A stretch of 64,000 nucleotides of DNA, from the NCBI RefSeq assembly GCF_001885095.1, contig NZ_LZDD01000002.1, positions 310,001 through 374,000 on the forward strand, read 5' to 3'. The position numbers were made by a program, and so were the translations under genes. This stretch comes from Streptococcus bovimastitidis (GTDB lineage Bacteria; Bacillota; Bacilli; Lactobacillales; Streptococcaceae). Shown in pieces: positions 1 to 64,000 of this stretch (its first letter is position 1; each line of letters begins with the position of its first letter). The notes beneath the pieces were generated by a model. It had not been told where the DNA came from, searched no databases, and saw nothing but the letters and a program-made list of their open reading frames with translations.

Positions 1-49
1 CCAATTTAAGAGGTAAGTGGCAAAAGATTTCTCTGGTCTCTAGTAGCAT

Positions 50-895
50 TTATTTTTGACGACTCTTGAAGAAAACCACTAAAACCATGATTACTAATAA
101 AATCCCAATTGTCAGAAGTACAAGTTGATAATCTTGATTTAGGTTGGATAAAGTCTTTAATTTTATGCCAATTCCCATAAATTCTTTAAAATAAGCTTGA
201 CCTTTGCCTAAATCAGCAAGAGAAGACTTCAGTAAAATTTGCCGGTAAAGGGAAGCAATATAGGCACCAGGGGTTAATTTAACAAGAGTTTGAGCTGCGT
301 CTGGTAAAACACCAATGGGCATATAAACACCAACTAAGAAACCGGAGGCAGTCCCAATAATAGTTGACACGCGGCTCTCCACTTCTTTTGTTCCAATAAA
401 CTGTAAAACAATTGTCGCAAATAAGGAGGATTGTAAAGCTCCCAAGAAAGCAACTAAAGCTAGTTGTGGCAACAAGGAAGTATCAAAAATAACCTGATCT
501 TGTATCTGGAAATAAAGGGCCATAATTGAAAGAACGACGAGCTGCATGATAAAGGAAATGATGGTGCCACTTAAAAAATAGCCAAGATTTAAGCTTACTG
601 GACTGACATCGGTTAAGAGAAAATCATCCCAAATGGATTCTTCCTTATCCGTCACGATGCGCGATAGCGCTGCCCAAGAGGTCGTAATAGCAGTGACAGC
701 CAAGACACCTCCCATAACCCATAAATCTAAATATTTTGTTGGGTGGGGCAAGCTTTCTTTCCAGGATATTTCCAAATTATGTTGTAAAAAAACAAGGTAT
801 AAAATAAAAGCAATTAAAGCACCAAGCAAGGAAAAGAAAACCCCAGCTTTTTGATTAAAGTACAATTTTAAATGACGTTCAATAGTTGCAATCAT
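50..895 (-). CDS. ABC-2 type exporter membrane subunit
   Basis: A 281-residue membrane protein with about six hydrophobic helices, the layout of ABC-2 permeases. It follows the ATPase gene (892-1746) in the same direction and overlaps it by 4 bp (ATGA), so the two should be translated together as one exporter. The cargo cannot be read from the sequence; related pairs export drugs, lipids or peptides. A large soluble segment of roughly residues 170-240 lies before the last helix. No gene is visible in the remaining 49 bases to the window edge. Confidence 0.85.
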   Translation of the reverse strand: MIATIERHLKLYFNQKAGVFFSLLGALIAFILYLVFLQHNLEISWKESLPHPTKYLDLWVMGGVLAVTAITTSWAALSRIVTDKEESIWDDFLLTDVSPVSLNLGYFLSGTIISFIMQLVVLSIMALYFQIQDQVIFDTSLLPQLALVAFLGALQSSLFATIVLQFIGTKEVESRVSTIIGTASGFLVGVYMPIGVLPDAAQTLVKLTPGAYIASLYRQILLKSSLADLGKGQAYFKEFMGIGIKLKTLSNLNQDYQLVLLTIGILLVIMVLVVFFKSRQK

Positions 896-1746
896 GATTC
901 CATTTCCTTTCCTGTTATCGCAAGGAAAGCATCATTGATGTTCCCTTTTTGGTAGTCAAAATCCTTAATTTGAGCTTGATAGTGATTGAGAACGGCTAAC
1001 GTTTCTCTGGCATCTAAACCTTCAAGGTCCAAATCTTCAACCACTTGAACACTATTGTCGGGATCCGCTTGAGGCTTTTCAAAACTTAAGTGCAAATGAC
1101 TTTTGGCATACTTTTCAATTAATTCCTGACTTGAGCCCATAGCTAAAATATTCCCCTTATCAATGACATAGGTCATCTCTGCATTTTCAGCTTCCTCTAG
1201 ATAATGTGTCGTTAAAAAGAGTGTTAACTGTTCTTCTTTTTGCAGTTTTCTAAATAAATGCCAAAGACTTTCTCGACTTTGAATATCTAAACCCGTTGTT
1301 GGTTCGTCTAAAAAGAGGATATTCGGTTTATGAATCAAAGCTCGAGCAATATCCACGCGCCGTCTTTGCCCACCAGATAAGGTTTTGTATTTTTGATTCA
1401 AAATCTGATCGATACCTGTTAAATCAATCATCTTGTTAAACCACTCTTTATCTTGGTCTTTATACAATTTGAAACGGTTCTTGAGATTGTCAATAACTTT
1501 GAGGTCACCATCTAAAATCGAATCTTGAAAGACCATACCAATTTTAATATCTTTATCCTTAATCACAGTTCCTGAACTAGCCTTTAATAAACCTGTTAAG
1601 ATTTTAATGGTCGTTGACTTGCCAGCCCCATTGGTTCCCAGATAAGCCACTAAACTCCCTTTTTCAATTGTCAAATTGAGTTGATTTAGAACTTGTTTGT
1701 TTCCGTACTTCTTACTTACATTTTTTGCTTCAATTAAAGTTGTCAT
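892..1746 (-). CDS. ABC exporter ATP-binding subunit
   Basis: ATPase of the DrrA/CcmA type that powers the permease encoded next. Visible motifs are Walker A (GTNGAGKST), the signature LSGGQRRRV, Walker B (ILFLDEPTTG) and the H-loop TTHY. A C-terminal extension of about 75 residues is typical of ABC-2 partners. The reading frame is open upstream to 1782, but the ATG at 1746 (MTTLIEAKN) has a strong GGAGG site 8 bases upstream and fits the family start, giving 284 residues. It is divergently oriented from the START-like gene at 1856. Specificity is unknown. Confidence 0.88.
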   Translation of the reverse strand: MTTLIEAKNVSKKYGNKQVLNQLNLTIEKGSLVAYLGTNGAGKSTTIKILTGLLKASSGTVIKDKDIKIGMVFQDSILDGDLKVIDNLKNRFKLYKDQDKEWFNKMIDLTGIDQILNQKYKTLSGGQRRRVDIARALIHKPNILFLDEPTTGLDIQSRESLWHLFRKLQKEEQLTLFLTTHYLEEAENAEMTYVIDKGNILAMGSSQELIEKYAKSHLHLSFEKPQADPDNSVQVVEDLDLEGLDARETLAVLNHYQAQIKDFDYQKGNINDAFLAITGKEMES

Positions 1747-1840
1747 TGTTACTTCCTCCATGACTATAGAGTAGCAAAGCAAGCAGACAAAAAGACCACT
1801 TTTTCGTCAAGTGATCTATTTCGGGTCCTAAGTGGTTCTA

Positions 1841-1849
1841 TGCTATACT
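1841..1849 (+). promoter_or_regulatory. extended -10 promoter, probably leaderless
   Basis: TGCTATACT matches an extended -10 (TGn-TATACT). It ends 6 bases before the ATG at 1856, so transcription would begin at or next to the A of the start codon. No ribosome-binding site is visible. There is no good -35, as is usual for extended -10 promoters. Confidence 0.5.
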
Positions 1850-1855
1850 TGACTT

Positions 1856-2317
1856 ATGGAAAAAGAATTGACAAAATCTCACGATCATTACCTTTTACAG
1901 CTGACCTACACGATTTCTTCAGGTCCAAATCAGCTTTGGCACTTGCTAACTAGCTCTAAAGGCTTGGCCCTTTGGTTTCCCCAACTGTCTCGGCAAGAGC
2001 AAGAACTCGTTTTTAATATGCCAGACTTTAAGGAATGCTTGGCTATTCAACAAGAAATCAAAAACCAACTCTTTAGTTTTGACTGGTTTGGTGCGGTCAA
2101 TAGCTTCGCTTTTAGGGAAGAAAAGGGTAAAACTCTGGTTACTTTCACTGAAAAATCCCCAAGCCACTTCCCCAACCTAGAAAGAGACCTGGCCGGTTGG
2201 ATCAACCAAAACCGACGACTAGAAAGTTATTTCAAGACTGGTAAGATTCCCGATATTATGGAATCTTTTATGGACTGTCAGGAATGGGTAAGACAAGAAA
2301 TTCAAAAAAACTGCTAA
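1856..2317 (+). CDS. START-like (SRPBCC/AHSA1-type) domain protein
   Basis: A 153-residue soluble protein. The N-terminal part (about residues 12-60: YTISSGPNQLWHLLTSSKGLALWFP) resembles the beta-strand/helix opening of the SRPBCC/AHSA1 ligand-binding fold. No catalytic motif is evident and the ligand is unknown. The fold begins close to the N-terminus, so the ATG at 1856 is needed even though no ribosome-binding site precedes it. It faces jag and shares a two-way terminator with it. Function is not assigned beyond the fold. Confidence 0.7.
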   Translation: MEKELTKSHDHYLLQLTYTISSGPNQLWHLLTSSKGLALWFPQLSRQEQELVFNMPDFKECLAIQQEIKNQLFSFDWFGAVNSFAFREEKGKTLVTFTEKSPSHFPNLERDLAGWINQNRRLESYFKTGKIPDIMESFMDCQEWVRQEIQKNC

Positions 2318-2340
2318 AGCATTAGGCTTAGCAGTTTTTC
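2309..2340. terminator. bidirectional terminator between START-like gene and jag
   Basis: A 7-bp stem (CTGCTAA at 2311-2317 with TTAGCAG at 2328-2334) is followed by T5 on the plus strand and preceded by A7, giving T7 on the minus strand. It overlaps the stop codon of the plus-strand gene and serves both convergent genes. Confidence 0.8.
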
Positions 2341-2347
2341 TTATTTA

Positions 2348-3388
2348 TTAAGCTTGTAAACTTACGACAACATAACGGTTAGGGTCGTTTCCTTCTGAAT
2401 AAGATTCAACACCTTCAATGCCAGCAATGGTTTTATGAACAATTTTACGTTCACTGTTGCTCATTGGATCCATGGTGTAGTTATCACCACTATCCAGAAC
2501 ACGGTTAGCGACTTTTTGAGTGAAATCAATCAAGGTTTCTGTGCGGTGCTCAACGTAATCATGAACATTAAGGGTTACAGAAAAGTTTTTTGAATAACGA
2601 TCGTGTAAGAAGTTTTGAGCTAACAGCTGCAAGGATTTAAGAACTTTACCATGGTAGCCGATAACACGCCCAGCTTCCTGGGTATCAATCTGTAGGTTAA
2701 TTTGGCGACGATTATGGCTCTTGTCAATTGTCGCTTCAATATCCATTTCATAGATGATTTTTGTTACATAATCAGCCACTTCATCGGTTGCTTTTTCAAT
2801 ATCTTTGCTGATGGCATCTTCTGGAAATTCGCTGGCAATGAAAGCTTCAAAAGAATCATCTTCAGCTTTTTGATCTGAGATTTCAGACGGGGCAACTTGA
2901 TTTTCTGCTTGGGCTTGGTTATCACTAGCTTCTTGGTCCGCCAATTGCATGTCTGAAGCTTCTTGGCTAAAATCTTCCTTAAGCTCTACTTCTTGAGGAG
3001 CTTCTTCTACTGAATCTGTTTTTTCAGCATTAGCTTTATCAACTGGAATGTCTTGCTCGTCTGTAGTTACTGTTTCGATCTCAGAACTGTCTGAGTCTGA
3101 GGCTTCCGGTTGATTCTCCAGGTTCACAAATCCTTGTGGTTTGACAAGGGGTGCATTTTGACGGTTAATGTCGTCGGGAACCCCTTTGATAGCTTCTTTG
3201 TCTGCTTGATAAACGGTATCTTCATTAATACCTTCGATATCTACTTGCGCTAGCTTTTTCCCAAAGCCTAAAAAACCTTTTTTCTCTTTTGAAATAACAC
3301 GAATATGGGCTTTTAAGCGCGAAATGTGTAAGTCTTGCAATCCTGCTTCAATTGCTTCTTCTACTGTTTTACCTGTATATAAGGCCAT
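2348..3388 (-). CDS. jag: Jag/KhpB, KH-R3H RNA-binding protein
   Basis: RNA-binding protein of 346 residues that works with KhpA in streptococcal cell elongation and division control. The Jag_N domain is at about residues 1-55, with the motif GKTVEEAIEAGL and the KKGFLGFG element. A long acidic Glu/Asp/Gln-rich linker follows at about residues 90-195, then a KH domain with GYHGK at about 245. A C-terminal R3H domain has the R-xxx-H signature in SERKIVHKTI. It is last in the rnpA-yidC-jag operon. The long acidic linker is normal for the streptococcal family. Confidence 0.93.
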   Translation of the reverse strand: MALYTGKTVEEAIEAGLQDLHISRLKAHIRVISKEKKGFLGFGKKLAQVDIEGINEDTVYQADKEAIKGVPDDINRQNAPLVKPQGFVNLENQPEASDSDSSEIETVTTDEQDIPVDKANAEKTDSVEEAPQEVELKEDFSQEASDMQLADQEASDNQAQAENQVAPSEISDQKAEDDSFEAFIASEFPEDAISKDIEKATDEVADYVTKIIYEMDIEATIDKSHNRRQINLQIDTQEAGRVIGYHGKVLKSLQLLAQNFLHDRYSKNFSVTLNVHDYVEHRTETLIDFTQKVANRVLDSGDNYTMDPMSNSERKIVHKTIAGIEGVESYSEGNDPNRYVVVSLQA

Positions 3389-3403
3389 AAGATTACTCCT
3401 ACT

Positions 3404-4222
3404 TTACTTTCTTTGTTTTAATGCTTTTTTGCGAGCACGTCTTTCTCTGGCACGACGCTCTCTTTCTTCTTGTGCTTGACGATTTCTTTCAGCTACTATT
3501 TTGAATGGGTTATTCAATAACAACAACTGGAAGACTTGGAAAGCATTTGAGACAACCCAGTATAAAACTACCCCACTTGCCAGTCTGAATCCCATAAAAA
3601 AGATCATTAATGGCATGGTGTAGGTCATAATGGTCATTACCATATTTTTTTCCTTGGCAGCCATATTGGTTAACCATGATGATAAAAAAGTAAAAATAGC
3701 TGCTAGAATTGGTAAAATGAAGAGCTGATCATGTTGAGCCAACTCCGTCCACAAAAAGGTTCCTGTCTTCAAGAACGGCACGCGGGTTAGTGCTTGGAAA
3801 AGTGCAATCATGATTGGCATTTGAATAAACAAAGGCAACATGCTGGCGTATGGGTTGACGCCATTTTCCTTATATAAAGCCTGTGTCTCGTCTGCTAAGG
3901 CCATACGACTAACGGAATCTTTTTCTGGGTATTTAGCCTGAATTTTCTTTAATTCAGGTTGTAAATCTTGCATTTTTTGACTTGATTTAATTTGAATATT
4001 AAATAGTGGCATTAACAAGATACGGATTAAGAGGGTAAAAAGGATAATCCCGACCCCAATTGATCCATTAAAGGACAACCACTGAATAGACTTGGCAAAA
4101 AAATAAACCAATTGATCCCATCCATTTGCAGAATTTGCGGATACTTGACCTCTTCCACAAGCAGCAAGAAGGATGACTATTGGTAGTAATCCTACAATTT
4201 TAATTTTCTTTTTCACTTTCAA
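3404..4222 (-). CDS. yidC: YidC/Oxa1 membrane protein insertase (lipoprotein form)
   Basis: Insertase that helps Sec/SRP clients enter the membrane. The 272-residue protein starts with a lipoprotein signal peptide ending at the lipobox LLAAC (Cys22), then five membrane helices typical of Gram-positive YidC. The C-terminal tail is very basic ([20 protein letters not shown]), consistent with ribosome binding. The start overlaps the end of rnpA by 23 bp, so translation is coupled, and jag follows 15 bp downstream. A second yidC paralogue, usual in streptococci, is not in this window. Confidence 0.93.
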
Positions 4223-4559
4223 AACCTTCCTCGAGCAATTTTGCCAGCTTTAAGACATGTTTTAAGTTCTGTCTCACTTGTTGGTAATCCAATTCTTCGA
4301 CACCTTTTCTGGCAATGACGACAAAATCATCACTTTTGAGATGTTCTCCAAATTCCATTAGGACGTGTCTGATTTTTCGTTTGACTGCGTTTCTTGTCAC
4401 GGCATTGCCAAGACGTTTGCTCACAGATATGCCTACCCTAAAATGAGCTTGGTCTTTTTCTAAAAAATGTATGACAAATTTTCGATTAGCCGTACTTTTC
4501 CCGGCATCAAAAATGGCTTGAAAATCTTTTTCACGCTTTACCCGATAGGATTTCTTCAA
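4200..4559 (-). CDS. rnpA: ribonuclease P protein component
   Basis: Basic protein cofactor of RNase P, which matures tRNA 5' ends. It has 119 residues, the normal size. The family motif appears as [17 protein letters not shown] followed by AVKRKIRH at about residues 41-65. Translation starts at a TTG (4559) with GGAG 7 bases upstream. rpmH, which precedes rnpA in many bacteria, is absent here; the upstream neighbour is the fasX RNA. The gene has its own promoter at 4590-4618. Confidence 0.95.
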
Positions 4560-4589
4560 AATCTAACTCCATTAATCTAAATTAGTTAC

Positions 4590-4618
4590 ATTATACCACA
4601 AGCCCTAAACCTATTCAA
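4590..4618 (-). promoter_or_regulatory. rnpA promoter
   Basis: TTGAAT (4613-4618), a 17-base spacer and TATAAT (4590-4595) read on the minus strand about 30 bases before the rnpA TTG. Confidence 0.75.
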
Positions 4619-4716
4619 ATCTTGGTTTCTAGCCACTTTTTCTGCTTACAAGTCATGACCTAATCGCTCCTTGTTAAGTCAAGGAAAGGGCATGTATCGA
4701 TAAAATCCTGGAGAAT

Positions 4717-4740
4717 ACAAAAAAACCGGTGAGAGACCGG
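4717..4740 (-). terminator. terminator of fasX copy 2
   Basis: Minus-strand hairpin CCGGT/ACCGG with loop CTCTC (4726-4740), followed by seven T residues. Confidence 0.8.
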
Positions 4741-4904
4741 TTTTTTTATGTATATCATATCCAAACAAAGACAATTGTTTTTGGACCTGTTTCCTAGAAG
4801 TTCTTCAAAATTTGTTATTTAGGTGAGAGAGAGAGAAACAATATTTTGATAAAATTGGGGAATGAACTCTAGTACTTGTCTCAAGTTTCCGTCTTTATTT
4901 TACA
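4717..4904 (-). ncRNA. fasX: FasX-like regulatory RNA, copy 2 (rnpA-proximal)
   Basis: A noncoding interval of about 188 nt between a TATAAT (4911-4916) and a terminator (4717-4740). It sits between the fas locus and rnpA, where fasX lies in S. pyogenes. It shares two blocks with copy 1 (5619-5814): 4825-4865, read on the minus strand as CATTCCCCAAT, then ATCAAAATATTG, then a run of CU dinucleotides; and 4755-4784, containing TTGTCTTTGTTTGGATATGA. The flanks differ. FasX in S. pyogenes (about 205 nt) controls streptokinase, pilus and adhesin mRNAs by base pairing. Assignment rests on synteny, size and promoter architecture; targets cannot be told from the window. Confidence 0.72.
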
Positions 4905-4910
4905 AATATA

Positions 4911-4981
4911 ATTATAGCTGATAAAAACAGATTTTTTTATATATGTCCTGAAATGTTGCATATTTATCCTAAAATGTTATT
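4911..4981 (-). promoter_or_regulatory. fasX copy 2 promoter with FasA-type direct repeats
   Basis: TATAAT at 4911-4916 lacks a recognisable -35. Upstream are two direct repeats, written on the plus strand as TCCTGAAATGTT (from 4946) and TCCTAAAATGTT (from 4967). Their starts are 21 bp apart, two helical turns, as expected for a LytTR regulator dimer. The same arrangement at the same distance precedes copy 1. Confidence 0.65.
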
Positions 4982-5050
4982 TTAGCCATTGGTTTTTAAT
5001 TTTCTAATCCATTTATGTCTTTTTTGATAAAATGACAGAATTTTCTCTAT

Positions 5051-5584
5051 TTGCTATTTTTTCTGATTAATTCTCTTTTCATGAAATCTTTTGATACTAA
5101 ATCTCAGACTTACCGTCTCTTGAAATTCCATTGGCGATTCTTTCAGAAAGACAGCCGTAAACTCTCCGTTAAACCCTTTTACTGCAGAACCTTAGGTCAA
5201 ACTGTAACTCCGAAGGAAGTGCTTCATAAAGCTCTTAGTCATTGTGAGGAACTTCGTTACTACTATGATCTCTATCAATTATTACTTTTTCACTTTCAAG
5301 AGAAGAGAATTGATGCATTTTTTAGTTTGATTGAAGAGAACTTAACAGCCACAAACAAAATCTTTAAAACAGTCTTTAAGAACTTCATGAAACATAAGAC
5401 GTATATCACTAATGCCCTCGAAACTTCTTTTTCTAATGCCAAACTAGAAGCTACTAATAAACTCATAAAAGATATTAAAAGAGCTGCTTTTGGATTTCGG
5501 AACTTTGAAAACTTTAAGAAACGTATTTTGATTGCTTTGAACCTCAAAAAAGAGAGTATCAATTTGATACTCTCTAGAACTTAG
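5051..5584 (+). pseudogene. ISL3-family transposase remnant (C-terminal part)
   Basis: An open frame of 177 codons resembling the C-terminal part of ISL3/IS1167-type transposases (DDE_Tnp_ISL3), with HWRFF, a Leu-rich helical region and the closing segment LEATNKLIKDIKRAAFGFRN. Full-length members are more than 400 residues, so the N-terminal half and most of the catalytic core are missing. The first dozen residues (MLFFLINSLFMK) probably come from adjoining sequence. It is transcribed against the fas genes and is presumed inactive. It lies exactly between the two fasX copies. Confidence 0.75.
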
Positions 5585-5589
5585 CTTTT

Positions 5590-5618
5590 CATCTACCCAC
5601 TACAGTTGACAAAGAGCC
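5590..5618 (+). repeat. terminal inverted repeat of the ISL3-family remnant
   Basis: The sequence after the transposase stop ends in CAGTTGACAAAGAGCC, the typical end of IS1167-like elements (GGCTCTTTGTCAACTG inward). It abuts the poly-A/T of the fasX copy 1 terminator at 5619. No matching left end is visible. Confidence 0.65.
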
Positions 5619-5640
5619 AAAAAACCTAGATATCTCTAGG
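5619..5640 (-). terminator. terminator of fasX copy 1
   Basis: Minus-strand CCTAGA/TCTAGG stem (5625-5640) followed by six T residues. Confidence 0.8.
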
Positions 5641-5814
5641 CTTTCACTGATTAAAATCAGTTTCATATCTAAACAAAGACAATTTTTTGGTCATCGCTTT
5701 TAGTCAAGTTAAATCAAAAATACTATTTGTTTTTTTATGGAGAGAGAGAGAAAACAATATTTTGATATATTGGGGAATAACTTATTTTAAGAGATAACTT
5801 AAGTCTTTATCTAT
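5619..5814 (-). ncRNA. fasX: FasX-like regulatory RNA, copy 1 (fasA-proximal)
   Basis: A noncoding transcript of about 196 nt predicted from the TATAAT at 5821-5826 to the terminator at 5619-5640. It lies directly downstream of fasA on the same strand. Size and position match S. pyogenes FasX. It shares with copy 2 the CCCCAAT / ATCAAAATATTG / CU-repeat block (5740-5780) and the TTGTCTTTGTTTAGATATGA block (5663-5690). The CU run is complementary to purine-rich ribosome-binding sites, a plausible seed. Promoter, operator and terminator are all present, so this copy should be functional. Confidence 0.78.
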
Positions 5815-5820
5815 AAACTT

Positions 5821-5891
5821 ATTATAAATAAAAATACAAATAATGGTGATATTTTTCCTAAAATGTCAAAAATCCGTCCTAAAATGTCAAA
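5821..5891 (-). promoter_or_regulatory. fasX copy 1 promoter with FasA-type direct repeats
   Basis: TATAAT at 5821-5826 has a poor -35 (TCACCA at 5844-5849). Two perfect 15-bp direct repeats, TCCTAAAATGTCAAA on the plus strand (5856-5870 and 5877-5891), lie just upstream with a 21-bp period. The proximal repeat starts 35 bp from the -10, the same as at copy 2. This is the layout of a promoter activated by a LytTR regulator, here most likely FasA. Confidence 0.72.
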
Positions 5892-5902
5892 TTTCTAATC
5901 AT

Positions 5903-6640
5903 TTAGTGGATTGACTCCCATTTCTCTATTAATGATTTCATCTTTAATCGAGAAACCATACAAGAATCTCCATTCTCAAAATAGACTAATTGGTGTGATT
6001 TATCAATTCGAACAACATTTTCTAAATTAACTAAGAAGGAACGATGGGATAAGAAAAGTTTTGGAGCAGCATCTTGGATTTCAGCTAAATTTCCATAAAA
6101 TTCTAAGCGTTCTGTTTGTGTCCAAAGACAAACCTTATGTGGTGTTGTCGACGTCGCAAAATATAGAATATCACGATAAGGTAAGCGAAGTCTGGTTTGT
6201 GGCGTTTCAAATAAGAACATTTCTTCAGTTTCATGACTGGACATCATTTGGTAGGTATAAAGAATGCATTCTTGAATTTGATCTTTAAATTGAACATTAT
6301 CAACGGCCTTATCAATAAAATCAAGTGCTGAAACTTTATATTTAAAGGAGATTGGCGCAAATTCTGAATGAGTTGTCACAAAAACAATAACTGCATTAGG
6401 ATCTAGATTGCGGATATCTGCAGCTAATTCAAGCCCTCTTTTGCTTTCATTCTTGATTTCAATGTCCAAGAAGAAAAGCTGATGTTCACCTCGTTCTTTA
6501 ATACTATCAAGTAATTTCTGAGGACTTGAAAAAACCTCCATATAAGATTTAGTAATTTTCTGTTCTTTTAAGATTTCATCAATAACGGTCTCAATCCGTC
6601 CTTGTTGAATAAAATCATCTTCTAAAATAAAAATATTCAT
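5903..6640 (-). CDS. fasA: FasA, LytTR-type response regulator
   Basis: A 245-residue response regulator. The receiver domain (about residues 1-120) has acidic residues ILEDD at the start, phospho-acceptor Asp in FFLDIEI, the conserved THS, and Lys in KVSALDFIDKA. The C-terminal LytTR DNA-binding domain (about 145-243) has the FLSHRSFLVNL core. It is the only response regulator in the locus and the last gene of the kinase series, one base after fasC, so all eight sensor proteins probably feed into it. In S. pyogenes FasA activates fasX; the direct repeats upstream of both fasX copies here are the obvious candidate sites. Confidence 0.9.
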   Translation of the reverse strand: MNIFILEDDFIQQGRIETVIDEILKEQKITKSYMEVFSSPQKLLDSIKERGEHQLFFLDIEIKNESKRGLELAADIRNLDPNAVIVFVTTHSEFAPISFKYKVSALDFIDKAVDNVQFKDQIQECILYTYQMMSSHETEEMFLFETPQTRLRLPYRDILYFATSTTPHKVCLWTQTERLEFYGNLAEIQDAAPKLFLSHRSFLVNLENVVRIDKSHQLVYFENGDSCMVSRLKMKSLIEKWESIH

Positions 6641-6641
6641 T

Positions 6642-7949
6642 CTAATTCCCCATTTCTAAAAATTGCCTAAATCTGTAGTGATCACTTTTTGTTGAAAATA
6701 CAACTTTAGGATAACGAGACAGTATTTCTAAAAAACGTGTGTGACTCTCCCCCACCTTAACTTCATCATTCCTATTGTCTTCAAATAACTGTCCAATGTC
6801 AACTCTTTTCATTTTGGAGCTATTCTCCATGATAAAAAACTGCTTTCCATCTTGTTCAAAAAAAGCTAGAGAAATAAATGGATTACGACTACCTTTAGCC
6901 GTAATAATGGCGTGGTCAAAGAGATGCGATAGTAACGGCACTAAATCTAAAATATCAACATAATTTTTATTAATATGATCTGGAACTTCAACATAAACAT
7001 CAATTTTTTGTAACTTAGCTTCTAAAATTTTGACATTCAAGAGAGACTTGACCACTGATTCTTTGACATTGTTCAATGAACTAAGATCTGGTCCCAATGA
7101 TTTCATTTGTCTCTGAGACTCTTGCAGGATTGACTCGTAGATAAAAGTAATGTCAGCCATGTCCTCACGGTCTATACTATCTTTAAGACTGATTAAGATG
7201 TTTTCAGAATCATGTTTAATGGTTCTAATGTCTCGATAGAGCTGCTCAATATAATTGTTATAATTCTCTAAATAATGAATTCTCGCTGACTCAGCATCTG
7301 CAACCTCTTTTTCCAATTGGTCTTTCGCAAAGCGGTCCAATTTAAAAACTACGGTGACCATCATTCCCAGATAGATAAAAATAAAGAGCGTTCGATATTC
7401 CCTAAAATAAATCTGATAAGGACTTTCTAAGTGGGCGAAAAAATGAATAATCAGATAATAGGTAATCATGGCAAAATTCATTCCAATCAACCAAGACTGC
7501 AATTTTTGGTGAGAAATAAAACGGATCAAACTAAAGTTAAAACCAAAGGTATAGTTAAAGACATAAGCCACAGGGATGATTAGCAAGTAAGAAAACTCTA
7601 AGAGATAAATATTAGAAACAATTTGGTTGATAGTATAACCAGTAATAATTGGTAATATTACCCCTGAAATCATTCGAAAGACCACTTCAACTAGCATAAT
7701 TGAGAAGAAGCCATAGAAAATATGTTCCGACCATCTTTTTTGAGGCATTGCAAAGCGACTAACAAGCATGAGAAGGATGGGATCGACCATAATGAGCTCT
7801 GTTGTGACAAGATTAGTGAGAAACAATATTAGAAAAATCCCCACAATTTTACTAAATGACAAGCGAATATTGGTACATTTCTGAAAAACAAACCAATCAA
7901 CAATAAAAATAATCAAACAAAATAATGTTGTATGAATGGTATCTGACAT
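6642..7949 (-). CDS. fasC: FasC-like sensor kinase subunit with His but degenerate ATP-binding site
   Basis: A 435-residue HPK10-type sensor. About six membrane helices occupy residues 1-205 and include the DPIL motif shared with the sister proteins. A coiled linker precedes the phospho-acceptor segment TIKHDSEN with His246. The ATP-binding half is degenerate: the N box reads FDHAIITA (His where Asn is needed) and the RGIGL G box is absent. The protein could receive phosphate but not make it. It starts directly after the fasB stop (TAA-ATG) and ends 1 base before fasA. It is presumed to be phosphorylated in trans by FasB, which lacks the His but has intact N and G boxes. Confidence 0.82.
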   Translation of the reverse strand: MSDTIHTTLFCLIIFIVDWFVFQKCTNIRLSFSKIVGIFLILFLTNLVTTELIMVDPILLMLVSRFAMPQKRWSEHIFYGFFSIMLVEVVFRMISGVILPIITGYTINQIVSNIYLLEFSYLLIIPVAYVFNYTFGFNFSLIRFISHQKLQSWLIGMNFAMITYYLIIHFFAHLESPYQIYFREYRTLFIFIYLGMMVTVVFKLDRFAKDQLEKEVADAESARIHYLENYNNYIEQLYRDIRTIKHDSENILISLKDSIDREDMADITFIYESILQESQRQMKSLGPDLSSLNNVKESVVKSLLNVKILEAKLQKIDVYVEVPDHINKNYVDILDLVPLLSHLFDHAIITAKGSRNPFISLAFFEQDGKQFFIMENSSKMKRVDIGQLFEDNRNDEVKVGESHTRFLEILSRYPKVVFSTKSDHYRFRQFLEMGN

Positions 7950-9296
7950 TTATTGCTCACTTTCTTTATGGATTATTAAGGTTTGTTGGAAGTCATAGTT
8001 TTTACTCTTGGTACTTAAAGAGATGTTAGGATACTTTTTGATAATTGAAAGGACATTGGCTAGCCCAACTCCTCGTCCTCCCCCTTTTGTAGAAAAACCA
8101 TCCTTAAAAATACGATTGATATCAATTTGCTTTTCCTGTGTACTATTTGAAATGGTTATGATTTGATTATCTTGGTCTAGGAAATAAGCAATACTTACCA
8201 CTTTTTCTTTCGACAAAACGGCAGATTCAATAGCGTTATCACAGAAAATAGAGAATAATAATAGAAGATCAAAGCGCGAAATGTATGTATCATTAATAGT
8301 ATCAGGTAATTCTAAATGAACAGTTAAACCTGCTTTTTCTGCTTTTATAATTTTAGCGGATAATAAACTTTTGATAGAGGGCATTCCAAGTTTTGACAAT
8401 TTTGAAATAGTATAATGTTTATCATCCCAGTAGTCTTTTGCTTCACCTACTGTAGCTTGATAGACATGTTTAATTTTATGAATATCTTGTTCTTCAAGTG
8501 CCCCTCCGATTGTTTCCAATTTTTTTAAATACGATTTTTTAAATTGTCTAACATCTTCGTAAAGCTTTCCAAGGTTATTGCCATAATCAAGTAAATTTTC
8601 GATGTAGGCTTCTTTTTCTCGTTTCAAGTCATCTTCAAGATGACGTTTGGATTGTCGATTAAAGTAAGCAATTATAATTAAAAACAGACCTGTAAAAATT
8701 AAGTATAAAATCTGATAAGACCTTGGGATTCCTATTGGTTTTAAATAATATAGAAAAGGATCGTCAAAGCCTAAAATAAAGAAAGCATCAATATAATAGG
8801 CAACAATGAAAAACAACATAATTGTCGTAAATCGTTTAGAGCGCTCTGAAGATTCATTTTCATAAAGCTTTTTATAATCTTTGCCAATCAAGTAAGACGT
8901 GATTTTAAGACAAGGAAACAAGAGTAAATAAGCAAGAATGCTTGTTAAAAGATGGTTACTAATACTTGTATTTAATTGTAAAAGATAGGGGATTAAACAA
9001 GATTCCAAAAAACGCGAGATCAAATCAACAAAGACACTTGGAGCTAAGGCTAAATAAATCGTTCTAAGACTCAGTGGTTTATGTTTTCTAATAATTAATA
9101 TTAACCAAAAAAAGATGGGATCGATTATTAATGGTGCTAAACTCGGTATTTGATTCATGAAAACACAAGCTGAAATGATAAAAAGTTTTTTCCAGAAAGC
9201 TAGCTTGATATCAGTTAAGAAGGTAAAAATACTAACTTCCGAAAAATAAAAAATAATGACCGACAGTTGAAACCCAATCAAAAACGTCACTGACAT
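7950..9296 (-). CDS. fasB: FasB-like sensor kinase subunit with ATP site but no His
   Basis: A 448-residue membrane sensor with six or seven hydrophobic helices in the first 215 residues. The H-box position reads QFKKSYLKK, so Lys254 replaces the phospho-acceptor His (codons AAA AAA at 8535-8540). The ATP-binding domain is intact: N box CDNAIESA (Asn354) and G box STKGGGRGVGL followed by ANV. It should bind ATP but cannot phosphorylate itself. A ribosome-binding site GAAAGGAG lies just before the ATG. A 127-bp gap upstream separates it from the amplified pairs. Naming follows order in fasB-fasC-fasA. Confidence 0.82.
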   Translation of the reverse strand: MSVTFLIGFQLSVIIFYFSEVSIFTFLTDIKLAFWKKLFIISACVFMNQIPSLAPLIIDPIFFWLILIIRKHKPLSLRTIYLALAPSVFVDLISRFLESCLIPYLLQLNTSISNHLLTSILAYLLLFPCLKITSYLIGKDYKKLYENESSERSKRFTTIMLFFIVAYYIDAFFILGFDDPFLYYLKPIGIPRSYQILYLIFTGLFLIIIAYFNRQSKRHLEDDLKREKEAYIENLLDYGNNLGKLYEDVRQFKKSYLKKLETIGGALEEQDIHKIKHVYQATVGEAKDYWDDKHYTISKLSKLGMPSIKSLLSAKIIKAEKAGLTVHLELPDTINDTYISRFDLLLLFSIFCDNAIESAVLSKEKVVSIAYFLDQDNQIITISNSTQEKQIDINRIFKDGFSTKGGGRGVGLANVLSIIKKYPNISLSTKSKNYDFQQTLIIHKESEQ

Positions 9297-9372
9297 AAAG
9301 CTCTCCTTTCTTGAAAATTTCTGTAACTTATATATTCTATCATATAAATGTAGACAGAGTTATTCTTTTTTT

Positions 9373-9397
9373 AAAAGCACCTAAAAAACGTGCTTTA
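9373..9397. other. hairpin between the amplified kinases and fasB
   Basis: AAAAGCAC (9373-9380) and its complement GTGCTTT (9390-9396) form a stem with an A/T loop. No U-run follows on the minus strand, so it is not a convincing terminator for the kinase genes. It may be an attenuating or processing structure in the readthrough transcript. A weak -10 (TAGAAT) lies between it and fasB. Confidence 0.4.
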
Positions 9398-9423
9398 AAC
9401 ATTTTTCGATAGACATTTAGTAA

Positions 9424-10758
9424 TTAAACATCTACTGAAAAAATCATTTCTAGTCGTTGTGAAACATGGTAATCACCACTTTTAGTCACAATTGTTGTGT
9501 AGGGATACTGCTCTAAGATTTTTTTGACATTGGCAAGACCAATGCCACGGTTTTCCCCTTTAGTTGAATAACCTTCTTGAAAAACCTGACTAATATTAAT
9601 GCGCTCAACCTTGTTACTGTTTTCTAATAAGAAGATAATAGTATCATTTTGGCAGAAGAATGCTAGCGAAATTTCTTTTACATCTGATTCTTTAGCTGCA
9701 TCAATGGCATTATCGAAGAAAACAGATATGATAATGATAAAATCAATAAGTTTCATTGGAATGTTCCTAATAACATCTGGTACTTCCACTGATACTGAAA
9801 CACCTGCAGATTGAGCCTCGAACAATTTTGCAGCCATAAAACTCTTGACCGTTGGAATTGAAATATTGACAAGCCGGTCTAAATCAAAATGATGATCACG
9901 GAAGGGGTTATCGATACTTGTAAATATTGTATTATATTCTGCTTTAATCTTATCTAAATCTTCCGTCTGCGCAATCTTTTCAAACCTTTCTAAAGACGTT
10001 CGCGTATCATCTTTAAAGCTTGAAATTTCGTGATATAGCTTTTCCAAATAGACATTATATTCTGACAAATGTTTAAAGTGACGGCTTTGATTGGCCTGAA
10101 CCTCTTCATTAATAATAGTCAAAGACCGGTCATTTAGTCTTCTAATACCAATCAAGAAGATAATCATATAGACTAAAATAATATAATACTTCAGGTTTTG
10201 GTCATAAGCAACAAACCATTTAAAATTATTTTCAATAAAAATCAAACCTTGAACTAAAACAAACACAATAATCATTGAAATATTTAAAGGTTTAAACAAA
10301 CTATTCTCTGATTTGTCATTAGCCAAACGAATTTTTTCATAATCAATATGCAGCATTGCTTTAATAAAAAAGTAATAAGGCAAAATCAAAAGATAAACTA
10401 GGTGAATATACCATAGATGATTTGTCATTTTATCTAAAGTTTGATTTGTAATAACAGGAATGAAAAGAAAATAGATAATTCGAGACGAAAGTTCAATATT
10501 AGTTACAGCAAAAAAACTATAAAAAATATGCTTCGACCAAGAAAATTGTGGTCTTATTACGAAAGAAAAAATTAATAGGTATATGGGATCAATAATAAGT
10601 GAAAAATTATCCAAAAAGTAACTACATAAACCACTCAAAAAAATAAATAAAATGGATTCAATTTTTCGTACTTTCACTTTTGAAATATCTTGAAAGATAA
10701 GCAATAAATTGAAATAAAGGAGAAAATAAAAAGTCACACTATAAAAAATCTCTTCCAT
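9424..10758 (-). CDS. HPK10-type kinase subunit with ATP site but no His (pair C)
   Basis: 444 residues. The N-terminal sensor has about six membrane helices with the IDPIYLL motif. The H-box position reads SFKDDT, with Asp250 in place of His. The N box FFDNAIDAA (Asn350) and G box STKGENRGIGL are intact, so it is an ATP-binding subunit without a phospho-acceptor. It lies 12 bp after the His-bearing partner at 10771-12075. It is closely related to 12187-13533 (shared IDFIIIIS, DNAI, EGYSTKG and RGIGL segments), so the two come from tandem duplication. It is followed by the 127-bp gap before fasB. Confidence 0.85.
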   Translation of the reverse strand: MEEIFYSVTFYFLLYFNLLLIFQDISKVKVRKIESILFIFLSGLCSYFLDNFSLIIDPIYLLIFSFVIRPQFSWSKHIFYSFFAVTNIELSSRIIYFLFIPVITNQTLDKMTNHLWYIHLVYLLILPYYFFIKAMLHIDYEKIRLANDKSENSLFKPLNISMIIVFVLVQGLIFIENNFKWFVAYDQNLKYYIILVYMIIFLIGIRRLNDRSLTIINEEVQANQSRHFKHLSEYNVYLEKLYHEISSFKDDTRTSLERFEKIAQTEDLDKIKAEYNTIFTSIDNPFRDHHFDLDRLVNISIPTVKSFMAAKLFEAQSAGVSVSVEVPDVIRNIPMKLIDFIIIISVFFDNAIDAAKESDVKEISLAFFCQNDTIIFLLENSNKVERINISQVFQEGYSTKGENRGIGLANVKKILEQYPYTTIVTKSGDYHVSQRLEMIFSVDV

Positions 10759-10770
10759 TAGCCCTCATTT

Positions 10771-12075
10771 CTACTCCACTGATTTAGGATTAGTGATATT
10801 AATGCGATATTGAAAGACTGAATCGCCTTGATTTCGATAGATAAAAATGTTGGAATACTTATCCGTTAAATAATCAAAAATGAGATTATTTTGTTCGACC
10901 AATTCTTTAGGTAAATTATTAATACTTTTAAAAAACTTATCATAGGTGCTTTCAATAATTAGGAAACCAGTACCATGCATATCACTATTGAATACAAATG
11001 TCATTGTTGCATTTTCATTTTTGGGGATAGTAGTATTAATAAATTTAAAAATTGCTGTTAAAAGAACAATGAAATCCATCGTTAAGATATGTAAGTTATC
11101 TATTGGATTTAGAATTTGAACAGAAGTTAAAACCCCTTTATTCTCTAGCTCATAAAATTTTTGAGAAAGAAAAAACTCTAAATCTTTATCCATTAATTCT
11201 TGAAATTTTTCATCATAAAGTTGATTAATGGTAACAGCTTCATTTCCCATTTTCGCTAAAATATCTCTAGTAATTCGATGAATTAATCTTGGATCATTAT
11301 GCTCTAAACTCCCCGCTAAGGAAATCATCAAGTTTTCATAGTCATGTTTAAAGGAACGAATCGTTTGATAGGTGTTTTCAATATAAACATTATAATTCTC
11401 TAAGGCCAGTAAATACTGTTCTTCAACTAATTCGATGTAGCGTTCAGATCTAACTTTACCATAATGATTAATATAGGAAGATAGAAATAAGAAAACAAAA
11501 ATGAAAAAAAGAATTAAGAGTTTTGATATCCATATTGATTCTCCCCCTGAACTATTATTAACTTCAAAATAATAAAAACCAGTCAGGTAAATAAGTAAGA
11601 AGATATCACTAATGATTAATAGTCTGTAAATCACTTTTAGATAATCATGTTTGAATCGAAATGTTTGGATTGCAAAAACTTCTTCAACAAAAGTTAATAG
11701 CGGAACAACACTTATATAAGAAAGCAATTCTATTTCCGGACTTTTCCAGACAGCTAAGGTTGTCATATCAAATAAAAACGGGAAAACAAAGAATATCATC
11801 AAACTAGAAAATAAACTGGTGATAACTATCGGAAATGAGATATAGTAAATCAGATGAAAAATGCCATCGTTTGGATAGGCTTTTCTCCGATAGACGAGCA
11901 TCATTAGTGGCTCCAAAATAACAAATGGAATATGCAAATAAAGATAAAGCATTGCTTCAACTAAGGTTAGAATCAAAACCTTAAACAGCCTATTTTTTTC
12001 TGTTGTTAACAAAAAGAAGATGGTCCAAGAGGTTAAAAAACGGGTTAAAAAAACCGTAGCAGTTATGTCTAACAA
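10771..12075 (-). CDS. HPK10-type kinase subunit with His but no ATP site (pair C)
   Basis: 434 residues. The N-terminal segment FLTRFLTSWTIFFL is nearly identical in three sister genes. About six membrane helices follow, then an intact phospho-acceptor box SFKHDYEN (His244). The C-terminal domain has lost the ATP-binding motifs: the N-box position reads FKFINTT and no glycine-rich box exists. It should act as the phosphate-accepting half with the ATP-binding subunit at 9424-10758. It has its own promoter at 12105-12133 in a 111-bp gap. Confidence 0.85.
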   Translation of the reverse strand: MLDITATVFLTRFLTSWTIFFLLTTEKNRLFKVLILTLVEAMLYLYLHIPFVILEPLMMLVYRRKAYPNDGIFHLIYYISFPIVITSLFSSLMIFFVFPFLFDMTTLAVWKSPEIELLSYISVVPLLTFVEEVFAIQTFRFKHDYLKVIYRLLIISDIFLLIYLTGFYYFEVNNSSGGESIWISKLLILFFIFVFLFLSSYINHYGKVRSERYIELVEEQYLLALENYNVYIENTYQTIRSFKHDYENLMISLAGSLEHNDPRLIHRITRDILAKMGNEAVTINQLYDEKFQELMDKDLEFFLSQKFYELENKGVLTSVQILNPIDNLHILTMDFIVLLTAIFKFINTTIPKNENATMTFVFNSDMHGTGFLIIESTYDKFFKSINNLPKELVEQNNLIFDYLTDKYSNIFIYRNQGDSVFQYRINITNPKSVE

Positions 12076-12104
12076 ATACTTTTCCTTTCAATTTAATCCA
12101 TTTA

Positions 12105-12133
12105 ATCATACTATATGCCATTCTTAAAGGCAA
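12105..12133 (-). promoter_or_regulatory. promoter of kinase pair C
   Basis: Minus-strand TTGCCT (12128-12133), 17-base spacer and TATGAT (12105-12110). The spacer ends in ATATAG, and the upstream AAAAATGA / TTAGAAA elements resemble those of the promoter at 17597-17625. The promoter appears to have been duplicated together with the kinase unit. Confidence 0.65.
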
Positions 12134-12186
12134 TTGTTTTCTAATTTTTATTCATTTTTAACATAATTCATTCTTTTCTCAACTCT

Positions 12187-13533
12187 TCAAAACATGGTCT
12201 GTTGACTATTAAAAACCATCTCAAGCCTTTGGGAGACTCTGAAATCTTTGCTTTTTGTGGTCAATGTCGCAAAGGGATAGGGTTGAAGGAGTTTCATAAC
12301 ATTGTGTAAACCAATTCCCCTTGTTCTACCTTTAGTCGAATAACCTTCTTTGTATATTTGACTGATATTTATTCTTTCTACTTTGCTAGAATTCTCAATC
12401 AGAAAAACGATGGCGTCGTTATGGCAAAAAAAGGCAATTTTAATCTCTTTTGCTTGCGACTCCACTGATGCTTCTATTGCGTTATCACAGAAAATAGAGA
12501 TAATAATGATAAAATCAATCAATTTCATAGGCAATGCCATAATCTTATCTGGAATTTCAATTTTTGTTTCAATGCCTAGTTTTTGTGCTTCGAAAATTTT
12601 TGCTGCCAAAAAGCTTTTTAAAGTGGGAATATTAATATTGACCAATTTATCGAGATTAAACCGTTGATTTTTAAATGGATTAAAGCCAATTTTAAAGAGT
12701 TGGTCAAATTCATCACTTATCGCATCGACATCTTCATGATCAACCACCTGTCCCAATCGATTAAGCGACAGAGACGTTTCTTCTTTAAAAGAGTTAATTT
12801 CTTTTAATAAGCCTTCCAAATATTGATTGTAATTGGCCAAGTTGTGAAAGTGATGTTCTTGTTCCCTTAATAATTGTTCTTCAAGAATGTGACTGGCGAG
12901 ACTATTGAGCCGATTAACACCAACTAAAAAAATAAGGACATAGATGGAAATAACCAAGTAACGATAATACTCATTAAAAACTTCTGACATAGACGCAATA
13001 TTGTATTGAAAAAAGGTACTCACTTGAACAAAAATGAACATAAGAATCATACCAAGATTTAAATTTTGAAAAATATTAGCCTTTGTATTATCAGAAGCCT
13101 CACGAATACTTTCATAATCAACATGTAGCAAAAATTTCATAAAAAAGTGGACTGGAATAATAAGAGCATAGGCTAATAAAATATTCCAGCCATCTTCTCT
13201 GAGTACTGTAGCTGAGCTTTGCATCAGTGTGGGTAGGATAATATATTCTAGCAGACGAACCGACAAATCAACAGAGGTAAAGACAAAGAAACTATAGAAG
13301 AGATGCTTATTCAACGGCAGATCTCTTTTAGTTAAATAAGAGAAAAGAAAAAGGTATAGTGGATCCAAAACAAAGGATAAATGATCGACAAAATAATTCA
13401 TTGACATGCCAATAAGGGCATATATAAGAACATATTGCCATTTTTCTCTGCGTCCACTGACGAGGATAAATAGGAGATAATAATCTAGGAAAAGAACCAG
13501 GTAAAAAAGCAGATAAAAAAGTAAGTCTGTCAT
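12187..13533 (-). CDS. HPK10-type kinase subunit with ATP site but no His (pair B)
   Basis: 448 residues, with a polytopic sensor region of six or so helices (LDPLYLFLFSYLTK motif). The H-box position reads SFKEETS, with Glu251 replacing His; no other His is conserved nearby. The N box FCDNAIEAS (Asn351) and G box STKGRTRGIGL are complete. It starts 1 bp after the stop of the His-bearing partner (13535-14848), indicating tight translational coupling. It is most similar to 9424-10758. Confidence 0.85.
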   Translation of the reverse strand: MTDLLFYLLFYLVLFLDYYLLFILVSGRREKWQYVLIYALIGMSMNYFVDHLSFVLDPLYLFLFSYLTKRDLPLNKHLFYSFFVFTSVDLSVRLLEYIILPTLMQSSATVLREDGWNILLAYALIIPVHFFMKFLLHVDYESIREASDNTKANIFQNLNLGMILMFIFVQVSTFFQYNIASMSEVFNEYYRYLVISIYVLIFLVGVNRLNSLASHILEEQLLREQEHHFHNLANYNQYLEGLLKEINSFKEETSLSLNRLGQVVDHEDVDAISDEFDQLFKIGFNPFKNQRFNLDKLVNINIPTLKSFLAAKIFEAQKLGIETKIEIPDKIMALPMKLIDFIIIISIFCDNAIEASVESQAKEIKIAFFCHNDAIVFLIENSSKVERINISQIYKEGYSTKGRTRGIGLHNVMKLLQPYPFATLTTKSKDFRVSQRLEMVFNSQQTMF

Positions 13534-13534
13534 T

Positions 13535-14848
13535 CTAATTTATCTCCTCTCCAAAGGTAGTAATACTAATATTCATGGTTTGCTTATAAGTAAAAACCGT
13601 TTTATCTCGCTCAAAAGAAATATTGTGGTATTTATCTTGATAAGAATCAATAATCAGATTAAGCTTTTCAAGTGCTTCCAATCTTTGAGTTGAATCCTTA
13701 GTATTCATTTGATTATGTTGGCTTTCGACAATAATCGAAATGTTTTGATTTGCATCTTCTTGACAAAAGATGGTCAGGAATGGTTCGTCAAGGCCTTGTC
13801 CTGAAATCGTTGCAAAATCCATAAAGACAGCCATCAGAACTAAAAAATCAAAGGTTTTAAGATGCAAGTTAGAAATTGGTCTAACATTAACGAATTTACA
13901 AACGAATCCTTTTTGCCGTAACTCATGAAATTTAAGGGCAAAAAAGATTTGTAAATCAGAATTATTAATATTTGAAAATTCCTCAAGATTAATGGAATAG
14001 TTATCGTGTGTTGTCACTTCCATTTTTTCGACAATTTCTTGATACACTTCTTTGATAATTTTTGGGTCCCGTCTATCAATACTACCTGCTAAAGAGAGAA
14101 TGATATTATCATAATCGTGCTTGAAAGAACGAATTTTTTTATAAAGTTCCTCGATATAAGCATTGTAAGCTTCCAGCATCAGCAAGTGTTGGTTTTCCTC
14201 TTCTTGAATTTGTCTTTTAGCTCTGGTCTTGGAATAAGCATTTAAATAAGAAGTTAAGTACAAAAATATTGAGAAGCAAAGTAAGATAAGTATCTTTGAA
14301 ATTCCGAAAAGCGAGGTATCTTCAGCATTAGCACTTTCAAAAAAATAAAAGCCGAAAAAATAAAAACTCAATAAGATATCTGTTACCCATAAAAATTTGG
14401 ATATGGTTTGTAGGTAGTAATGGTCGAAAGAAAAGTTTTCGATATTGAAAATCCGCTCAACAAAATTCAAAACTGGGATCACACATAAATAGGAAAAAAG
14501 TTCCATTTCTGCACTTTTCCAGACTGTCAATTCACTTTGATGGGTTAGAAAAGGAAGGACAAAAAAGATCATAACTGAGGAAATTAAACTAGTCAATACA
14601 ATTGGAAAGAGGGTATAGTAAATCCTTAATGGTAACGTATCTTTAGGGTGAAAGATGACACGATAATGAAGCATTAGGAAGGGTTCTAAAATAACAAATG
14701 GAATATGTAAAAAAAGAACTAAATAGACTTCAAATATCGTCAGAATAATAACACGAAGAAGTTTATTTTTTGTATTGGTATTTAAGAAAAATATAGTCCA
14801 ACTGGTTAAAAAACGTGTAAAAAACACTGCAACTGTTAATATCGACAT
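13535..14848 (-). CDS. HPK10-type kinase subunit with His but no ATP site (pair B)
   Basis: 437 residues from the ATG at 14848 (MSILTVAVFFTRF). This start aligns with sister genes and has GGAGAG about 10 bases upstream; the frame is open to 14881 without a ribosome-binding site. The sensor region begins with FLTSWTIFFL. The phospho-acceptor box is SFKHDYDN (His244). The ATP site is lost: the N-box position reads FMDFATIS and no RGIGL box is present. It ends one base before the ATG of its partner at 13533. Confidence 0.83.
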   Translation of the reverse strand: MSILTVAVFFTRFLTSWTIFFLNTNTKNKLLRVIILTIFEVYLVLFLHIPFVILEPFLMLHYRVIFHPKDTLPLRIYYTLFPIVLTSLISSVMIFFVLPFLTHQSELTVWKSAEMELFSYLCVIPVLNFVERIFNIENFSFDHYYLQTISKFLWVTDILLSFYFFGFYFFESANAEDTSLFGISKILILLCFSIFLYLTSYLNAYSKTRAKRQIQEEENQHLLMLEAYNAYIEELYKKIRSFKHDYDNIILSLAGSIDRRDPKIIKEVYQEIVEKMEVTTHDNYSINLEEFSNINNSDLQIFFALKFHELRQKGFVCKFVNVRPISNLHLKTFDFLVLMAVFMDFATISGQGLDEPFLTIFCQEDANQNISIIVESQHNQMNTKDSTQRLEALEKLNLIIDSYQDKYHNISFERDKTVFTYKQTMNISITTFGEEIN

Positions 14849-14895
14849 ATGGTGTTGGCTCTCCAATGGGGCATCTATCAAAATTGATAAGAAAA

Positions 14896-16251
14896 TTATT
14901 GCAGATTTCTTCTAATTTCTTTCTTCCATTTTGGCATAGATAATTTTTGAGTAAAGAGAAAATTATCACTCTTTGTTGCTAAACTACAATAGGGATAGTC
15001 TGTAAGAATTGTTTTAACATTGGCTAATCCAATTCCTCTATCACCGCCTTTACTTGAAAAGCCTTCTTCAAAAATCTGATTAATAACAATCTTTTTATCA
15101 GAAGTTGAGTTCTCAATCACAAAATGAAGATTTTCCTCCGTTTGAAAGATTGCCAAACGAATGAGCTTTTTCTCAGAAGTCATGGCAGCTTCAATGGCGT
15201 TATCACAAAAAACTGAAATGATAATGATAAAATCCAAAATTTTTAATGGTATTTCTGTAATAAGATCAGGAATTTCAATGCTAACATCCATTCCCTTGTT
15301 CTGAGCATCAAATAATTTGGCGGCTAAAAAGCTTTTAGCTGTCGGTATATTTAAATTGGTTAGATGGTCAAAATTATACTTTCGATGATGAAAGGGCACA
15401 TCTTCCCCAACAAACAAGTTTTTATAGGACTCTTTTATCTCTGATAATTGTCCTTTTTCAACAATTTTTCCAAAAGCAAGTAAGGAATGTTTAGTATCGT
15501 TTTTAAAGTGGCTAACTTCCGCAAATAGTGACTCAATATAAGAATTATATTGAGTCAAATGGTCATATTGTTGTTGTTTGTCACGTTCCATCCTTAGATG
15601 TAAAAATTCCATAGTCTGTCTATTCAACTGATATAAGCCATAGAAAAAGATTAAGACATACAAAGAAATTAGGATGTAGCGAAACTGTTCCGTATAGGCT
15701 GGGAAGCCTTCAATATTATATTGACAAAATATTAAAGTTTGCAAAACAATAAAGAAAAGGACCATAGTTACATTAAGAGGTCTAAAAATCTGACTTTGAT
15801 TAAGATGACTGACGTTATTTTCATGAAAGTTGTGGTAGTCAATGTGTAAAAGAGATTTAAAAAATAGATGAAAAGGAATAACTAGCATATAAGTTAGTAG
15901 AACCAGCCAAATATTATTATTAATTTGATCAATAGAAATATTTAAAAAAGTTGGTAAGACTAAATAACCAATAAGACGTGAAAAAAGGTCCACATTTGTA
16001 AAAACATAAAAACTATAAAAAACGTGATATGAGAGTGCTTGTTCTTGCTTTGTAAGGTAAGAAAAAGCTAATAAATAAAGTGGATCTAACATAATTGAAA
16101 ACTTGTCTAAAACATAGGATAAGACAATATTAATAATCCCAAATAAAACAACTTGGTACCATTTTGCTCTCCTCCCACTAACCATAACAAAGAGGAGATA
16201 AGTATTAATAAATAGAACTAGGTATAATAAAAAATCAAAAAAATAATACAT
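14896..16251 (-). CDS. HPK10-type kinase subunit with ATP site but no His (pair A)
   Basis: 451 residues, about six N-terminal helices (LDPLYLLAFSYLTK motif). The H-box position reads HFKNDTK, with Asn251 replacing His. Other His residues nearby (3 before, 5 after) are not conserved in sisters. The N box FCDNAIEAA (Asn351) and G box SSKGGDRGIGL are intact. It starts 4 bp after the His-bearing partner at 16256-17548, with GAAGTGAG as ribosome-binding site overlapping that stop. It ends 47 bp before the next unit. Confidence 0.85.
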   Translation of the reverse strand: MYYFFDFLLYLVLFINTYLLFVMVSGRRAKWYQVVLFGIINIVLSYVLDKFSIMLDPLYLLAFSYLTKQEQALSYHVFYSFYVFTNVDLFSRLIGYLVLPTFLNISIDQINNNIWLVLLTYMLVIPFHLFFKSLLHIDYHNFHENNVSHLNQSQIFRPLNVTMVLFFIVLQTLIFCQYNIEGFPAYTEQFRYILISLYVLIFFYGLYQLNRQTMEFLHLRMERDKQQQYDHLTQYNSYIESLFAEVSHFKNDTKHSLLAFGKIVEKGQLSEIKESYKNLFVGEDVPFHHRKYNFDHLTNLNIPTAKSFLAAKLFDAQNKGMDVSIEIPDLITEIPLKILDFIIIISVFCDNAIEAAMTSEKKLIRLAIFQTEENLHFVIENSTSDKKIVINQIFEEGFSSKGGDRGIGLANVKTILTDYPYCSLATKSDNFLFTQKLSMPKWKKEIRRNLQ

Positions 16252-16255
16252 TTGC

Positions 16256-17548
16256 TCACTTCTCTATTTCATGGCTTGGGGAATAGGTTAGGGACTGTAA
16301 AAGCAGAAAGTCTGTTTTGTCTCTTTTATAGATTAGTTCTGGCCACTCTTTTAAATAGTATCTCAAAATTAATCTCACTTTATCCATTGGTAGCTTACGG
16401 TCTCGAGTCTGCTTTTCCCAATCTTTGGAATATGAACTTTCTACTAAGATTGATAGTCTCTGACTTTGACTTAACTTCAAAAATAGCTTGATATAAGGTG
16501 ACCCTTCACAACTAGTTGTCAGCTCTGCAATTTCTAAAAGAGAAGAAAGAATAAGCAGAAGGTCAACTTCTTTGATTGGAGGTTGACTCAAGTCAGAATC
16601 ACTGACAAGTTCAAAAGTAATACCTTTTTCTGCCAACTTTTCCCTCTTGAGGGTCAAGTATATTTCAAGTTGAGTGTTCTTAAGTCCCGCAAAATAAGAA
16701 GTATCGAAAGTGACATCACTTTGGGTAGACTTAGCCATCTTATCCAGTGTTTCGTGGTAGACCGTATTAATAGCATCGATATCACCTTGATTAATACTAC
16801 CTTCCAGACTTAGCAGAATGTTGTGGTAATCGTGTCTAAAGGAACGAACCCCTTTATAGAGATTTTCAATATAATGATTATATTGTTCGAGGACTAGCAT
16901 ATGACGACTTTCCCTCTCTTCAATTTGTTTTTGGACAATGCTTCTATAAAAATTATTTAAATAAGAAGCTAGATATAAGAAGATAAAGAAAAAGATAAGA
17001 ATTAATATTTTAGAAAGCCAGAACAAATCGCCACCCTCAGCATTTTTTGATTCAAAGAAATAAAATCCTAAGAAGTAAATGACCAAGGACGAATCGGTAA
17101 TCCATAAATAGCGCTTTGTAACTGTCAAATCTGGATAAGTAAACTTAAAATTTTCAATAGTGAAAATCCGTTCTATAAAAGTAAGAAGTGGAATTACACA
17201 GAGATAAGATAACATTTCATACTCGTCACTCTGCCAAATCGTCGAAAGACTTTGTCTAGTGAGGAAGGGAAAAATAAAGAAAATCAAAAAACTTGAAATT
17301 AAACTGGTCAAAACGATTGGAAAAAGAGTGTAATAAACTCTAAGAAAGACAGACATTTTTTCATGGAAAAGAAGGTGATAAGATAACATTAACAGTGGTT
17401 CTAAAACTGTGAAGGGTACTCTAAAATAATATACCAATATTACCTCGCCAATTGTTAACAGAACAGCTTTAACTAATTTATTATCTTCCTCACTGTTCAA
17501 AAAGAAAATGGTCCAAGAAGTCAAAAAACGAGTGAATAACACTAGCAC
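16256..17548 (-). CDS. HPK10-type kinase subunit with His but no ATP site (pair A)
   Basis: 430 residues and the first kinase gene of the series. The N-terminus has FLTSWTIFFL, then about six helices. The H box is intact: SFRHDYHN (His239). The N-box position reads LLEIAELTT and the glycine-rich box is missing, so ATP binding is not expected. It is the presumed phosphate-accepting half for 14896-16251. It is expressed from a strong promoter at 17597-17625, just after the gltX terminator. Confidence 0.85.
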   Translation of the reverse strand: MLVLFTRFLTSWTIFFLNSEEDNKLVKAVLLTIGEVILVYYFRVPFTVLEPLLMLSYHLLFHEKMSVFLRVYYTLFPIVLTSLISSFLIFFIFPFLTRQSLSTIWQSDEYEMLSYLCVIPLLTFIERIFTIENFKFTYPDLTVTKRYLWITDSSLVIYFLGFYFFESKNAEGGDLFWLSKILILIFFFIFLYLASYLNNFYRSIVQKQIEERESRHMLVLEQYNHYIENLYKGVRSFRHDYHNILLSLEGSINQGDIDAINTVYHETLDKMAKSTQSDVTFDTSYFAGLKNTQLEIYLTLKREKLAEKGITFELVSDSDLSQPPIKEVDLLLILSSLLEIAELTTSCEGSPYIKLFLKLSQSQRLSILVESSYSKDWEKQTRDRKLPMDKVRLILRYYLKEWPELIYKRDKTDFLLLQSLTYSPSHEIEK

Positions 17549-17596
17549 TCTTATTGATAAAATTAGTCTATTTCCTCACTTTCTCTAGCTTCTATA

Positions 17597-17625
17597 ATCA
17601 TACTACAAGCCTTACTATATGGCAA
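17597..17625 (-). promoter_or_regulatory. promoter of the fas kinase operon
   Basis: Minus-strand TTGCCA (17620-17625), 17-base spacer, TATGAT (17597-17602), about 50 bases before the first kinase ATG. No copy of the fasX-type direct repeats is visible here. Confidence 0.7.
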
Positions 17626-17660
17626 TTTCTAACAATTATCATTTTTCATCAAGTGAGAAA

Positions 17661-17749
17661 AAACAAAAAATGACCCACTTAGCTTAAAGCATCCCCAATT
17701 CATAGATAGACTATCTAAAAATTGGGGTAATGTCCATTTAAGTGAGTCA
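17661..17749 (-). terminator. gltX terminator with nested stems
   Basis: An outer stem (TGACCCACTTA at 17671-17681 with TAAGTGAGTCA near 17739-17749, one mismatch) encloses an inner stem (CCCCAATT near 17693-17700 with AATTGGGG near 17720-17727). On the minus strand the outer stem is followed by a T-rich run. Confidence 0.75.
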
Positions 17750-17761
17750 CTATTTCAGATA

Positions 17762-19207
17762 TTACAACATATTGTTAATGTGTTGAATAGACTTTTCACG
17801 ACCTAATAAGTAGATTGTGTTTGGTAATTCTGGTCCATGCATTTCACCAGATACCGCAATACGGATTGGCATAAAGAGATTTTTCCCTTTGATTCCTGTT
17901 TCTTTTTGAACAGCTTTAATTTGTGGGAAGATGTTTTCGGGTTTAAAATCTTCATCAGTCATATCTTCTAATTTTTCTTTAAAGGCTTTCAAGACTGTTG
18001 GTACTGTTTCCCCTGCCATAACTTCTTTTTCAGCTTCGCTTAATTCTGGGAATTCGCTAAAGAAGAGGTCTGTTAGGGGGATGATTTCATCAGCTGATTT
18101 CAATTGTGGTTGGTAAAGTTCAACTAATTTTTCCGCTTTTTCAGTTAAGCGTCCGGCTTCTTCTAAGAAGGGTTTGCAAAGCTCAAAAACTTTAGCAAAA
18201 TCAGCATTTTTAAGGTATTCATTGCTCATCCAGTCCATTTTCTTTTGGTCAAAGGCAGCTGGTGATTTGCTGAGACGATTTTCATCGAAGAGCTCAATTA
18301 ATTGTTCTCTACTGAAGATTTCATCTTCACCACCAGGATTCCATCCTAAGAGTGCGATAAAATTGAAGACAGCTTCTGGTAAGTAACCTTTTTTGCGATA
18401 ATCTTCAATAAATTGAAGGGTGTTAGTGTCGCGTTTTGATAATTTTTTACCTGTTTCAGAATTGATAATCAAGGTCATGTGTCCGAATTCAGGTGCTTCC
18501 CAACCTAGTGCTTCATAAACCATTAATTGTTTTGGTGTGTTGGCAATGTGGTCATCTCCACGAATGACGTGAGAAATTTGCATGTCATGATCATCAATAA
18601 CAACAGCAAAGTTATAAGTTGGATAACCATCTTTTTTCTGGATAACCCAATCTCCACCTATGTTGCCACCTTCAAATTCGATATCACCTTTGACCATATC
18701 AGTCCATTTGTAAATACCAGATTCGTTGACTTTCAAACGAACAGTAGGAATAATTCCTTGCGCTTCGCGGTCAGCAATATAAGCTGCTTTTTCCTCTTCT
18801 GACATACCGATAAACTCATTAATGTAACGAGGCGTTTCACCAGCAGCTTCTTGACGTTCACGTTCAGCAGCCAATTCTTCTTCTGTGACATATGATTTGT
18901 AGGCTAAGCCTTTTTCCAAAAGTTGATCAATATATTTTTGGTAAAGTTCTAAACGCTCTGATTGACGGTAATTTTCATGGGTTTGAGGGCTTTCGTCCCA
19001 ATCCATTCCCAACCACTTGAGGTTTTCAAGCTGTGAGCGCTCACCATCTTCGACGTGTCGTTTACGGTCAGTATCTTCAATACGAATAATAAAAGTACCA
19101 CCGTGGTGACGAGCGTAAAGATAATTAAAGAGTGCTGTACGGGCATTACCGATATGCAATAACCCTGTTGGACTTGGTGCATAACGCACACGAATTGGTT
19201 TAGACAT
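17762..19207 (-). CDS. gltX: glutamyl-tRNA synthetase
   Basis: Charges tRNA-Glu (and probably tRNA-Gln for the amidotransferase route usual in streptococci). The 481-residue class I enzyme has the HIGH-type motif [11 protein letters not shown] near the start and a KLSKRD (KMSKS-type) loop. The frame is open to 19237, but the ATG at 19207 ([13 protein letters not shown]) has AGGAG 8 bases upstream and matches the family start. It is flanked by terminators and precedes the fas operon, supporting the S. pyogenes-like gene order. Confidence 0.96.
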
Positions 19208-19353
19208 TCTAGTTCTCCTATTCCTATTAAAAAGCATTTTAGTCAGCTAAAAACAAGCAACAATGAATCTTGAGCTTGTTCTCTTTGGTCATTTCACTAA
19301 CTATTAATGTTTCAAATCTTTACTATTATAGCATATTTTCCACCTTTGAGTAT

Positions 19354-19384
19354 AAAAAATCAGCCTTAAAAAAGCTGATTTTTG
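19354..19384. terminator. terminator downstream of the AIM24-like gene
   Basis: AATCAGC (19359-19364 region) and GCTGATT (19374-19380) form a stem with a T-run on the minus strand. Confidence 0.75.
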
Positions 19385-19392
19385 TCTTCTGA

Positions 19393-20106
19393 TTAATTGC
19401 TACTTGTCGTGATATATCTTTGGAGTGATGAAGCAAATTGTTGAAGATTTAGGGTTTGAACGTAGATTTCTCCCACGCCACGGAAAGTATTAACCACACC
19501 TTCTCCTGTTCCAATAGACTGCATAAAGCCATTTTCTAAATGGATATCATAATCCAGCTCTTTGCTCCAAGCAACAACGTGGGCATTATCAATTGTCATC
19601 TCACCACCGTTTAAATCAATTTTCTTAATTGATCCAAATGAATTGGCTAATAAAGTTCCTTGGCCACTTGTTGTCATAACGAAGAGTCCACCTTGACCAC
19701 CGAATAAGGCTTTACCAATACTTTGACGTTCCATTGTGTATTGGGCAGAACCATCAAGCGCTAAGAAGGCACCATCATTGAGTCGGTATTGTTTGTCACC
19801 GAGTTCAAGGGCAATAACCTGTCCAGGAGTGTTGGGAGCTAAAGCTAGTTTGCCATTATCACTAGAAGAATGAGCTTGGGTAATAAAGACTGACTCACCT
19901 GAAACCATTGAACGACCGATAGCTCCGACCAATTTACCTAAACCTGAACCTTTACTGTTCAGTTTTGTCGATAATTGGACTTCAGGGTTGTGATAAACCA
20001 TACTTCCATGTTGTAAAAAGATTGACTCTCCGTTCTCTAAGTCGATCTCTACCAAAGGGAATTGCATGTTTGAATCGATTGTGAATTTCATCCGGTTATC
20101 TGCCAT
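19393..20106 (-). CDS. AIM24/TIGR00266-family protein
   Basis: A 237-residue soluble beta-rich protein with regularly spaced Gly-rich turns (GGQGGLFVMTTSGQGTLL). It fits the TIGR00266/AIM24 family, whose members form trimeric beta prisms. Biochemical role is unknown; mitochondrial AIM24 affects membrane organisation but transferring that role would be speculation. No signal peptide or membrane segment is present. AGGAG lies just before the ATG. It stands alone between terminators. Confidence 0.8.
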   Translation of the reverse strand: MADNRMKFTIDSNMQFPLVEIDLENGESIFLQHGSMVYHNPEVQLSTKLNSKGSGLGKLVGAIGRSMVSGESVFITQAHSSSDNGKLALAPNTPGQVIALELGDKQYRLNDGAFLALDGSAQYTMERQSIGKALFGGQGGLFVMTTSGQGTLLANSFGSIKKIDLNGGEMTIDNAHVVAWSKELDYDIHLENGFMQSIGTGEGVVNTFRGVGEIYVQTLNLQQFASSLQRYITTSSN

Positions 20107-20205
20107 TGGAACTCTCCTTTAAAAATCTCCATATTTAGTTTTTCTAACACCCTCAGTATAGCCTATTTCAAGAGCTTTTGTCCAATGTTTACATAAGAAT
20201 ATTAA

Positions 20206-20238
20206 GAAAAAAAGAGAGAATTATTTTCCCTCTTTTTG
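20206..20238 (-). terminator. terminator downstream of carbonic anhydrase
   Basis: Minus-strand AGAGGGAA and TTCTCTCT arms flanking an AATAA loop, followed by a T-run. Confidence 0.7.
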
Positions 20239-20247
20239 TTGTTATTT

Positions 20248-20745
20248 TTAAGCTTTTACTTGAGTCATTTTACCAGTATCCACATCATAAACAGCCCCGT
20301 TAATCACGACGTCTTCTGGGATAAGTGGTGACTCTCTCAAAATACGCATATCCTCACGAACAGATTCTGCCACATCTTGGAAAGGATAGAAATCCTTACC
20401 TGAAACATCCACACCTAATTCTTGATGGATATGTTGAGCAAAACTTTCATTGGTAAAGGTTTGAGCTCCACAATCAGTATGATGAAGAACAACAATTTCC
20501 CGTGTTCCCATTTGTTGTTGGGAAATAACCAGTGAACGAATCATATCATCGGTTGCACGACCCCCAGCATTTCGCAAAATATGGGCATCACCAAGTGCCA
20601 AACCCAGTGCATGAGCCACATGGAGCCGAGAATCCATACAGGTCAAGATAGCAACCCTGGTCTTTGGCTTTAATGGCAAATGTGCTGTTCCGTGAAGATC
20701 AACATAGGCACTATTGGCTAACATGAAACTTTCAAAATATGACAT
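20248..20745 (-). CDS. beta-class carbonic anhydrase
   Basis: Interconverts CO2 and bicarbonate in the cytoplasm. The 165-residue protein has the beta-class zinc ligands and active-site dyad: CMDSRL near residue 36, and HHTDCG near residue 88. This is the short streptococcal form, whose members often support growth at ambient CO2. It is monocistronic: 154 bp from radA upstream and followed by a terminator. Confidence 0.9.
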   Translation of the reverse strand: MSYFESFMLANSAYVDLHGTAHLPLKPKTRVAILTCMDSRLHVAHALGLALGDAHILRNAGGRATDDMIRSLVISQQQMGTREIVVLHHTDCGAQTFTNESFAQHIHQELGVDVSGKDFYPFQDVAESVREDMRILRESPLIPEDVVINGAVYDVDTGKMTQVKA

Positions 20746-20899
20746 AATTCCTCCTTAAAATGACTCTACCGCTAAACAAATTCTTGTAGCCATCATAGCA
20801 CTTTAACAGCAAAAATTCTAAAATTTTAACTCATTCAGAAGAAATGTTCGCATATTTAATTTGATATGTTAAATAATTCCGATAAATAGTGTCTATTTC

Positions 20900-22270
20900 C
20901 TAACCTTTGTTAGAAAAGACTGCTTTCAATACCTGGCCGACAGTGGTCACCCCTACAACCTCAATACTTTTTGGAATATCAAGACCTTGGAGAGCATTTT
21001 TAGGGACATAAATTTTGGTAAATCCTAACTTGGCTGCCTCATTAATCCTTTGTTCAATCCGCGTTACCCGCCGAATTTCACCTGTTAAGCCAATTTCCCC
21101 CAAGAAGGCTACTTGGGGATTGGTCGGCATTTCTTTATAACTAGATGCAATCGCAACGGCAACCGCAAGGTCAATGGCTGGCTCATCCAATTTAACGCCG
21201 CCGGCAGCCTTTAAATAGGCATCCTGATTCTGCAGAAGCAAGCCACAGCGTTTTTCCAAAACTGCCATAATTAAACTAACACGGTTGAAGTCCAAGCCTG
21301 TTGTTGTCCTCCGGGCATTCCCAAAAACAGTCGGAGTTACTAAGGATTGAATCTCGGCAAGAATTGGTCGACTACCTTCCATTGTAACCACGATCGCTGA
21401 ACCAGTGGCGCCGTCTAAGCGTTCCTCGAGAAAGACTTGACTAGGGTTGGTCACTTCTACCAAACCAGCTGATTGCATTTCAAAAATCCCAATTTCATTG
21501 GTAGAACCAAAGCGATTTTTGACGGCTCTTAGAATTCTAAAGGTATGATGACGCTCACCTTCAAAATATAGAACAGTATCCACCATGTGTTCTAACATTC
21601 TTGGGCCGGCAATAGTTCCCTCTTTAGTGACATGGCCAACAATGAAAGTTGCAATATTATTGGTTTTAGCCAACTGCATTAATTCAGCCGTAACTTCTCG
21701 AACTTGACTGACAGACCCTTGGACACCCGAAATTTCAGGACTCATGATGGTTTGAATGGAATCGATGATGAGAAAATCAGGTTGAATTTTTTCGATTTCC
21801 GCCCGTACATTTTGCATATTGGTTTCCGCATAGAGATAAAATTCATTGTCAATATCGCCTAAACGCTCACTCCGCAATTTAATTTGTTCTGCTGATTCCT
21901 CACCTGAAACATATAAAACGGTACCTTTGTTAGCCAATTGTGTCGACACTTGTAAGAGCAAGGTCGATTTCCCAATACCTGGGTCCCCACCAATCAAAAT
22001 CAAACTGCCGGGAACAACACCACCACCCAAGACACGGTTAAATTCATCCATGTCTGTCTTTGTCCTTGCATAATTAATGTTATCAACATCTTTAAGTTTA
22101 ACCGGTTTGCTTCTTTCACCCGTTAAACTGACACGAGCATTCTTAACTTCTTGAACTTCCACTTCTTCCACAAATGAAGACCAGGCCGAACAATTGGGGC
22201 AGCGTCCCAAATATTTTGGCGAATGGTAACCACATTCCTGACAGACAAAAGTTGCTTTTTTCTTTGCCAT
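20900..22270 (-). CDS. radA: DNA repair protein RadA
   Basis: RecA-like helicase that extends D-loops in recombination and natural transformation. The 456-residue protein starts with a C4 zinc finger (CQECGY and CPNC). Next come Walker A ([10 protein letters not shown]), the RadA-specific KNRFG motif (residues about 252-256) and a Lon-like C-terminal domain. It follows dut by 29 bp and is probably co-transcribed with it. Confidence 0.96.
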
Positions 22271-22299
22271 AACTTCTTCTTTTCCTTAAAATGACTCTC

Positions 22300-22746
22300 T
22301 TAGTGACCGGTAGAGCCAAAACCGCCAGTTCGAACACCTTCCGCCTGATCACCATCAACCAAAAGATATGGAGCGAAAACAGCTTGCACAATCCGTTCCC
22401 CAACTTCTAAAGTAACTGACTGATCCGTAATATTTTGCATCTGCGCAAAAATATGGCCTTCGTTGGCCTCATTATTATAGTAGTCACCATCAATCACACC
22501 AACGGAATTGATTAATACTAAACCTTTTTTACGCGGATTAGACGAGCGATCATAAAGGTAAAGAACTTCTCCAGCTTGCATGTAAGCTTTCACTCCAGTT
22601 GCTACCAATTTAATCTCACCCGGAGCAATTTCAATCGCCTCTGCCACCTTTAAGTCATATCCAGCTGCATGTTTTGTTTCTCTTTTGGGTAATAGCTGAG
22701 CAGCGTCAGCATATTTTGAAATTAACTCGAAGCCACGTACTTTCAT
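22300..22746 (-). CDS. dut: dUTP diphosphatase
   Basis: Hydrolyses dUTP to dUMP, keeping uracil out of DNA. The trimeric-type enzyme of 148 residues has motif 1 (AGYDLKVAE), motif 2 (DRSSNPRKKG), the uridine-binding segment (GVIDGDYYNNE) and the C-terminal GGFGSTG loop. It is first in the dut-radA operon. Confidence 0.92.
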   Translation of the reverse strand: MKVRGFELISKYADAAQLLPKRETKHAAGYDLKVAEAIEIAPGEIKLVATGVKAYMQAGEVLYLYDRSSNPRKKGLVLINSVGVIDGDYYNNEANEGHIFAQMQNITDQSVTLEVGERIVQAVFAPYLLVDGDQAEGVRTGGFGSTGH

Positions 22747-23014
22747 TAAATTACTTCCTTTTCTCTACAAAATTCATTCTCCCTATTATAAATTATTCGT
22801 AAAAGAATAGCAAAAATACCCCATCTAAACAAAAAAGAAGCACTATATTTTTATAGTCTTAAAAGAAAATGACAAGAAAATTGCTTCACAAATTAAAAGA
22901 GTTATAGTCTTGGCACTTAATAAATCTCTTGTCATCTACTCCTAGTAGCTAAACGTGACTCAAAGCACTACATCCTGTGTCACTATATTAAAAAACTATA
23001 GCTCGCTTATTGTG
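22747..23014. other. intergenic region with dyads, no gene seen
   Basis: About 270 bases between divergent dut and the small membrane-protein genes without a convincing ORF. It holds a perfect 9-bp inverted repeat, ATGACAAGA (22869-22877) and TCTTGTCAT (22927-22935), 49 bp apart. Two shorter dyads are ACTATA/TATAGT near 22842 and CTAC-TCCTA-GTAG near 22938. A small RNA or operator cannot be shown. Confidence 0.35.
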
Positions 23015-23043
23015 TTGACATGAGATTATGAGAAGACTATAAT
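23015..23043 (+). promoter_or_regulatory. consensus sigma-A promoter of the small membrane-protein cassette
   Basis: TTGACA (23015-23020), exactly 17 bases, TATAAT (23038-23043), a perfect match to consensus. It lies about 33 bases before the first ATG. Confidence 0.88.
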
Positions 23044-23075
23044 AATCTCAATTCCATTAAAGAAAGCGTGATCTT

Positions 23076-23414
23076 ATGCCAACAGAATGGCCTTTATATC
23101 TCTTTTATCTCCTTGTTTTCCTCATCTTTTTCTTGACCAGAACGGCAAGACCTTGGGCTGGCAAAAATATATCTTCTCCTAAATTAATCAAATTTAATAA
23201 AGATGGACCAAAGGTCGTCTTATCTGACTACCCTCAATTGTTAAAGAAGATTAAAATTATTCATCATTTTCAAAATGATATTGCCTATAGTGTTCAAACT
23301 AACCTCACTAATGATCAACTCATGCAATTGCTCAGTCAAACATTAGAATTAAATCCTAGTCACATAAGCATTCAAAATTCACAATATATCAGTATGGGAC
23401 CAGCGGTCCATTAA
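23076..23414 (+). CDS. small membrane-anchored protein, first of three paralogues
   Basis: 112 residues: one N-terminal membrane helix (about residues 6-22), then a short basic stretch and a soluble domain of about 80 residues. The segment KIIHHFQNDIAYSVQTN followed by LTNDQLMQLLSQ parallels the next two proteins, so the three are diverged paralogues. No known family is recognised. It heads a three-gene cassette under a consensus promoter and a strong hairpin end. The ribosome-binding site is weak (AAAGAAAG). Confidence 0.65.
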   Translation: MPTEWPLYLFYLLVFLIFFLTRTARPWAGKNISSPKLIKFNKDGPKVVLSDYPQLLKKIKIIHHFQNDIAYSVQTNLTNDQLMQLLSQTLELNPSHISIQNSQYISMGPAVH

Positions 23415-23434
23415 TATAGAAAGGTCTAATCACC

Positions 23435-23776
23435 ATGGAATTAGTATTACAAATACTTGTTTTTGTCCTACTTATTGCCATCGTCAATTTTATGATTTCT
23501 TCAGCCTTCAAGGGCATGTCAAAAGCTACCAAAATCAGTGGTTATAGTTATGTCATTAAACTTAATACTGAAAAAGAAGTTGACTTAGCAAAAAATACCA
23601 CTTTATTAAGAAATATCAAAATCATTTCTCACGCGCCCAGCTCAGATATCTATTCTGTTAAATCAAAAATAAATGATAAAGCCTTAAGAGAAAGTATCAA
23701 AAAAGCATACAACTTAAGTAATCAAGAAGTGTCTGTAACATCATTCCAAGTTTCAGGTACTTTAGGGGCAGTCTAA
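23435..23776 (+). CDS. small membrane-anchored protein, second of three paralogues
   Basis: 113 residues with one N-terminal helix (about residues 4-24) and a soluble domain containing KIISHAPSSDIYSVKSK, LRESIKKAYNL and a final beta-like strand VSVTSF. The domain aligns with the first protein by the shared KII-H...YSV...L pattern. It begins 20 bp after the preceding stop. Function unknown. Confidence 0.65.
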   Translation: MELVLQILVFVLLIAIVNFMISSAFKGMSKATKISGYSYVIKLNTEKEVDLAKNTTLLRNIKIISHAPSSDIYSVKSKINDKALRESIKKAYNLSNQEVSVTSFQVSGTLGAV

Positions 23777-23830
23777 TTGAAAGACAAACAACTGAAAAAA
23801 TAAGAAAGCTAAATTTTGAAAGGAACAAGA

Positions 23831-24190
23831 ATGCTAGAAGCCGCTCTATTCATTAAAAGTGATCCCTACATCATAGTTGGCGAAATCACTGTTCTTATCC
23901 TGATTATTGGTTTTATCTATTTCCAAAGAGGATTAAAAGCCAATAATGAAAAGCCAATTCCTTACTCCACTTTAATCATTTTTAAAGCTGCCGATAAAAA
24001 ACCAACAGATTATCCGCAGCTTGATCAATTATGTCATTGGACTTATCGCAAAAATCTTGGTGGCTATTATGGTCAAACAAAGCAGAATCCAAACGACATT
24101 CGCAAAATGATTTTGGAAAGATATCATCTGGATAAAAATCAAGTTGAAGTCCGTAATCTCCGATTTACCTGGTTTTCACTTAACTCCTAA
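23831..24190 (+). CDS. small membrane-anchored protein, third of three paralogues
   Basis: 119 residues from the ATG at 23831 (MLEAALFIKS), chosen because AAAGGAA lies 6 bases upstream; the frame is also open from a TTG at 23816. One helix spans about residues 12-33. The soluble part has the same pattern (PTDYPQLDQL, IRKMILERYHLDKNQVEVRN) as its upstream neighbours but is the most diverged. It is last in the cassette and followed by a perfect 15-bp hairpin. Function unknown. Confidence 0.65.
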   Translation: MLEAALFIKSDPYIIVGEITVLILIIGFIYFQRGLKANNEKPIPYSTLIIFKAADKKPTDYPQLDQLCHWTYRKNLGGYYGQTKQNPNDIRKMILERYHLDKNQVEVRNLRFTWFSLNS

Positions 24191-24192
24191 TA

Positions 24193-24230
24193 GAAAAGGT
24201 CTAGCCTCTTAATAGGCTAGACCTTTTCTC
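24193..24230 (+). terminator. perfect 15-bp hairpin ending the small-protein cassette
   Basis: GAAAAGGTCTAGCCT (24193-24207) pairs perfectly with 24214-24228 across a 6-base loop. The stem itself ends in TTTTC, so it can act as a terminator although no long T-run follows. Confidence 0.75.
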
Positions 24231-24240
24231 AGATGGTGGT

Positions 24241-24276
24241 AAAAGAATCCCATTTTATTAGATGGGATTCTTTTTA
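24241..24276. terminator. terminator between small-protein cassette and ybaN-like gene
   Basis: AGAATCCCAT (24244-24253) pairs with ATGGGATTCT (24262-24271). A T-rich tract follows on the plus strand and a short TTTT on the minus strand, just after the ybaN-like stop. Confidence 0.72.
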
Positions 24277-24633
24277 TTTTTCTGGTACAAATCTAAATAA
24301 TACAAATGACATAATGGTTGTCATGGTGAAAAAGAGAATTTTCACCCAAACAAAAGGTGCAAAGATAATGGAGATTCCCATTAAAATCCAAACTTGGACC
24401 AAAATTTGTTTCTTGCGCTCACGTTTGATAATACGAGTTTCTAAATAATCACCAACATAATATTTATAGACTTTGGTTCCACATAACCAATCGTTGAAAC
24501 GATTTGAACTGCGTGAAAAACAAAAACCAGCTAAAAGAAGCAAGGGAGTTGTTGGTAAAATAGGTAAGGGAATACCAATAATGGCGAGAGCGAAGCTGAC
24601 ACAGCCAGCAATAATATATAGTGTCTTTTTCAT
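24274..24633 (-). CDS. YbaN/DUF454-family small membrane protein
   Basis: 119 residues, with two hydrophobic hairpins and the family signature PILPTTPLLLLAGFCFSRSS near residue 30, typical of DUF454 (YbaN-like) inner-membrane proteins. The biochemical role of the family is not established. It is monocistronic, with no good promoter identified by eye in the AT-rich upstream region. Confidence 0.8.
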   Translation of the reverse strand: MKKTLYIIAGCVSFALAIIGIPLPILPTTPLLLLAGFCFSRSSNRFNDWLCGTKVYKYYVGDYLETRIIKRERKKQILVQVWILMGISIIFAPFVWVKILFFTMTTIMSFVLFRFVPEK

Positions 24634-24711
24634 ATAAATCCTTTTATTTAGTTTTTCAATATATCATTATAACAAAAATTCACTCCTTCAGCTTATTCAT
24701 TTGCTTATAAG

Positions 24712-24734
24712 AATATTCAAGATAAATGAATATT
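24712..24734. promoter_or_regulatory. AT-rich inverted repeat upstream of the flavin reductase operon
   Basis: AATATTCA (24712-24719) and TGAATATT (24727-24734) are perfect 8-bp arms 7 bp apart. They lie immediately upstream of the -35 of the promoter at 24746-24774. Position suits an operator; the regulator is unknown. Confidence 0.4.
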
Positions 24735-24745
24735 TCAGAAAATAA

Positions 24746-24774
24746 TTGATATTATTGCAATAAAGCGTTATCAT
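24746..24774 (+). promoter_or_regulatory. promoter of the flavin reductase operon
   Basis: TTGATA (24746-24751), 17-base spacer, TATCAT (24769-24774), about 50 bases before the ATG at 24823. Confidence 0.6.
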
Positions 24775-24822
24775 AAAGACAAGATATAAAAGTCTTGAAA
24801 TTTTAGAAATAGAGGAAAAATT

Positions 24823-25425
24823 ATGAAAGTCATTGGTCTTGTTGGTACTAATTCAAGCCGTTCCACTAACCGTCAGCTTCTCCAATACATGTCAAATCAT
24901 TTTGCCGATAAAGCAGAAATTGAATTGATGGAAATCAAGGATTTACCACTCTTCAATAAGCCTGCTAATAAGGAATTACCTGAAAGTGTTATGGAAATGG
25001 CCGCAAAAATTCAAGAGGCTGATGGCGTCATCATCGGTACTCCAGAATATGACCATTCTATCCCTGCTTCACTGATGAACGCCTTGGCCTGGTTGTCTTA
25101 CGGTATTTACCCATTACTCGGTAAGCCAGTTATGATTACAGGGGCTTCATATGGTACTCTTGGCTCATCTCGTGCTCAATTGCAGTTGCGTCAAATTTTA
25201 AATGCGCCTGAATTGAAAGCGACTGTTCTTCCTGATGAATTTTTACTTTCTCATTCATTACAAGCATTTGATGCTAATGGTAATCTTTTTGACCTAGAAA
25301 CCATTCAAAAATTAGATGCTATCTTCGATGATTTCCGTATTTTTGTTAAAATTGCTGGAAAATTATCTAATGCTCAAGAACTTTTGCGTAAAGAAGCTGA
25401 AGATTTTGATTGGGAAAACTTGTAA
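24823..25425 (+). CDS. NAD(P)H-dependent FMN reductase family protein
   Basis: 200 residues with a flavodoxin-like fold of the NADPH-dependent FMN reductase family. The phosphate-binding N-terminus GTNSSRSTNRQLL and the signature GTPEYDHSIPASLMNALAWLS (residues about 66-86) are visible. It would reduce flavin or small acceptors such as quinones or azo compounds using NAD(P)H. AGAGGA is the ribosome-binding site. A larger paralogue follows 18 bp downstream, so the two are co-transcribed and may act together. Confidence 0.85.
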   Translation: MKVIGLVGTNSSRSTNRQLLQYMSNHFADKAEIELMEIKDLPLFNKPANKELPESVMEMAAKIQEADGVIIGTPEYDHSIPASLMNALAWLSYGIYPLLGKPVMITGASYGTLGSSRAQLQLRQILNAPELKATVLPDEFLLSHSLQAFDANGNLFDLETIQKLDAIFDDFRIFVKIAGKLSNAQELLRKEAEDFDWENL

Positions 25426-25443
25426 TAAGAAAGGATCTTACCT

Positions 25444-26691
25444 ATGAAATTTGTTGGTATTGTTGGCTCAAATGCAGATCAATCATACAACCGCATGTTG
25501 TTAGAATTCATGAGACGCCAATTTAAATTAAAATGTGAACTCGAAGTCTTAGAAATTAAAGATATTCCAATGTTTAACCAAGACGAAGATCAATCTGATT
25601 CTTTCGCAGTTAAATACCTTTATAATAAAATCACTCGCGCTGATGGTGTTATTATTGCAACACCTGAACACAACCATACCATTACACCTGCTCTTAAGAG
25701 CACTCTTGAATGGTTATCCTTTAACTTACACCCACTTGAAAATAAACCAGTCATGATTGTTGGTGCCTCTTATTATGACCAAGGAACATCACGTGCCCAA
25801 GTGCATCTCCGTAAAATTTTGGAAGCGCCAGGGGTTAATGCCTTCACCCTTCCAGGTAATGAATTCTTACTAGGAAAAGCTAAAGAAGCTTTTGATAACA
25901 ATGGCAATATTATAAATGAGGGTACCGTGAAATTCTTAGAAACTTGTTTAGATAATTTCATTAAATACGTTAAAGTGGTTTCAGCTTTGCGTCAACCAAA
26001 ACCAATTGAAAAAGAAGATTTAGACTGTAACAATCCAATTGCGACAACTATCACTGGAGTTGACCCTGATGATCCTGATTGGGTTGACAAAGCTGCCAAG
26101 TTAGTGAATGCTGTAGAAGGGGACACCTATGTTAAGCTTGACCATGGGATTTTAACAGTTGATCAAATCAATATGTTCTTGAAAGCTATGCCATTTGAAC
26201 TAACTTACTCAGATGACAATAACCAATTCCTTTACTACAACAATGCCCATCAAGATCCAGAAACAATGTATGCTAAACGTCTTCCAGAACAAGTGGGTAA
26301 CCGCTTATCAACTGTTCATGGCTCACTTCCAGCCGCTCGGATGAAAAATGTTGAGTGGGTTGTTGGTTCTCTCCGCAATGGTAATGAAGAGTACGTTCGG
26401 ACAATTGTTCCTGGTGGCCCAGCCGAAGTCATTAATACCCACAATTACCAAGCTATGTACTATCCAGATGGTTCCTTCTCAGGTATCAACGAGATTGTTT
26501 TCAACTTTAAACCTTGGTTAGATTGGTATTTGAAAGAAACTGGTCAGCATTTGGCTGGTGGAAAAGCTAGCGCTATGCCAGCTGGACATGGCAGTGTTGA
26601 TGCTACTTCTGGCGCATCTGATGCCGGTGGAGCTCCTGCTACTCCAGCAGTTGCTGAAGCAGATGCCACATCTGGTGCCTCTGAGCATTAA
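25444..26691 (+). CDS. flavin reductase fused to a PAS-like (DUF438-type) domain
   Basis: 415 residues in three parts. Residues 1-185 repeat the FMN-reductase fold of the preceding gene (GSNADQSYNRMLL, ATPEHNHTITPALKSTLEWL). Residues about 210-375 resemble the C-terminal PAS domain of DUF438 proteins: FLYYNNAHQDP, then a GNRLSTVHGSLP motif and a VVGSLRNGNEEYVRT strand. PAS domains of this type can bind haem or flavin. The tail (about 380-415) is low-complexity Ala/Gly/Ser/Thr. The fusion suggests a reductase that senses or transfers electrons to a bound cofactor; this is inference. Confidence 0.75.
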   Translation: MKFVGIVGSNADQSYNRMLLEFMRRQFKLKCELEVLEIKDIPMFNQDEDQSDSFAVKYLYNKITRADGVIIATPEHNHTITPALKSTLEWLSFNLHPLENKPVMIVGASYYDQGTSRAQVHLRKILEAPGVNAFTLPGNEFLLGKAKEAFDNNGNIINEGTVKFLETCLDNFIKYVKVVSALRQPKPIEKEDLDCNNPIATTITGVDPDDPDWVDKAAKLVNAVEGDTYVKLDHGILTVDQINMFLKAMPFELTYSDDNNQFLYYNNAHQDPETMYAKRLPEQVGNRLSTVHGSLPAARMKNVEWVVGSLRNGNEEYVRTIVPGGPAEVINTHNYQAMYYPDGSFSGINEIVFNFKPWLDWYLKETGQHLAGGKASAMPAGHGSVDATSGASDAGGAPATPAVAEADATSGASEH

Positions 26692-26771
26692 TTTTAGACC
26701 TTCATATAAAATAAGTTATTTTCAACGAGAGATTAACTTCTCTCGTTTTTATGATTATCGAGGTAGAAATC

Positions 26772-27563
26772 ATGTCTCCTTTTCAAGAAAAAATAGAAGT
26801 AGCCTGTGCCAAAAAAGAAGCACTTTTTGACGAAAGTCTCGCTCGTTACGGTGTCCGCTCAATGTTTGCCGGTGCCTATCTTACCATGTCAACAGCTGTT
26901 GGTATCTTAGCTGCTGATATGATTTCAACTCAATTTCCATCTCTTGGACGTTTTACGTTTACAGCAATCTTCGCTATTGGTCTCTTTTATGTCCTGATTT
27001 TTAATGGCGAATTAGCTACCTCAAATATGATGTATTTGAGTGCCGGTGCCTATTATAAAAAGATAAAGTGGTCAAAAGTAACCTTGATGTTACTCTACTG
27101 TACACTCTTTAATTTAGTTGGTGCCATCTTCTTAGCTTGGCTCTTTAACCAATCCTTCACTTACCACCAATTAACGGATAAGAGTTTTGTCATCAATGCC
27201 GTTCAATTAAAACTAGCTAAAACCGACTGGATGAACTTTATTGAAGGTATTACTGCCAACATGTTTGTTAATATCGCTGTTTTAGGTTACATGTTACTTA
27301 AAGAGGAATCTGCAAAAATCTTTGTTGTTGTCACTGCCATCTTTATGTTTGTCTTTTTAGTCAACGAGCATTTAATCGCCAATTTTGCCTCTTTTATGTT
27401 AGCAGGCTTTAGTCCCGTTGATCATATTAAAGGATTTACAGTCATCAATGTCTTACGCCAATGGACAGTCGTCTTCTTTGGCAACTGGGTTGGCGGCGGT
27501 CTTTTTATGGGAATCGCCTATGCCTGGTTAAATCAAACCAAGACTAAACACATTGAAAGCTAA
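26772..27563 (+). CDS. formate/nitrite transporter (FNT) family channel
   Basis: 263 residues from the ATG at 26772 (MSPFQEKIEVA), which has AGGT 8 bases upstream; an ATG at 26751 lacks one. Six membrane helices fit the aquaporin-like FNT fold. Family features include the N-terminal amphipathic helix and the central segment FNGELATSNMM (omega-loop region). It would export or import formate, nitrite or lactate-like monocarboxylates. It lies 80 bp after the PAS-reductase gene and ends at a shared terminator, suggesting a link to anaerobic or redox metabolism. Confidence 0.88.
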   Translation: MSPFQEKIEVACAKKEALFDESLARYGVRSMFAGAYLTMSTAVGILAADMISTQFPSLGRFTFTAIFAIGLFYVLIFNGELATSNMMYLSAGAYYKKIKWSKVTLMLLYCTLFNLVGAIFLAWLFNQSFTYHQLTDKSFVINAVQLKLAKTDWMNFIEGITANMFVNIAVLGYMLLKEESAKIFVVVTAIFMFVFLVNEHLIANFASFMLAGFSPVDHIKGFTVINVLRQWTVVFFGNWVGGGLFMGIAYAWLNQTKTKHIES

Positions 27564-27584
27564 TACTAAGTATTTATAAAACAC

Positions 27585-27613
27585 AAAAAGCCGAGATTTC
27601 TCGGCTTTTTGTT
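27585..27613. terminator. bidirectional terminator between FNT gene and ABC exporter
   Basis: AAAAAGCCGAGA / TCTCGGCTTTTT stem with T-runs on both strands, shared by convergent genes. Confidence 0.85.
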
Positions 27614-27616
27614 GTT

Positions 27617-29401
27617 TTATTCAAAGACAAATTGGTTATGGTAAAGTTCAGAATAGAAGCCCTTTTGGCGTAATAATTCATGGTGATTACCTTGTTCAAT
27701 GACTTTACCATCTTTAAGGACGATAATTTCATCTGCGTTGAGGATGGTTTTCAAGCGGTGGGCGATAACGAAGCTGGTTCTACCTGCTACGATGGCCTCC
27801 ATAGCTTTTTGAATTTTACTTTCGGTTACGGTATCAACATTGGATGTTGCTTCGTCCAAAATTAAAACTTGTGGGTCGGTCAGTAGGGTTCTGGCAATTG
27901 AAATCAACTGTTTTTGCCCAGTTGAGAACACATTCTCATCGTCTGAGACCATGGTTTCGTAACCTTCCGGTAAAGACTTGATAAATTCGTGAATATGGGT
28001 GGCACGCGCAGCGATTTCCACCATATCCTGACCAATGGAATCATCGCCAAATCGGATATTGTCAGCAATTGTTCCTGAGAAGAGGACTGATTCCTGCAAG
28101 ACAATACCAACGTTTTTACGAAGACTATCTAAGTCATAATCACGGATGTCGATGCCGTCAAAAGTAATGGAACCACTATCAACGTCATAGAAACGGTTGA
28201 TCAGGTTCATGATGGTTGTCTTACCTGAACCCGTTGGTCCAACGACAGCCACCATCTTACCTTTAGGCGCTTGAATGGTCACGTCTGAAAGAACCTTTTG
28301 CCCAGGTTTGTAACCAAAATCAACGTGATTAATGGCAACACCTTCTTTTAATTCGGTGAATAGCGGAGCATTCTGAGGACGAACTTCTTCTTCCTCATCA
28401 AACATTTCTTGGATGCGGCTAGCGCCTGTGAAGGCCAACTGAAGCTCGCCCCATGAAGCGGCAACCTGCATAATTGGTTGGTAATATTGTTGAGAGAACT
28501 GTACAAAGGTAACAACCAAACCAAGGCCTACAGCCATTGAGATTGATTTATCATTGAGGACAATACTTGAACCGATAAAAATAACAATAGCTGTATTCAA
28601 GAGACTCATTCCATTCATGACTGGGAATAATAGACCCGCAAAGAGACGACCTTTAAAGGTTGCAGCTCTTACTTTTTCATTATGTTCTAAGAAACCGTCG
28701 ATAGTTTCTTCTTGAACACCTTGAACGATAATCGCTTTTTGACCGGAAATCTTCTCATCCATGTAGGCATTAAGAGCTGAAACTTCTTTTTGTTGAATAT
28801 CAGTGTATTTTCGGGCTAAACGGATAATAATAACCAAGAAGATGATGGCTACAGGTGTCGTTGCCATCGTCAAAAGGGCTAAACGTGTATCTTGGCGGAA
28901 CATCATCCAAATCAAACCGATATAAAGGGCAATATTGGTAACAACTTGCACTAAAGATTGGTTGAGCGAGTTTTGAATATTATCCAAGTCACTGGTAAAA
29001 CGAGATAAGATAGAACCATCTTTATGGCTATCAAAGAAGGAAACAGTTAAGCGTTCCAATTTACCAAAGAGACCCTTACGCATGCGGTTTGTCGATTGGG
29101 CAACAATCCGAGTAAAGAGTAAACTGTAAACAAAGTTAGCTAAAGCAGTAAAGAGATAAGCTAACAATAATTTTGTCATGACGGCCATGAAAGCTGAAGT
29201 ATCAGGTTTGTAACCTGTTTTCCCCATCATCTTAGCCATATAGTATTTTTGACCAATTTTACCAAGTTCAGTCAAAGCTTCCCCTAGAAAGACGGGCGCT
29301 TTTACCTGAAGGTAAGTGGCAAGAATAATCGCTAGTCCAATAAAGAAAAATGATATTTTATAGCGTTTAAAATAAAACCAGAAAAAACGTGCTGTTTTCA
29401 T
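27617..29401 (-). CDS. ABC exporter half-transporter, second subunit
   Basis: 594 residues: six-helix ABC transmembrane domain (about 1-320), then an ATPase domain with Walker A (GPTGSGKTT), a signature position reading FSTGQKQL, and Walker B ([12 protein letters not shown]). It overlaps the upstream half-transporter at base 29401. The two form a heterodimeric multidrug-type exporter like LmrCD or PatAB. The signature LSGGQ is altered to STGQK here while the partner has the canonical FSGGQ, consistent with one degenerate and one canonical ATP site. Confidence 0.88.
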
Positions 29402-31113
29402 TATTCTTCCTCCTTACCTTTCTGTGTTTCATAAATCTCACGATAAACATCGTTTGAAGCAATCAATTCGGCGTGTTTCCCTTGACCAATCAAGCGACCA
29501 TTATCTAAGACTAAAATGATGTCTGCTTTGACAACAGATGAGATTTTTTGAGCAATGATAATAGTTGTTGTTTCTTTCAAATCATGGTTTAAAGCTTCCT
29601 GAACTAATTTTTCAGATTTAGCATCCAGGGCTGACGTCGAATCGTCCAATACTAAAATTTTCGGATTATTAATAACTCCACGCGCGATGGACATCCTTTG
29701 TTTTTGACCACCAGAGAAGTTATTCCCACGTTCTTCAACTTGACTCTCATAACCTTGATCCATTCGGTCAATAAACTCACGCGCCTGAGCAATGGAAGCA
29801 GCTTTTTGCATGGTTTCAAAATCAGCACGATAATTTCCTTGACGTAAATTATCGGCAATTGTTCCGGAAAAGAGAATAGCTTTTTGTAAAACAATAGAGA
29901 TATTTTCTTTCAGCGTTTTCTGGCTGAGGCTCTTAAGATCTTTACCACCCACTAAAATACGACCTTCTTGTGGATCGAATAAGCGAGGGATAAGCTGTGC
30001 TAAGGTTGATTTTCCTGCACCAGTAGCACCAACAACACCAACCATTTGACCTGAAGCAATTGAGAAAGAGATATCTTTCAAGGTTGCTTCTTCTTCATTT
30101 GGATAAGTAAAGCTGACATGTTCAAAGACAATATCACCCGAAATATCTTCGGCCTCATCTTTATTGACATAAGTCATGGCTGGCTCTGTTTCTAGAACTT
30201 CTTTAATCCGACCAATAGAAATGAAAGCACGGCTTGCTTGCATTCCCATAAAGCCTACCATGATAATAGAAAACATAATCTGCATCATATAGGTCATGAA
30301 AGAAGCAATACCACCAATTACTGTTGGTTCCGTTTTAACCATCCCAGAAACCACTAAAATAGAAACATAAACGGCTAAATAGGAAACCAACATTAAGGCT
30401 GGTTGCATCATTGAGAAACCATATCCAATAAAGAGGTTAAGACCTAAAAGTTCATTTGAAGTTTCTTTAAATTTAGCATATTGCTCACGTTCTTGAACGA
30501 AGGATTTAACAACTCGGACACCACGAAGATTTTCTTTGGCAATACGGTTAATTTTATCCATTAAGGTTTGGAATTTTCCAAAACGTGGACCCATTTGGCT
30601 CATGACGAGGACCATAATAATAGCAATTAAGATTACCATTAAGACCAAGACCCACCATAATTTTGGTAAGGTTTGAACAGCCATATAGAAGGCCCCAATA
30701 AAGAGAATTGGCAAACGGAATAAGACTTGGAAGAGCATCATGACTAAGTTTTGAATTTGGTTAACGTCATTAGTCATCCGAACAACCAGATTTCCGGCAT
30801 TAAATTCTTCCACATTAGCATATGAGAAACTTTGAATTTTACGGAAAGTTTCTTCCCGAATATCCGCTGAAACCCCTTGGGCAATCTTAGCTGAAAGAAT
30901 GGTATTAACCGTTCCGGCAACTAAACCAACACCCGCAATAATTAAAAGCAAAACACCAACTTGGGCAATTTTGTCTTTATCGTTTTTAATGACTGCTTCT
31001 AAAACATCTTTTAAATAATGAGGTTGTAACAAGGTACTTGCAACAACAGCAATTATCATCAATAATGATCCCAGAGCATACCATTTGTAATTCATAATGG
31101 CTTTTTTAAGCAT
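29401..31113 (-). CDS. ABC exporter half-transporter, first subunit
   Basis: 570 residues from the ATG at 31113 (MLKKAIM), which has GGAG six bases upstream; earlier in-frame starts extend into marR. Six membrane helices (about 1-310) precede an ATPase with Walker A (GATGAGKST), signature FSGGQKQR and Walker B ([12 protein letters not shown]). Asp replaces the catalytic Glu after Walker B (LDDS), the usual mark of the degenerate half in heterodimeric exporters. It overlaps marR and is followed by its partner, so the three genes form one operon. Confidence 0.88.
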
Positions 31114-31558
31114 CATCTTCTCCTTCTTTATAATCAAGCATATTTTGTTTTAATTGATCAATGACTTTACGAACCACTTGAAACTCTTCATGGGTAATTT
31201 CTTTAAAAAAGTAGTTTTCAATGTCTTTGCGACATTCTTGTAAAAGCGGCAGCTTATCTTCCCCTTTTTGCGTCATAATCACCTGTTTATAACGCTTGTC
31301 AGTCTGCGATGGAAAGACTTCAATAAAACCATTCTTTTCCATCCGTTTCACAAGGTTACTAGCAACTGATTTTGAGATTCCAAGTTTTATTTCAATGTCT
31401 TTAACATAGATCTCTGTATCTGGATTTTTATGGAGAAAAACCAAGACATGCCCTTGGGGACCTGATAGATGGTCGATGGCATATTTTTTGGCAATTTCTT
31501 CACTGATTTGTTCAATCTGATGGGTTAATTCTCTCAGATCAGCGATAATTCGTGACAT
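31106..31558 (-). CDS. MarR-family transcriptional regulator
   Basis: 150 residues from the ATG at 31558 (MSRIIADL), with GGAGG 6 bases upstream. The winged-helix core shows [14 protein letters not shown], the recognition-helix segment [16 protein letters not shown] and the wing [10 protein letters not shown]. It heads the exporter operon and overlaps the first ABC gene. An inverted repeat inside its own promoter (31591-31608) indicates autorepression that would be relieved by an exported compound. Confidence 0.88.
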
Positions 31559-31586
31559 GTAATCCTCCTTAGTTCTCGTGCTAACT

Positions 31587-31615
31587 ATTTTAGTTCTCTT
31601 AAGAACTATTGTCAA
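31587..31615 (-). promoter_or_regulatory. marR-exporter promoter with internal operator
   Basis: TTGACA (31610-31615), 17-base spacer, TAAAAT (31587-31592). The inverted repeat TAGTTCT / AGAACTA (31591-31597 and 31602-31608, 4-base centre) fills the spacer and touches the -10, so a bound MarR dimer would block RNA polymerase. Confidence 0.75.
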
Positions 31616-31735
31616 GGAATATGATTTTTTCTGAAAATTTCAATTTTCTTTTTTCATAAATGACATGATAGCCTTATCATAGCTTATACTTAAGGCTGAG
31701 ACTAACCATTTCTAATAGAGTAATACTAGCTCTTA

Positions 31736-31744
31736 TGATATAAT
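31736..31744 (+). promoter_or_regulatory. extended -10 promoter of gpsA-galU
   Basis: TGATATAAT fits the extended -10 (TGn-TATAAT) about 30 bases before the gpsA ATG; the -35 is poor. Confidence 0.6.
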
Positions 31745-31773
31745 GAAGTGATGACTCTTAAAGGAGATTAGAA

Positions 31774-32790
31774 ATGACAAAAGAAAAAATTGCTATTTTA
31801 GGCCCTGGTTCATGGGGTACTGCACTTGCCCAAGTCTTAAACGATAACGGCCATCAAGTTTGCCTTTGGGGTGACTCGCAAGAACAAATCGATGAAATCA
31901 ATAGCAAACATACAAATACACGCTATTTTAAAGATATTGTAATTGATGAAAAAATTAAAGCGACAACAGATTTAAAAGAAGCCCTTGAGGGTGTTCAAGC
32001 TGTTCTCTTCGTTGTTCCAACAAAGGTAACTCGTTTAGTCGCTAAACAAGTGGCTCAAACCTTAGATCATAAAGTTGTTATGATGCACGCATCAAAAGGT
32101 TTAGAACCTGGTAGCCATGAACGTCTTTCAACTGTTATCTCTGAAGAAGTACCAGCTGACTTAAGAAGCGAAATCGTTGTTGTTTCAGGACCAAGTCATG
32201 CAGAAGAAACAATTGTTCGTGATATTACCTTGATTACTGCCGCATCACAGGATTTAGAAGCAGCAAAATATGTGCAGGCCCTCTTTAGCAATAGTTATTT
32301 CCGTCTCTATACTAATAGTGATGTGATCGGTGTTGAAACTGCTGGAGCGCTTAAAAATATTATTGCAGTCGGTGCAGGTGCCCTTCATGGCCTTGGCTAT
32401 GGGGATAACGCTAAAGCCGCTGTTATCACACGTGGCTTAGCTGAAATCACACGTCTTGGAGTTAAGCTTGGTGCTGACCCATTGACATACAGTGGTTTAT
32501 CAGGTGTTGGCGATTTGATTGTTACCGGAACTTCCGTACACTCACGTAACTGGCGCGCTGGTGATGCCCTTGGTCGCGGTGAAAAATTAGAAGACATCGA
32601 ACGCAACATGGGTATGGTTATCGAAGGTATTTCAACTACTAAAGTTGCTTACGAGATTGCTCAAGAACTTGGTGTCTACATGCCAATCACAACGGCTATT
32701 TATAAATCTATTTATGAAGGTGCTGGTGTTAAAGAAAGCATTCTAGGCATGATGTCCAACGAGTTTAAATCTGAAAACGAATGGCATTAA
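31774..32790 (+). CDS. gpsA: glycerol-3-phosphate dehydrogenase [NAD(P)+]
   Basis: Reduces dihydroxyacetone phosphate to sn-glycerol-3-phosphate for phospholipid synthesis. The 338-residue enzyme has the dinucleotide-binding motif [10 protein letters not shown] at residues 10-19, a catalytic Lys in [11 protein letters not shown] and the family segment [17 protein letters not shown] is the ribosome-binding site. It is followed 24 bp later by galU, the usual streptococcal pair. Confidence 0.95.
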
Positions 32791-32814
32791 TTTAATCGGT
32801 ACTAGGAGAATTAA

Positions 32815-33744
32815 ATGACAAAAGTAAGAAAAGCTATCATCCCTGCTGCTGGTCTTGGAACTCGCTTTTTACCAGCTACAAAGGCTCTTGCCAAAGAAAT
32901 GTTACCAATTGTGGATAAACCAACCATTCAATTTATCGTTGAAGAGGCTTTGAAATCTGGTATTGAAGAGATTTTAATCGTTACTGGTAAAGCTAAACGT
33001 TCCATCGAAGACCACTTTGACTCTAACTTTGAGTTAGAATACAATTTAAAAGCTAAGAGTAAGACTGAACTCTTAAAACTGGTCAACGAAACCACTTCAA
33101 TCAATCTGCACTTTATCCGTCAAAGTCATCCACGTGGTCTTGGCGACGCTGTTTTACAAGCCAAAGCTTTTGTCGGAAATGAACCTTTCATCGTCATGTT
33201 AGGTGATGATTTAATGGATATTACTGATAGCTCAGCTGTTCCCTTAACAAAACAATTGATGGACGATTATGAAACAACACATGCCTCAACTATAGCCGTC
33301 ATGAAAGTCCCACATTCAGAAGTCTCTAATTATGGCGTCATTGCCCCTCATAGCAAATCCGTTAATGGTTTATACAGTGTTGATACTTTTGTGGAAAAAC
33401 CAAAACCTGAAGATGCACCTAGTGACCTTGCGATTATCGGTCGTTACCTCTTAACACCAGAAATTTTTGATTTACTTGAAAACCAAGCTCCAGGTGCCGG
33501 TAACGAAGTGCAATTAACAGATGCTATCGATACTCTGAACAAAACCCAAAGAGTATTTGCTCGTGAATTTACTGGTAAGCGATATGACGTCGGGGACAAA
33601 TTCGGCTTCATGAAAACTTCCATTGATTATGCTCTCAAACATGAACAGGTTAAAGATGACCTCAAAGACTATATCATCCAATTGGGTAAAGCACTCGAAG
33701 CTGACACGAAAAAAGAAACTGAAAAGACAAAAGAAACAAAATAA
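32815..33744 (+). CDS. galU: UTP-glucose-1-phosphate uridylyltransferase
   Basis: Makes UDP-glucose for polysaccharides and glycolipids. In species with a hyaluronate capsule a paralogue or this gene acts as HasC. The 309-residue protein starts with the nucleotidyltransferase motif [18 protein letters not shown], and has the metal-site region MLGDDLMD and substrate segment [11 protein letters not shown]. The C-terminus is a Lys/Glu/Thr-rich tail. No hasA or hasB is in this window, so galU is the safer name. Confidence 0.93.
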
Positions 33745-33750
33745 AAAGAA

Positions 33751-33785
33751 AAACGCACTACTTTCCTGTAGTTGCGTTTTTTCTA
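33751..33785. terminator. bidirectional terminator between galU and rhomboid
   Basis: AACGCACTAC and GTAGTTGCGTT arms with T-run on plus and A-run (T-run on minus) before the rhomboid stop at 33789. Confidence 0.8.
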
Positions 33786-33788
33786 TTC

Positions 33789-34460
33789 TTACATAAAAGT
33801 TACTATTAAAATGGCTAATGATAGAACCCCAAAAATTAGGAAAGCCACTTGTCTTTTTCTAGGGGAAAATAAGGCCTGATCAACCTGATTCGTGAGGAAG
33901 ATTGCTGCTAAAGCACCACCAAGAACCCCACCTAGGTGTCCTACTAAACTAACATTAGGCATGAATACAGTCATGACCAAATTGAGAATAATCAAGGTCA
34001 GATAAGTCTTGCCAAAGGCCTTTAAACTATGGTTTCTACTAAAGATTCCAAGAACGACTAAGGCTGCAAAGATCCCAAATAAGGATGTGGACGCGCCTGC
34101 GGCAACCACTCCTGGCGTCACTAGCAAGGTTAAGAGATTACCCATAAAACCTGATAATAGGTAAAGTAAGAAGAAATTTTTCGAACCCCAAACTTGCTCA
34201 GCTAGTTGACCAACATAGAAAAGGGTCAATCCATTAACAAAAAAATGTTGCCAACCAATATGAACAAAGATTGGTGTAATGAGACGCCAGGCCTGACTAG
34301 GCGCAGCTTTCACTACCAAACCAAGCATACCACCAAAGTTAAAAACTGCCTGAGGAGAGCTTGCAACCGACCCATAATAAACTTGCATTGCCAGGAAAAC
34401 CAGAACTGTGATGGCTAGGAAAAAGAAGGTGACAGGACTTTTCTTAAGGTTGTAGGTCAT
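33789..34460 (-). CDS. rhomboid-family intramembrane serine protease
   Basis: 223 residues with about six helices. The catalytic Ser is in GASTSLFG (about residue 124) and the catalytic His in SLVGHLGGVLGG (about residue 174). The oxyanion region HIGWQHFFVN (about residue 68) is also conserved. It cleaves substrates within the membrane; substrates are unknown. It overlaps the 5-FCL gene by 4 bp, the common rhomboid arrangement in streptococci. Confidence 0.9.
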   Translation of the reverse strand: MTYNLKKSPVTFFFLAITVLVFLAMQVYYGSVASSPQAVFNFGGMLGLVVKAAPSQAWRLITPIFVHIGWQHFFVNGLTLFYVGQLAEQVWGSKNFFLLYLLSGFMGNLLTLLVTPGVVAAGASTSLFGIFAALVVLGIFSRNHSLKAFGKTYLTLIILNLVMTVFMPNVSLVGHLGGVLGGALAAIFLTNQVDQALFSPRKRQVAFLIFGVLSLAILIVTFM

Positions 34461-34984
34461 TTCATCAAGACCTCCTGAACCGCGACATCATGAGTTTCTT
34501 CTTGGAACTCAGCCTTTTGACAGTCGTAAATGGTAGAGACAGTTGCTCCTTGAAAGTCTGCTAGGTAACGATCATAATAACCAGCCCCATAGCCAATACG
34601 GAAACCTGCCTCGTTAAAAGCAACTCCTGGGACATGAATCAGGTCAATCTGATTTTTAGCTACCTCATCTTCACTTTTGGGTTCCAAAAGTCCAAAGTTC
34701 GTCCGCTCCAAATTTTTAGGGTCGTAGGCTACAAAAATCATTTTACCTTTAGGATAAGTTTTGGGAATCACTACCTGCTTGCCATCAGCTAGAGCCTGCT
34801 TAATCAGGAGACCTGTTTTGTATTCATGGGGCATTGGCAGATAAGTCGCAATCACCTTAGCACTTTGATAATCCTGACTTGCTCGTAATTCCTCTAGTAG
34901 GGCTAAATCTTTTTCAGCTTTTTCTGTTTTATCCAGAGATTTCATCTCTTGAATAATCTGATTTCGAATTTCTTTTTTTAACAT
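34457..34984 (-). CDS. 5-formyltetrahydrofolate cyclo-ligase
   Basis: Converts 5-formyl-THF to 5,10-methenyl-THF with ATP, returning stored folate to one-carbon metabolism. It has 175 residues. The N-terminal basic helix MLKKEIRNQI, the substrate region GVAFNEAGFRIGYGAGYYDRYL split around residues 125-146, and the closing HDVAVQEV match the family. It is translationally coupled to the rhomboid gene. Confidence 0.9.
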   Translation of the reverse strand: MLKKEIRNQIIQEMKSLDKTEKAEKDLALLEELRASQDYQSAKVIATYLPMPHEYKTGLLIKQALADGKQVVIPKTYPKGKMIFVAYDPKNLERTNFGLLEPKSEDEVAKNQIDLIHVPGVAFNEAGFRIGYGAGYYDRYLADFQGATVSTIYDCQKAEFQEETHDVAVQEVLMK

Positions 34985-35033
34985 AGGCCTATTTTAACAC
35001 ATTTTTTCCTTTTCCTGATGCTTCTAAACTGTA

Positions 35034-35062
35034 TTGAAATTTAAGAAAACAAAAGGTAGAAT
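35034..35062 (+). promoter_or_regulatory. promoter of the MATE gene
   Basis: TTGAAA (35034-35039), 17-base spacer, TAGAAT (35057-35062), 30 bases before the ATG at 35093. Confidence 0.65.
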
Positions 35063-35092
35063 GGAAAGGTAACTGAATTCACGGAGAAAAAC

Positions 35093-36452
35093 ATGCAAAA
35101 TTTAACCAAAGGAAATCCCCTAACTGTCATTTTAGCTTTTACCATTCCTCTCTTAATTGGGAGTTTTTTTTCAGCTCACATACAACTTTGCCGACAGCAT
35201 TATCGTTGGACATACTTTAGGGCAGAACGCCTTTGCCAGTGTTGGAGCAACCGGAAGTTTGACCTTTCTGATTATCGGTTTTGCCATGGGGTTGACCTCA
35301 GGTTTAACCATTGTCACCTCACAACTCTATGGTGCCCAAGATTTTGAAGGGGTTAAGAAAAGCTTTGTCCATGGCCTCTTTTATTCTATTGTGGTCAGCC
35401 TTGTTCTAAGTGTTATCTCCCTCATCTTTCTACGACAACTCCTAGTATTGATGCAAACGCCTGAGCACTTAATCCAAGATGCCTACGATTTCTTACTGGC
35501 TATTTTCGGTGGCCTGGTCTTCACCATCCTCTTCAATTACCTTTCCAGTGCCATCCGTAGTTTAGGAAACTCCAAAACACCCCTGGTTGCCCTTATCATT
35601 GCCAGCCTTCTCAATATTCTCTTGGAATTTTTCTTTATCCTTTACTTGAAAATGGGCGTTTTAGGAGCAGGTATTGCGACCATCATCGCCCAAGCCTTTT
35701 CCGTCCTTTACTTAGCGGTTTATATTCAAAAGTACATCCCTTATTTCCACATCAGTCGTAAAGACTTGCATTTAGATTCCAATCACTTGCGCAACCACGC
35801 CCACCTGGGATTTCCCATGGGCTTCCAAGCTAGCATTATCGCCATTGGAGCCATCACCCTCCAAATTACCATTAATAAGTTGGGAACAGATGCTATCGCA
35901 GCACAGGCCATCGCTAGCAAAACCGATCAACTGGCAATGCTACCCATGATTAACCTGGGCTTAGCCATCTCAACCTTTACTGCCCAGAATTACGGAGCAA
36001 AAGAATATGCTAGAATTCGTCAGGGTCTCAAAGGTTCCCTCTTAATCTGTATTGCATGGTCCATTCTTTTCGCCATCTTGTTAGTCAGCTGTCACCGTTT
36101 CTTCTCAGGATTATTTATCGCTGATGCAAATCCTGAAGTCTTCCGATTAGCCCTTATTTATTACATGATTAATGGTGGCTGTTACTGGATTTTGGCCAAC
36201 CTCTTCATCCTGCGTTCCTTTATTCAAGGATTAGGCTACGGCTTTGTCCCAACCTTAGCAGGTATTATGGAGTTAGTCCTCAGAGCAGGAGTCGCCATCG
36301 TCGGACTCATTTATTTCGGCTTCGTTGGAATTGCTTGGGCTAGCCCAGCAGCTTGGATTGGAGCTGTCATCATCTTAATCCCTTCAAGCCTGATCTTACT
36401 CAAAAAATTGAACCAACAAGAAAAAATGGAAGCTCAATTAAGAAATCTTTAA
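35093..36452 (+). pseudogene. MATE-family efflux pump with a frameshift in a T8 run
   Basis: The start at 35093 (MQNLTKGNPLTVILAF) gives a good MATE N-terminus, but the frame leaves homology at the eight T residues at 35164-35171. The rest (QLTYNFADSIIVGHTLG to the stop at 36452) continues in another frame. Removing one T would rejoin them into about 452 residues with twelve helices. The two halves are otherwise intact, so this is a recent mutation, a slippage-controlled phase-variable gene, or a sequencing error. An internal ATG at 35157 could give an N-truncated product, unlikely to be functional. Confidence 0.82.
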
Positions 36453-36548
36453 GCTAGAACCTCTATAATAAAACTATCCTAAATAACGGTCTCCTAAACC
36501 GTTAGGGTAAATAGGTTTTCTTATTTATCCTTTTCATAAATCTCTTTG

Positions 36549-36573
36549 GTAGCTCCTTTGGAGCTACTTTTTT
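36549..36573 (+). terminator. terminator of the MATE gene
   Basis: GTAGCTCC (36549-36556) and GGAGCTAC (36560-36567), then T6. Confidence 0.85.
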
Positions 36574-36580
36574 ACAGTAA

Positions 36581-36606
36581 AAAAAAAAGACCCGCTGGTC
36601 TTTTTA
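36581..36606 (-). terminator. terminator of dapL
   Basis: Minus-strand AAAAAGACC and GGTCTTTTT arms followed by a run of about ten T. The stem overlaps the dapL stop codon. Confidence 0.8.
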
Positions 36607-37731
36607 ATGGAGTCGACTTGCCAAAAATGCAGCAATTTCTTTCGGTGCAAATGCTAGAACTCTTTCATCAGGAGTCATTTGTGGGTGATGGAGGGGAAAA
36701 GCTGTCTCTACACCTAACCAAAAGATAACACCAGGAATCTGATGAAGGAGAAAGCCAAAATCTTCACCAGTCATAGCTGGCTGACAATCAATCAATTCTA
36801 CCCCTTCTCTATCCGTAAAAAAGGTCATCAACTCACCAGCTAAAGTAGGATTATTTTCAACAGGTAAATAACCTCCTTGTTTAAGTCGCAAATCAACTTC
36901 CAAATCAAAACTAGCTGCGATTCCTTCAGCGATACTCTTCAAGCGCTTTTGGGTTAGCAGGTTCATCTCTTGTGATAAGGTTCTAATAGTCCCATGCAAT
37001 TTAGACTCAGCCGCAATCACATTATTCGTTGTTCCCGCATGTAAAGAACCAAAAGTGACAACAGCACCCTCAATTGGGTCAACATTACGAGAAACGATGG
37101 TTTGCACCTGCGTAATGAAATAAGCTGCAGCCACAAGAGCATCGTTAGCCTGATTAGGAAAGGCAGCATGCCCGCCTTTACCCTTAAATGTCAAAAAAAC
37201 CTCACAGGTTCCAGCAAAAAGAGTGCTCCGATTGGTAGCAATCGTACCAACAGGCAAATCAGGACGCACATGACAAGCATAGACTTCATCAATCTGATAC
37301 TCATCCAAAGCACCATCTTGATACATAAGCATACCTCCCGCCTCGTTTTCCTCAGCGGGTTGAAAAATAAAAAGCAAATTGTTCTTTCGCTCAAGCTTTA
37401 GTGCCTCTTCCAAGAGAGCAAGTGCAAGAGTCATATGCATATCATGACCACAAGCATGCATAAAGCCTTTATGGCTACTGGAAAATGGCAAGCCAGTTTC
37501 TTCCAAAATCGGCAGACCATCAATATCTGTCCGCCAAGCAATGGTTTTCTCCGGGGCAGAGCCTTTCAAGAAGACTAAAATCCCAGTCCGCCAAGTTTTC
37601 ACACTGATGCATTCATCCCCTTGGCAGAGCTCCTGAATGCGTTTTAAAAGATAAGCCTGAGTCTTAAATTCCTGCAAGCCGATTTCCGGTATTTGATGAA
37701 GGTCTCTTCTAATCTGTACAAGGTCTAACAT
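36604..37731 (-). CDS. dapL: N-acetyldiaminopimelate deacetylase (M20 family)
   Basis: M20-type metallo-amidohydrolase of 375 residues. Metal-binding features are HACGHDMHM (about residue 92), the catalytic Glu in [10 protein letters not shown] (about residue 126) and the late [10 protein letters not shown] His. The family also includes hippurate hydrolases, but the dapH gene directly upstream supports the acetylated lysine branch of diaminopimelate synthesis. It starts 60 bp after dapH, behind a hairpin. Confidence 0.85.
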
Positions 37732-37745
37732 AACATCTCCTTAAT

Positions 37746-37772
37746 AGAAAATCCCGTGCTAAGCACGGGATT
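37746..37772 (-). terminator. intercistronic hairpin between dapH and dapL
   Basis: An almost loop-less 11-bp palindrome, AATCCCGTGCT and AGCACGGGATT (37750-37772), followed on the minus strand by TTTTC and then the dapL ribosome-binding site. It probably causes partial termination or protects the dapH mRNA end. Confidence 0.6.
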
Positions 37773-37790
37773 AATCACCGATTTCAAAAA

Positions 37791-38489
37791 TTAGATTAAA
37801 CGCAAGGCTTCTTCCAAGGCCGTTTTTTGTTGTGTTTGGGCATCAATTTCTTTAATAATACGCGCTGGCACACCACCAACCACAACATTTTCAGGAACAT
37901 TTTGCGTTACAATTGCCCCTGCAGCAACAACTGAACCATTACCAACATGAACACCTTCAATAACAACAGCGTTGGCACCAATTAAGACGTTATCGCCAAT
38001 TCTAACAGGTTCCGCACTTGCTGGTTCAATAACACCAGCTAGGACAGCTCCAGCCCCGATGTGACTATTTTTACCAACCGTAGCACGACCCCCAAGGATA
38101 GCTCCCATATCGATCATTGTCCCAGAGCCAACTTCAGCACCAATATTGAGGATAGCACCCATCATAATAACGGCATTATCACCAATGCTGACTTGGTCAC
38201 GAATAATAGCACCCGGTTCAATTCGAGCGTTCAATTCACGTTTGTCCAAAAGTGGAACAGCCGAATTACGAGCATCTTGCTCCACCACATAATCAGCATT
38301 TTCTTCTAAGCCAACTAGCAAAGGCGCAATATCTTTCCAGTCACCAAAGAGAACATTGCCCAGCTTAAGTACAGAATTCGGTACCCATTCAGCCAACTGA
38401 CCTTGATAGGTTACCTTTACAGGTGTTTTTTTCTCTGCATTTCCAATAAATGCAATAATTTCTTGTGCTGACATTTTTTCTACTGTCAT
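37791..38489 (-). CDS. dapH: tetrahydrodipicolinate N-acetyltransferase
   Basis: Acetylates tetrahydrodipicolinate in the acetyl-diaminopimelate route to lysine. The 232-residue protein has an N-terminal alpha/beta domain and a left-handed beta-helix of hexapeptide repeats (about residues 95-205; [20 protein letters not shown]). A C-terminal helix closes it. It forms an operon with dapL. Confidence 0.92.
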
Positions 38490-38568
38490 AGTGATTCTCC
38501 CTTGGACTTTTATCTATTATAACAAATTTTCAGAAAATTGGCTAAGTTTTAGAATTATTTTTTAAGGA

Positions 38569-38592
38569 CAAAAAAAACCCGTTTGGGGGCTT
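38569..38592 (-). terminator. terminator of the sorbitol operon
   Basis: Minus-strand short stem CCC / GGG with an AAAC loop followed by eight T residues, about 45 bases after the srlB stop. Confidence 0.6.
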
Positions 38593-38634
38593 TAAATAAA
38601 TTAGGAGGGTAAATACTAAATGGTAACGTTACAT

Positions 38635-39000
38635 TTAATTCCAAAAAGAAACAATACTACCTTCACTAATAACTGGTCCTCTATTGCCATCAACATGTAA
38701 GGTCCCTGGTAAAGAAGCTTGACTTGAACCATCAAAAGTTATAGTGATGTGACCTAGGTTACTCAAGTTTTTGTTGACAAGATTACCTACAGCAGTTATT
38801 GTGAATTCTAAATCATCAATTTTTAAACGTCCGCCACTCATAATATCATCATTAAGATTTTTATTATCAATTGTAAAACAATATTCTGCTAAATCAGCAG
38901 GAGCTCCATGTCCGAAAAGAATAAGCATATTTGCACCATTGATCATTTCTTCTGCTTCTGGTCCAACAGCGACAATTTTAGTTTCAAATATTTTTACCAT
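38635..39000 (-). CDS. srlB: sorbitol PTS, EIIA component
   Basis: 121 residues, matching GutB/SrlB-type EIIA in size and motifs: FGHGAPADLAEYCF (His near residue 31 being the phosphorylation site), FTITAVGNLVNKNLSNLGHI and FDGSSQASLPGT. It passes phosphate from HPr to the EIIB domain of SrlE. It is last gene of the sorbitol operon. Confidence 0.93.
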   Translation of the reverse strand: MVKIFETKIVAVGPEAEEMINGANMLILFGHGAPADLAEYCFTIDNKNLNDDIMSGGRLKIDDLEFTITAVGNLVNKNLSNLGHITITFDGSSQASLPGTLHVDGNRGPVISEGSIVSFWN

Positions 39001-39030
39001 TTATATAACCCCTATTTCTAAATTTTTTCT

Positions 39031-40026
39031 TTATTGATATAATCCAATACTTGCAATCCAAGCAACAATAACTCTAGGTACCCCATTCAAAAAGCGTGAA
39101 TAAAGAACTGAAGGTACTCCAACTTCAACTGTTTCAGATTTAGCTTCTGATAAACCCAGAGCTACTGGTATAAAGTCACATCCATTTTGCGTATTGATGG
39201 CAAAAAGTGCTGGTAATGCCATTTGTGGAGGAATGGTACCTTTACCAATTTCAACCCCAATCAAAGTTCCAATGATCTGTGAGATAACTGCTCCTGGTCC
39301 TAATAATGGAGATAAGAATGGTAACGAACAGATGAAACCAATAATAACTAATCCCCAAATATTTCCAGCTAATGGTACCATCAATTTAGCTAACCAATTC
39401 CCAATACCAGAACCTTGAATAAATCCGATTAATAAGGATACAAAAGCCATAAAGGGCAAAATAGTGTTAAGCAAAGTTTGAATAGCTTCACGAGCTGCCT
39501 GATTAAAGGTCGCAACCACTTTACCAGCACCCATACCAATACGGGCAATAAAACTAGATTGTGCACGTTGCTCAGTAATTTTCTTGCTTGTATCATAACT
39601 TGTTGTTTTAGCTTGGTTCAGGTTATTTTGACTTACCACTACTGAATCATCGGTAGCTTCAATTTGATTAAGGCCAACTGCTGATACATAAATATCTTCC
39701 GTAATATATTGCGCAAGAGGCCCACTCTTACCAGTAGGAACTACATTGATTGTTGGGATACCTTTTTTAGGATAAATTCCACAGCGTAATGTTCCTCCAC
39801 AGTCAACAATTGCTAAAGCAATTTCTTCATCTGGAATTGAAGTTTTGAAGCCATTAACGGCTTCCATGCCAGTCAAAGCTGAGATTTTATCAACGATTTC
39901 AGGTTTTTCTCCACCTCCGGTGATATAAATAAATTTATGTTTTTCTTCTGTTGGTGTAATAACGAGAGGTCCACCAAAACCACCACTACCTTTTACAACT
40001 TTGATACTTTGATATGTCATCTTCAT
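39031..40026 (-). CDS. srlE: sorbitol PTS, EIIBC component
   Basis: 331 residues. The N-terminal EIIB domain has [12 protein letters not shown] and the phospho-Cys in [13 protein letters not shown] (about residue 74 or 80). The C-terminal half is hydrophobic with the Gly-rich [12 protein letters not shown] segment. Together with SrlA it transports and phosphorylates sorbitol. The frame extends to a GTG at 40032; the ATG at 40026 follows AAGTGAGA, and an ATG at 40020 also fits the family start. Confidence 0.9.
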
Positions 40027-40049
40027 TCTCACTTTCTGTCTTTTATCAA

Positions 40050-40592
40050 TTAATCTAATGTCTTACTTAATGTAACACCTTGTTGTTTTGAAACGTAAGC
40101 TGTAGTAAAATCAGTTACCCAGCCACTGACAAAATTCATAATTAAACCAACTAACATATAACGGATGGCAAGGTCCATTTGGCTAAGTCCAAGTGTTTTT
40201 ATTCCTGATGCAATTCCCATCCAAACAAAAAGTTCACCTGGATTGATATGTGGAAAGACTCCATTTGATGTATGACAAAATTGCATTTGAGAGGCAACAT
40301 AACTTGGTTTATAGTACTCCGGCATAAATCGACCCATACTAATGGCCATCGGATTCCCTAGCATAAATGCTGAGATAAATGGAAGAATCATATATCGGCT
40401 AACTGGGTTTTTCGCTGAGATTTGAGCTAATTTATTAACTTTATCTTCACCAAGCAGTGCAATAAGGGCATTCATTGCTACTAATAACATTAAGACTACT
40501 GGTACAATTCCTGTCATCCAACTGACAAAGGTCTCGCCCCCTAATTGGAAGAGTTTCATAAAGCCTTCAGCAAATTTAGTGATGTATTCCAT
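40050..40592 (-). CDS. srlA: sorbitol PTS, EIIC component
   Basis: 180-residue membrane protein of the GutA/SrlA family, with the conserved central segment [18 protein letters not shown] and [17 protein letters not shown]. It forms the sorbitol channel with the C-terminal half of SrlE. It lies 14 bp after gutM. Confidence 0.92.
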
Positions 40593-40606
40593 ATTATTTT
40601 ACTCCT

Positions 40607-41086
40607 TTAAAATTTATTTTTTTGAATTTTGAATCTTGAAACTAAGTTTTTAACGTGAAAATCAATATCAAAAGCAGACGCATATTTTGTTACTTCTTGG
40701 TATGAACCTGCTTCAGTTCTAACAAATAAATCTCTTGCATCTTCAATTGCGATTTGAAGAAGTCTATTTTCTTTGCGAACTAAGGAATTATAAGAGTCTA
40801 GATAGTGTATGTCTTGATTAATAAATTGCGGCATTTGCTGGAATTTTGCAGCTACTGTTACACCTTGCATTTTTTGAGCGTCCAAAACTAAACCTTTCTC
40901 ATCGATCGCTAACATAACAATAGTACCTGATTTGATTTTCCCTGACCTTCTACCAATAGCCACTCTTCCTTTTTTTCTCATAACTGAATAGACCTGATTG
41001 AAGTGTTTCAGTTGGCGCAAACCTAAAAGAATTTGAACAAGATATGCAATAATAATAATTATTGCAAAAATAATAACTCTATCCAT
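40607..41086 (-). CDS. gutM: glucitol operon activator GutM
   Basis: 159 residues: an N-terminal membrane helix (residues 4-22) and a soluble domain with VGRRSGKIKSG-like segment (AIGRRSGKIKSGTIV), matching GutM/SrlM. It helps activate the sorbitol operon with GutR by a mechanism that is not well understood. It shares one base with the end of gutR. Confidence 0.88.
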   Translation of the reverse strand: MDRVIIFAIIIIIAYLVQILLGLRQLKHFNQVYSVMRKKGRVAIGRRSGKIKSGTIVMLAIDEKGLVLDAQKMQGVTVAAKFQQMPQFINQDIHYLDSYNSLVRKENRLLQIAIEDARDLFVRTEAGSYQEVTKYASAFDIDFHVKNLVSRFKIQKNKF

Positions 41087-42951
41087 TAAAATATTCCTTT
41101 TTCTTTCGTTAGTTCTATAAAATCTTCTTCGTCGATTACCTTACGGATAGCTTCTTTTAACTCATCATTACTTGCAACACGAAAAATGTCATCATATAAC
41201 TCAATGAGATCAGCTTCTATTTGACTCTCTACTCGATTCGGGATAGCAACCATGAAGATAAATTCAACCTGATTATCATCCTCTTGATGGACTTTTTCTA
41301 AAATACCTAAAAGTAAAATTGTTTTTGTATCTATTTGATTAATGGTATGAGGAAAAGCAATGCGATTACCGAATATTGTTGATTGTTGCTTTTCGCGACT
41401 AATGATGCGTTGCTCAAAACCCTCATCAACAAGTTTCTTTTCTGAAAGATAGTTAGTCATTTCTAGAAGATAATCTTGATAATTTTCCTTTGGAGACAAT
41501 CTAACAAAATGTAATGCTGTTGATACTAAATTCTTTTGATGGTAGAATTGTAATTTTTGCCATTCATTTTGTAACCATTGATCATCAAATAAATTTGTTA
41601 TTTGAACAACAGGAGATTTTAGTTGTCCAAATTTTAGTGGGATTGTTGTGAAAATAGCAAAATAATGGTCATTTTGTTCAGGACAAAATTGCTCTTCTGA
41701 AAATTGTTCAATTTCAATATCTCTACCAAGAACGCTCATTAAGCGCCGGCAAATCATATTTGCTGTTCCTCTTCCAGTTGTACAAACAACCGCAATCTTT
41801 TTCGAACCTATTTCTGTTTGTGCTTCTTTATCCCGCATCATCATTTCAAAATATAATGCTAAATAACTCTTTTCTGAAGGCTGAACAGAATAACCAAAAA
41901 TTTCTGATAAGACTTCTGTTGCCACATTTGCCATTTCAAATGCTAGAGGGTATTTGTTTTTTATCTCTCCATGAAAAATATCGTTAGCTTGAATATGAAA
42001 TATAAGTCTATTTATTAAAAACTTAAAATGTGTTTCAAGCTCTTGATATAATTGATCTTTCTCAAAATTTACAAGTAATGTTTCTTTAACTCGAGAAATC
42101 ATCTGAAGATAAATATCATAAAGTTTTTCATCTTTTATACTTTCATATTCCAGTCCATCAATGTACTGGATATTCAAGGGAAAGGCAATAAACTGACGTT
42201 CAAAAAAACTTAGCGAGATCTGATAGGTTAGTTCTATGTGATAGACAAGCTCCTCAATAAAAGAAGTCATTTGAACTTCGTGGCTGTAATAAATAATTGG
42301 ATAATCCACATAATTACCTTTACTTACTCTAGCAATTGTAATAGCTAAGGTTTTTGATAGTAATTCCTGTATTTTATGAGGAAGTTTCAAGTCTTTATAA
42401 AGCTTGTCCAAAAATACGATTGTCTCATATTTCAAGGTGTTCCCATCGAAGTAATTAAATACTTGATGAATATAAAGCAACCTTAAATTATGTTCATCTC
42501 CATTTATTTCAATGCCATGATTTGGTTTGCCAACAACAGAAACAGAATAATCTTGAGCTATTCTTTTAACAACTTTTAAGTCTTTATTTAAAGTCCCCCT
42601 ACTAACGCCAACTTCCTCAGCAAGTTCATCGATCGTTAATGAGTTTTTGCAATTTATTAGTTTTTTGATTAAATAGGCAACGCGCTTACTGGACGAATTA
42701 AAGTCACTCTGTTTTCTTAAACTACCAGAAAGTACTGTCTCTAATCTTGTATAATCAAAGACTTGCATTTGAAGTTTATTTTGTTTTTGAATGATTCTAA
42801 TGTCGTCATCTAACAAATCGTTTAATTGGTCGATACTCTTCATCAACGTTTGATTGCTAATATTAAGAGCAGTTTTCAAAGTATCAATGTCCACTTCGTG
42901 TTGTGCAACTAAAGGCTCTATTATTTGATACCATCGATTTACTAACGTCAC
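41086..42951 (-). CDS. gutR: GutR-type PRD transcriptional regulator
   Basis: 621 residues. An N-terminal helix-turn-helix pair (TIDELAEEVGVSRGTLNKDL at about 103-122) is followed by two PTS regulation domains. An EIIB-like domain has the Cys motif VVCTTGRGTANMI (about residue 396), and a C-terminal EIIA-like domain has the His in RIAFPHTINQ (about residue 544). Phosphorylation by PTS proteins would report sorbitol and general sugar status. It sits inside the operon between srlD and gutM, so it controls its own synthesis. Confidence 0.88.
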   Translation of the reverse strand: MTLVNRWYQIIEPLVAQHEVDIDTLKTALNISNQTLMKSIDQLNDLLDDDIRIIQKQNKLQMQVFDYTRLETVLSGSLRKQSDFNSSSKRVAYLIKKLINCKNSLTIDELAEEVGVSRGTLNKDLKVVKRIAQDYSVSVVGKPNHGIEINGDEHNLRLLYIHQVFNYFDGNTLKYETIVFLDKLYKDLKLPHKIQELLSKTLAITIARVSKGNYVDYPIIYYSHEVQMTSFIEELVYHIELTYQISLSFFERQFIAFPLNIQYIDGLEYESIKDEKLYDIYLQMISRVKETLLVNFEKDQLYQELETHFKFLINRLIFHIQANDIFHGEIKNKYPLAFEMANVATEVLSEIFGYSVQPSEKSYLALYFEMMMRDKEAQTEIGSKKIAVVCTTGRGTANMICRRLMSVLGRDIEIEQFSEEQFCPEQNDHYFAIFTTIPLKFGQLKSPVVQITNLFDDQWLQNEWQKLQFYHQKNLVSTALHFVRLSPKENYQDYLLEMTNYLSEKKLVDEGFEQRIISREKQQSTIFGNRIAFPHTINQIDTKTILLLGILEKVHQEDDNQVEFIFMVAIPNRVESQIEADLIELYDDIFRVASNDELKEAIRKVIDEEDFIELTKEKGIF

Positions 42952-42972
42952 TATTCACTTCCTTATCTATTA

Positions 42973-43773
42973 CTATCCTCTAGTCTTACCACCTGCCACA
43001 TTTGTTGTAATTCCAGTAATATAGCTTGAACGATCTGAAATATAATAGGCTACCAGATCAGCAACTTCACTGAGTTTTCCACTTCTACCTAATGGTGTTG
43101 TACTTGTGGATGAATAGCCTTCTCTAATTTGTTCAACAGTTTTATTTCTAGTATAGCCTAACGCTTCCTCATATGCCAATGTGCGCAAACCTGTCGCTTC
43201 CATAATACCAGGTGCAATACCAACGACACGAACCCCATGTTTACCAAGTTCTTTAGCCCAAGAACGCGTGTAGCTATATACAGCAGCCTTTGTTGCCGCA
43301 TAAGCACTTTGTCCTTCTGAACCTTCCAATCCTGCTTCAGACGCCATGTTAATAATGACACCAGATTGTTTTTCAACTAGAATTCTTCCTACTGATTGAC
43401 TAACTAAATACAGACCTTTTTGATTAATCATGGTAATTTTTTCAAAAGTTTCATCATCAAGTTCATACTTTCCATGAGGATCCTTAGGATCAATTAGCAA
43501 ACGAGGAACATTAATACCTGCATTATTAACTAATGCATCAATAGTTCCAAATTGTTCAACAACTTGACTTACCGCAGCCTCAACTTGTTCACGAGACGTT
43601 ACATCTACCTGAACAAAAAGTAAATTGTCATGTTTTAAGCCATTATCTTGAATGTCAAAATTAGCAACTTTAACATCCAGCTCTAATAGTTCTTCTACGA
43701 TAGCTTTACCTATCCCAGATGAGGCACCCGTAACGACTACGGTTTTTCCTGATATGTTTAACCAGTCTGTCAT
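42973..43773 (-). CDS. srlD: sorbitol-6-phosphate 2-dehydrogenase
   Basis: Oxidises sorbitol-6-phosphate to fructose-6-phosphate. The 266-residue short-chain dehydrogenase has the NAD motif TGASSGIG (about residues 15-22), NNAG, catalytic Ser in NMASEAG and the YAATK dyad (Tyr/Lys). It is the first gene of the sorbitol operon with GGAG before the ATG. Product fructose-6-phosphate enters glycolysis near pgi, the next locus. Confidence 0.92.
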   Translation of the reverse strand: MTDWLNISGKTVVVTGASSGIGKAIVEELLELDVKVANFDIQDNGLKHDNLLFVQVDVTSREQVEAAVSQVVEQFGTIDALVNNAGINVPRLLIDPKDPHGKYELDDETFEKITMINQKGLYLVSQSVGRILVEKQSGVIINMASEAGLEGSEGQSAYAATKAAVYSYTRSWAKELGKHGVRVVGIAPGIMEATGLRTLAYEEALGYTRNKTVEQIREGYSSTSTTPLGRSGKLSEVADLVAYYISDRSSYITGITTNVAGGKTRG

Positions 43774-43805
43774 AATAACTCTCCTTCAAATTATTTTGCG
43801 ACTCT

Positions 43806-43834
43806 ATTATAAAACGTTTACAACTAATAATTAA
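43806..43834 (-). promoter_or_regulatory. sorbitol operon promoter with cre-like site
   Basis: TATAAT at 43806-43811 with a weak TTAATT -35. The spacer contains TTGTAAACGTTTTATA (43809-43824), which matches the CcpA cre consensus apart from two bases. This suggests catabolite repression overlapping the promoter. Confidence 0.55.
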
Positions 43835-43875
43835 GACAGTCATTTTTCTAGATTTTAAAAATTTACTATACTAAT

Positions 43876-43901
43876 AAAAAAAAAGCCCCGATTGGGGCTT
43901 A
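43876..43901 (-). terminator. pgi terminator
   Basis: AAGCCCC / GGGGCTT stem with AATC loop and nine T residues on the minus strand. Confidence 0.88.
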
Positions 43902-43912
43902 TCTAGTCAACA

Positions 43913-45262
43913 TTATAGGCGTGCGTTTAATTCAGCACCTAGTTCTTCAAATCCCGGTTTACCTAAAAGGGCAAACATGTTTTTCTTGTATGCTTCTACA
44001 CCTGGTTGGTCAAATGGGTTAACACCATTTAAGTAACCTGATAAAGCAATAGCAATTTCGAAAAAGTAGATTGTGTATCCAAGAGTGAACTCATCTTGGC
44101 TAGGAATAGTCAAGTGCGTGTTTGGAACGCCACCATCTGTGTGGGCAAGAAGAACACCGTCAGTGGCTTTTTTGTTTACGAAGTCAACATCTTTTCCTTG
44201 TAAGTAACCTAAGCCATCAAGATCGGCTTCTTCAGTAGGAATTGTGATGTTTTGACGTGGTTTATCAACACGGATAACTGTTTCGAAGAGGTTACGGTAG
44301 CCTTCTTGAATAAATTGTCCTAATGAGTGTAAGTCTGTTGAGAAGTTAGCTGAAGTTGGATAAATACCTTTTTGATCTTTACCTTCTGACTCACCAGCTA
44401 ATTGTTTCCACCACTCACTGAAGTATTGAAGAGATGGTTCGTAGTTGGCAAAGACCTCAGTAACATAGCCTTTACGGTAAAGGATGTTACGGATAACAGC
44501 ATATTGGTAAGCTTCATTTTCAGAAATTTTATCTGAAGTGTAAGTTTGACGAGCTGCGTTTGCACCTTCCATCAATTTAGTGATATCTGCACCAGAAGCA
44601 GCAATTGGAAGTAATCCAACTGGTGTTAATACGGTGAAACGACCACCAACGCTGTCTGGAACAACGAAAGTTTCCCAACCATTCGCATCAGCTTCAACTT
44701 TAACAGCTCCTTTAGCTTTATCAGTTGTTGCATAAATGCGTTTATTTGCTTCGTCTTTACCATATTTTTTAACAAGTAATTCTTTGAAAACACGGAAAGC
44801 AATTGCAGGTTCAGTTGTTGTACCTGATTTTGAAATCACGTTTACTGAGAAATCTTTGTCAGCTACGTAATCTACTAAGTCAGCAAGATAGTTTGATGAA
44901 ATTGAATTTCCAGCATAAAGAATTTGTGGTGCTTTACGTTCATCAGCTGTTTGTAAATTAACGAATGAATGATTCAAGAAGTCAATTGCTGCTCGGGCAC
45001 CTAAATATGAACCACCGATACCGATAACGACAAGAACTTGGCTATCAGATTGGATTTTAGCTGCTGCTTTTTGAATACGAGCAAATTCTTCTTTATCGTA
45101 ATCTTCAGGAAGGTTCAACCAACCAGTCATTTCAGCACCTGGGCCAGTACCTTGACGTAAAGCTGCGTCAGCTGCGGAAACATGCATTTGCATGTAGTCC
45201 AATTCATGCGGTGCAACGAATTGTCCTAGTACTTTTGAATAATCAAATTTAATATGTGACAT
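43913..45262 (-). CDS. pgi: glucose-6-phosphate isomerase
   Basis: Interconverts glucose-6-phosphate and fructose-6-phosphate. The 449-residue Gram-positive form has [17 protein letters not shown] (phosphate-binding, about residue 79), [15 protein letters not shown] (about 143) and the C-terminal [14 protein letters not shown] region with the catalytic Lys. It is monocistronic. Confidence 0.96.
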
Positions 45263-45408
45263 AATGTACCCCTTATAATTTTTGCGTTCACTACTATATT
45301 AACTCTTTGTCTCTTTTTTTTCAATCATTTTGAAGATATTTTCACAATATCTGAAAGTTATTTTCTTTTCAAGAAAATCATTGAAAATTTACCATTTTTC
45401 GACAAAAA

Positions 45409-45486
45409 AATAGAGCACACACCTGAAATCGCTTAGGGCTGCTGGATTCCTCCCCTGACCCACTTCACGCACAAGTGTTGCTCCAG
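45409..45486 (-). ncRNA. ffs: signal recognition particle RNA (small bacterial 4.5S type)
   Basis: The minus strand between 45486 and 45409 contains the conserved SRP domain IV: GGTCAGG, a GGAGGAATCC stem with GGAA tetraloop, then AGCAGCCC. Outer arms GAGCA and TGCTC close the helix and a T7 run ends it. Promoter TTGCAA-N16-TAGAAT (45492-45519) overlaps the end of tadA. Position after tadA is the usual streptococcal one. Confidence 0.93.
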
Positions 45487-45491
45487 TTATT

Positions 45492-45519
45492 ATTCTACCA
45501 TAAAATCATAAATTTGCAA
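45492..45519 (-). promoter_or_regulatory. ffs promoter
   Basis: TTGCAA (45514-45519), 16-base spacer, TAGAAT (45492-45497), partly inside the 3' end of tadA. Confidence 0.65.
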
Positions 45520-46030
45520 GGTTCTGACTAGCTTCCTCTTTAGCCAGTTTTTTTGCTTCCTTCTTTTGCAAGCGTCCCTGACGGAAAAAATCTTGCATAA
45601 TTTGAGCACATTCAGCTTCTAAAATCCCAGTTTCCAGGTCAACCCGATGATTAAGACGTTCATCTGTCAGAATCTGATAGAGACTTCCCGCTCCACCAAA
45701 TTTTTGATTAGCAGCTCCAAAGATGACCTGAGGTATTCTAGCTAAACCAATAGCGCCACTACACATGACACAAGGTTCAATGGTCACAAATAAAGTGCTA
45801 TCCAGAAGACGCCAGTTCCCGACAGAGGCGTTAGCCTCATTGATAGCCATGATTTCCGCATGCATAATGGCTTGATTAAGCTCCTCACGCGCATTATGGC
45901 CACGACCAATAATTTCCTTATCCTTGACAATAACACAGCCAATTGGAATCTCCGCCTTAGCTAAAGATTTTTCTGCCTCCAACAAGGCCTGCCTCATAAA
46001 GTATTCTTTTTCTTCCTGACTAAATTTCAT
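45506..46030 (-). CDS. tadA: tRNA-specific adenosine deaminase
   Basis: Makes inosine-34 in tRNA-Arg. The 174-residue zinc deaminase has HAEIMAI (His/Glu, about residue 56) and PCVMCSGAI (zinc Cys pair). The ATG at 46030 (MKFSQEEKEYFM) overlaps the stop of the upstream MBL gene (TAATG); an upstream in-frame TTG at 46054 lies inside that gene and is less likely. SRP RNA follows. Confidence 0.92.
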   Translation of the reverse strand: MKFSQEEKEYFMRQALLEAEKSLAKAEIPIGCVIVKDKEIIGRGHNAREELNQAIMHAEIMAINEANASVGNWRLLDSTLFVTIEPCVMCSGAIGLARIPQVIFGAANQKFGGAGSLYQILTDERLNHRVDLETGILEAECAQIMQDFFRQGRLQKKEAKKLAKEEASQNLANL

Positions 46031-46809
46031 TACTCCAAACTTCCTAAGTCCCAAGATAGCTGAGGAAAGGCTAATTCAACAGGAATTTGACCTGCATACT
46101 TTTGGGTTTCTTCTTTTAAAATTTCCAAATGACGTTTTGGGTCAATCCCTTGCGGAGGGACAGGGGGCATGTGGGTTAGAACAAGTTTCTTAACTCCAGC
46201 AGCCTGAGCCATTAGCCCTGCTTCTTTAGAGGTTAAATGGGCAAAATGATTTTCATTACCCTCATAAAGATAGACGTCTGCTAAAAAGAGATCCGCATCT
46301 TGCGCAAAAGTGGTCATATCCTCGAAATATCCCGTATCGGCAGTAAAGACAAGGACTTGACCAGTCTTTCTCTCAACAATTCGAAAAGCGTAACAAATAA
46401 CCGGATGAACTGTTTTGATAAAAGCAATATCAAAGGGACCAATTGATTGAGACCCATGGACATCGTAGGCAACACCAACTGAGACATCTGGTAAACTTAA
46501 TTTAGCAAATTCTTCCTTATCCTCATCATGAGCATAAATAGGTAAAACTTTAGCCTCACATAAATACTTTGGATAGAGTTGGCGGTAATGGCGTAAAACA
46601 CCTAAATCAGCAACATGGTCAGGGTGATAATGACTAATTAAAACCGCATCTAAGTCCAAGGGATTGATGATTTTTTCCAATTCATTTAGGGCACGACTGC
46701 CACAATCCATTAACAATTGAAAACCATCATGACCTGTTAAGAGATAGGAGGTTGTTCCCTGATTTTGAAAAGGGTAACCACCCCAAGAACCTAAAGTTGT
46801 TATTTTCAT
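46030..46809 (-). CDS. metallo-beta-lactamase fold hydrolase
   Basis: 259 residues with the metal motif SHYHPDHVAD (about residue 58), further ligands in FTADTGYFED and a late LTHMPP. It resembles RNase Z/YhfI-like MBL proteins. Substrate is unknown. It is coupled to tadA by a TAATG overlap. Confidence 0.82.
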   Translation of the reverse strand: MKITTLGSWGGYPFQNQGTTSYLLTGHDGFQLLMDCGSRALNELEKIINPLDLDAVLISHYHPDHVADLGVLRHYRQLYPKYLCEAKVLPIYAHDEDKEEFAKLSLPDVSVGVAYDVHGSQSIGPFDIAFIKTVHPVICYAFRIVERKTGQVLVFTADTGYFEDMTTFAQDADLFLADVYLYEGNENHFAHLTSKEAGLMAQAAGVKKLVLTHMPPVPPQGIDPKRHLEILKEETQKYAGQIPVELAFPQLSWDLGSLE

Positions 46810-46881
46810 ATGCCTTTACCTACTTTCTTCCTTTCTAATATTATATCAAAAATCAGACATACTGGCTTTTTAGGAAAATAA

Positions 46882-46929
46882 GAACAAGCCTTCCAAGGAA
46901 GACTTGTTCCAAAAAGACGGTGTCTTTTT
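46882..46929 (-). terminator. two tandem hairpins after bioY
   Basis: AAAAAGAC-ACC-GTCTTTTT (46911-46929), followed by a second stem GAACAAG.CTTCC / GGAAG.CTTGTTC (46882-46909). The first lies closest to bioY and has T5. Confidence 0.75.
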
Positions 46930-46934
46930 ACTCA

Positions 46935-47471
46935 CTATTTAGCATTAATGTAAGATTCACGCAACTTATAAGCAATTATAGTTGCAAGACCTGCTTTAAT
47001 GGTATCACCTGGGATAAAGACCAAATTAGAGACTAAAGCAGCTCCAAGTGGCATACCTGTGTGGATGGACATCCAGGTAGCACCAATTAAGTCTACTAAG
47101 AGAACACCAGCCAACCAAATCAAAGCAAAGAGGATGACTTTGTTTTGCGACTGAAGGGCTTTATACAAGCCTGCAAAAACGAAAGGTACTAATAACCAGG
47201 CAAAAACATAACCTGCTGTTGGGCCCATAAAAACCGGTAAGGTTGTCGCTTTGCCTGAGAATACTGGAACAATAAAGCCAATCAGCATAAAGAGCAGAAC
47301 AGAAAGACTCCCTCGTCTTCCACCAAGAATTAGAGCTGCCAACATAATCCCCATATTTTGGAGAACAATTGGGACCGGAATAAAACCCAAGGGAATGGCT
47401 GGGATAAAGCCTAAAATAATGATAAGTGTTGTCATCATGGCCATATAGGCTAGATCTTTGGTTTTAAACAT
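46935..47471 (-). CDS. bioY: biotin transporter substrate-binding subunit BioY
   Basis: S-component of an ECF-type vitamin transporter. The 178-residue protein has six helices and the family segments GFIPVPIVLQNMG (about residue 30) and FMGPTAGYVFAW (about residue 80). The shared ECF energising module is not in this window. It begins 2 bp after the CHY zinc-finger gene, so both are made from one mRNA. Confidence 0.92.
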   Translation of the reverse strand: MFKTKDLAYMAMMTTLIIILGFIPAIPLGFIPVPIVLQNMGIMLAALILGGRRGSLSVLLFMLIGFIVPVFSGKATTLPVFMGPTAGYVFAWLLVPFVFAGLYKALQSQNKVILFALIWLAGVLLVDLIGATWMSIHTGMPLGAALVSNLVFIPGDTIKAGLATIIAYKLRESYINAK

Positions 47472-47473
47472 GG

Positions 47474-47779
47474 TTACTCCTTTTTAAAATAGATATCTTT
47501 GTGAAGAGCACATTTAGGATTAAAGGCTTTTTGACAATAGGGACAAAATCCTTTCTGATAAGAAGCCAGGTTAAGCTGATTCTTACAGGCGCCACAGACT
47601 ACTGGATAAACTTCTTCTTTACCGCTGGGCTCAAAGGGATGGTCTTCTAGTGAGTCGTGGCACTGATAACAGGCATAATATTTTTGACAGGCTTGGCATT
47701 TTAAAGTAGCAATATCCAAGTCACTATGATAATGTCGGCAACGTGATTCCTGATCTAAGTCAATTCCAAAATATTCCAT
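47474..47779 (-). CDS. CHY-type zinc-finger protein
   Basis: 101 residues rich in Cys/His pairs (CRHYHSDLD, CQACQKYYACYQCHD, CGACKNQ, CPYCQKAFNPKCALH), matching CHY zinc-finger domains and giving about ten metal-binding residues. Biochemical role is unclear. Pairing with bioY is seen in other streptococci but the reason is unknown. Confidence 0.82.
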   Translation of the reverse strand: MEYFGIDLDQESRCRHYHSDLDIATLKCQACQKYYACYQCHDSLEDHPFEPSGKEEVYPVVCGACKNQLNLASYQKGFCPYCQKAFNPKCALHKDIYFKKE

Positions 47780-47794
47780 ATGAACTCTTTTCTG

Positions 47795-47857
47795 TAGCTT
47801 AGTTTAAGCTAATTCCAAAAACTTGTCAACCTCATTTTTGTTACTGGGTAACAAAAA
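47795..47857 (-). promoter_or_regulatory. promoter and two operator-like palindromes before the CHY-bioY operon
   Basis: TTGACA (47824-47829), 17-base spacer, TAAACT (47801-47806). One palindrome, TAGCTTA-GTT-TAAGCTA (47795-47811), overlaps the -10. A second, with perfect 10-bp arms TTTTTGTTAC / GTAACAAAAA (47835-47844 and 47848-47857), lies just upstream of the -35. Their placement suggests repression, perhaps by a biotin-responsive protein. Confidence 0.55.
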
Positions 47858-47863
47858 GACAAT

Positions 47864-47888
47864 TAAAAAACAGAGATCAACTCTGTTT

Positions 47889-47890
<2 letters not shown>
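47864..47890 (-). terminator. tgt terminator
   Basis: AAAACAGAG / CTCTGTTTT stem with T-run on the minus strand, overlapping the tgt stop. Confidence 0.82.
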
Positions 47891-49088
<1,198 letters not shown>

Positions 49089-49183
49089 TTACCTTGCTCT
49101 TTTTGCTTTCTTATTCTAACAGATTTTTGAGGATTTGTCATGGCAAATCACTAGCGTATAAGTATGAAAAGATTGAAGCCTTA

Positions 49184-49192
49184 TGCTATAAT
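49184..49192 (+). promoter_or_regulatory. extended -10 promoter of the DUF975-like gene
   Basis: TGCTATAAT (extended -10 type) 24 bases before the ATG at 49217. GGAG is the ribosome-binding site. Confidence 0.6.
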
Positions 49193-49216
49193 AAAGACTA
49201 GACAAAAGGAGCCCCA

Positions 49217-49990
49217 ATGAAATCATCAGACTTTAAAAAACAGGCAAAAAGCCTACTAAAAAACTTGCCTGGCAAACAACAACTTTTTTTTATTCCCATT
49301 ATCTTTATCATTGCACTTATCGCTGTTCAAATCCACCAAAATGCCATAATTGATTCAGGAGTCCAAACATCTGTTTTTGCCGATTTATTCCCAACTTTAC
49401 TCAATATTTTAGCTAGTTTCTTTGGGCTATCAGCCACTTTTACCATGCTAAAAGTCATCCAAAATAAACAAAGAGAAGTGTCTTTCAATGACTTACCTCT
49501 TTCGTTTTCATCAAATCTATTTTGGAAAATTATCATTGTCGGTTTTATTAAATGGCTGTTACTAATCGTTTGGTCCCTCCTCTTCTTACTAGGGCTAGCT
49601 CTAGTAGTTTTAGGTATCTATATGAGGCAAAGTAATGGCTGGAGTACAGCTTTATGGGTACTCATCTCCGGAATCCTTATCGGTCTTATTGGTAGCACAA
49701 TCTCTATCAACCGTCAATACGCCTATTCCAAAGTCAACCCTATTCTCTTTGAATTAGTTGAGAGCGGACAATACATTGGACCTGCTGACGTTATCGACCG
49801 TAGTGTTGCTTTAACCAAAGGTTATAAGTGGAAAAATTTCCTCCTTCACCTTACCTTTTTTGGCTGGCTACTCCTTTCCATCTTATCTTTTGGAATCCTA
49901 TTTGTATATGTTTATCCCTATTTGATAACCAGCGAGCTTTATTTCTATGAACACTTAAAAATGCTGAAAGCAGAGACCCGTTCAAACTAA
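49217..49990 (+). CDS. DUF975-family membrane protein
   Basis: 257 residues with about six membrane helices. The segment GPADVIDRSVALTKGYKW before the last helices is typical of DUF975. The family is of unknown function. It is flanked by an extended -10 promoter and a terminator, so it is a single-gene unit. Confidence 0.78.
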   Translation: MKSSDFKKQAKSLLKNLPGKQQLFFIPIIFIIALIAVQIHQNAIIDSGVQTSVFADLFPTLLNILASFFGLSATFTMLKVIQNKQREVSFNDLPLSFSSNLFWKIIIVGFIKWLLLIVWSLLFLLGLALVVLGIYMRQSNGWSTALWVLISGILIGLIGSTISINRQYAYSKVNPILFELVESGQYIGPADVIDRSVALTKGYKWKNFLLHLTFFGWLLLSILSFGILFVYVYPYLITSELYFYEHLKMLKAETRSN

Positions 49991-50007
49991 GATATATGAA
50001 AACACAT

Positions 50008-50040
50008 AAAATAGCCACCTCTTCTGAGATGGCTATTTTT
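50008..50040. terminator. bidirectional terminator between DUF975-like gene and perR
   Basis: AAAATAGCCA and TGGCTATTTTT arms with T-run on plus and A-run (T on minus). Confidence 0.82.
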
Positions 50041-50046
50041 GTTAGA

Positions 50047-50523
50047 CTAATAGAGTCGTTTACTTTTCTTTTGGCATTCTGGACAGATTCCATAGGCAAT
50101 AATCGGAATACGAGTAATCCGATAGCCCGTTTGTACATAAGCCTCTTTTGCCACATCCATAACATCAACATCCATAAAGTCAGCAATTTTACCACAGTCT
50201 TCACAGACAACATTGACGTGTTGGTGACCCATAAAGTCATAATAGGTCGTTGAATCATTGGAAATTTTAATTTCTGAAACAAAACCTTCGTCTACAAGTA
50301 CTTTTAAATTATTGTAGACTGTCGCTAAACTCATATTGGGAAAATCATCTTTCAAGTCCCGATAAATTTTGTCAGCACTTGGATGTTCTTGCGACAAGAC
50401 CATATATGAAATAATAGCTTTACGGGTTTCCGTAATTCTAATATGTTTTTCACGTAGATGCTCTAAAACATTTTCAAAGGCATCTAAAGCTTGTTGGTTA
50501 TGTGAATGAACATCCATAAACAA
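50047..50523 (-). CDS. perR: peroxide-responsive Fur-family repressor PerR
   Basis: 158 residues. The winged helix has DFPNMSLATVYNNLKVLVDEG. The metal/peroxide-sensing C-terminal part has DFMGHQHVNVVCEDCGK and a second zinc pair CPECQ. The Fur paralogues are harder to separate, but this size and motif pattern fit streptococcal PerR, which controls oxidative-stress and iron genes. An extended -10 (TGTTATAAT, 50558-50566) overlaps the end of the preceding gene. Confidence 0.88.
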   Translation of the reverse strand: MFMDVHSHNQQALDAFENVLEHLREKHIRITETRKAIISYMVLSQEHPSADKIYRDLKDDFPNMSLATVYNNLKVLVDEGFVSEIKISNDSTTYYDFMGHQHVNVVCEDCGKIADFMDVDVMDVAKEAYVQTGYRITRIPIIAYGICPECQKKSKRLY

Positions 50524-50558
50524 TCTCCTTATTTTTCTAGCGGGTATTTATATTCTCA

Positions 50559-50990
50559 TTATAACATGAAGTTACGGTAATCAATTTTTAGGCAACGATT
50601 CATGACAATAGCTTTTTTTCCGGCTGCTCTTAAAATAGCTTCTGCTTCCTGGTTTTCCAAGCCCAGTTGTGCCCAAAAAACTTTGGCGTCTGTTTCTAAA
50701 AATTCTTTAGCAACTTGCGGAAGAAACTCACTGCGTCTGAAGACGTCAACAATATCAACCGCTACTGGAATATCTTTTAAGCTAGCATAGACTCTTTCAC
50801 CTAAGATTTCTTGTCCAACTAATTTGGGATTGACTGGAATAATCTGATATCCCATAGCCTGCATAAATTTAGCTACCCCATAGGCTGCTGTCTCTGTCCG
50901 ATCTGACAAACCAACTACGGCAATTGTATTAGTTTCTTGCAGATAAGTTTTTATAGTTTCATCAGAAGGGTTTTGAAAATGATAGGTCAT
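50559..50990 (-). CDS. CoA-binding (YccU-like) protein
   Basis: 143 residues with a Rossmann fold of the CoA-binding domain family: IAVVGLSDRTETAAYGVAKFM (about residues 23-43), PVNPKLVGQEILGERVY and VFWAQLGLEN. No catalytic partner domain is present. Role unknown; related proteins bind CoA or regulate metabolism. It ends where the perR promoter begins. Confidence 0.85.
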   Translation of the reverse strand: MTYHFQNPSDETIKTYLQETNTIAVVGLSDRTETAAYGVAKFMQAMGYQIIPVNPKLVGQEILGERVYASLKDIPVAVDIVDVFRRSEFLPQVAKEFLETDAKVFWAQLGLENQEAEAILRAAGKKAIVMNRCLKIDYRNFML

Positions 50991-51192
50991 TTGTGCTCCT
51001 CTTTTTCTACGAGCTTAGATAAATCCAAACAAAACAGATTAGGATAAAAACTAGGGCAATCAAAAGCATTAGAACGTCTAGTTTCAAGATTTGTCATAGT
51101 AACCATTCATAGCCATTCATTGTCGTGCAAAAACCTTCTTTTTCATCCCATTATAACACAAGTTAGAAAAATGAGAAATATATTCTAAAAGG

Positions 51193-53838
51193 TTACTTGG
51201 CTTCGTACCATGACTGTCCAGAATTTTCGTCAGCCCGTAGTGGAACCGCTAATTCTACCGCGCTTTCCATGGTCTCTTTGACCAATTGTTTGACAGCGTC
51301 TAGCTCATCCTTAGGAACTTCTAAGACAATTTCATCGTGTACTTGTAGTAACATTTGAGCTTTAAAGGCACCATTCTCCAATGCCTTATCTAAATTAATC
51401 ATGGCGATTTTGAGAATATCGGCTGCGCTTCCTTGAATTGGCGAGTTAATGGCTGTCCGCTCCGCAAAGGATCTGACGTTGAAATTGCGAGAGTTGATAT
51501 CCGGTAATTCACGACGGCGTTTAAAGAGGGTTTCCACATAGCCCTTATCTTTGGCTTCGCGTACTACAGAATCCATGTAGTTTTTGATACCAGGGTAACG
51601 TTCAAAGTAGGTATCAATATAATCACGCGCCTGTTTACGACTAATACCCAAGTTGTTAGACAAGCCAAAATCTGAAATACCATAGACGATTCCAAAGTTA
51701 ACGGCCTTAGCATTACGACGGTCATTAGCAGTTACATCTTCTTCCTTGTCGATACCAAAGACACGCATAGCAGTTGACGTATGGATGTCCGCATTTTCAT
51801 TGAAGGCAGTAATTAAGTGGTCATCACCTGATATATGAGCCAAGACCCTTAATTCAATCTGTGAATAGTCTGAACTTAAGAGTAGAGAATCTGGTGCTGA
51901 TGCTGTGAAAGCCTTACGAATCAAGCGTCCCTGCTCCATCCGGATTGGGATATTTTGCAAGTTAGGGTCAATACTAGACAGACGACCCGTTTGGGTTAAA
52001 TCTTGAACATAACGGGTATGGATCTTACCGTCTTCCATAATGTAGTCTTGTAGACCAATTAAATAAGTCGATTGTAATTTTGTGATTTGACGATAGTCCA
52101 AAATTTTAGCAACAACAGGTGCAATTGGGGCCAAGCGTTCCAAAACATCAACAGCAGTTGAATAGCCTGTTTTGGTTTTCTTAGTCATTTCAAGAGGTAG
52201 TTGCATTTTCTCAAAGAGAATGACACCCAATTGTTTTGGTGAGTTAATATTGAATTCTTCACCCGCAAGCTCATAAATTTCTTTCGTCAAGGTTTCAATA
52301 ATTTTCTTATTTTGCTCAGCCATCTCAACTAAGGTTTCTTTATTAACCTTAATCCCTCGGATTTCCATCTTAGCAAGCACATTGGCTAGAGGTAACTCAA
52401 TGTTTTGGTAGAGGTCTTCTTGTTCATTAATAGCCAGTTTTTCTAACATGACTGGTTGACTTTCCACCAAGACAGCTACTTTACGGGCTAAGTGCGCAAA
52501 AAGAAGCTCTTTTTCTGGGAAGCCACGTTTAACCCCTTTACCATAAACCAGATCATCAGCTTCTAAAGGAATAGAGGTATGTTGACGAGCGATGGTTGAT
52601 AGTTGGTTATCATCAACATTGGACAAGAGATAGTTGGCCAAACGGGCGTCATAAGCCACCTGCTCTAGGTCAATGTCCATATGACTTAGAAGGACCTTGA
52701 CACGTTTAAAGTCGTAGGTTGCCATTGGTTTTTCCAAGACTTTTTTAAATAAGGGCTGGCGCAGCAAATCAGGGTTTTGACTCACATAAATGGCGTCTTT
52801 ATTCCCCCAAGCAAAGCTCGAAATGGCTTGGCGGTGATAATTATCATTTAAAATTTCAAAATAGAAAAGGTCTTGGTCAGAGAACATGTCTTCTGTTACC
52901 TGATCAGTCACTTCCTGGTAGCTGATTTCAGCAACCGGTTCACTTGGCATTTGCCCTGTCAATGCTTCACGGAATTGATTGAATTCCATTTCTTCATAGA
53001 ATTTCGCAAGACTTTCAATTTGTGGTCCATGGTAAACCAAGTCTTCTAAGCCAATGGTGATTGGCGCCTGAGTATTGATGGTTGCCAAAGTCTTAGACAG
53101 AAAGGCTTTTTCCTTATCATTAATCAAGTTTTCTTTCATTTTTGAAGCCTTGAAGCTATCAATATTGTCATAAATACCTTCTAGTGTTCCAAATTCATGC
53201 AGTAACTTGAGACCTGTTTTTTCACCAATTTTGGTAACCCCTGGAATATTATCTGATTTATCTCCCATTAAGGCTTTGAGGTCAATAAATTGATCAGGCG
53301 TCAGACCCATTTTTTCCATCAGGTAGGCCGGAGTGAATTCTTCAAATTCCGCCACTCCCTTTTTAGAAATCTCGACCACGGTATTCTCGTCAGTCAATTG
53401 AATCAAGTCCTTATCACCACTAACAATGGTCACATCGAAAGGCACTTCTGTCCGCTCAGCCATTTTATCAAGAGTCCCAATAATATCATCAGCTTCATAA
53501 TTCGCTAAGTCATAGAAAGGCACCCCGAGAGCTGTCAGCATTTCACGGATATAAGGAAATTGCTCGCGGAATTCATCCGGAGTCTTAGCACGTCCAGCCT
53601 TGTAGTCGGCGTACATATCGGTCCGGAAAGTAGTTTTGCCCGCATCAAATGCCACCAGAATATGAGTCGGTTGGACCCGCTTCATCATATGGTCCAACAT
53701 CAAGTGGAAGCCATAAATCGCATTGGTGTGTAGGCCTGACTGATTCCGGAAACGATCAATTTGATTGTACAGAGCGAAAAAGGCACGAAAGGCTACTGAT
53801 GAGCCGTCAATTAATAATAATTTATTCTTGTTTTCCAT
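51193..53838 (-). CDS. polA: DNA polymerase I
   Basis: 881 residues from the ATG at 53838 (MENKNKLLLIDGSS). The 5'-3' exonuclease domain (1-290) has LVAFDAGKTTFR and GDKSDNIPGV. The middle 3'-5' exonuclease domain is probably inactive: the expected Asp-x-Glu motif reads YFEILND. The polymerase domain has motifs A (DYSQIELRVLAH), B (RRNAKAVNFGIVYG) and C (QVHDEIVLE). It fills Okazaki and repair gaps. The start is only 6 bases after a TGn-TATAAT promoter. The frame also opens at an unlikely TTG 18 bases upstream. Confidence 0.94.
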   Translation of the reverse strand: MENKNKLLLIDGSSVAFRAFFALYNQIDRFRNQSGLHTNAIYGFHLMLDHMMKRVQPTHILVAFDAGKTTFRTDMYADYKAGRAKTPDEFREQFPYIREMLTALGVPFYDLANYEADDIIGTLDKMAERTEVPFDVTIVSGDKDLIQLTDENTVVEISKKGVAEFEEFTPAYLMEKMGLTPDQFIDLKALMGDKSDNIPGVTKIGEKTGLKLLHEFGTLEGIYDNIDSFKASKMKENLINDKEKAFLSKTLATINTQAPITIGLEDLVYHGPQIESLAKFYEEMEFNQFREALTGQMPSEPVAEISYQEVTDQVTEDMFSDQDLFYFEILNDNYHRQAISSFAWGNKDAIYVSQNPDLLRQPLFKKVLEKPMATYDFKRVKVLLSHMDIDLEQVAYDARLANYLLSNVDDNQLSTIARQHTSIPLEADDLVYGKGVKRGFPEKELLFAHLARKVAVLVESQPVMLEKLAINEQEDLYQNIELPLANVLAKMEIRGIKVNKETLVEMAEQNKKIIETLTKEIYELAGEEFNINSPKQLGVILFEKMQLPLEMTKKTKTGYSTAVDVLERLAPIAPVVAKILDYRQITKLQSTYLIGLQDYIMEDGKIHTRYVQDLTQTGRLSSIDPNLQNIPIRMEQGRLIRKAFTASAPDSLLLSSDYSQIELRVLAHISGDDHLITAFNENADIHTSTAMRVFGIDKEEDVTANDRRNAKAVNFGIVYGISDFGLSNNLGISRKQARDYIDTYFERYPGIKNYMDSVVREAKDKGYVETLFKRRRELPDINSRNFNVRSFAERTAINSPIQGSAADILKIAMINLDKALENGAFKAQMLLQVHDEIVLEVPKDELDAVKQLVKETMESAVELAVPLRADENSGQSWYEAK

Positions 53839-53844
53839 AGCCTT

Positions 53845-53853
53845 ATTATAACA
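53845..53853 (-). promoter_or_regulatory. extended -10 promoter abutting the polA start
   Basis: Minus-strand TGT-TATAAT, ending 6 bases before the polA ATG; transcription would begin at or one base from the A. No good -35. It indicates a leaderless or nearly leaderless polA message unless transcription comes from further upstream. Confidence 0.5.
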
Positions 53854-53887
53854 CAAGCCTTCTGGTTTCGACGTTTTTAAGCCATCG

Positions 53888-53921
53888 ACAAAAAAGAGCC
53901 AAAGACAATTGTCATGGCTCT
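53888..53921 (-). terminator. terminator of opuA operon
   Basis: AGAGCC / GGCTCT outer stem with an inner ACAATTGT palindrome, then T6 on the minus strand. Confidence 0.82.
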
Positions 53922-53936
53922 AAACATTTTAGGAGC

Positions 53937-55670
53937 TTATTTAGTATCGGTCCATTTCTTAACCTTATCTTTGTTGGCTTTAATCCATTTCTTAGCAGCA
54001 TCTTCTGGTTTCATTCCATTATTCATGTCTAACATAACAGATTCCATATCTTCTGTTGTCCAGTAGAAATTGTCAACAATCTTATAAAGTTCTGGCATGT
54101 CTTTTTTCAAGCCCAAACGAGCAAGTGTTTGAATATTTTCTTCACCTCCAAGGGTTTTCTTAGGGTCTTTCAAATATTTCAAATCATATTTTGAGAACAT
54201 CCAGTGTGGCGACCAACCGGTCACAATAATTTCTTCTTTATTCTTATAAGCTTGGTCTAAAGAGGTCGTCATAGCCCCTGTTGATGAAAGGACTAGTTCC
54301 CAATCAGACAAGTTTGGATAAGCTTTAATGGTTTTTTGTGTAGCAGTGGTAATCCCTGCACCCGGCTCAATACCAGTAATCTTTTTCTTAGCTTGATCTG
54401 ATAAATCCTCAATACTATTAACATCTTTCATGTATTTAGGAACAACAAGACCTAATTTAGTCCCTTTCAAGTTAGGACCTAAATCATCAACCTGATCCTT
54501 GTATTTCTTCATGTGTTCCGCTTGCGTTACAGGTAACCATGGACTTACTGTAAAGTCAGCATTCCCGTTGGCAACTGTCTGCCACATAACGGCATTATCA
54601 AGTGGGGTCATCTCAACACGGTAGCCTTCCTGTTTTAGAACTTCCGCGATGACGTTGGTTGAAGCAATTTCAGAATCCCATTGCATATAGGCAATTTTGA
54701 CTTTTTCACCCTTTTCACCAGAACCCCCAGCCATTGTTGTGAAAGAATGGCCAAGCGCTGCAAGAATAAAGAGCGCTAAGACAGCTAAACCAACCACTTT
54801 ATTGGTCTTACCGGCTGCCGCTTTGTCTTCCTGCTTACTGTTGATACTTTGCGTTGTTCGGTCTAAAATAATGGCTAAAATAACCAAGGCTAAACCAGAA
54901 ACAAAACCAGTACCGATATCAGCATGTTGTAAGGCTGACAAGACTTCGCGTCCAAGACCAGGCGCCCCAATCATCGAACCGGTAACCACCATTGAAAGGG
55001 CAAGCATCATGGTCTGGTTAATACCAGCCATAATAGTATTTTTAGCTAATGGTAACTCTACTTTTAAGAGCTTTTGTTGTGGCGTTGAACCGAAAGCGTC
55101 CGACGCTTCGACTAATTCTGTCGAAATGTTTCGAATTCCTAAATTGGTAAAACGAACCGTTGGGGGTAGGGCAAAGATAACAGATGCGAAGACCCCGGGA
55201 ACCATCCCGATACCAAAGAAGGCAACAGCCGGAATCAGGTAGACGAAGGCCGGCATGGTTTGCATGAAGTCCAAAACGGGATTTATGATATTACGAACCA
55301 TTGTACTTTTAGCCATCCAAATACCAAGAGGAACCCCGATAATAATGGAAATCAAACTAGCCACTAATACCAAGGTAAAGGTATTAATCAAATGTTCCCA
55401 GAGGCCCTGATTATAGATAAAGAGCAGCCCTAAGAAAGTAAAGATTGGGAGTGGCCACTTTTTCTTAGAGATGAAAAAGACTGCCACTGTGACTAAAAGA
55501 ATAAATAACAATGGTGGGATAAAGAGGAGAACACTGGTCATCCAATCCATTAAGAAGCTACCAATGCTTTGCAGGATATCAAATAATCCAGAGAAGGTTT
55601 TGGTTAGCCATTCAGTAAATGATTCTACCAGCTTGGCTACTGGTAATTTTGTTTCTAATATCTTATTCAA
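53937..55670 (-). CDS. opuAB: glycine betaine ABC transporter, permease fused to substrate-binding domain
   Basis: 577 residues. The N-terminal half has about eight helices and the permease EAA-type loop (ASDAFGSTPQQKLLKVELP, about residue 190). Residues from about 320 form an OpuAC-type betaine-binding domain (KIAYMQWDSEIASTNV, WQTVANGNADFTVSPWLP). This fusion (BusAB/OpuABC) is normal in lactic acid bacteria. It imports glycine betaine or related solutes at high osmolarity. It follows the ATPase by 14 bp. Confidence 0.94.
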   Translation of the reverse strand: MNKILETKLPVAKLVESFTEWLTKTFSGLFDILQSIGSFLMDWMTSVLLFIPPLLFILLVTVAVFFISKKKWPLPIFTFLGLLFIYNQGLWEHLINTFTLVLVASLISIIIGVPLGIWMAKSTMVRNIINPVLDFMQTMPAFVYLIPAVAFFGIGMVPGVFASVIFALPPTVRFTNLGIRNISTELVEASDAFGSTPQQKLLKVELPLAKNTIMAGINQTMMLALSMVVTGSMIGAPGLGREVLSALQHADIGTGFVSGLALVILAIILDRTTQSINSKQEDKAAAGKTNKVVGLAVLALFILAALGHSFTTMAGGSGEKGEKVKIAYMQWDSEIASTNVIAEVLKQEGYRVEMTPLDNAVMWQTVANGNADFTVSPWLPVTQAEHMKKYKDQVDDLGPNLKGTKLGLVVPKYMKDVNSIEDLSDQAKKKITGIEPGAGITTATQKTIKAYPNLSDWELVLSSTGAMTTSLDQAYKNKEEIIVTGWSPHWMFSKYDLKYLKDPKKTLGGEENIQTLARLGLKKDMPELYKIVDNFYWTTEDMESVMLDMNNGMKPEDAAKKWIKANKDKVKKWTDTK

Positions 55671-55684
55671 ATTACTATCTCCTT

Positions 55685-56971
55685 CTACTCATTCTGCTCA
55701 GCCATTGCCGCTTGCGGCTCTAAAGAAAGAGCTGCCATTTCTTCAGCTTCTGGCTCTTTAATATCAGTAATGACGGTCTCTTCTTCCTCTTCAGGCAGGT
55801 TTGCCAAGGCCTCAATGACACGGCCACGGATAATAACACCTAGTAAACGGTTGTCTTCATCAGTTACCGCAATTGGAGCTGATGAATCGTAAATGAGTGG
55901 CATGATGTCTGTAATGGTTGTATCCTTGCTGACTGTTCGTACCTCACGGTCGATAACTTCGTCCAAAGGAACTCCACGTTTCCGTGCATCAATGGCCGCA
56001 TCAGCGGTCAGTGTTCCAACCAATTGACGACGACGGTTTGTTGCCATCAGCATGGATACTTCTTCCGTGTGCATTCTGTTAAGGGCAACTTGCGGTCCGT
56101 CAATTCCAACAGTGGTTGTGAATGGCTTAATCATGATATTTTGAGCCGTTAAGACTTTTGACCGGTCGACATCTTCAACGAATTCACGAACGAAATCATT
56201 GGCAGGTTTGGTTAGAATTTCTTCACCAGTGCCAATTTGCATGATTTGCCCATCTTTCATCAAAGCGATACGGTCACCAATCCGAAGGGCTTCGTTTAAG
56301 TCGTGACTGATGAAAATAATGGTTTGACCAGTTGATTCTTGAAGGTCAATTAATTCATCCTGCATATCACGACGGATGAGAGGGTCGAGGGCTGAGAAAG
56401 CCTCGTCCATCAAGAGGATCTTAGGGCCATTGGCTAGGGCTCTGGCTAGACCAACACGCTGTTGCATCCCACCGGATAATTGGTTAGGGTATTGATCTTT
56501 AAAATTTAAGAGACCTGCGTTATCAAGAGCCTTTTCTGCACGCTCTTGACGCTCAGCTTTGGGAATACCCCTTAATTCTAATCCAAACTCAGTATTCTCC
56601 AAAATGGTCTTATGGGGAAAAAGAGCAAAGCTCTGGAAGACCATATTAATATCATGGCGACGAACTTCGCGGAGATTATCCGCATTCATCTTAGAAATAT
56701 CTTTTCCATCAAGTTCAATCGTTCCGGCTGTCGGTTCAATCAAGCGATTAATCATCCGGACCAAAGTTGATTTCCCACTTCCGGAGAGCCCCATGATAAC
56801 GAAGATCTCGCCTTCCTTAACATCAAAACTGGCATCATAAACACCTACGGTTGACCCTGTTTTTTTGAAAATTTCTGATTTATCTTTTCCTTGTTTAATC
56901 ATTTCCAAAGCAACTTTTTGTTTCTTTCCAAAGACTTTTGTTAAATGATTGACTTTTAAAATAGTTTTCAT
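55685..56971 (-). CDS. opuAA: glycine betaine ABC transporter, ATP-binding subunit
   Basis: 428 residues. The ATPase has Walker A (GLSGSGKST), signature [15 protein letters not shown] and Walker B ([13 protein letters not shown]). C-terminal tandem CBS domains (about 275-400) sense ionic strength and cyclic-di-AMP in related OpuA transporters. The end is acidic ([20 protein letters not shown]). It is first in the operon, downstream of a promoter and a leader hairpin. Confidence 0.94.
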
Positions 56972-57012
56972 CTTACTCCTCGCTTACACTAGCATTTCAC
57001 CCTGTTTGGTAT

Positions 57013-57035
57013 AAAAAAAGGAACGGAAGTTCCTC
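57013..57035 (-). terminator. terminator-like hairpin in the opuA leader
   Basis: On the minus strand GGAAC-TTCC-GTTCC is followed by seven T residues. It lies between the opuA promoter (57087-57115) and the opuAA ATG (56971). It would stop transcription after about 60 nt unless bypassed, so it could act as an attenuator. Confidence 0.65.
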
Positions 57036-57086
57036 AATCAGTTATAAAAATATAAAAAATGCTTTATTTGATAACAGAACACTATA

Positions 57087-57115
57087 ATAATATCACGTGT
57101 GGTCACTTGTGTCAA
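57087..57115 (-). promoter_or_regulatory. opuA promoter
   Basis: TTGACA (57110-57115), 17-base spacer, TATTAT (57087-57092). The spacer CAAGTGACCACACGTGA carries GTGAC/CACGTG elements that could be operator half-sites for a BusR-type repressor; the repressor gene is not in the window. Confidence 0.75.
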
Positions 57116-57224
57116 CTTTTTAGAACGAAAAAATCTTTCGAAAAAGCTCATTTGACGCCATTTTGATTTTTATGAAAGCGCTACTTAACCATTAATATAA
57201 GTGCATTAAGCCATAGTGACCACA

Positions 57225-57259
57225 TTAAAAAAGGATGTGAAATTATCTTTCGCATCCTT
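57225..57259 (-). terminator. dgkB terminator
   Basis: AAGGATGCGA / TCACATCCTT arms (one mismatch) followed by T6 on the minus strand. Confidence 0.78.
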
Positions 57260-57265
57260 GAAAAT

Positions 57266-58156
57266 TTAGTCTTTACATCTATAGACTTGAATATGACTTG
57301 GCAAGACTGAAACATGTACTGGAAGGTTATCCCCAGGATCTCCATCAACATTTGTCTGCAAACTTGCATTCTTGACCGTTATGGTAGCCTCTTTGATTTT
57401 TCGGTAAGCCAACAAGTCATCATTAGGACTTTCTTTGGAGAATAGCCCAGGCAATGCTTTAAGGGTATCAGTGACAGACTGATCTTTTGTATAGACCAAG
57501 TGTAGGAAGCCGTCGTCAACCTTCGCTTCAGGAGTAAAACGATCCATACCCCCTATAGAATTAGTTAAACCTACTAGTACTAGAGAGCCTTTTACGACTT
57601 CTCGATCTTCTGATGTAATTATATCAAACTCATAGGTTTGATTACCAAGAATTTCTTTCATCCCAGACAAGACATAGGCCATGGGACCTAAGAGAGTCTT
57701 TTCTTTATCGTCAACATTATTAATCGAAGCGGGAATATTACCAATAGCAACAATATTAGTGAAATAGGACTGATTAACCTTACCAATATCCAAAGCCTGA
57801 GTTTGATCTAGTTGTAATTGATCAATAGCCTCTTTAGGATCCAAAGGAATCCCTAAAGCTCTCGCCAAATCGTTGACAGTACCAAGTGGGAAAAAACCAA
57901 ACTTAGGTCGATAGCCTTGTTCTGCAATGCCACTAATTCCCTCATTAACCGTCCCGTCACCACCCATAACAAAGAGACTATCGTAATGATCGTCCGCTGC
58001 TTCTCTGGCAAATTTCTTAGCATCACCAATAGCTTCTGTGTAGCGTCTCTCAACATGTTCAAAGGAAGTCGCCAACTTTTCAACAGCTGCCTTCCCAAAG
58101 CTTTCAGCTTGCTCTCCGCCAGATGCGGGATTAATCACTAACATAACCTTTTTCAT
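57266..58156 (-). CDS. dgkB: diacylglycerol kinase (DgkB-type lipid kinase)
   Basis: 296 residues from the ATG at 58156 (MKKVMLVINPASGG), with GGAAGTGAG upstream. The nucleotide loop MGGDGTVNEG is at about residue 66; further family segments are GFFPLGTVNDLARALGIP and LVGLTNSIGGMDRF. It phosphorylates diacylglycerol released by lipoteichoic acid synthesis, returning it to phospholipids. It is a single-gene unit. Confidence 0.9.
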   Translation of the reverse strand: MKKVMLVINPASGGEQAESFGKAAVEKLATSFEHVERRYTEAIGDAKKFAREAADDHYDSLFVMGGDGTVNEGISGIAEQGYRPKFGFFPLGTVNDLARALGIPLDPKEAIDQLQLDQTQALDIGKVNQSYFTNIVAIGNIPASINNVDDKEKTLLGPMAYVLSGMKEILGNQTYEFDIITSEDREVVKGSLVLVGLTNSIGGMDRFTPEAKVDDGFLHLVYTKDQSVTDTLKALPGLFSKESPNDDLLAYRKIKEATITVKNASLQTNVDGDPGDNLPVHVSVLPSHIQVYRCKD

Positions 58157-58310
58157 AGAGTTCTCACTTCCTTGACTTATTTTCTTACATTTTAACACAA
58201 AGCTCTAAAAGAGGGGGAATTCAACTATAACTATGAAAGAGTTTACAGGTAATTTACCCATACTTTTTGCTTCAATAATCAGGTTCCATAAGACAATTTC
58301 CAGCTGTAAC

Positions 58311-58345
58311 AATAAAAGAGAAGGCAAAAGAAACTTTGCCTTCAC
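58311..58345 (-). terminator. ulaG terminator
   Basis: GAAGGCAAA / TTTGCCTTC stem (58320-58343) with a TCTTTTATT tail on the minus strand. Confidence 0.75.
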
Positions 58346-58381
58346 CTTGAGTATTCCATTTTTAGGAGTTAATGACTGATT

Positions 58382-59473
58382 TTATAATAAAGCTTTGAAT
58401 TGAATATTAGAATCTTCCAAGAAATAATCATCAAATCCACGAGGATGGTGGTATTCAATCTTGTCTTTATCAAGCGGATAAGTGTATTTTCCGCCTACTT
58501 CCCAAATGAAAGGATGAAATTGGTAATCTAGTCTTTCTTTACGCATCTTCCAAAGTTCAATAATTTCACTTGTTGACGCCATAAAGTTAGACCAAATATC
58601 ATAGTGGACAGGAATAATAACTTTGGCACGGAGATTTTCTGCCATTCTTAAAAGGTCCACTGAAGTCATTTTATCTTGGATACCAACTGGGTTTTCACCG
58701 TAATTATTAAGAGCAACGTCAATTGAGAAGTCACGACCATGTTTGGCAAAATAATTTGAGAAGTGCGAATCTGCACCATGGTAAATGGTACCACCAGGTG
58801 TTTCAAAAACATAGTTAACAGCCTTGCGAGCCATTTCGTCATCCGTAACCGCCAAACCAGCTAATTCGCCATCTTGTGCATCAGCACCTTCAACGGGTAA
58901 AGTGACTAAGCAAGTGCGGTCGAAGGATTCCACTGCAGTTACTTTCATATCTTTCAATTCGATACTATCACCTGGTTTAACAATGATAATACGTTCCTCA
59001 GGAACACCCCATTTTTTCCAAATTTCACCACATTCATAAGGTCCAACCAGTTTGACATGTTCCAATTTAGAATTATTAATAATGGCTGCTGCCGTATTGA
59101 TGTCAATATGATCACTATGGAAGTGAGAAACAAAATAATAATCTAACTCATTGATAGCAAAAGGATCAATAACCATCGGTTGCACGCGCAAATTAGGTTG
59201 TAACTTACGAACACCTGCCATATTAGCCATTTGGTGTCCCCGAACCATATCTTTTACTTTTTTTGTAGACTTCCCACGGCTAGACCAAAGGTCCATAACA
59301 ATATTTGCACCTGCAGGAGTTTTTATCCAAATACCACAGTTGCCTAACCACCACATGGAAACATTGTTTTCCGGAACGATTTCTTCTTCAATTTCTTCAT
59401 TGAGCCAAGTTCCCCATTCTGGAAAAGTACTCAATATCCATGACTCACGTGTAATGTCATTAATTTTTGTCAT
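58382..59473 (-). CDS. ulaG: L-ascorbate-6-phosphate lactonase
   Basis: Opens L-ascorbate-6-phosphate to 3-keto-L-gulonate-6-phosphate in the cytoplasm. The 363-residue metallo-beta-lactamase-fold enzyme has HFHSDHID (about residue 116) and a late VIPVHYDIWSNF. The ATG at 59473 (MTKINDITRESWI) has GGAGG 8 bases upstream; the frame is open to 59545 without a ribosome site. It is separated from the other ula genes by the regulator. The gap between 58157 and 58381 holds no other gene. Confidence 0.93.
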   Translation of the reverse strand: MTKINDITRESWILSTFPEWGTWLNEEIEEEIVPENNVSMWWLGNCGIWIKTPAGANIVMDLWSSRGKSTKKVKDMVRGHQMANMAGVRKLQPNLRVQPMVIDPFAINELDYYFVSHFHSDHIDINTAAAIINNSKLEHVKLVGPYECGEIWKKWGVPEERIIIVKPGDSIELKDMKVTAVESFDRTCLVTLPVEGADAQDGELAGLAVTDDEMARKAVNYVFETPGGTIYHGADSHFSNYFAKHGRDFSIDVALNNYGENPVGIQDKMTSVDLLRMAENLRAKVIIPVHYDIWSNFMASTSEIIELWKMRKERLDYQFHPFIWEVGGKYTYPLDKDKIEYHHPRGFDDYFLEDSNIQFKALL

Positions 59474-59647
59474 TAACAATTTCCTCCGATAGATTGATTT
59501 CTTTATCTTAAGTATAGTACGGTAGAGGACAGTAAAAAAGACCAAGTGTCACACATGCTTGTGTTCAAAAGTGGACACATTGGCTATCAAAGACACTAAA
59601 AATCCCCAACAGTTATTCTCGCCATGAGAACCGTTGAGGTCTAACTT

Positions 59648-61309
59648 CTAATGTTTAAGATCATCTAACAATTCTTTATGGAGTAAAGCTTCAATCTCCA
59701 TCTTAAGATTATACTTATCCCTTTCCTCATCTACATATTGACCGATACACTTAGTTAACTGGCTGGAGAAATAAGATTCCCTGCCCACATTTTGCCGCTT
59801 GGACAAGCGGATCAATGACAGGATATGATCATCCCTCAATATAGGATCAACCGTAATGGTCGTAAAAACAGCATCTAACTCCTGGTTGGTCGTAATGATG
59901 ACATCCACATCCAACAAATCCTTAACACTTTCAAACTGTTCTGTCGTGAAGACAGCTAAAATTTGGTGGCTCTTCAAGTATTGACTACACTGTTGTAGGA
60001 CGATTTTTTGAATCGCAATGCCGTCATCAGAAACAATTATAAAACGTGTTTCTTGCCTCTTAACCTGACTGTTCCTGAGTTCCCCACCAAGATGAATGGT
60101 TAAATAAGCAAGATCGTCCGGGGATAATTGAAGCCCCCATGCTTCTTCTAAGATTGAGGCACAGCATTGCGTTTTTTGGTATAAGTTTTGATACTTATCC
60201 TGAATATGCTCAGTCAAAGGATTTATAGAAGAGATCCCGTAGGCCTTACGGTAAATTAAAGCCTTACAGTGCTGGGTTAACTGCTTAATCAATTCATCTT
60301 TATGAGTGAATTCTAGATTAAAGCGATCTTCTAGCGCCGTAATAAAATGCCTTAGAGTCGTTCTCATGTCATCATAATCAGGACTCTCAACATGACTATC
60401 CTTATCTTTACGAAAAGATAGCATCAACATGGCTACTAAACCAACTTCAATCTCATCTAAATGCAGTTTAAAACGCCTATAAAGCTTATCCGCAAGGTCT
60501 TTAGCAATATAGTATTCCTTACGCTTCCAAATTAAGTTAAAGTCCTTTTTTAAGGTCTCAATGACCTGCTGGTCACAAGGCATATTACGATAACTTAAAA
60601 GAATAAATGGAAGGATTTGAATCATAAATTGACTATCTTGACTATTGATGCGTTTCCCCAGTTGCATCTGTGAAACCGGTAGGTAATCATTAAGAAATTG
60701 CAAGAAATCCTTTGAAAAATAAGTCGTTTCAGCTAGATTTTCAGCTAATTTATGATTAAAAAATTCAATAAAGGTTTGATTGCCTCCACGGTAAATGTCA
60801 GATAACATTTTATAGAGGAATTGAATATAACTTAAAGGGTAACATTCAAAATAATAACCTCTGGATTTGGTTGAGTGAAGTTGGATAGAATACTCAAAAG
60901 TGACCAAACTTTCTCTTAATTCGTTTAAGTCATTAAGAATGGTATTGCGGGAAACATCATTGATTTGCATTAACTTTTCAATGGTTACCCTCTCAGTTGA
61001 AATCGCGATAAAAATGGCTGATAAAATCATCCGCTCATCGCTTTTCATGACATAATTATAGTCAGTAACATCCTTTAATAAAAATTGACAGGCCTTCTTT
61101 TGGTCCTTATCTAATAAAATTCCAATTCGAGGTAGCGAAACAATTTGATTAACTGATTCTGGCAAGGCCTCATTAATCTTTTCGAGATGGTAATATACCT
61201 TCCGCCGAGATTGATTCAACTCCTTCGAAATTGCCATCACCGTTTGGGGCTTTTCCAAGCTGATCAAGTAAGACAGCAAATCATAACTTTTTTTATCTAG
61301 TAATAACAT
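59648..61309 (-). CDS. PRD-containing BglG/MtlR-type regulator of the ula cluster
   Basis: 553 residues from the ATG at 61309 (MLLLDKKSYDLLSYL), six bases after GGGGG. N-terminal winged helix (AISKELNQSRRKVYYHLEKI at about 25-44), a second HTH, two PRD domains and an EIIB-like segment (FIIVSDDGIAIQKIVLQ). Unlike GutR in this window it has no clear EIIA-like C-terminal domain, only a basic helical tail. Position between ulaF and ulaG suggests it activates ascorbate genes when PTS phosphorylation is low. Confidence 0.8.
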   Translation of the reverse strand: MLLLDKKSYDLLSYLISLEKPQTVMAISKELNQSRRKVYYHLEKINEALPESVNQIVSLPRIGILLDKDQKKACQFLLKDVTDYNYVMKSDERMILSAIFIAISTERVTIEKLMQINDVSRNTILNDLNELRESLVTFEYSIQLHSTKSRGYYFECYPLSYIQFLYKMLSDIYRGGNQTFIEFFNHKLAENLAETTYFSKDFLQFLNDYLPVSQMQLGKRINSQDSQFMIQILPFILLSYRNMPCDQQVIETLKKDFNLIWKRKEYYIAKDLADKLYRRFKLHLDEIEVGLVAMLMLSFRKDKDSHVESPDYDDMRTTLRHFITALEDRFNLEFTHKDELIKQLTQHCKALIYRKAYGISSINPLTEHIQDKYQNLYQKTQCCASILEEAWGLQLSPDDLAYLTIHLGGELRNSQVKRQETRFIIVSDDGIAIQKIVLQQCSQYLKSHQILAVFTTEQFESVKDLLDVDVIITTNQELDAVFTTITVDPILRDDHILSLIRLSKRQNVGRESYFSSQLTKCIGQYVDEERDKYNLKMEIEALLHKELLDDLKH

Positions 61310-61331
61310 GATCATCCCCCAGTCATTCTTT

Positions 61332-61347
61332 ATGCAAGCGCTTAAAA
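61332..61347. promoter_or_regulatory. cre-like CcpA site downstream of the ula regulator promoter
   Basis: ATGCAAGCGCTTAAAA differs from the cre consensus at one position (CA to AA). It sits just after a TATAAT (61363-61368) on the minus strand, a roadblock position for catabolite repression. Confidence 0.65.
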
Positions 61348-61370
61348 GCAAATCAAAACACCATTATAGC

Positions 61371-61404
61371 AAAAAAGGTTTGAAGAGACTAGGTCTCCCC
61401 AAAC
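61371..61404 (-). terminator. terminator after ulaF
   Basis: GTTTGGGGAGAC and GTCTCTTCAAAC arms with T7 on the minus strand, ending the ulaCDEF operon before the regulator promoter. Confidence 0.8.
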
Positions 61405-61437
61405 AATTTCTAAATCCACCTTTTAAAATTAGGGCTT

Positions 61438-62154
61438 TCAATGTACTTGCCCCTTTTGACCATAATAGGCGTTAGGGCCATGTTTACGACTATAATGTTT
61501 TTCCATAATATAATTTGGTGCAGATTCAACTTTAGGATTGATTTCCTCGGTAAAACGGTCCATTTTAGCCACTTCTTCCAGAACCACAGAATGGTAAACA
61601 GCTTGTTCTGGTGTTTTACCCCAAGAAAAAGGTCCATGATTGCGAACCACAATACCGGGAACAGACATAGGATCTAGTTTGCGTCTAGCAAATTCTTCAA
61701 TAATAACTGCACCTGTCTCTTTTTCATAGGCTTGTTCTACTTCTTCAGCTGTTAATGACCGAGCACAAGGAATAGGACCATAGAAATAGTCGGCATGTGT
61801 GGTTCCATAAAAAGGAATATCACGGCCTGCTTGTGCCCAGCCCACGGCTTCTGTTGAATGTGTATGAACAATACCGCCCACTTCTGGCCAAGCCTTATAT
61901 AATTGGACATGAGTAGGTAGATCAGATGAGGGGTTTAAGTCGCCCTCAAGGACATTTCCATCCAAATCGGTAACCACCATATTTTCTGGTGTCAACTGAT
62001 CATAGTCAACACCTGAAGGCTTGATGACAATCATCCCTAAGTCACGACAAACTTCTGAGACATTGCCCCAAGTAAATTTAACCAAGCCATGTTGTGGCAA
62101 GGATTGATTGGCCAAACAAACGCGTTGGCGCATTTCTTGTAAATTTTTTGCCAT
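61438..62154 (-). CDS. ulaF: L-ribulose-5-phosphate 4-epimerase
   Basis: Makes D-xylulose-5-phosphate, the last step of ascorbate catabolism. The 238-residue class II aldolase-fold protein has the substrate segment KPSGVDYDQLT, metal His in THVQLY and VHTHSTEAVGWA, and GPFSWG. The ATG at 62154 overlaps the ulaE stop (TGATG) with GGGG 8 bases upstream; another ATG 6 bases earlier is possible. It is the last gene of ulaCDEF. Confidence 0.93.
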   Translation of the reverse strand: MAKNLQEMRQRVCLANQSLPQHGLVKFTWGNVSEVCRDLGMIVIKPSGVDYDQLTPENMVVTDLDGNVLEGDLNPSSDLPTHVQLYKAWPEVGGIVHTHSTEAVGWAQAGRDIPFYGTTHADYFYGPIPCARSLTAEEVEQAYEKETGAVIIEEFARRKLDPMSVPGIVVRNHGPFSWGKTPEQAVYHSVVLEEVAKMDRFTEEINPKVESAPNYIMEKHYSRKHGPNAYYGQKGQVH

Positions 62155-63017
62155 CACCATAACCCCGCTTCTTCAATTAGTGGATAGAGGAAGCCTTGCG
62201 CTTCTTGAATAGCCGCTTTGGTTTCCTCTACTGTTTGACAATTTTCAGACCACATCTCAATTAAGAAAGGCCCTTGATAATTGCTTCTTTTAAGAACTGA
62301 AAAGACTTGATTCCAGTCAACACAACCTTTGCCAAAAGGCACATCTCTAAATTGCCCCTTAGAACTTTCCGTTACTGCACAAGTATCTTTTAAATGTAAG
62401 GCCGCTATTGAGCGATGGCCATTATAGAATTCACTCCACAAATCATTATGCCAAGCAGAGACATTGCCAGTATCTGGATAGACAAAAAGGTATGGGGAGT
62501 CAATTTCTTTCTCAACAGCAAGGTACTTTTCAATGGAATTGATAAAAGGGTCATCCATTATCTCAATGGCTAACATGACCTGAGCTTGTTCTGCCCAGTC
62601 GCAAGCTTGACGGAGATTTTTAATAAAACGAGCTCTAGTTGCAGCTGATTTTTCTTCGTAATAAACATCATAGCCTGCTAATTGAATAACCCGAACACCT
62701 AAATCGACTGCCAATTGAATACATTTTTGCATCAATTCTAAGGATTTAGCTTCAATTTCCGCATCAGCTGAACCGAGTGGATAACGACGATGTCCTGAGA
62801 AACAAATACTAGGAATACGAACGTTTGTTTCATAAATAGCTCTCACAAGATCTAGCCGTTGCTCTTTGGTCCATTCCAAGCGTTCTAAGCGCGCATCACT
62901 TTCATCAATAGACATTTCAAGAAAATCAAACCCTAGATCCTTGGCAAAGCGTAAACGTTGCTCCCAAGTCATGTCTTTAGGCGTCGCCTTTTCATAGATT
63001 CCAATAGGTCGCTTCAT
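62154..63017 (-). CDS. ulaE: L-xylulose/3-keto-L-gulonate pathway 3-epimerase UlaE
   Basis: Converts L-xylulose-5-phosphate to L-ribulose-5-phosphate. The 287-residue TIM-barrel epimerase has GIYEKATPKDMTWEQRL, the metal Glu in AIEIMDDPF (about residue 155), YPDTGNVSAW (about 181) and LIEMWSEN (about 251). It overlaps ulaF and follows ulaD by 3 bp. Confidence 0.93.
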   Translation of the reverse strand: MKRPIGIYEKATPKDMTWEQRLRFAKDLGFDFLEMSIDESDARLERLEWTKEQRLDLVRAIYETNVRIPSICFSGHRRYPLGSADAEIEAKSLELMQKCIQLAVDLGVRVIQLAGYDVYYEEKSAATRARFIKNLRQACDWAEQAQVMLAIEIMDDPFINSIEKYLAVEKEIDSPYLFVYPDTGNVSAWHNDLWSEFYNGHRSIAALHLKDTCAVTESSKGQFRDVPFGKGCVDWNQVFSVLKRSNYQGPFLIEMWSENCQTVEETKAAIQEAQGFLYPLIEEAGLW

Positions 63018-63020
63018 GGC

Positions 63021-63686
63021 TTACCCCCAAATACGTTTAATTTCGTCTTTAAAGGCACGCGCTGCAAGGGCTGGATTTTCAGCTTCAGTAATCCCTCGGC
63101 CTGCAATAAAGGTAAAGACATCAAGACCTTTGAAAAGTTTCAAAGTATCCACATCAAGACCGCCTGTAACAGAGACACGGAAGCCCATCTCAATTAATTT
63201 GGCTACTTTGGTCAAATCTTTTTGACCCCAAGTTTCGCCAGCTAAAAGAGCATCTCGAGACTGATGATAAATAGCTTGAGAAATGCCAGCATCTAGCCAT
63301 AGTTGTGCTTGTTCGAAAGTCCAATCACCATAAAGTTCAATTTGGATTTCTCCGCGATTACCACGCACTTCTTTGATAGCTTTTAAAGCTGCTTCCATAG
63401 TTGGAATAGTTGCACAACAGATACATGTCATCCAGTCCGCACCACAAAGAGCATTGTTTTTAGCAACAGTTCCCCCAGCATCGGCACACTTAGTATCGGC
63501 AACAATGATTTTGTCAGGGAATAAACTGCGAAGAACTTCTACTAATTCACTACCGACTTGAAGCAAACAAACAGTACCTGCTTCAATGACGTCAACATCG
63601 TTTCCAACGGAAACAGCAGCTTTAATCGCACCTTGCAAATCAGAATGATCCAAGGCAACCTGTAAATTTGGGATATGTTTTGACAC
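63021..63686 (-). CDS. ulaD: 3-keto-L-gulonate-6-phosphate decarboxylase
   Basis: Decarboxylates 3-keto-L-gulonate-6-phosphate to L-xylulose-5-phosphate. The 221-residue OMP-decarboxylase-fold enzyme has LQVALDHSD at the start, DTKCADAGG (about residue 60; catalytic Asp/Lys) and VTGGLDVDT near the phosphate site. GGAAG precedes the ATG. Confidence 0.94.
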   Translation of the reverse strand: MSKHIPNLQVALDHSDLQGAIKAAVSVGNDVDVIEAGTVCLLQVGSELVEVLRSLFPDKIIVADTKCADAGGTVAKNNALCGADWMTCICCATIPTMEAALKAIKEVRGNRGEIQIELYGDWTFEQAQLWLDAGISQAIYHQSRDALLAGETWGQKDLTKVAKLIEMGFRVSVTGGLDVDTLKLFKGLDVFTFIAGRGITEAENPALAARAFKDEIKRIWG

Positions 63687-63736
63687 TTTTCTTCCTCTTT
63701 CTATCTATTCGTTTTTTACTTCATCAATCACTTATT

Positions 63737-64000
63737 TTATGACTCTAAATCAAAACCTTCCAAATAAGGACTGTCTTTTGACTCTTCCACCATAGCCAAA
63801 ACTTCTGCTTCTGATTGACAAGCTAAGAGTCGTTTTATGGAATCCTTCATGTCAAAGAGGGCAATAATTTGCGGAATCGCAACTGTGGCATGAATAGCTG
63901 AGCTTGTTGCTGCTAAAGCCACTAGAACTTGCACTTCTTTACCATCTGAAAAGGTTACTGGAGATTGTAGTGTAACCAGTGAGAAGGCATCACGGACTAC
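63737..64000 (-). CDS. ulaC: ascorbate PTS EIIA component, 5' end beyond the window
   Basis: The final 87 codons of a gene that begins beyond the window edge. The readable part (VRDAFSLVTLQSPVTFSDG, VQVLVALAATSSAIH, then MKDSIKRLLACQSEAEV) matches the C-terminal half of mannitol/ascorbate-type EIIA; the His in SSAIHATVAIP belongs to this family segment. The partner transporter genes ulaA and ulaB should lie upstream, outside the window. Confidence 0.88.
   Translation of the reverse strand, partial: VVRDAFSLVTLQSPVTFSDGKEVQVLVALAATSSAIHATVAIPQIIALFDMKDSIKRLLACQSEAEVLAMVEESKDSPYLEGFDLES

Follow-up and report, generated by a model that had tools for sequence, protein, structure and literature searches.

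Organization of the fas locus

The stretch analysed here, referred to as the window, comprises 64,000 nt of Streptococcus bovimastitidis (assembly GCF_001885095.1, contig NZ_LZDD01000002.1, positions 310,001 to 374,000, forward strand). Within it, eight genes encoding AgrC/ComD-like kinases are flanked by gltX and fasA (Table 1), and all eight reading frames delimited by a first-pass annotation proved to be open. The context is that of a Fas system, with the order fasB-fasC-fasA, gltX upstream, and fasX and rnpA downstream; in the wider survey described below, gltX was present on 30 of 31 stretches, the remaining one stopping at a contig end. The kinase genes lie in pairs, with gaps of 4, 1, 12 and 0 bp within pairs and of 47, 111 and 127 bp between them. 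The three upstream pairs have the His half before the catalytic half, and fasBC has the catalytic half first. Promoter-like sites (70 versus 61.4, sd 8.1, in shuffled sequences) and terminator-like sites (5 versus 5.2, sd 3.0) showed no excess and, because both were about as numerous as in the shuffles, no transcription units are claimed.

Table 1. Kinase halves, regulator and small-RNA features of the window
Feature	Position	Strand	Characteristics
H1, His half, pair 1	16256..17548	-	His239; without N-box Asn, without G-box
A1, catalytic half, pair 1	14896..16251	-	Asn251 at His position; DNAIE, RGIGL
H2, His half, pair 2	13535..14848	-	His244; longest ORF starts at 14881
A2, catalytic half, pair 2	12187..13533	-	Glu251 at His position; DNAIE, RGIGL
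H3, His half, pair 3	10771..12075	-	FKHDYEN in aligned DHp helix; without N-box Asn, G-box
A3, catalytic half, pair 3	9424..10758	-	Asp250 at His position; DNAID, RGIGL
FasB, catalytic half, pair 4	7950..9296	-	Lys254 at His position; DNAIE, RGVGL; FasB clade
FasC, His half, pair 4	6642..7949	-	His246; DHAII replaces DNAI, without RGxGL; FasC clade
FasA, LytTR response regulator	5903..6640	-	Pfam Response_reg + LytTR; Asp59 in FLDIEI
FasA-box-like direct repeat, upstream of fasX1	5856..5887	-	two 11-bp repeats, 21 bp apart
fasX1, FasX small RNA	5620..5814	-	Rfam RF02384, 117.8 bits, cut-off 100
FasA-box-like direct repeat, upstream of fasX2	4946..4977	-	one mismatch
fasX2, second FasX-like small RNA	4720..4902	-	Rfam RF02384, 63.6 bits, below cut-off 100; E 1.3e-8

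A genome search for FasA returned one strong and one weak match, and the Asp59 of FasA was invariant in all 14 aligned FasA sequences. The residue is numbered D60 in the consulted portions of the S. pyogenes study (PMC12675982), one position apart. fasX1 scored above the cut-off for the FasX RNA family and the second copy below it, and FasA-box-like repeats were found in the whole genome only at these two fasX genes.

Complementary motifs in the eight window kinases

AgrC/ComD-type kinases make up the HPK10 family, and the window kinases have the corresponding architecture, namely a membrane domain followed by AgrC-like DHp and ATPase domains. The kinase profile matched the AgrC kinase module (E 6.9e-48), and AgrC was the best structural match of the predicted structures of both H1 (pLDDT 82.7) and A1 (pLDDT 82.2). 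The His, N-box and G-box were found together in none of the eight proteins. It had been claimed in the first-pass annotation that four kinases bear the His and lack the N-box Asn and the RGIGL box, while the other four lack the His and keep DNAI and RG[IV]GL, and both descriptions were confirmed, including each of the four substitutions at the His position. In the His halves, the N-box position reads LEIAEL, MDFATI, FKFINT or FDHAII and RGxGL is absent from all four. Pfam HATPase_c_5 exceeded its cut-off in 4/4 catalytic halves versus 0/4 His halves, FasC reaching 17.5 bits against a cut-off of 22. As in a split histidine kinase, the phospho-acceptor His and the ATP-binding domain of each window pair are on separate proteins. 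A search of the genome with a His-half profile retrieved only the eight array kinases, and H1 used as sole query against named genomes gave no match.

The two types are indeed adjacent in every pair, as had also been noted, but 16 of the 70 possible orders would give such adjacency (0.23), so that within the window alone it is weak evidence. The motif split itself is more than chance: both states are seen again throughout the 28 fas loci of the genus in which kinases of this family lie beside fasA.

Conservation across the genus

Kinases of this family were found beside fasA in 28 of the 31 fas loci examined. The His column held His in 35/35 His halves and 0/36 catalytic halves of these loci, and all 36 catalytic halves had the N-box Asn and GxG. 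As a comparison, 37 single kinases near FasA-like regulators, which align with the fas kinases over their whole length, all had His at this column (37/37), accompanied on the same protein by the N-box Asn and GxG (37/37). For the motif counts, ORFs shorter than 380 aa were excluded, except three truncated His halves, leaving 13 further kinase fragments uncounted (three in L042, two in L079, six in L112 and two in L117). To count as a single kinase, a protein had to lie on stretches L056-L098 minus L079, measure 380-480 aa and match the profile at E 1e-20 or better, a selection under which broken outgroup kinases went uncounted. One comparison was made without class X1 and L040, L052, L115, L118 and L120 and included 12 of the 37 outgroup kinases.

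The upstream type of pair shows reciprocal decay, of the ATPase domain in one half and of the His helix in the other: mean identities over the membrane, DHp and ATPase domains were 33, 45 and 23% in the His halves versus 32, 37 and 53% in their catalytic partners. Unlike these His halves, FasC was more conserved in its ATPase domain (54%) than in its membrane domain (40%). The N-box Asn is retained in 9/17 FasC and, along with GxG, in the L051 and L053 His halves, so these proteins may still bind ATP. In three loci (L050, L052 and L120) the His half ends after the DHp domain, the ATPase domain being gone. Pair composition also varies, since L051 has two catalytic halves versus one His half, and each of three L050-type loci carries two extra subunits fitting neither class.

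Origin of the pairs

The main tree was built without classes X2, H_trunc, A_trunc and A_x, with FasB and FasC thinned to eight sequences each, and with 7 of the 37 single kinases plus L145 as outgroups. All fas kinases, the three upstream pairs included, formed one clade (support 100/98), within which the catalytic halves of all types grouped together at only 89/89. The window's three upstream His halves clustered (100/100), as did its three upstream catalytic halves (98/86), and in the best tree FasC stood apart from the remaining His halves. A separate splitting of each pair was disfavoured in AU tests, both when FasB and FasC were forced into one clade (p 0.0225) and when the upstream His halves were forced together with the upstream catalytic halves (p 0.033); a forced single clade of all His halves was not rejected (p 0.27). 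The trees are compatible with a single ancient split and later duplication of pairs, and also with a second, separate origin for FasC.

The three upstream pairs may have been duplicated as whole units, but the window forks were poorly supported in domain-wise trees (41-67% in the membrane-domain and membrane+DHp trees) and a fork joining A2 and A3 reached 90% only in the ATPase-domain tree. No recent gene conversion was visible within the array, where the longest exact common stretches were 20 and 22 bases. In L145, a Lactobacillales MAG, a FasA of 55% identity is immediately preceded by one complete kinase; this kinase was expected as sister to the fas kinases, but the trees place it with the outgroup.

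Proposed mechanism and alternative explanations

We consider it probable that every one of the pairs functions as a split sensor kinase, so that the eight genes would constitute four input channels, the three His-catalytic pairs and FasBC, acting on one FasA and two fasX small RNAs. The two membrane subunits of a pair would dimerise via their helical DHp domains, the catalytic half would use its ATPase domain to phosphorylate the partner's His in trans, the His half would hand the phosphoryl group on to FasA, and phosphorylated FasA would turn on both fasX genes. Evident at the level of sequence are the complementary losses, their conservation, the pair-wise packing, the one strong FasA match and the repeats found only at the fasX genes. 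The first-pass annotation had proposed that every pair is an obligate heterodimeric kinase and that all four serve one response regulator. Heterodimeric split kinases are well supported by the anatomy, the 28 loci and the available S. pyogenes FasBC data (PMC12675982), whereas obligate pairing, four functional pairs and a single shared regulator would be tentative for the upstream pairs; for these we infer that they are active in the same way, each subunit with its neighbour as gene order suggests, and that they phosphorylate FasA. The evidence leans towards a shared regulator for all pairs because there is one strong FasA match and the His halves have common residues near recognised regulator-docking positions.

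It could instead be that only FasBC signals to FasA and that the upstream pairs tune it as modulators or decoys, dimerising with FasB, FasC or each other. This is unlikely, even if the upstream pairs have diverged from FasBC (19-20% identity of their His halves to FasC and 27-29% of their catalytic halves to FasB), the position 11 residues after the His is Asp/Glu in 17/17 FasC versus Gly/Ala in 9/9 upstream-type His halves, and subunits with neither the His nor a complete ATP site occur in three other loci. However, none of the key residues that a split kinase needs is missing from any upstream pair, the catalytic domains are the best-conserved part of A1-A3 among relatives, and four loci (L054, L055, L121 and L122) have a single His-catalytic pair directly before fasA. 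Less likely still is that the upstream pairs are decaying duplicates heading for loss. Such decay is seen elsewhere, as in L112 (S. penaeicida), where several genes of two His-catalytic pairs are split by frameshifts, and in L042, L079 and L117, which also carry broken fas kinases (the His box LKHDSEN being present in the broken L079 FasC). In the window, on the other hand, all six upstream genes are intact and old, as judged by a paralogue identity of only 35-46%, and the same motifs are lost and kept over many species rather than at random.

Finally, the catalytic halves might be complete kinases using another His, such as H284 of FasB, their pairing being incidental; the consulted portions of the S. 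pyogenes study left H284 open as a proposed phospho-site (PMC12675982). A conserved His elsewhere in the His-less subunits was named in the first-pass annotation as an observation that would contradict its proposal, and no column had His in more than 19 of the 36 catalytic halves. The H284 column (S. pyogenes numbering) had it in only 5/18 FasB and 0/18 other catalytic halves, which speaks against that proposal. The H294 column had it in 18/18 FasB but in 1/18 other catalytic halves, and the catalytic halves show relaxation of the usual DHp helix around the place of the His, making this explanation highly improbable.

Building on the split-kinase reading, a more tentative idea, which we regard as possible but doubtful, is that the eight half-kinases form a combinatorial receptor array of cognate and possibly mixed heterodimers, so that one regulator and the two sRNAs would integrate at least four membrane signals, and no channel would signal in the absence of either half. 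If so, halving kinases would be a route for streptococci to multiply the inputs to one regulator. If the pairs work, the locus would suit studies of partner discrimination among paralogous heterodimeric receptors and of the advantage of a split kinase over a complete one, and the His halves lacking an ATPase domain in three loci represent natural experiments.

Comparison with known systems

The split mechanism has already been published for one pair, FasB/FasC of S. pyogenes. In the portions of that study consulted, two-hybrid assays showed heterodimers and not homodimers, FasC H246A was inactive, indicating that the FasC His is needed, FasC 1-286 was active and complemented, indicating that the FasC kinase domain is dispensable, and phosphorylation of FasA by FasBC was demonstrated (Baral et al. 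2025, PMC12675982). The window resembles the S. pyogenes FasBCA/FasX system in locus context, FasA, FasX and the FasB/FasC halves, and adds to its one pair three more, all of a second type, as well as another fasX-like gene; the truncated His halves of L050, L052 and L120 have the shape of FasC 1-286 (PMC12675982). The same portions of the paper contain no mention of multi-pair loci or of conservation of the missing His. As far as the literature was searched, the presence of up to four pairs beside a single regulator, the reciprocity across the genus, the natural truncations, the evidence against FasB H284, and the two fasX genes with the only FasA boxes found in the genome are new. The survey suggests that the split FasBC kinase, known from one species since 2025, is an old and stable design multiplied up to four-fold.

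Among solved structures, AgrC comes closest to the fas kinases in both fold and sequence. Kinases of the AgrC/ComD type are homodimeric, and each of the 37 single kinases bears its His together with the N-box Asn and GxG, whereas the window halves do not. Another natural split kinase is CheA3/CheA4 of Rhodobacter sphaeroides, described in the portions consulted as having its phosphorylatable domain and its kinase domain on two proteins, neither of which autophosphorylates alone (PMC3591291). However, this single pair is a soluble chemotaxis kinase of unrelated P1-P5 fold arrangement from which whole domains are absent (PMC3591291), whereas the fas halves are membrane sensors in which both domains are usually present and one is dead. 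The available discussion of the S. pyogenes study (PMC12675982) also brings in GacS/RetS and RocA/CovS, in which, as in the fas pairs, a kinase contacts a kinase-like partner; in those systems a complete kinase is modulated, whereas in the fas pairs neither partner is complete.

The fas locus of the window and its eight kinases

The window carries the fas locus of a Streptococcus, in which eight kinase genes lie on the minus strand between gltX and fasA, and two FasX-like sRNA genes, rnpA, yidC and jag are found beyond fasA. Its FasA shares 89-90% identity with that of S. pseudoporcinus. The first-pass annotation had described these kinases as pairs of complementary halves, one keeping the His and the other the ATP site, and it was verified that all eight reading frames are intact and that the residues it named are correct. 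H1, H2, H3 and FasC present the His box but neither of two ATP-site motifs, the N-box Asn and the G-box, while A1, A2, A3 and FasB present DNAI and RG[IV]GL and hold Asn, Glu, Asp and Lys, respectively, at the His position. The Pfam HATPase_c_5 domain scored above cut-off in four of the four catalytic halves and in none of the four His halves; elsewhere in the genome it occurs in five other proteins, and a genome-wide search with a His-half profile matched only the eight array kinases. Genes are 0-12 bp apart within pairs and 47-127 bp apart between them.

Features of the fas locus, in window positions
Feature	Position	Strand	Remark
gltX	17762-19237		before the kinase array
H1	16256-17548	minus	His half
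A1	14896-16251	minus	catalytic half
H2	13535-14848	minus	His half
A2	12187-13533	minus	catalytic half
H3	10771-12075	minus	His half
A3	9424-10758	minus	catalytic half
FasB	7950-9296	minus	catalytic half
FasC	6642-7949	minus	His half
fasA	5903-6640	minus	after the eight kinase genes
fasX-like sRNA genes	4720-5814		two, in tandem
ISL3-type transposase remnant	5051-5584	plus	Pfam PF01610, 63.9 bits, matching just the end of the model; flanked by the fasX copies

For both H1 and A1, the best structural match of the AlphaFold model (mean pLDDT 82.7 and 82.2, respectively) was AgrC. Against the AgrC ATP-binding domain (4bxi), A1 reached a target TM of 0.83 at 31% identity and H1 one of 0.75 at 15%, a match from which the fold of this domain seems to be kept in H1. 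After the fourth strand, the models place a short helix in H1 versus a long, low-confidence coil in A1.

Occurrence of half-kinases in the genus

Of 284 genomes in the genus, 30, among them that of the window, have a FasA orthologue (E <= 1e-84), and one further genome (G015) carries a broken FasA. The 31 loci surveyed comprise the window and stretches, each 20 kb at most, from 30 other genomes; gltX is present on 30, the remaining stretch ending at a contig end, and fas-family kinases adjoin fasA in 28. In L047, L048 (S. sobrinus) and L049, FasA orthologues of 63-65% identity lie beside gltX with no fas kinase on the stretch; these are orphan regulators, and no FasX was found in their genomes.

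When proteins of 380 aa or more and three truncated His halves are counted, the 28 loci contain 35 His and 36 catalytic halves, besides six proteins of neither class. The two halves are equal in number in 23 loci. Of the other five, L042, L079, L112 and L117 contain broken genes, and L051 has one His half for two catalytic halves. The His column holds His in 35/35 His halves, 0/36 catalytic halves, where twelve different residues occupy it, and 37/37 complete AgrC/ComD-like single kinases beside FasA-like regulators outside these loci, and N-box Asn and GxG are present in all 36 catalytic halves and all 37 single kinases. The observation of half-kinases holds and is general. Counter to the simple picture, 9 of 17 FasC have kept the Asn of the N-box, and in L051 and L053 Asn and GxG both persist in the His halves.

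Judged from domain identities, decay is reciprocal between partners in the upstream pair type. Mean identities of the membrane, DHp (the helical domain with the phospho-acceptor His) and ATPase domains are 33/45/23% in its His halves (n=9) and 32/37/53% in their catalytic partners (n=8). The same reciprocity is found in the four L054-type loci, with ATPase identities of 38% (His) versus 80% (catalytic) and membrane identities of 50% versus 51%; in the window, H1-H2 share 59% (membrane) and 26% (ATPase), and A1-A2 44% and 51%. FasC departs from this pattern, with higher conservation in the ATPase domain (54%) than in the membrane domain (40%).

Some loci carry further genes. Two fas-type subunits each in L050 (2750-5385), L052 and L120 (S. 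vestibularis) could be neither acceptor nor kinase, since the His is missing and the ATP site is not complete. In L051 (S. saliviloxodontae), two opposite-strand ORFs of 546 and 299 aa (4983-7672), by eye putatively transporter-like and Rgg-like, separate one catalytic half from a His half within the fas array.

Pair types and ancestry

Two pair types are distinguished by gene order, FasB-FasC (catalytic then His) and a second type (His then catalytic). The window combines three second-type pairs with FasBC; one pair of each type occurs in L045, L046, L079 (FasC broken), L113 and L114, and a single His-catalytic pair immediately precedes fasA in L054, L055, L121 and L122. L112 (S. penaeicida) holds two second-type pairs plus FasBC, its first pair being closest to H1 and A1, with several kinase genes split by frameshifts. 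In this close relative gltX, fasA, fasB and fasC are open despite the split genes, and the frameshifts reflect decay or sequencing error.

In a maximum-likelihood tree of 53 rows, fas kinases form one clade against the single kinases (support 100/98), catalytic halves form one group whose support is not strong (89/89), and non-FasC His halves form another (98/98). H1-H3 (100/100) and A1-A3 (98/86) each form one group, which indicates by phylogeny that each side, His and catalytic, expanded in a lineage-specific manner. A single clade of all His halves is not rejected by the AU test (p 0.27), and a single ancient split with later duplication of pairs fits these data; a second, separate origin of FasC is also compatible with them. 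The same test disfavours separate splits within FasBC (p 0.0225) and within the upstream pair type (p 0.033). A Lactobacillales MAG (L145:4002-6085) shows fas gene order but no split: a single complete kinase, with His box, DNAV and RGIGL, is encoded immediately upstream of a regulator resembling FasA.

Regulator, putative docking residues and fasX

FasA has a single strong match in the genome and a second, weak match (E 4.4e-12). In EnvZ, specificity residues T250, L254 and A255 lie 7, 11 and 12 positions after H243 (PMC2991266), positions applied here to fas kinases by assumption. At +7, all 35 His halves hold Ile or Leu (single kinases: Ile 2/37, Leu 0/37); at +12, Ser occurs in 33/35 versus 10/37; at +11, Gly or Ala in the upstream type differs from Asp (one Glu) in FasC. 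By this analogy, the evidence leans towards one regulator common to the His halves.

The two FasX matches of the window score 117.8 and 63.6 bits, the second under the family cut-off, and the CCCCAAT...ATCAAAATATTGTTT and AATTGTCTTTGTTT stretches are kept in both copies. FasX was detected in 19 of the 31 genomes, above cut-off in 16; only the window's genome and G228, where the matches overlap, have two. Upstream of each window copy is a direct repeat of two 11-bp units 21 bp apart; with 3 or fewer mismatches allowed, its only two occurrences in 2.08 Mb are those at the fasX sites (control pattern 0). It is taken here as a putative FasA box, which FasA may bind, given the ComE-like site upstream of S. 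pyogenes fasX (PMC12675982).

Comparison with known systems

For S. pyogenes, PMC12675982 reports a FasB-FasC interaction and no homodimers in two-hybrid assays, a requirement for FasC H246 with a dispensable FasC kinase domain, and FasA phosphorylation at D60; FasC was proposed as a pseudokinase, and FasB H284 was left open as a phospho-site. The FasB of L044 has 448 aa and His at 241 and 284, in line with that paper; the H284 column holds His in 5/18 FasB and 0/18 other catalytic halves. CheA3/CheA4 have also been described as a split kinase, and such kinases are treated in general terms in PMC3591291. The split mechanism for one pair is already in print. No multi-pair fas locus appeared in titles or abstract openings among the matches listed from the open-licence literature, and, as far as searched, four pairs in one array, reciprocity across the genus, the naturally truncated His half and the doubling of fasX are new; any function of the three added pairs is putative. 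As to truncation, the His halves of L050, L052 and L120 (~300 aa) stop after the DHp domain, the same shape as S. pyogenes FasC 1-286, which complements a fasC mutant (PMC12675982).
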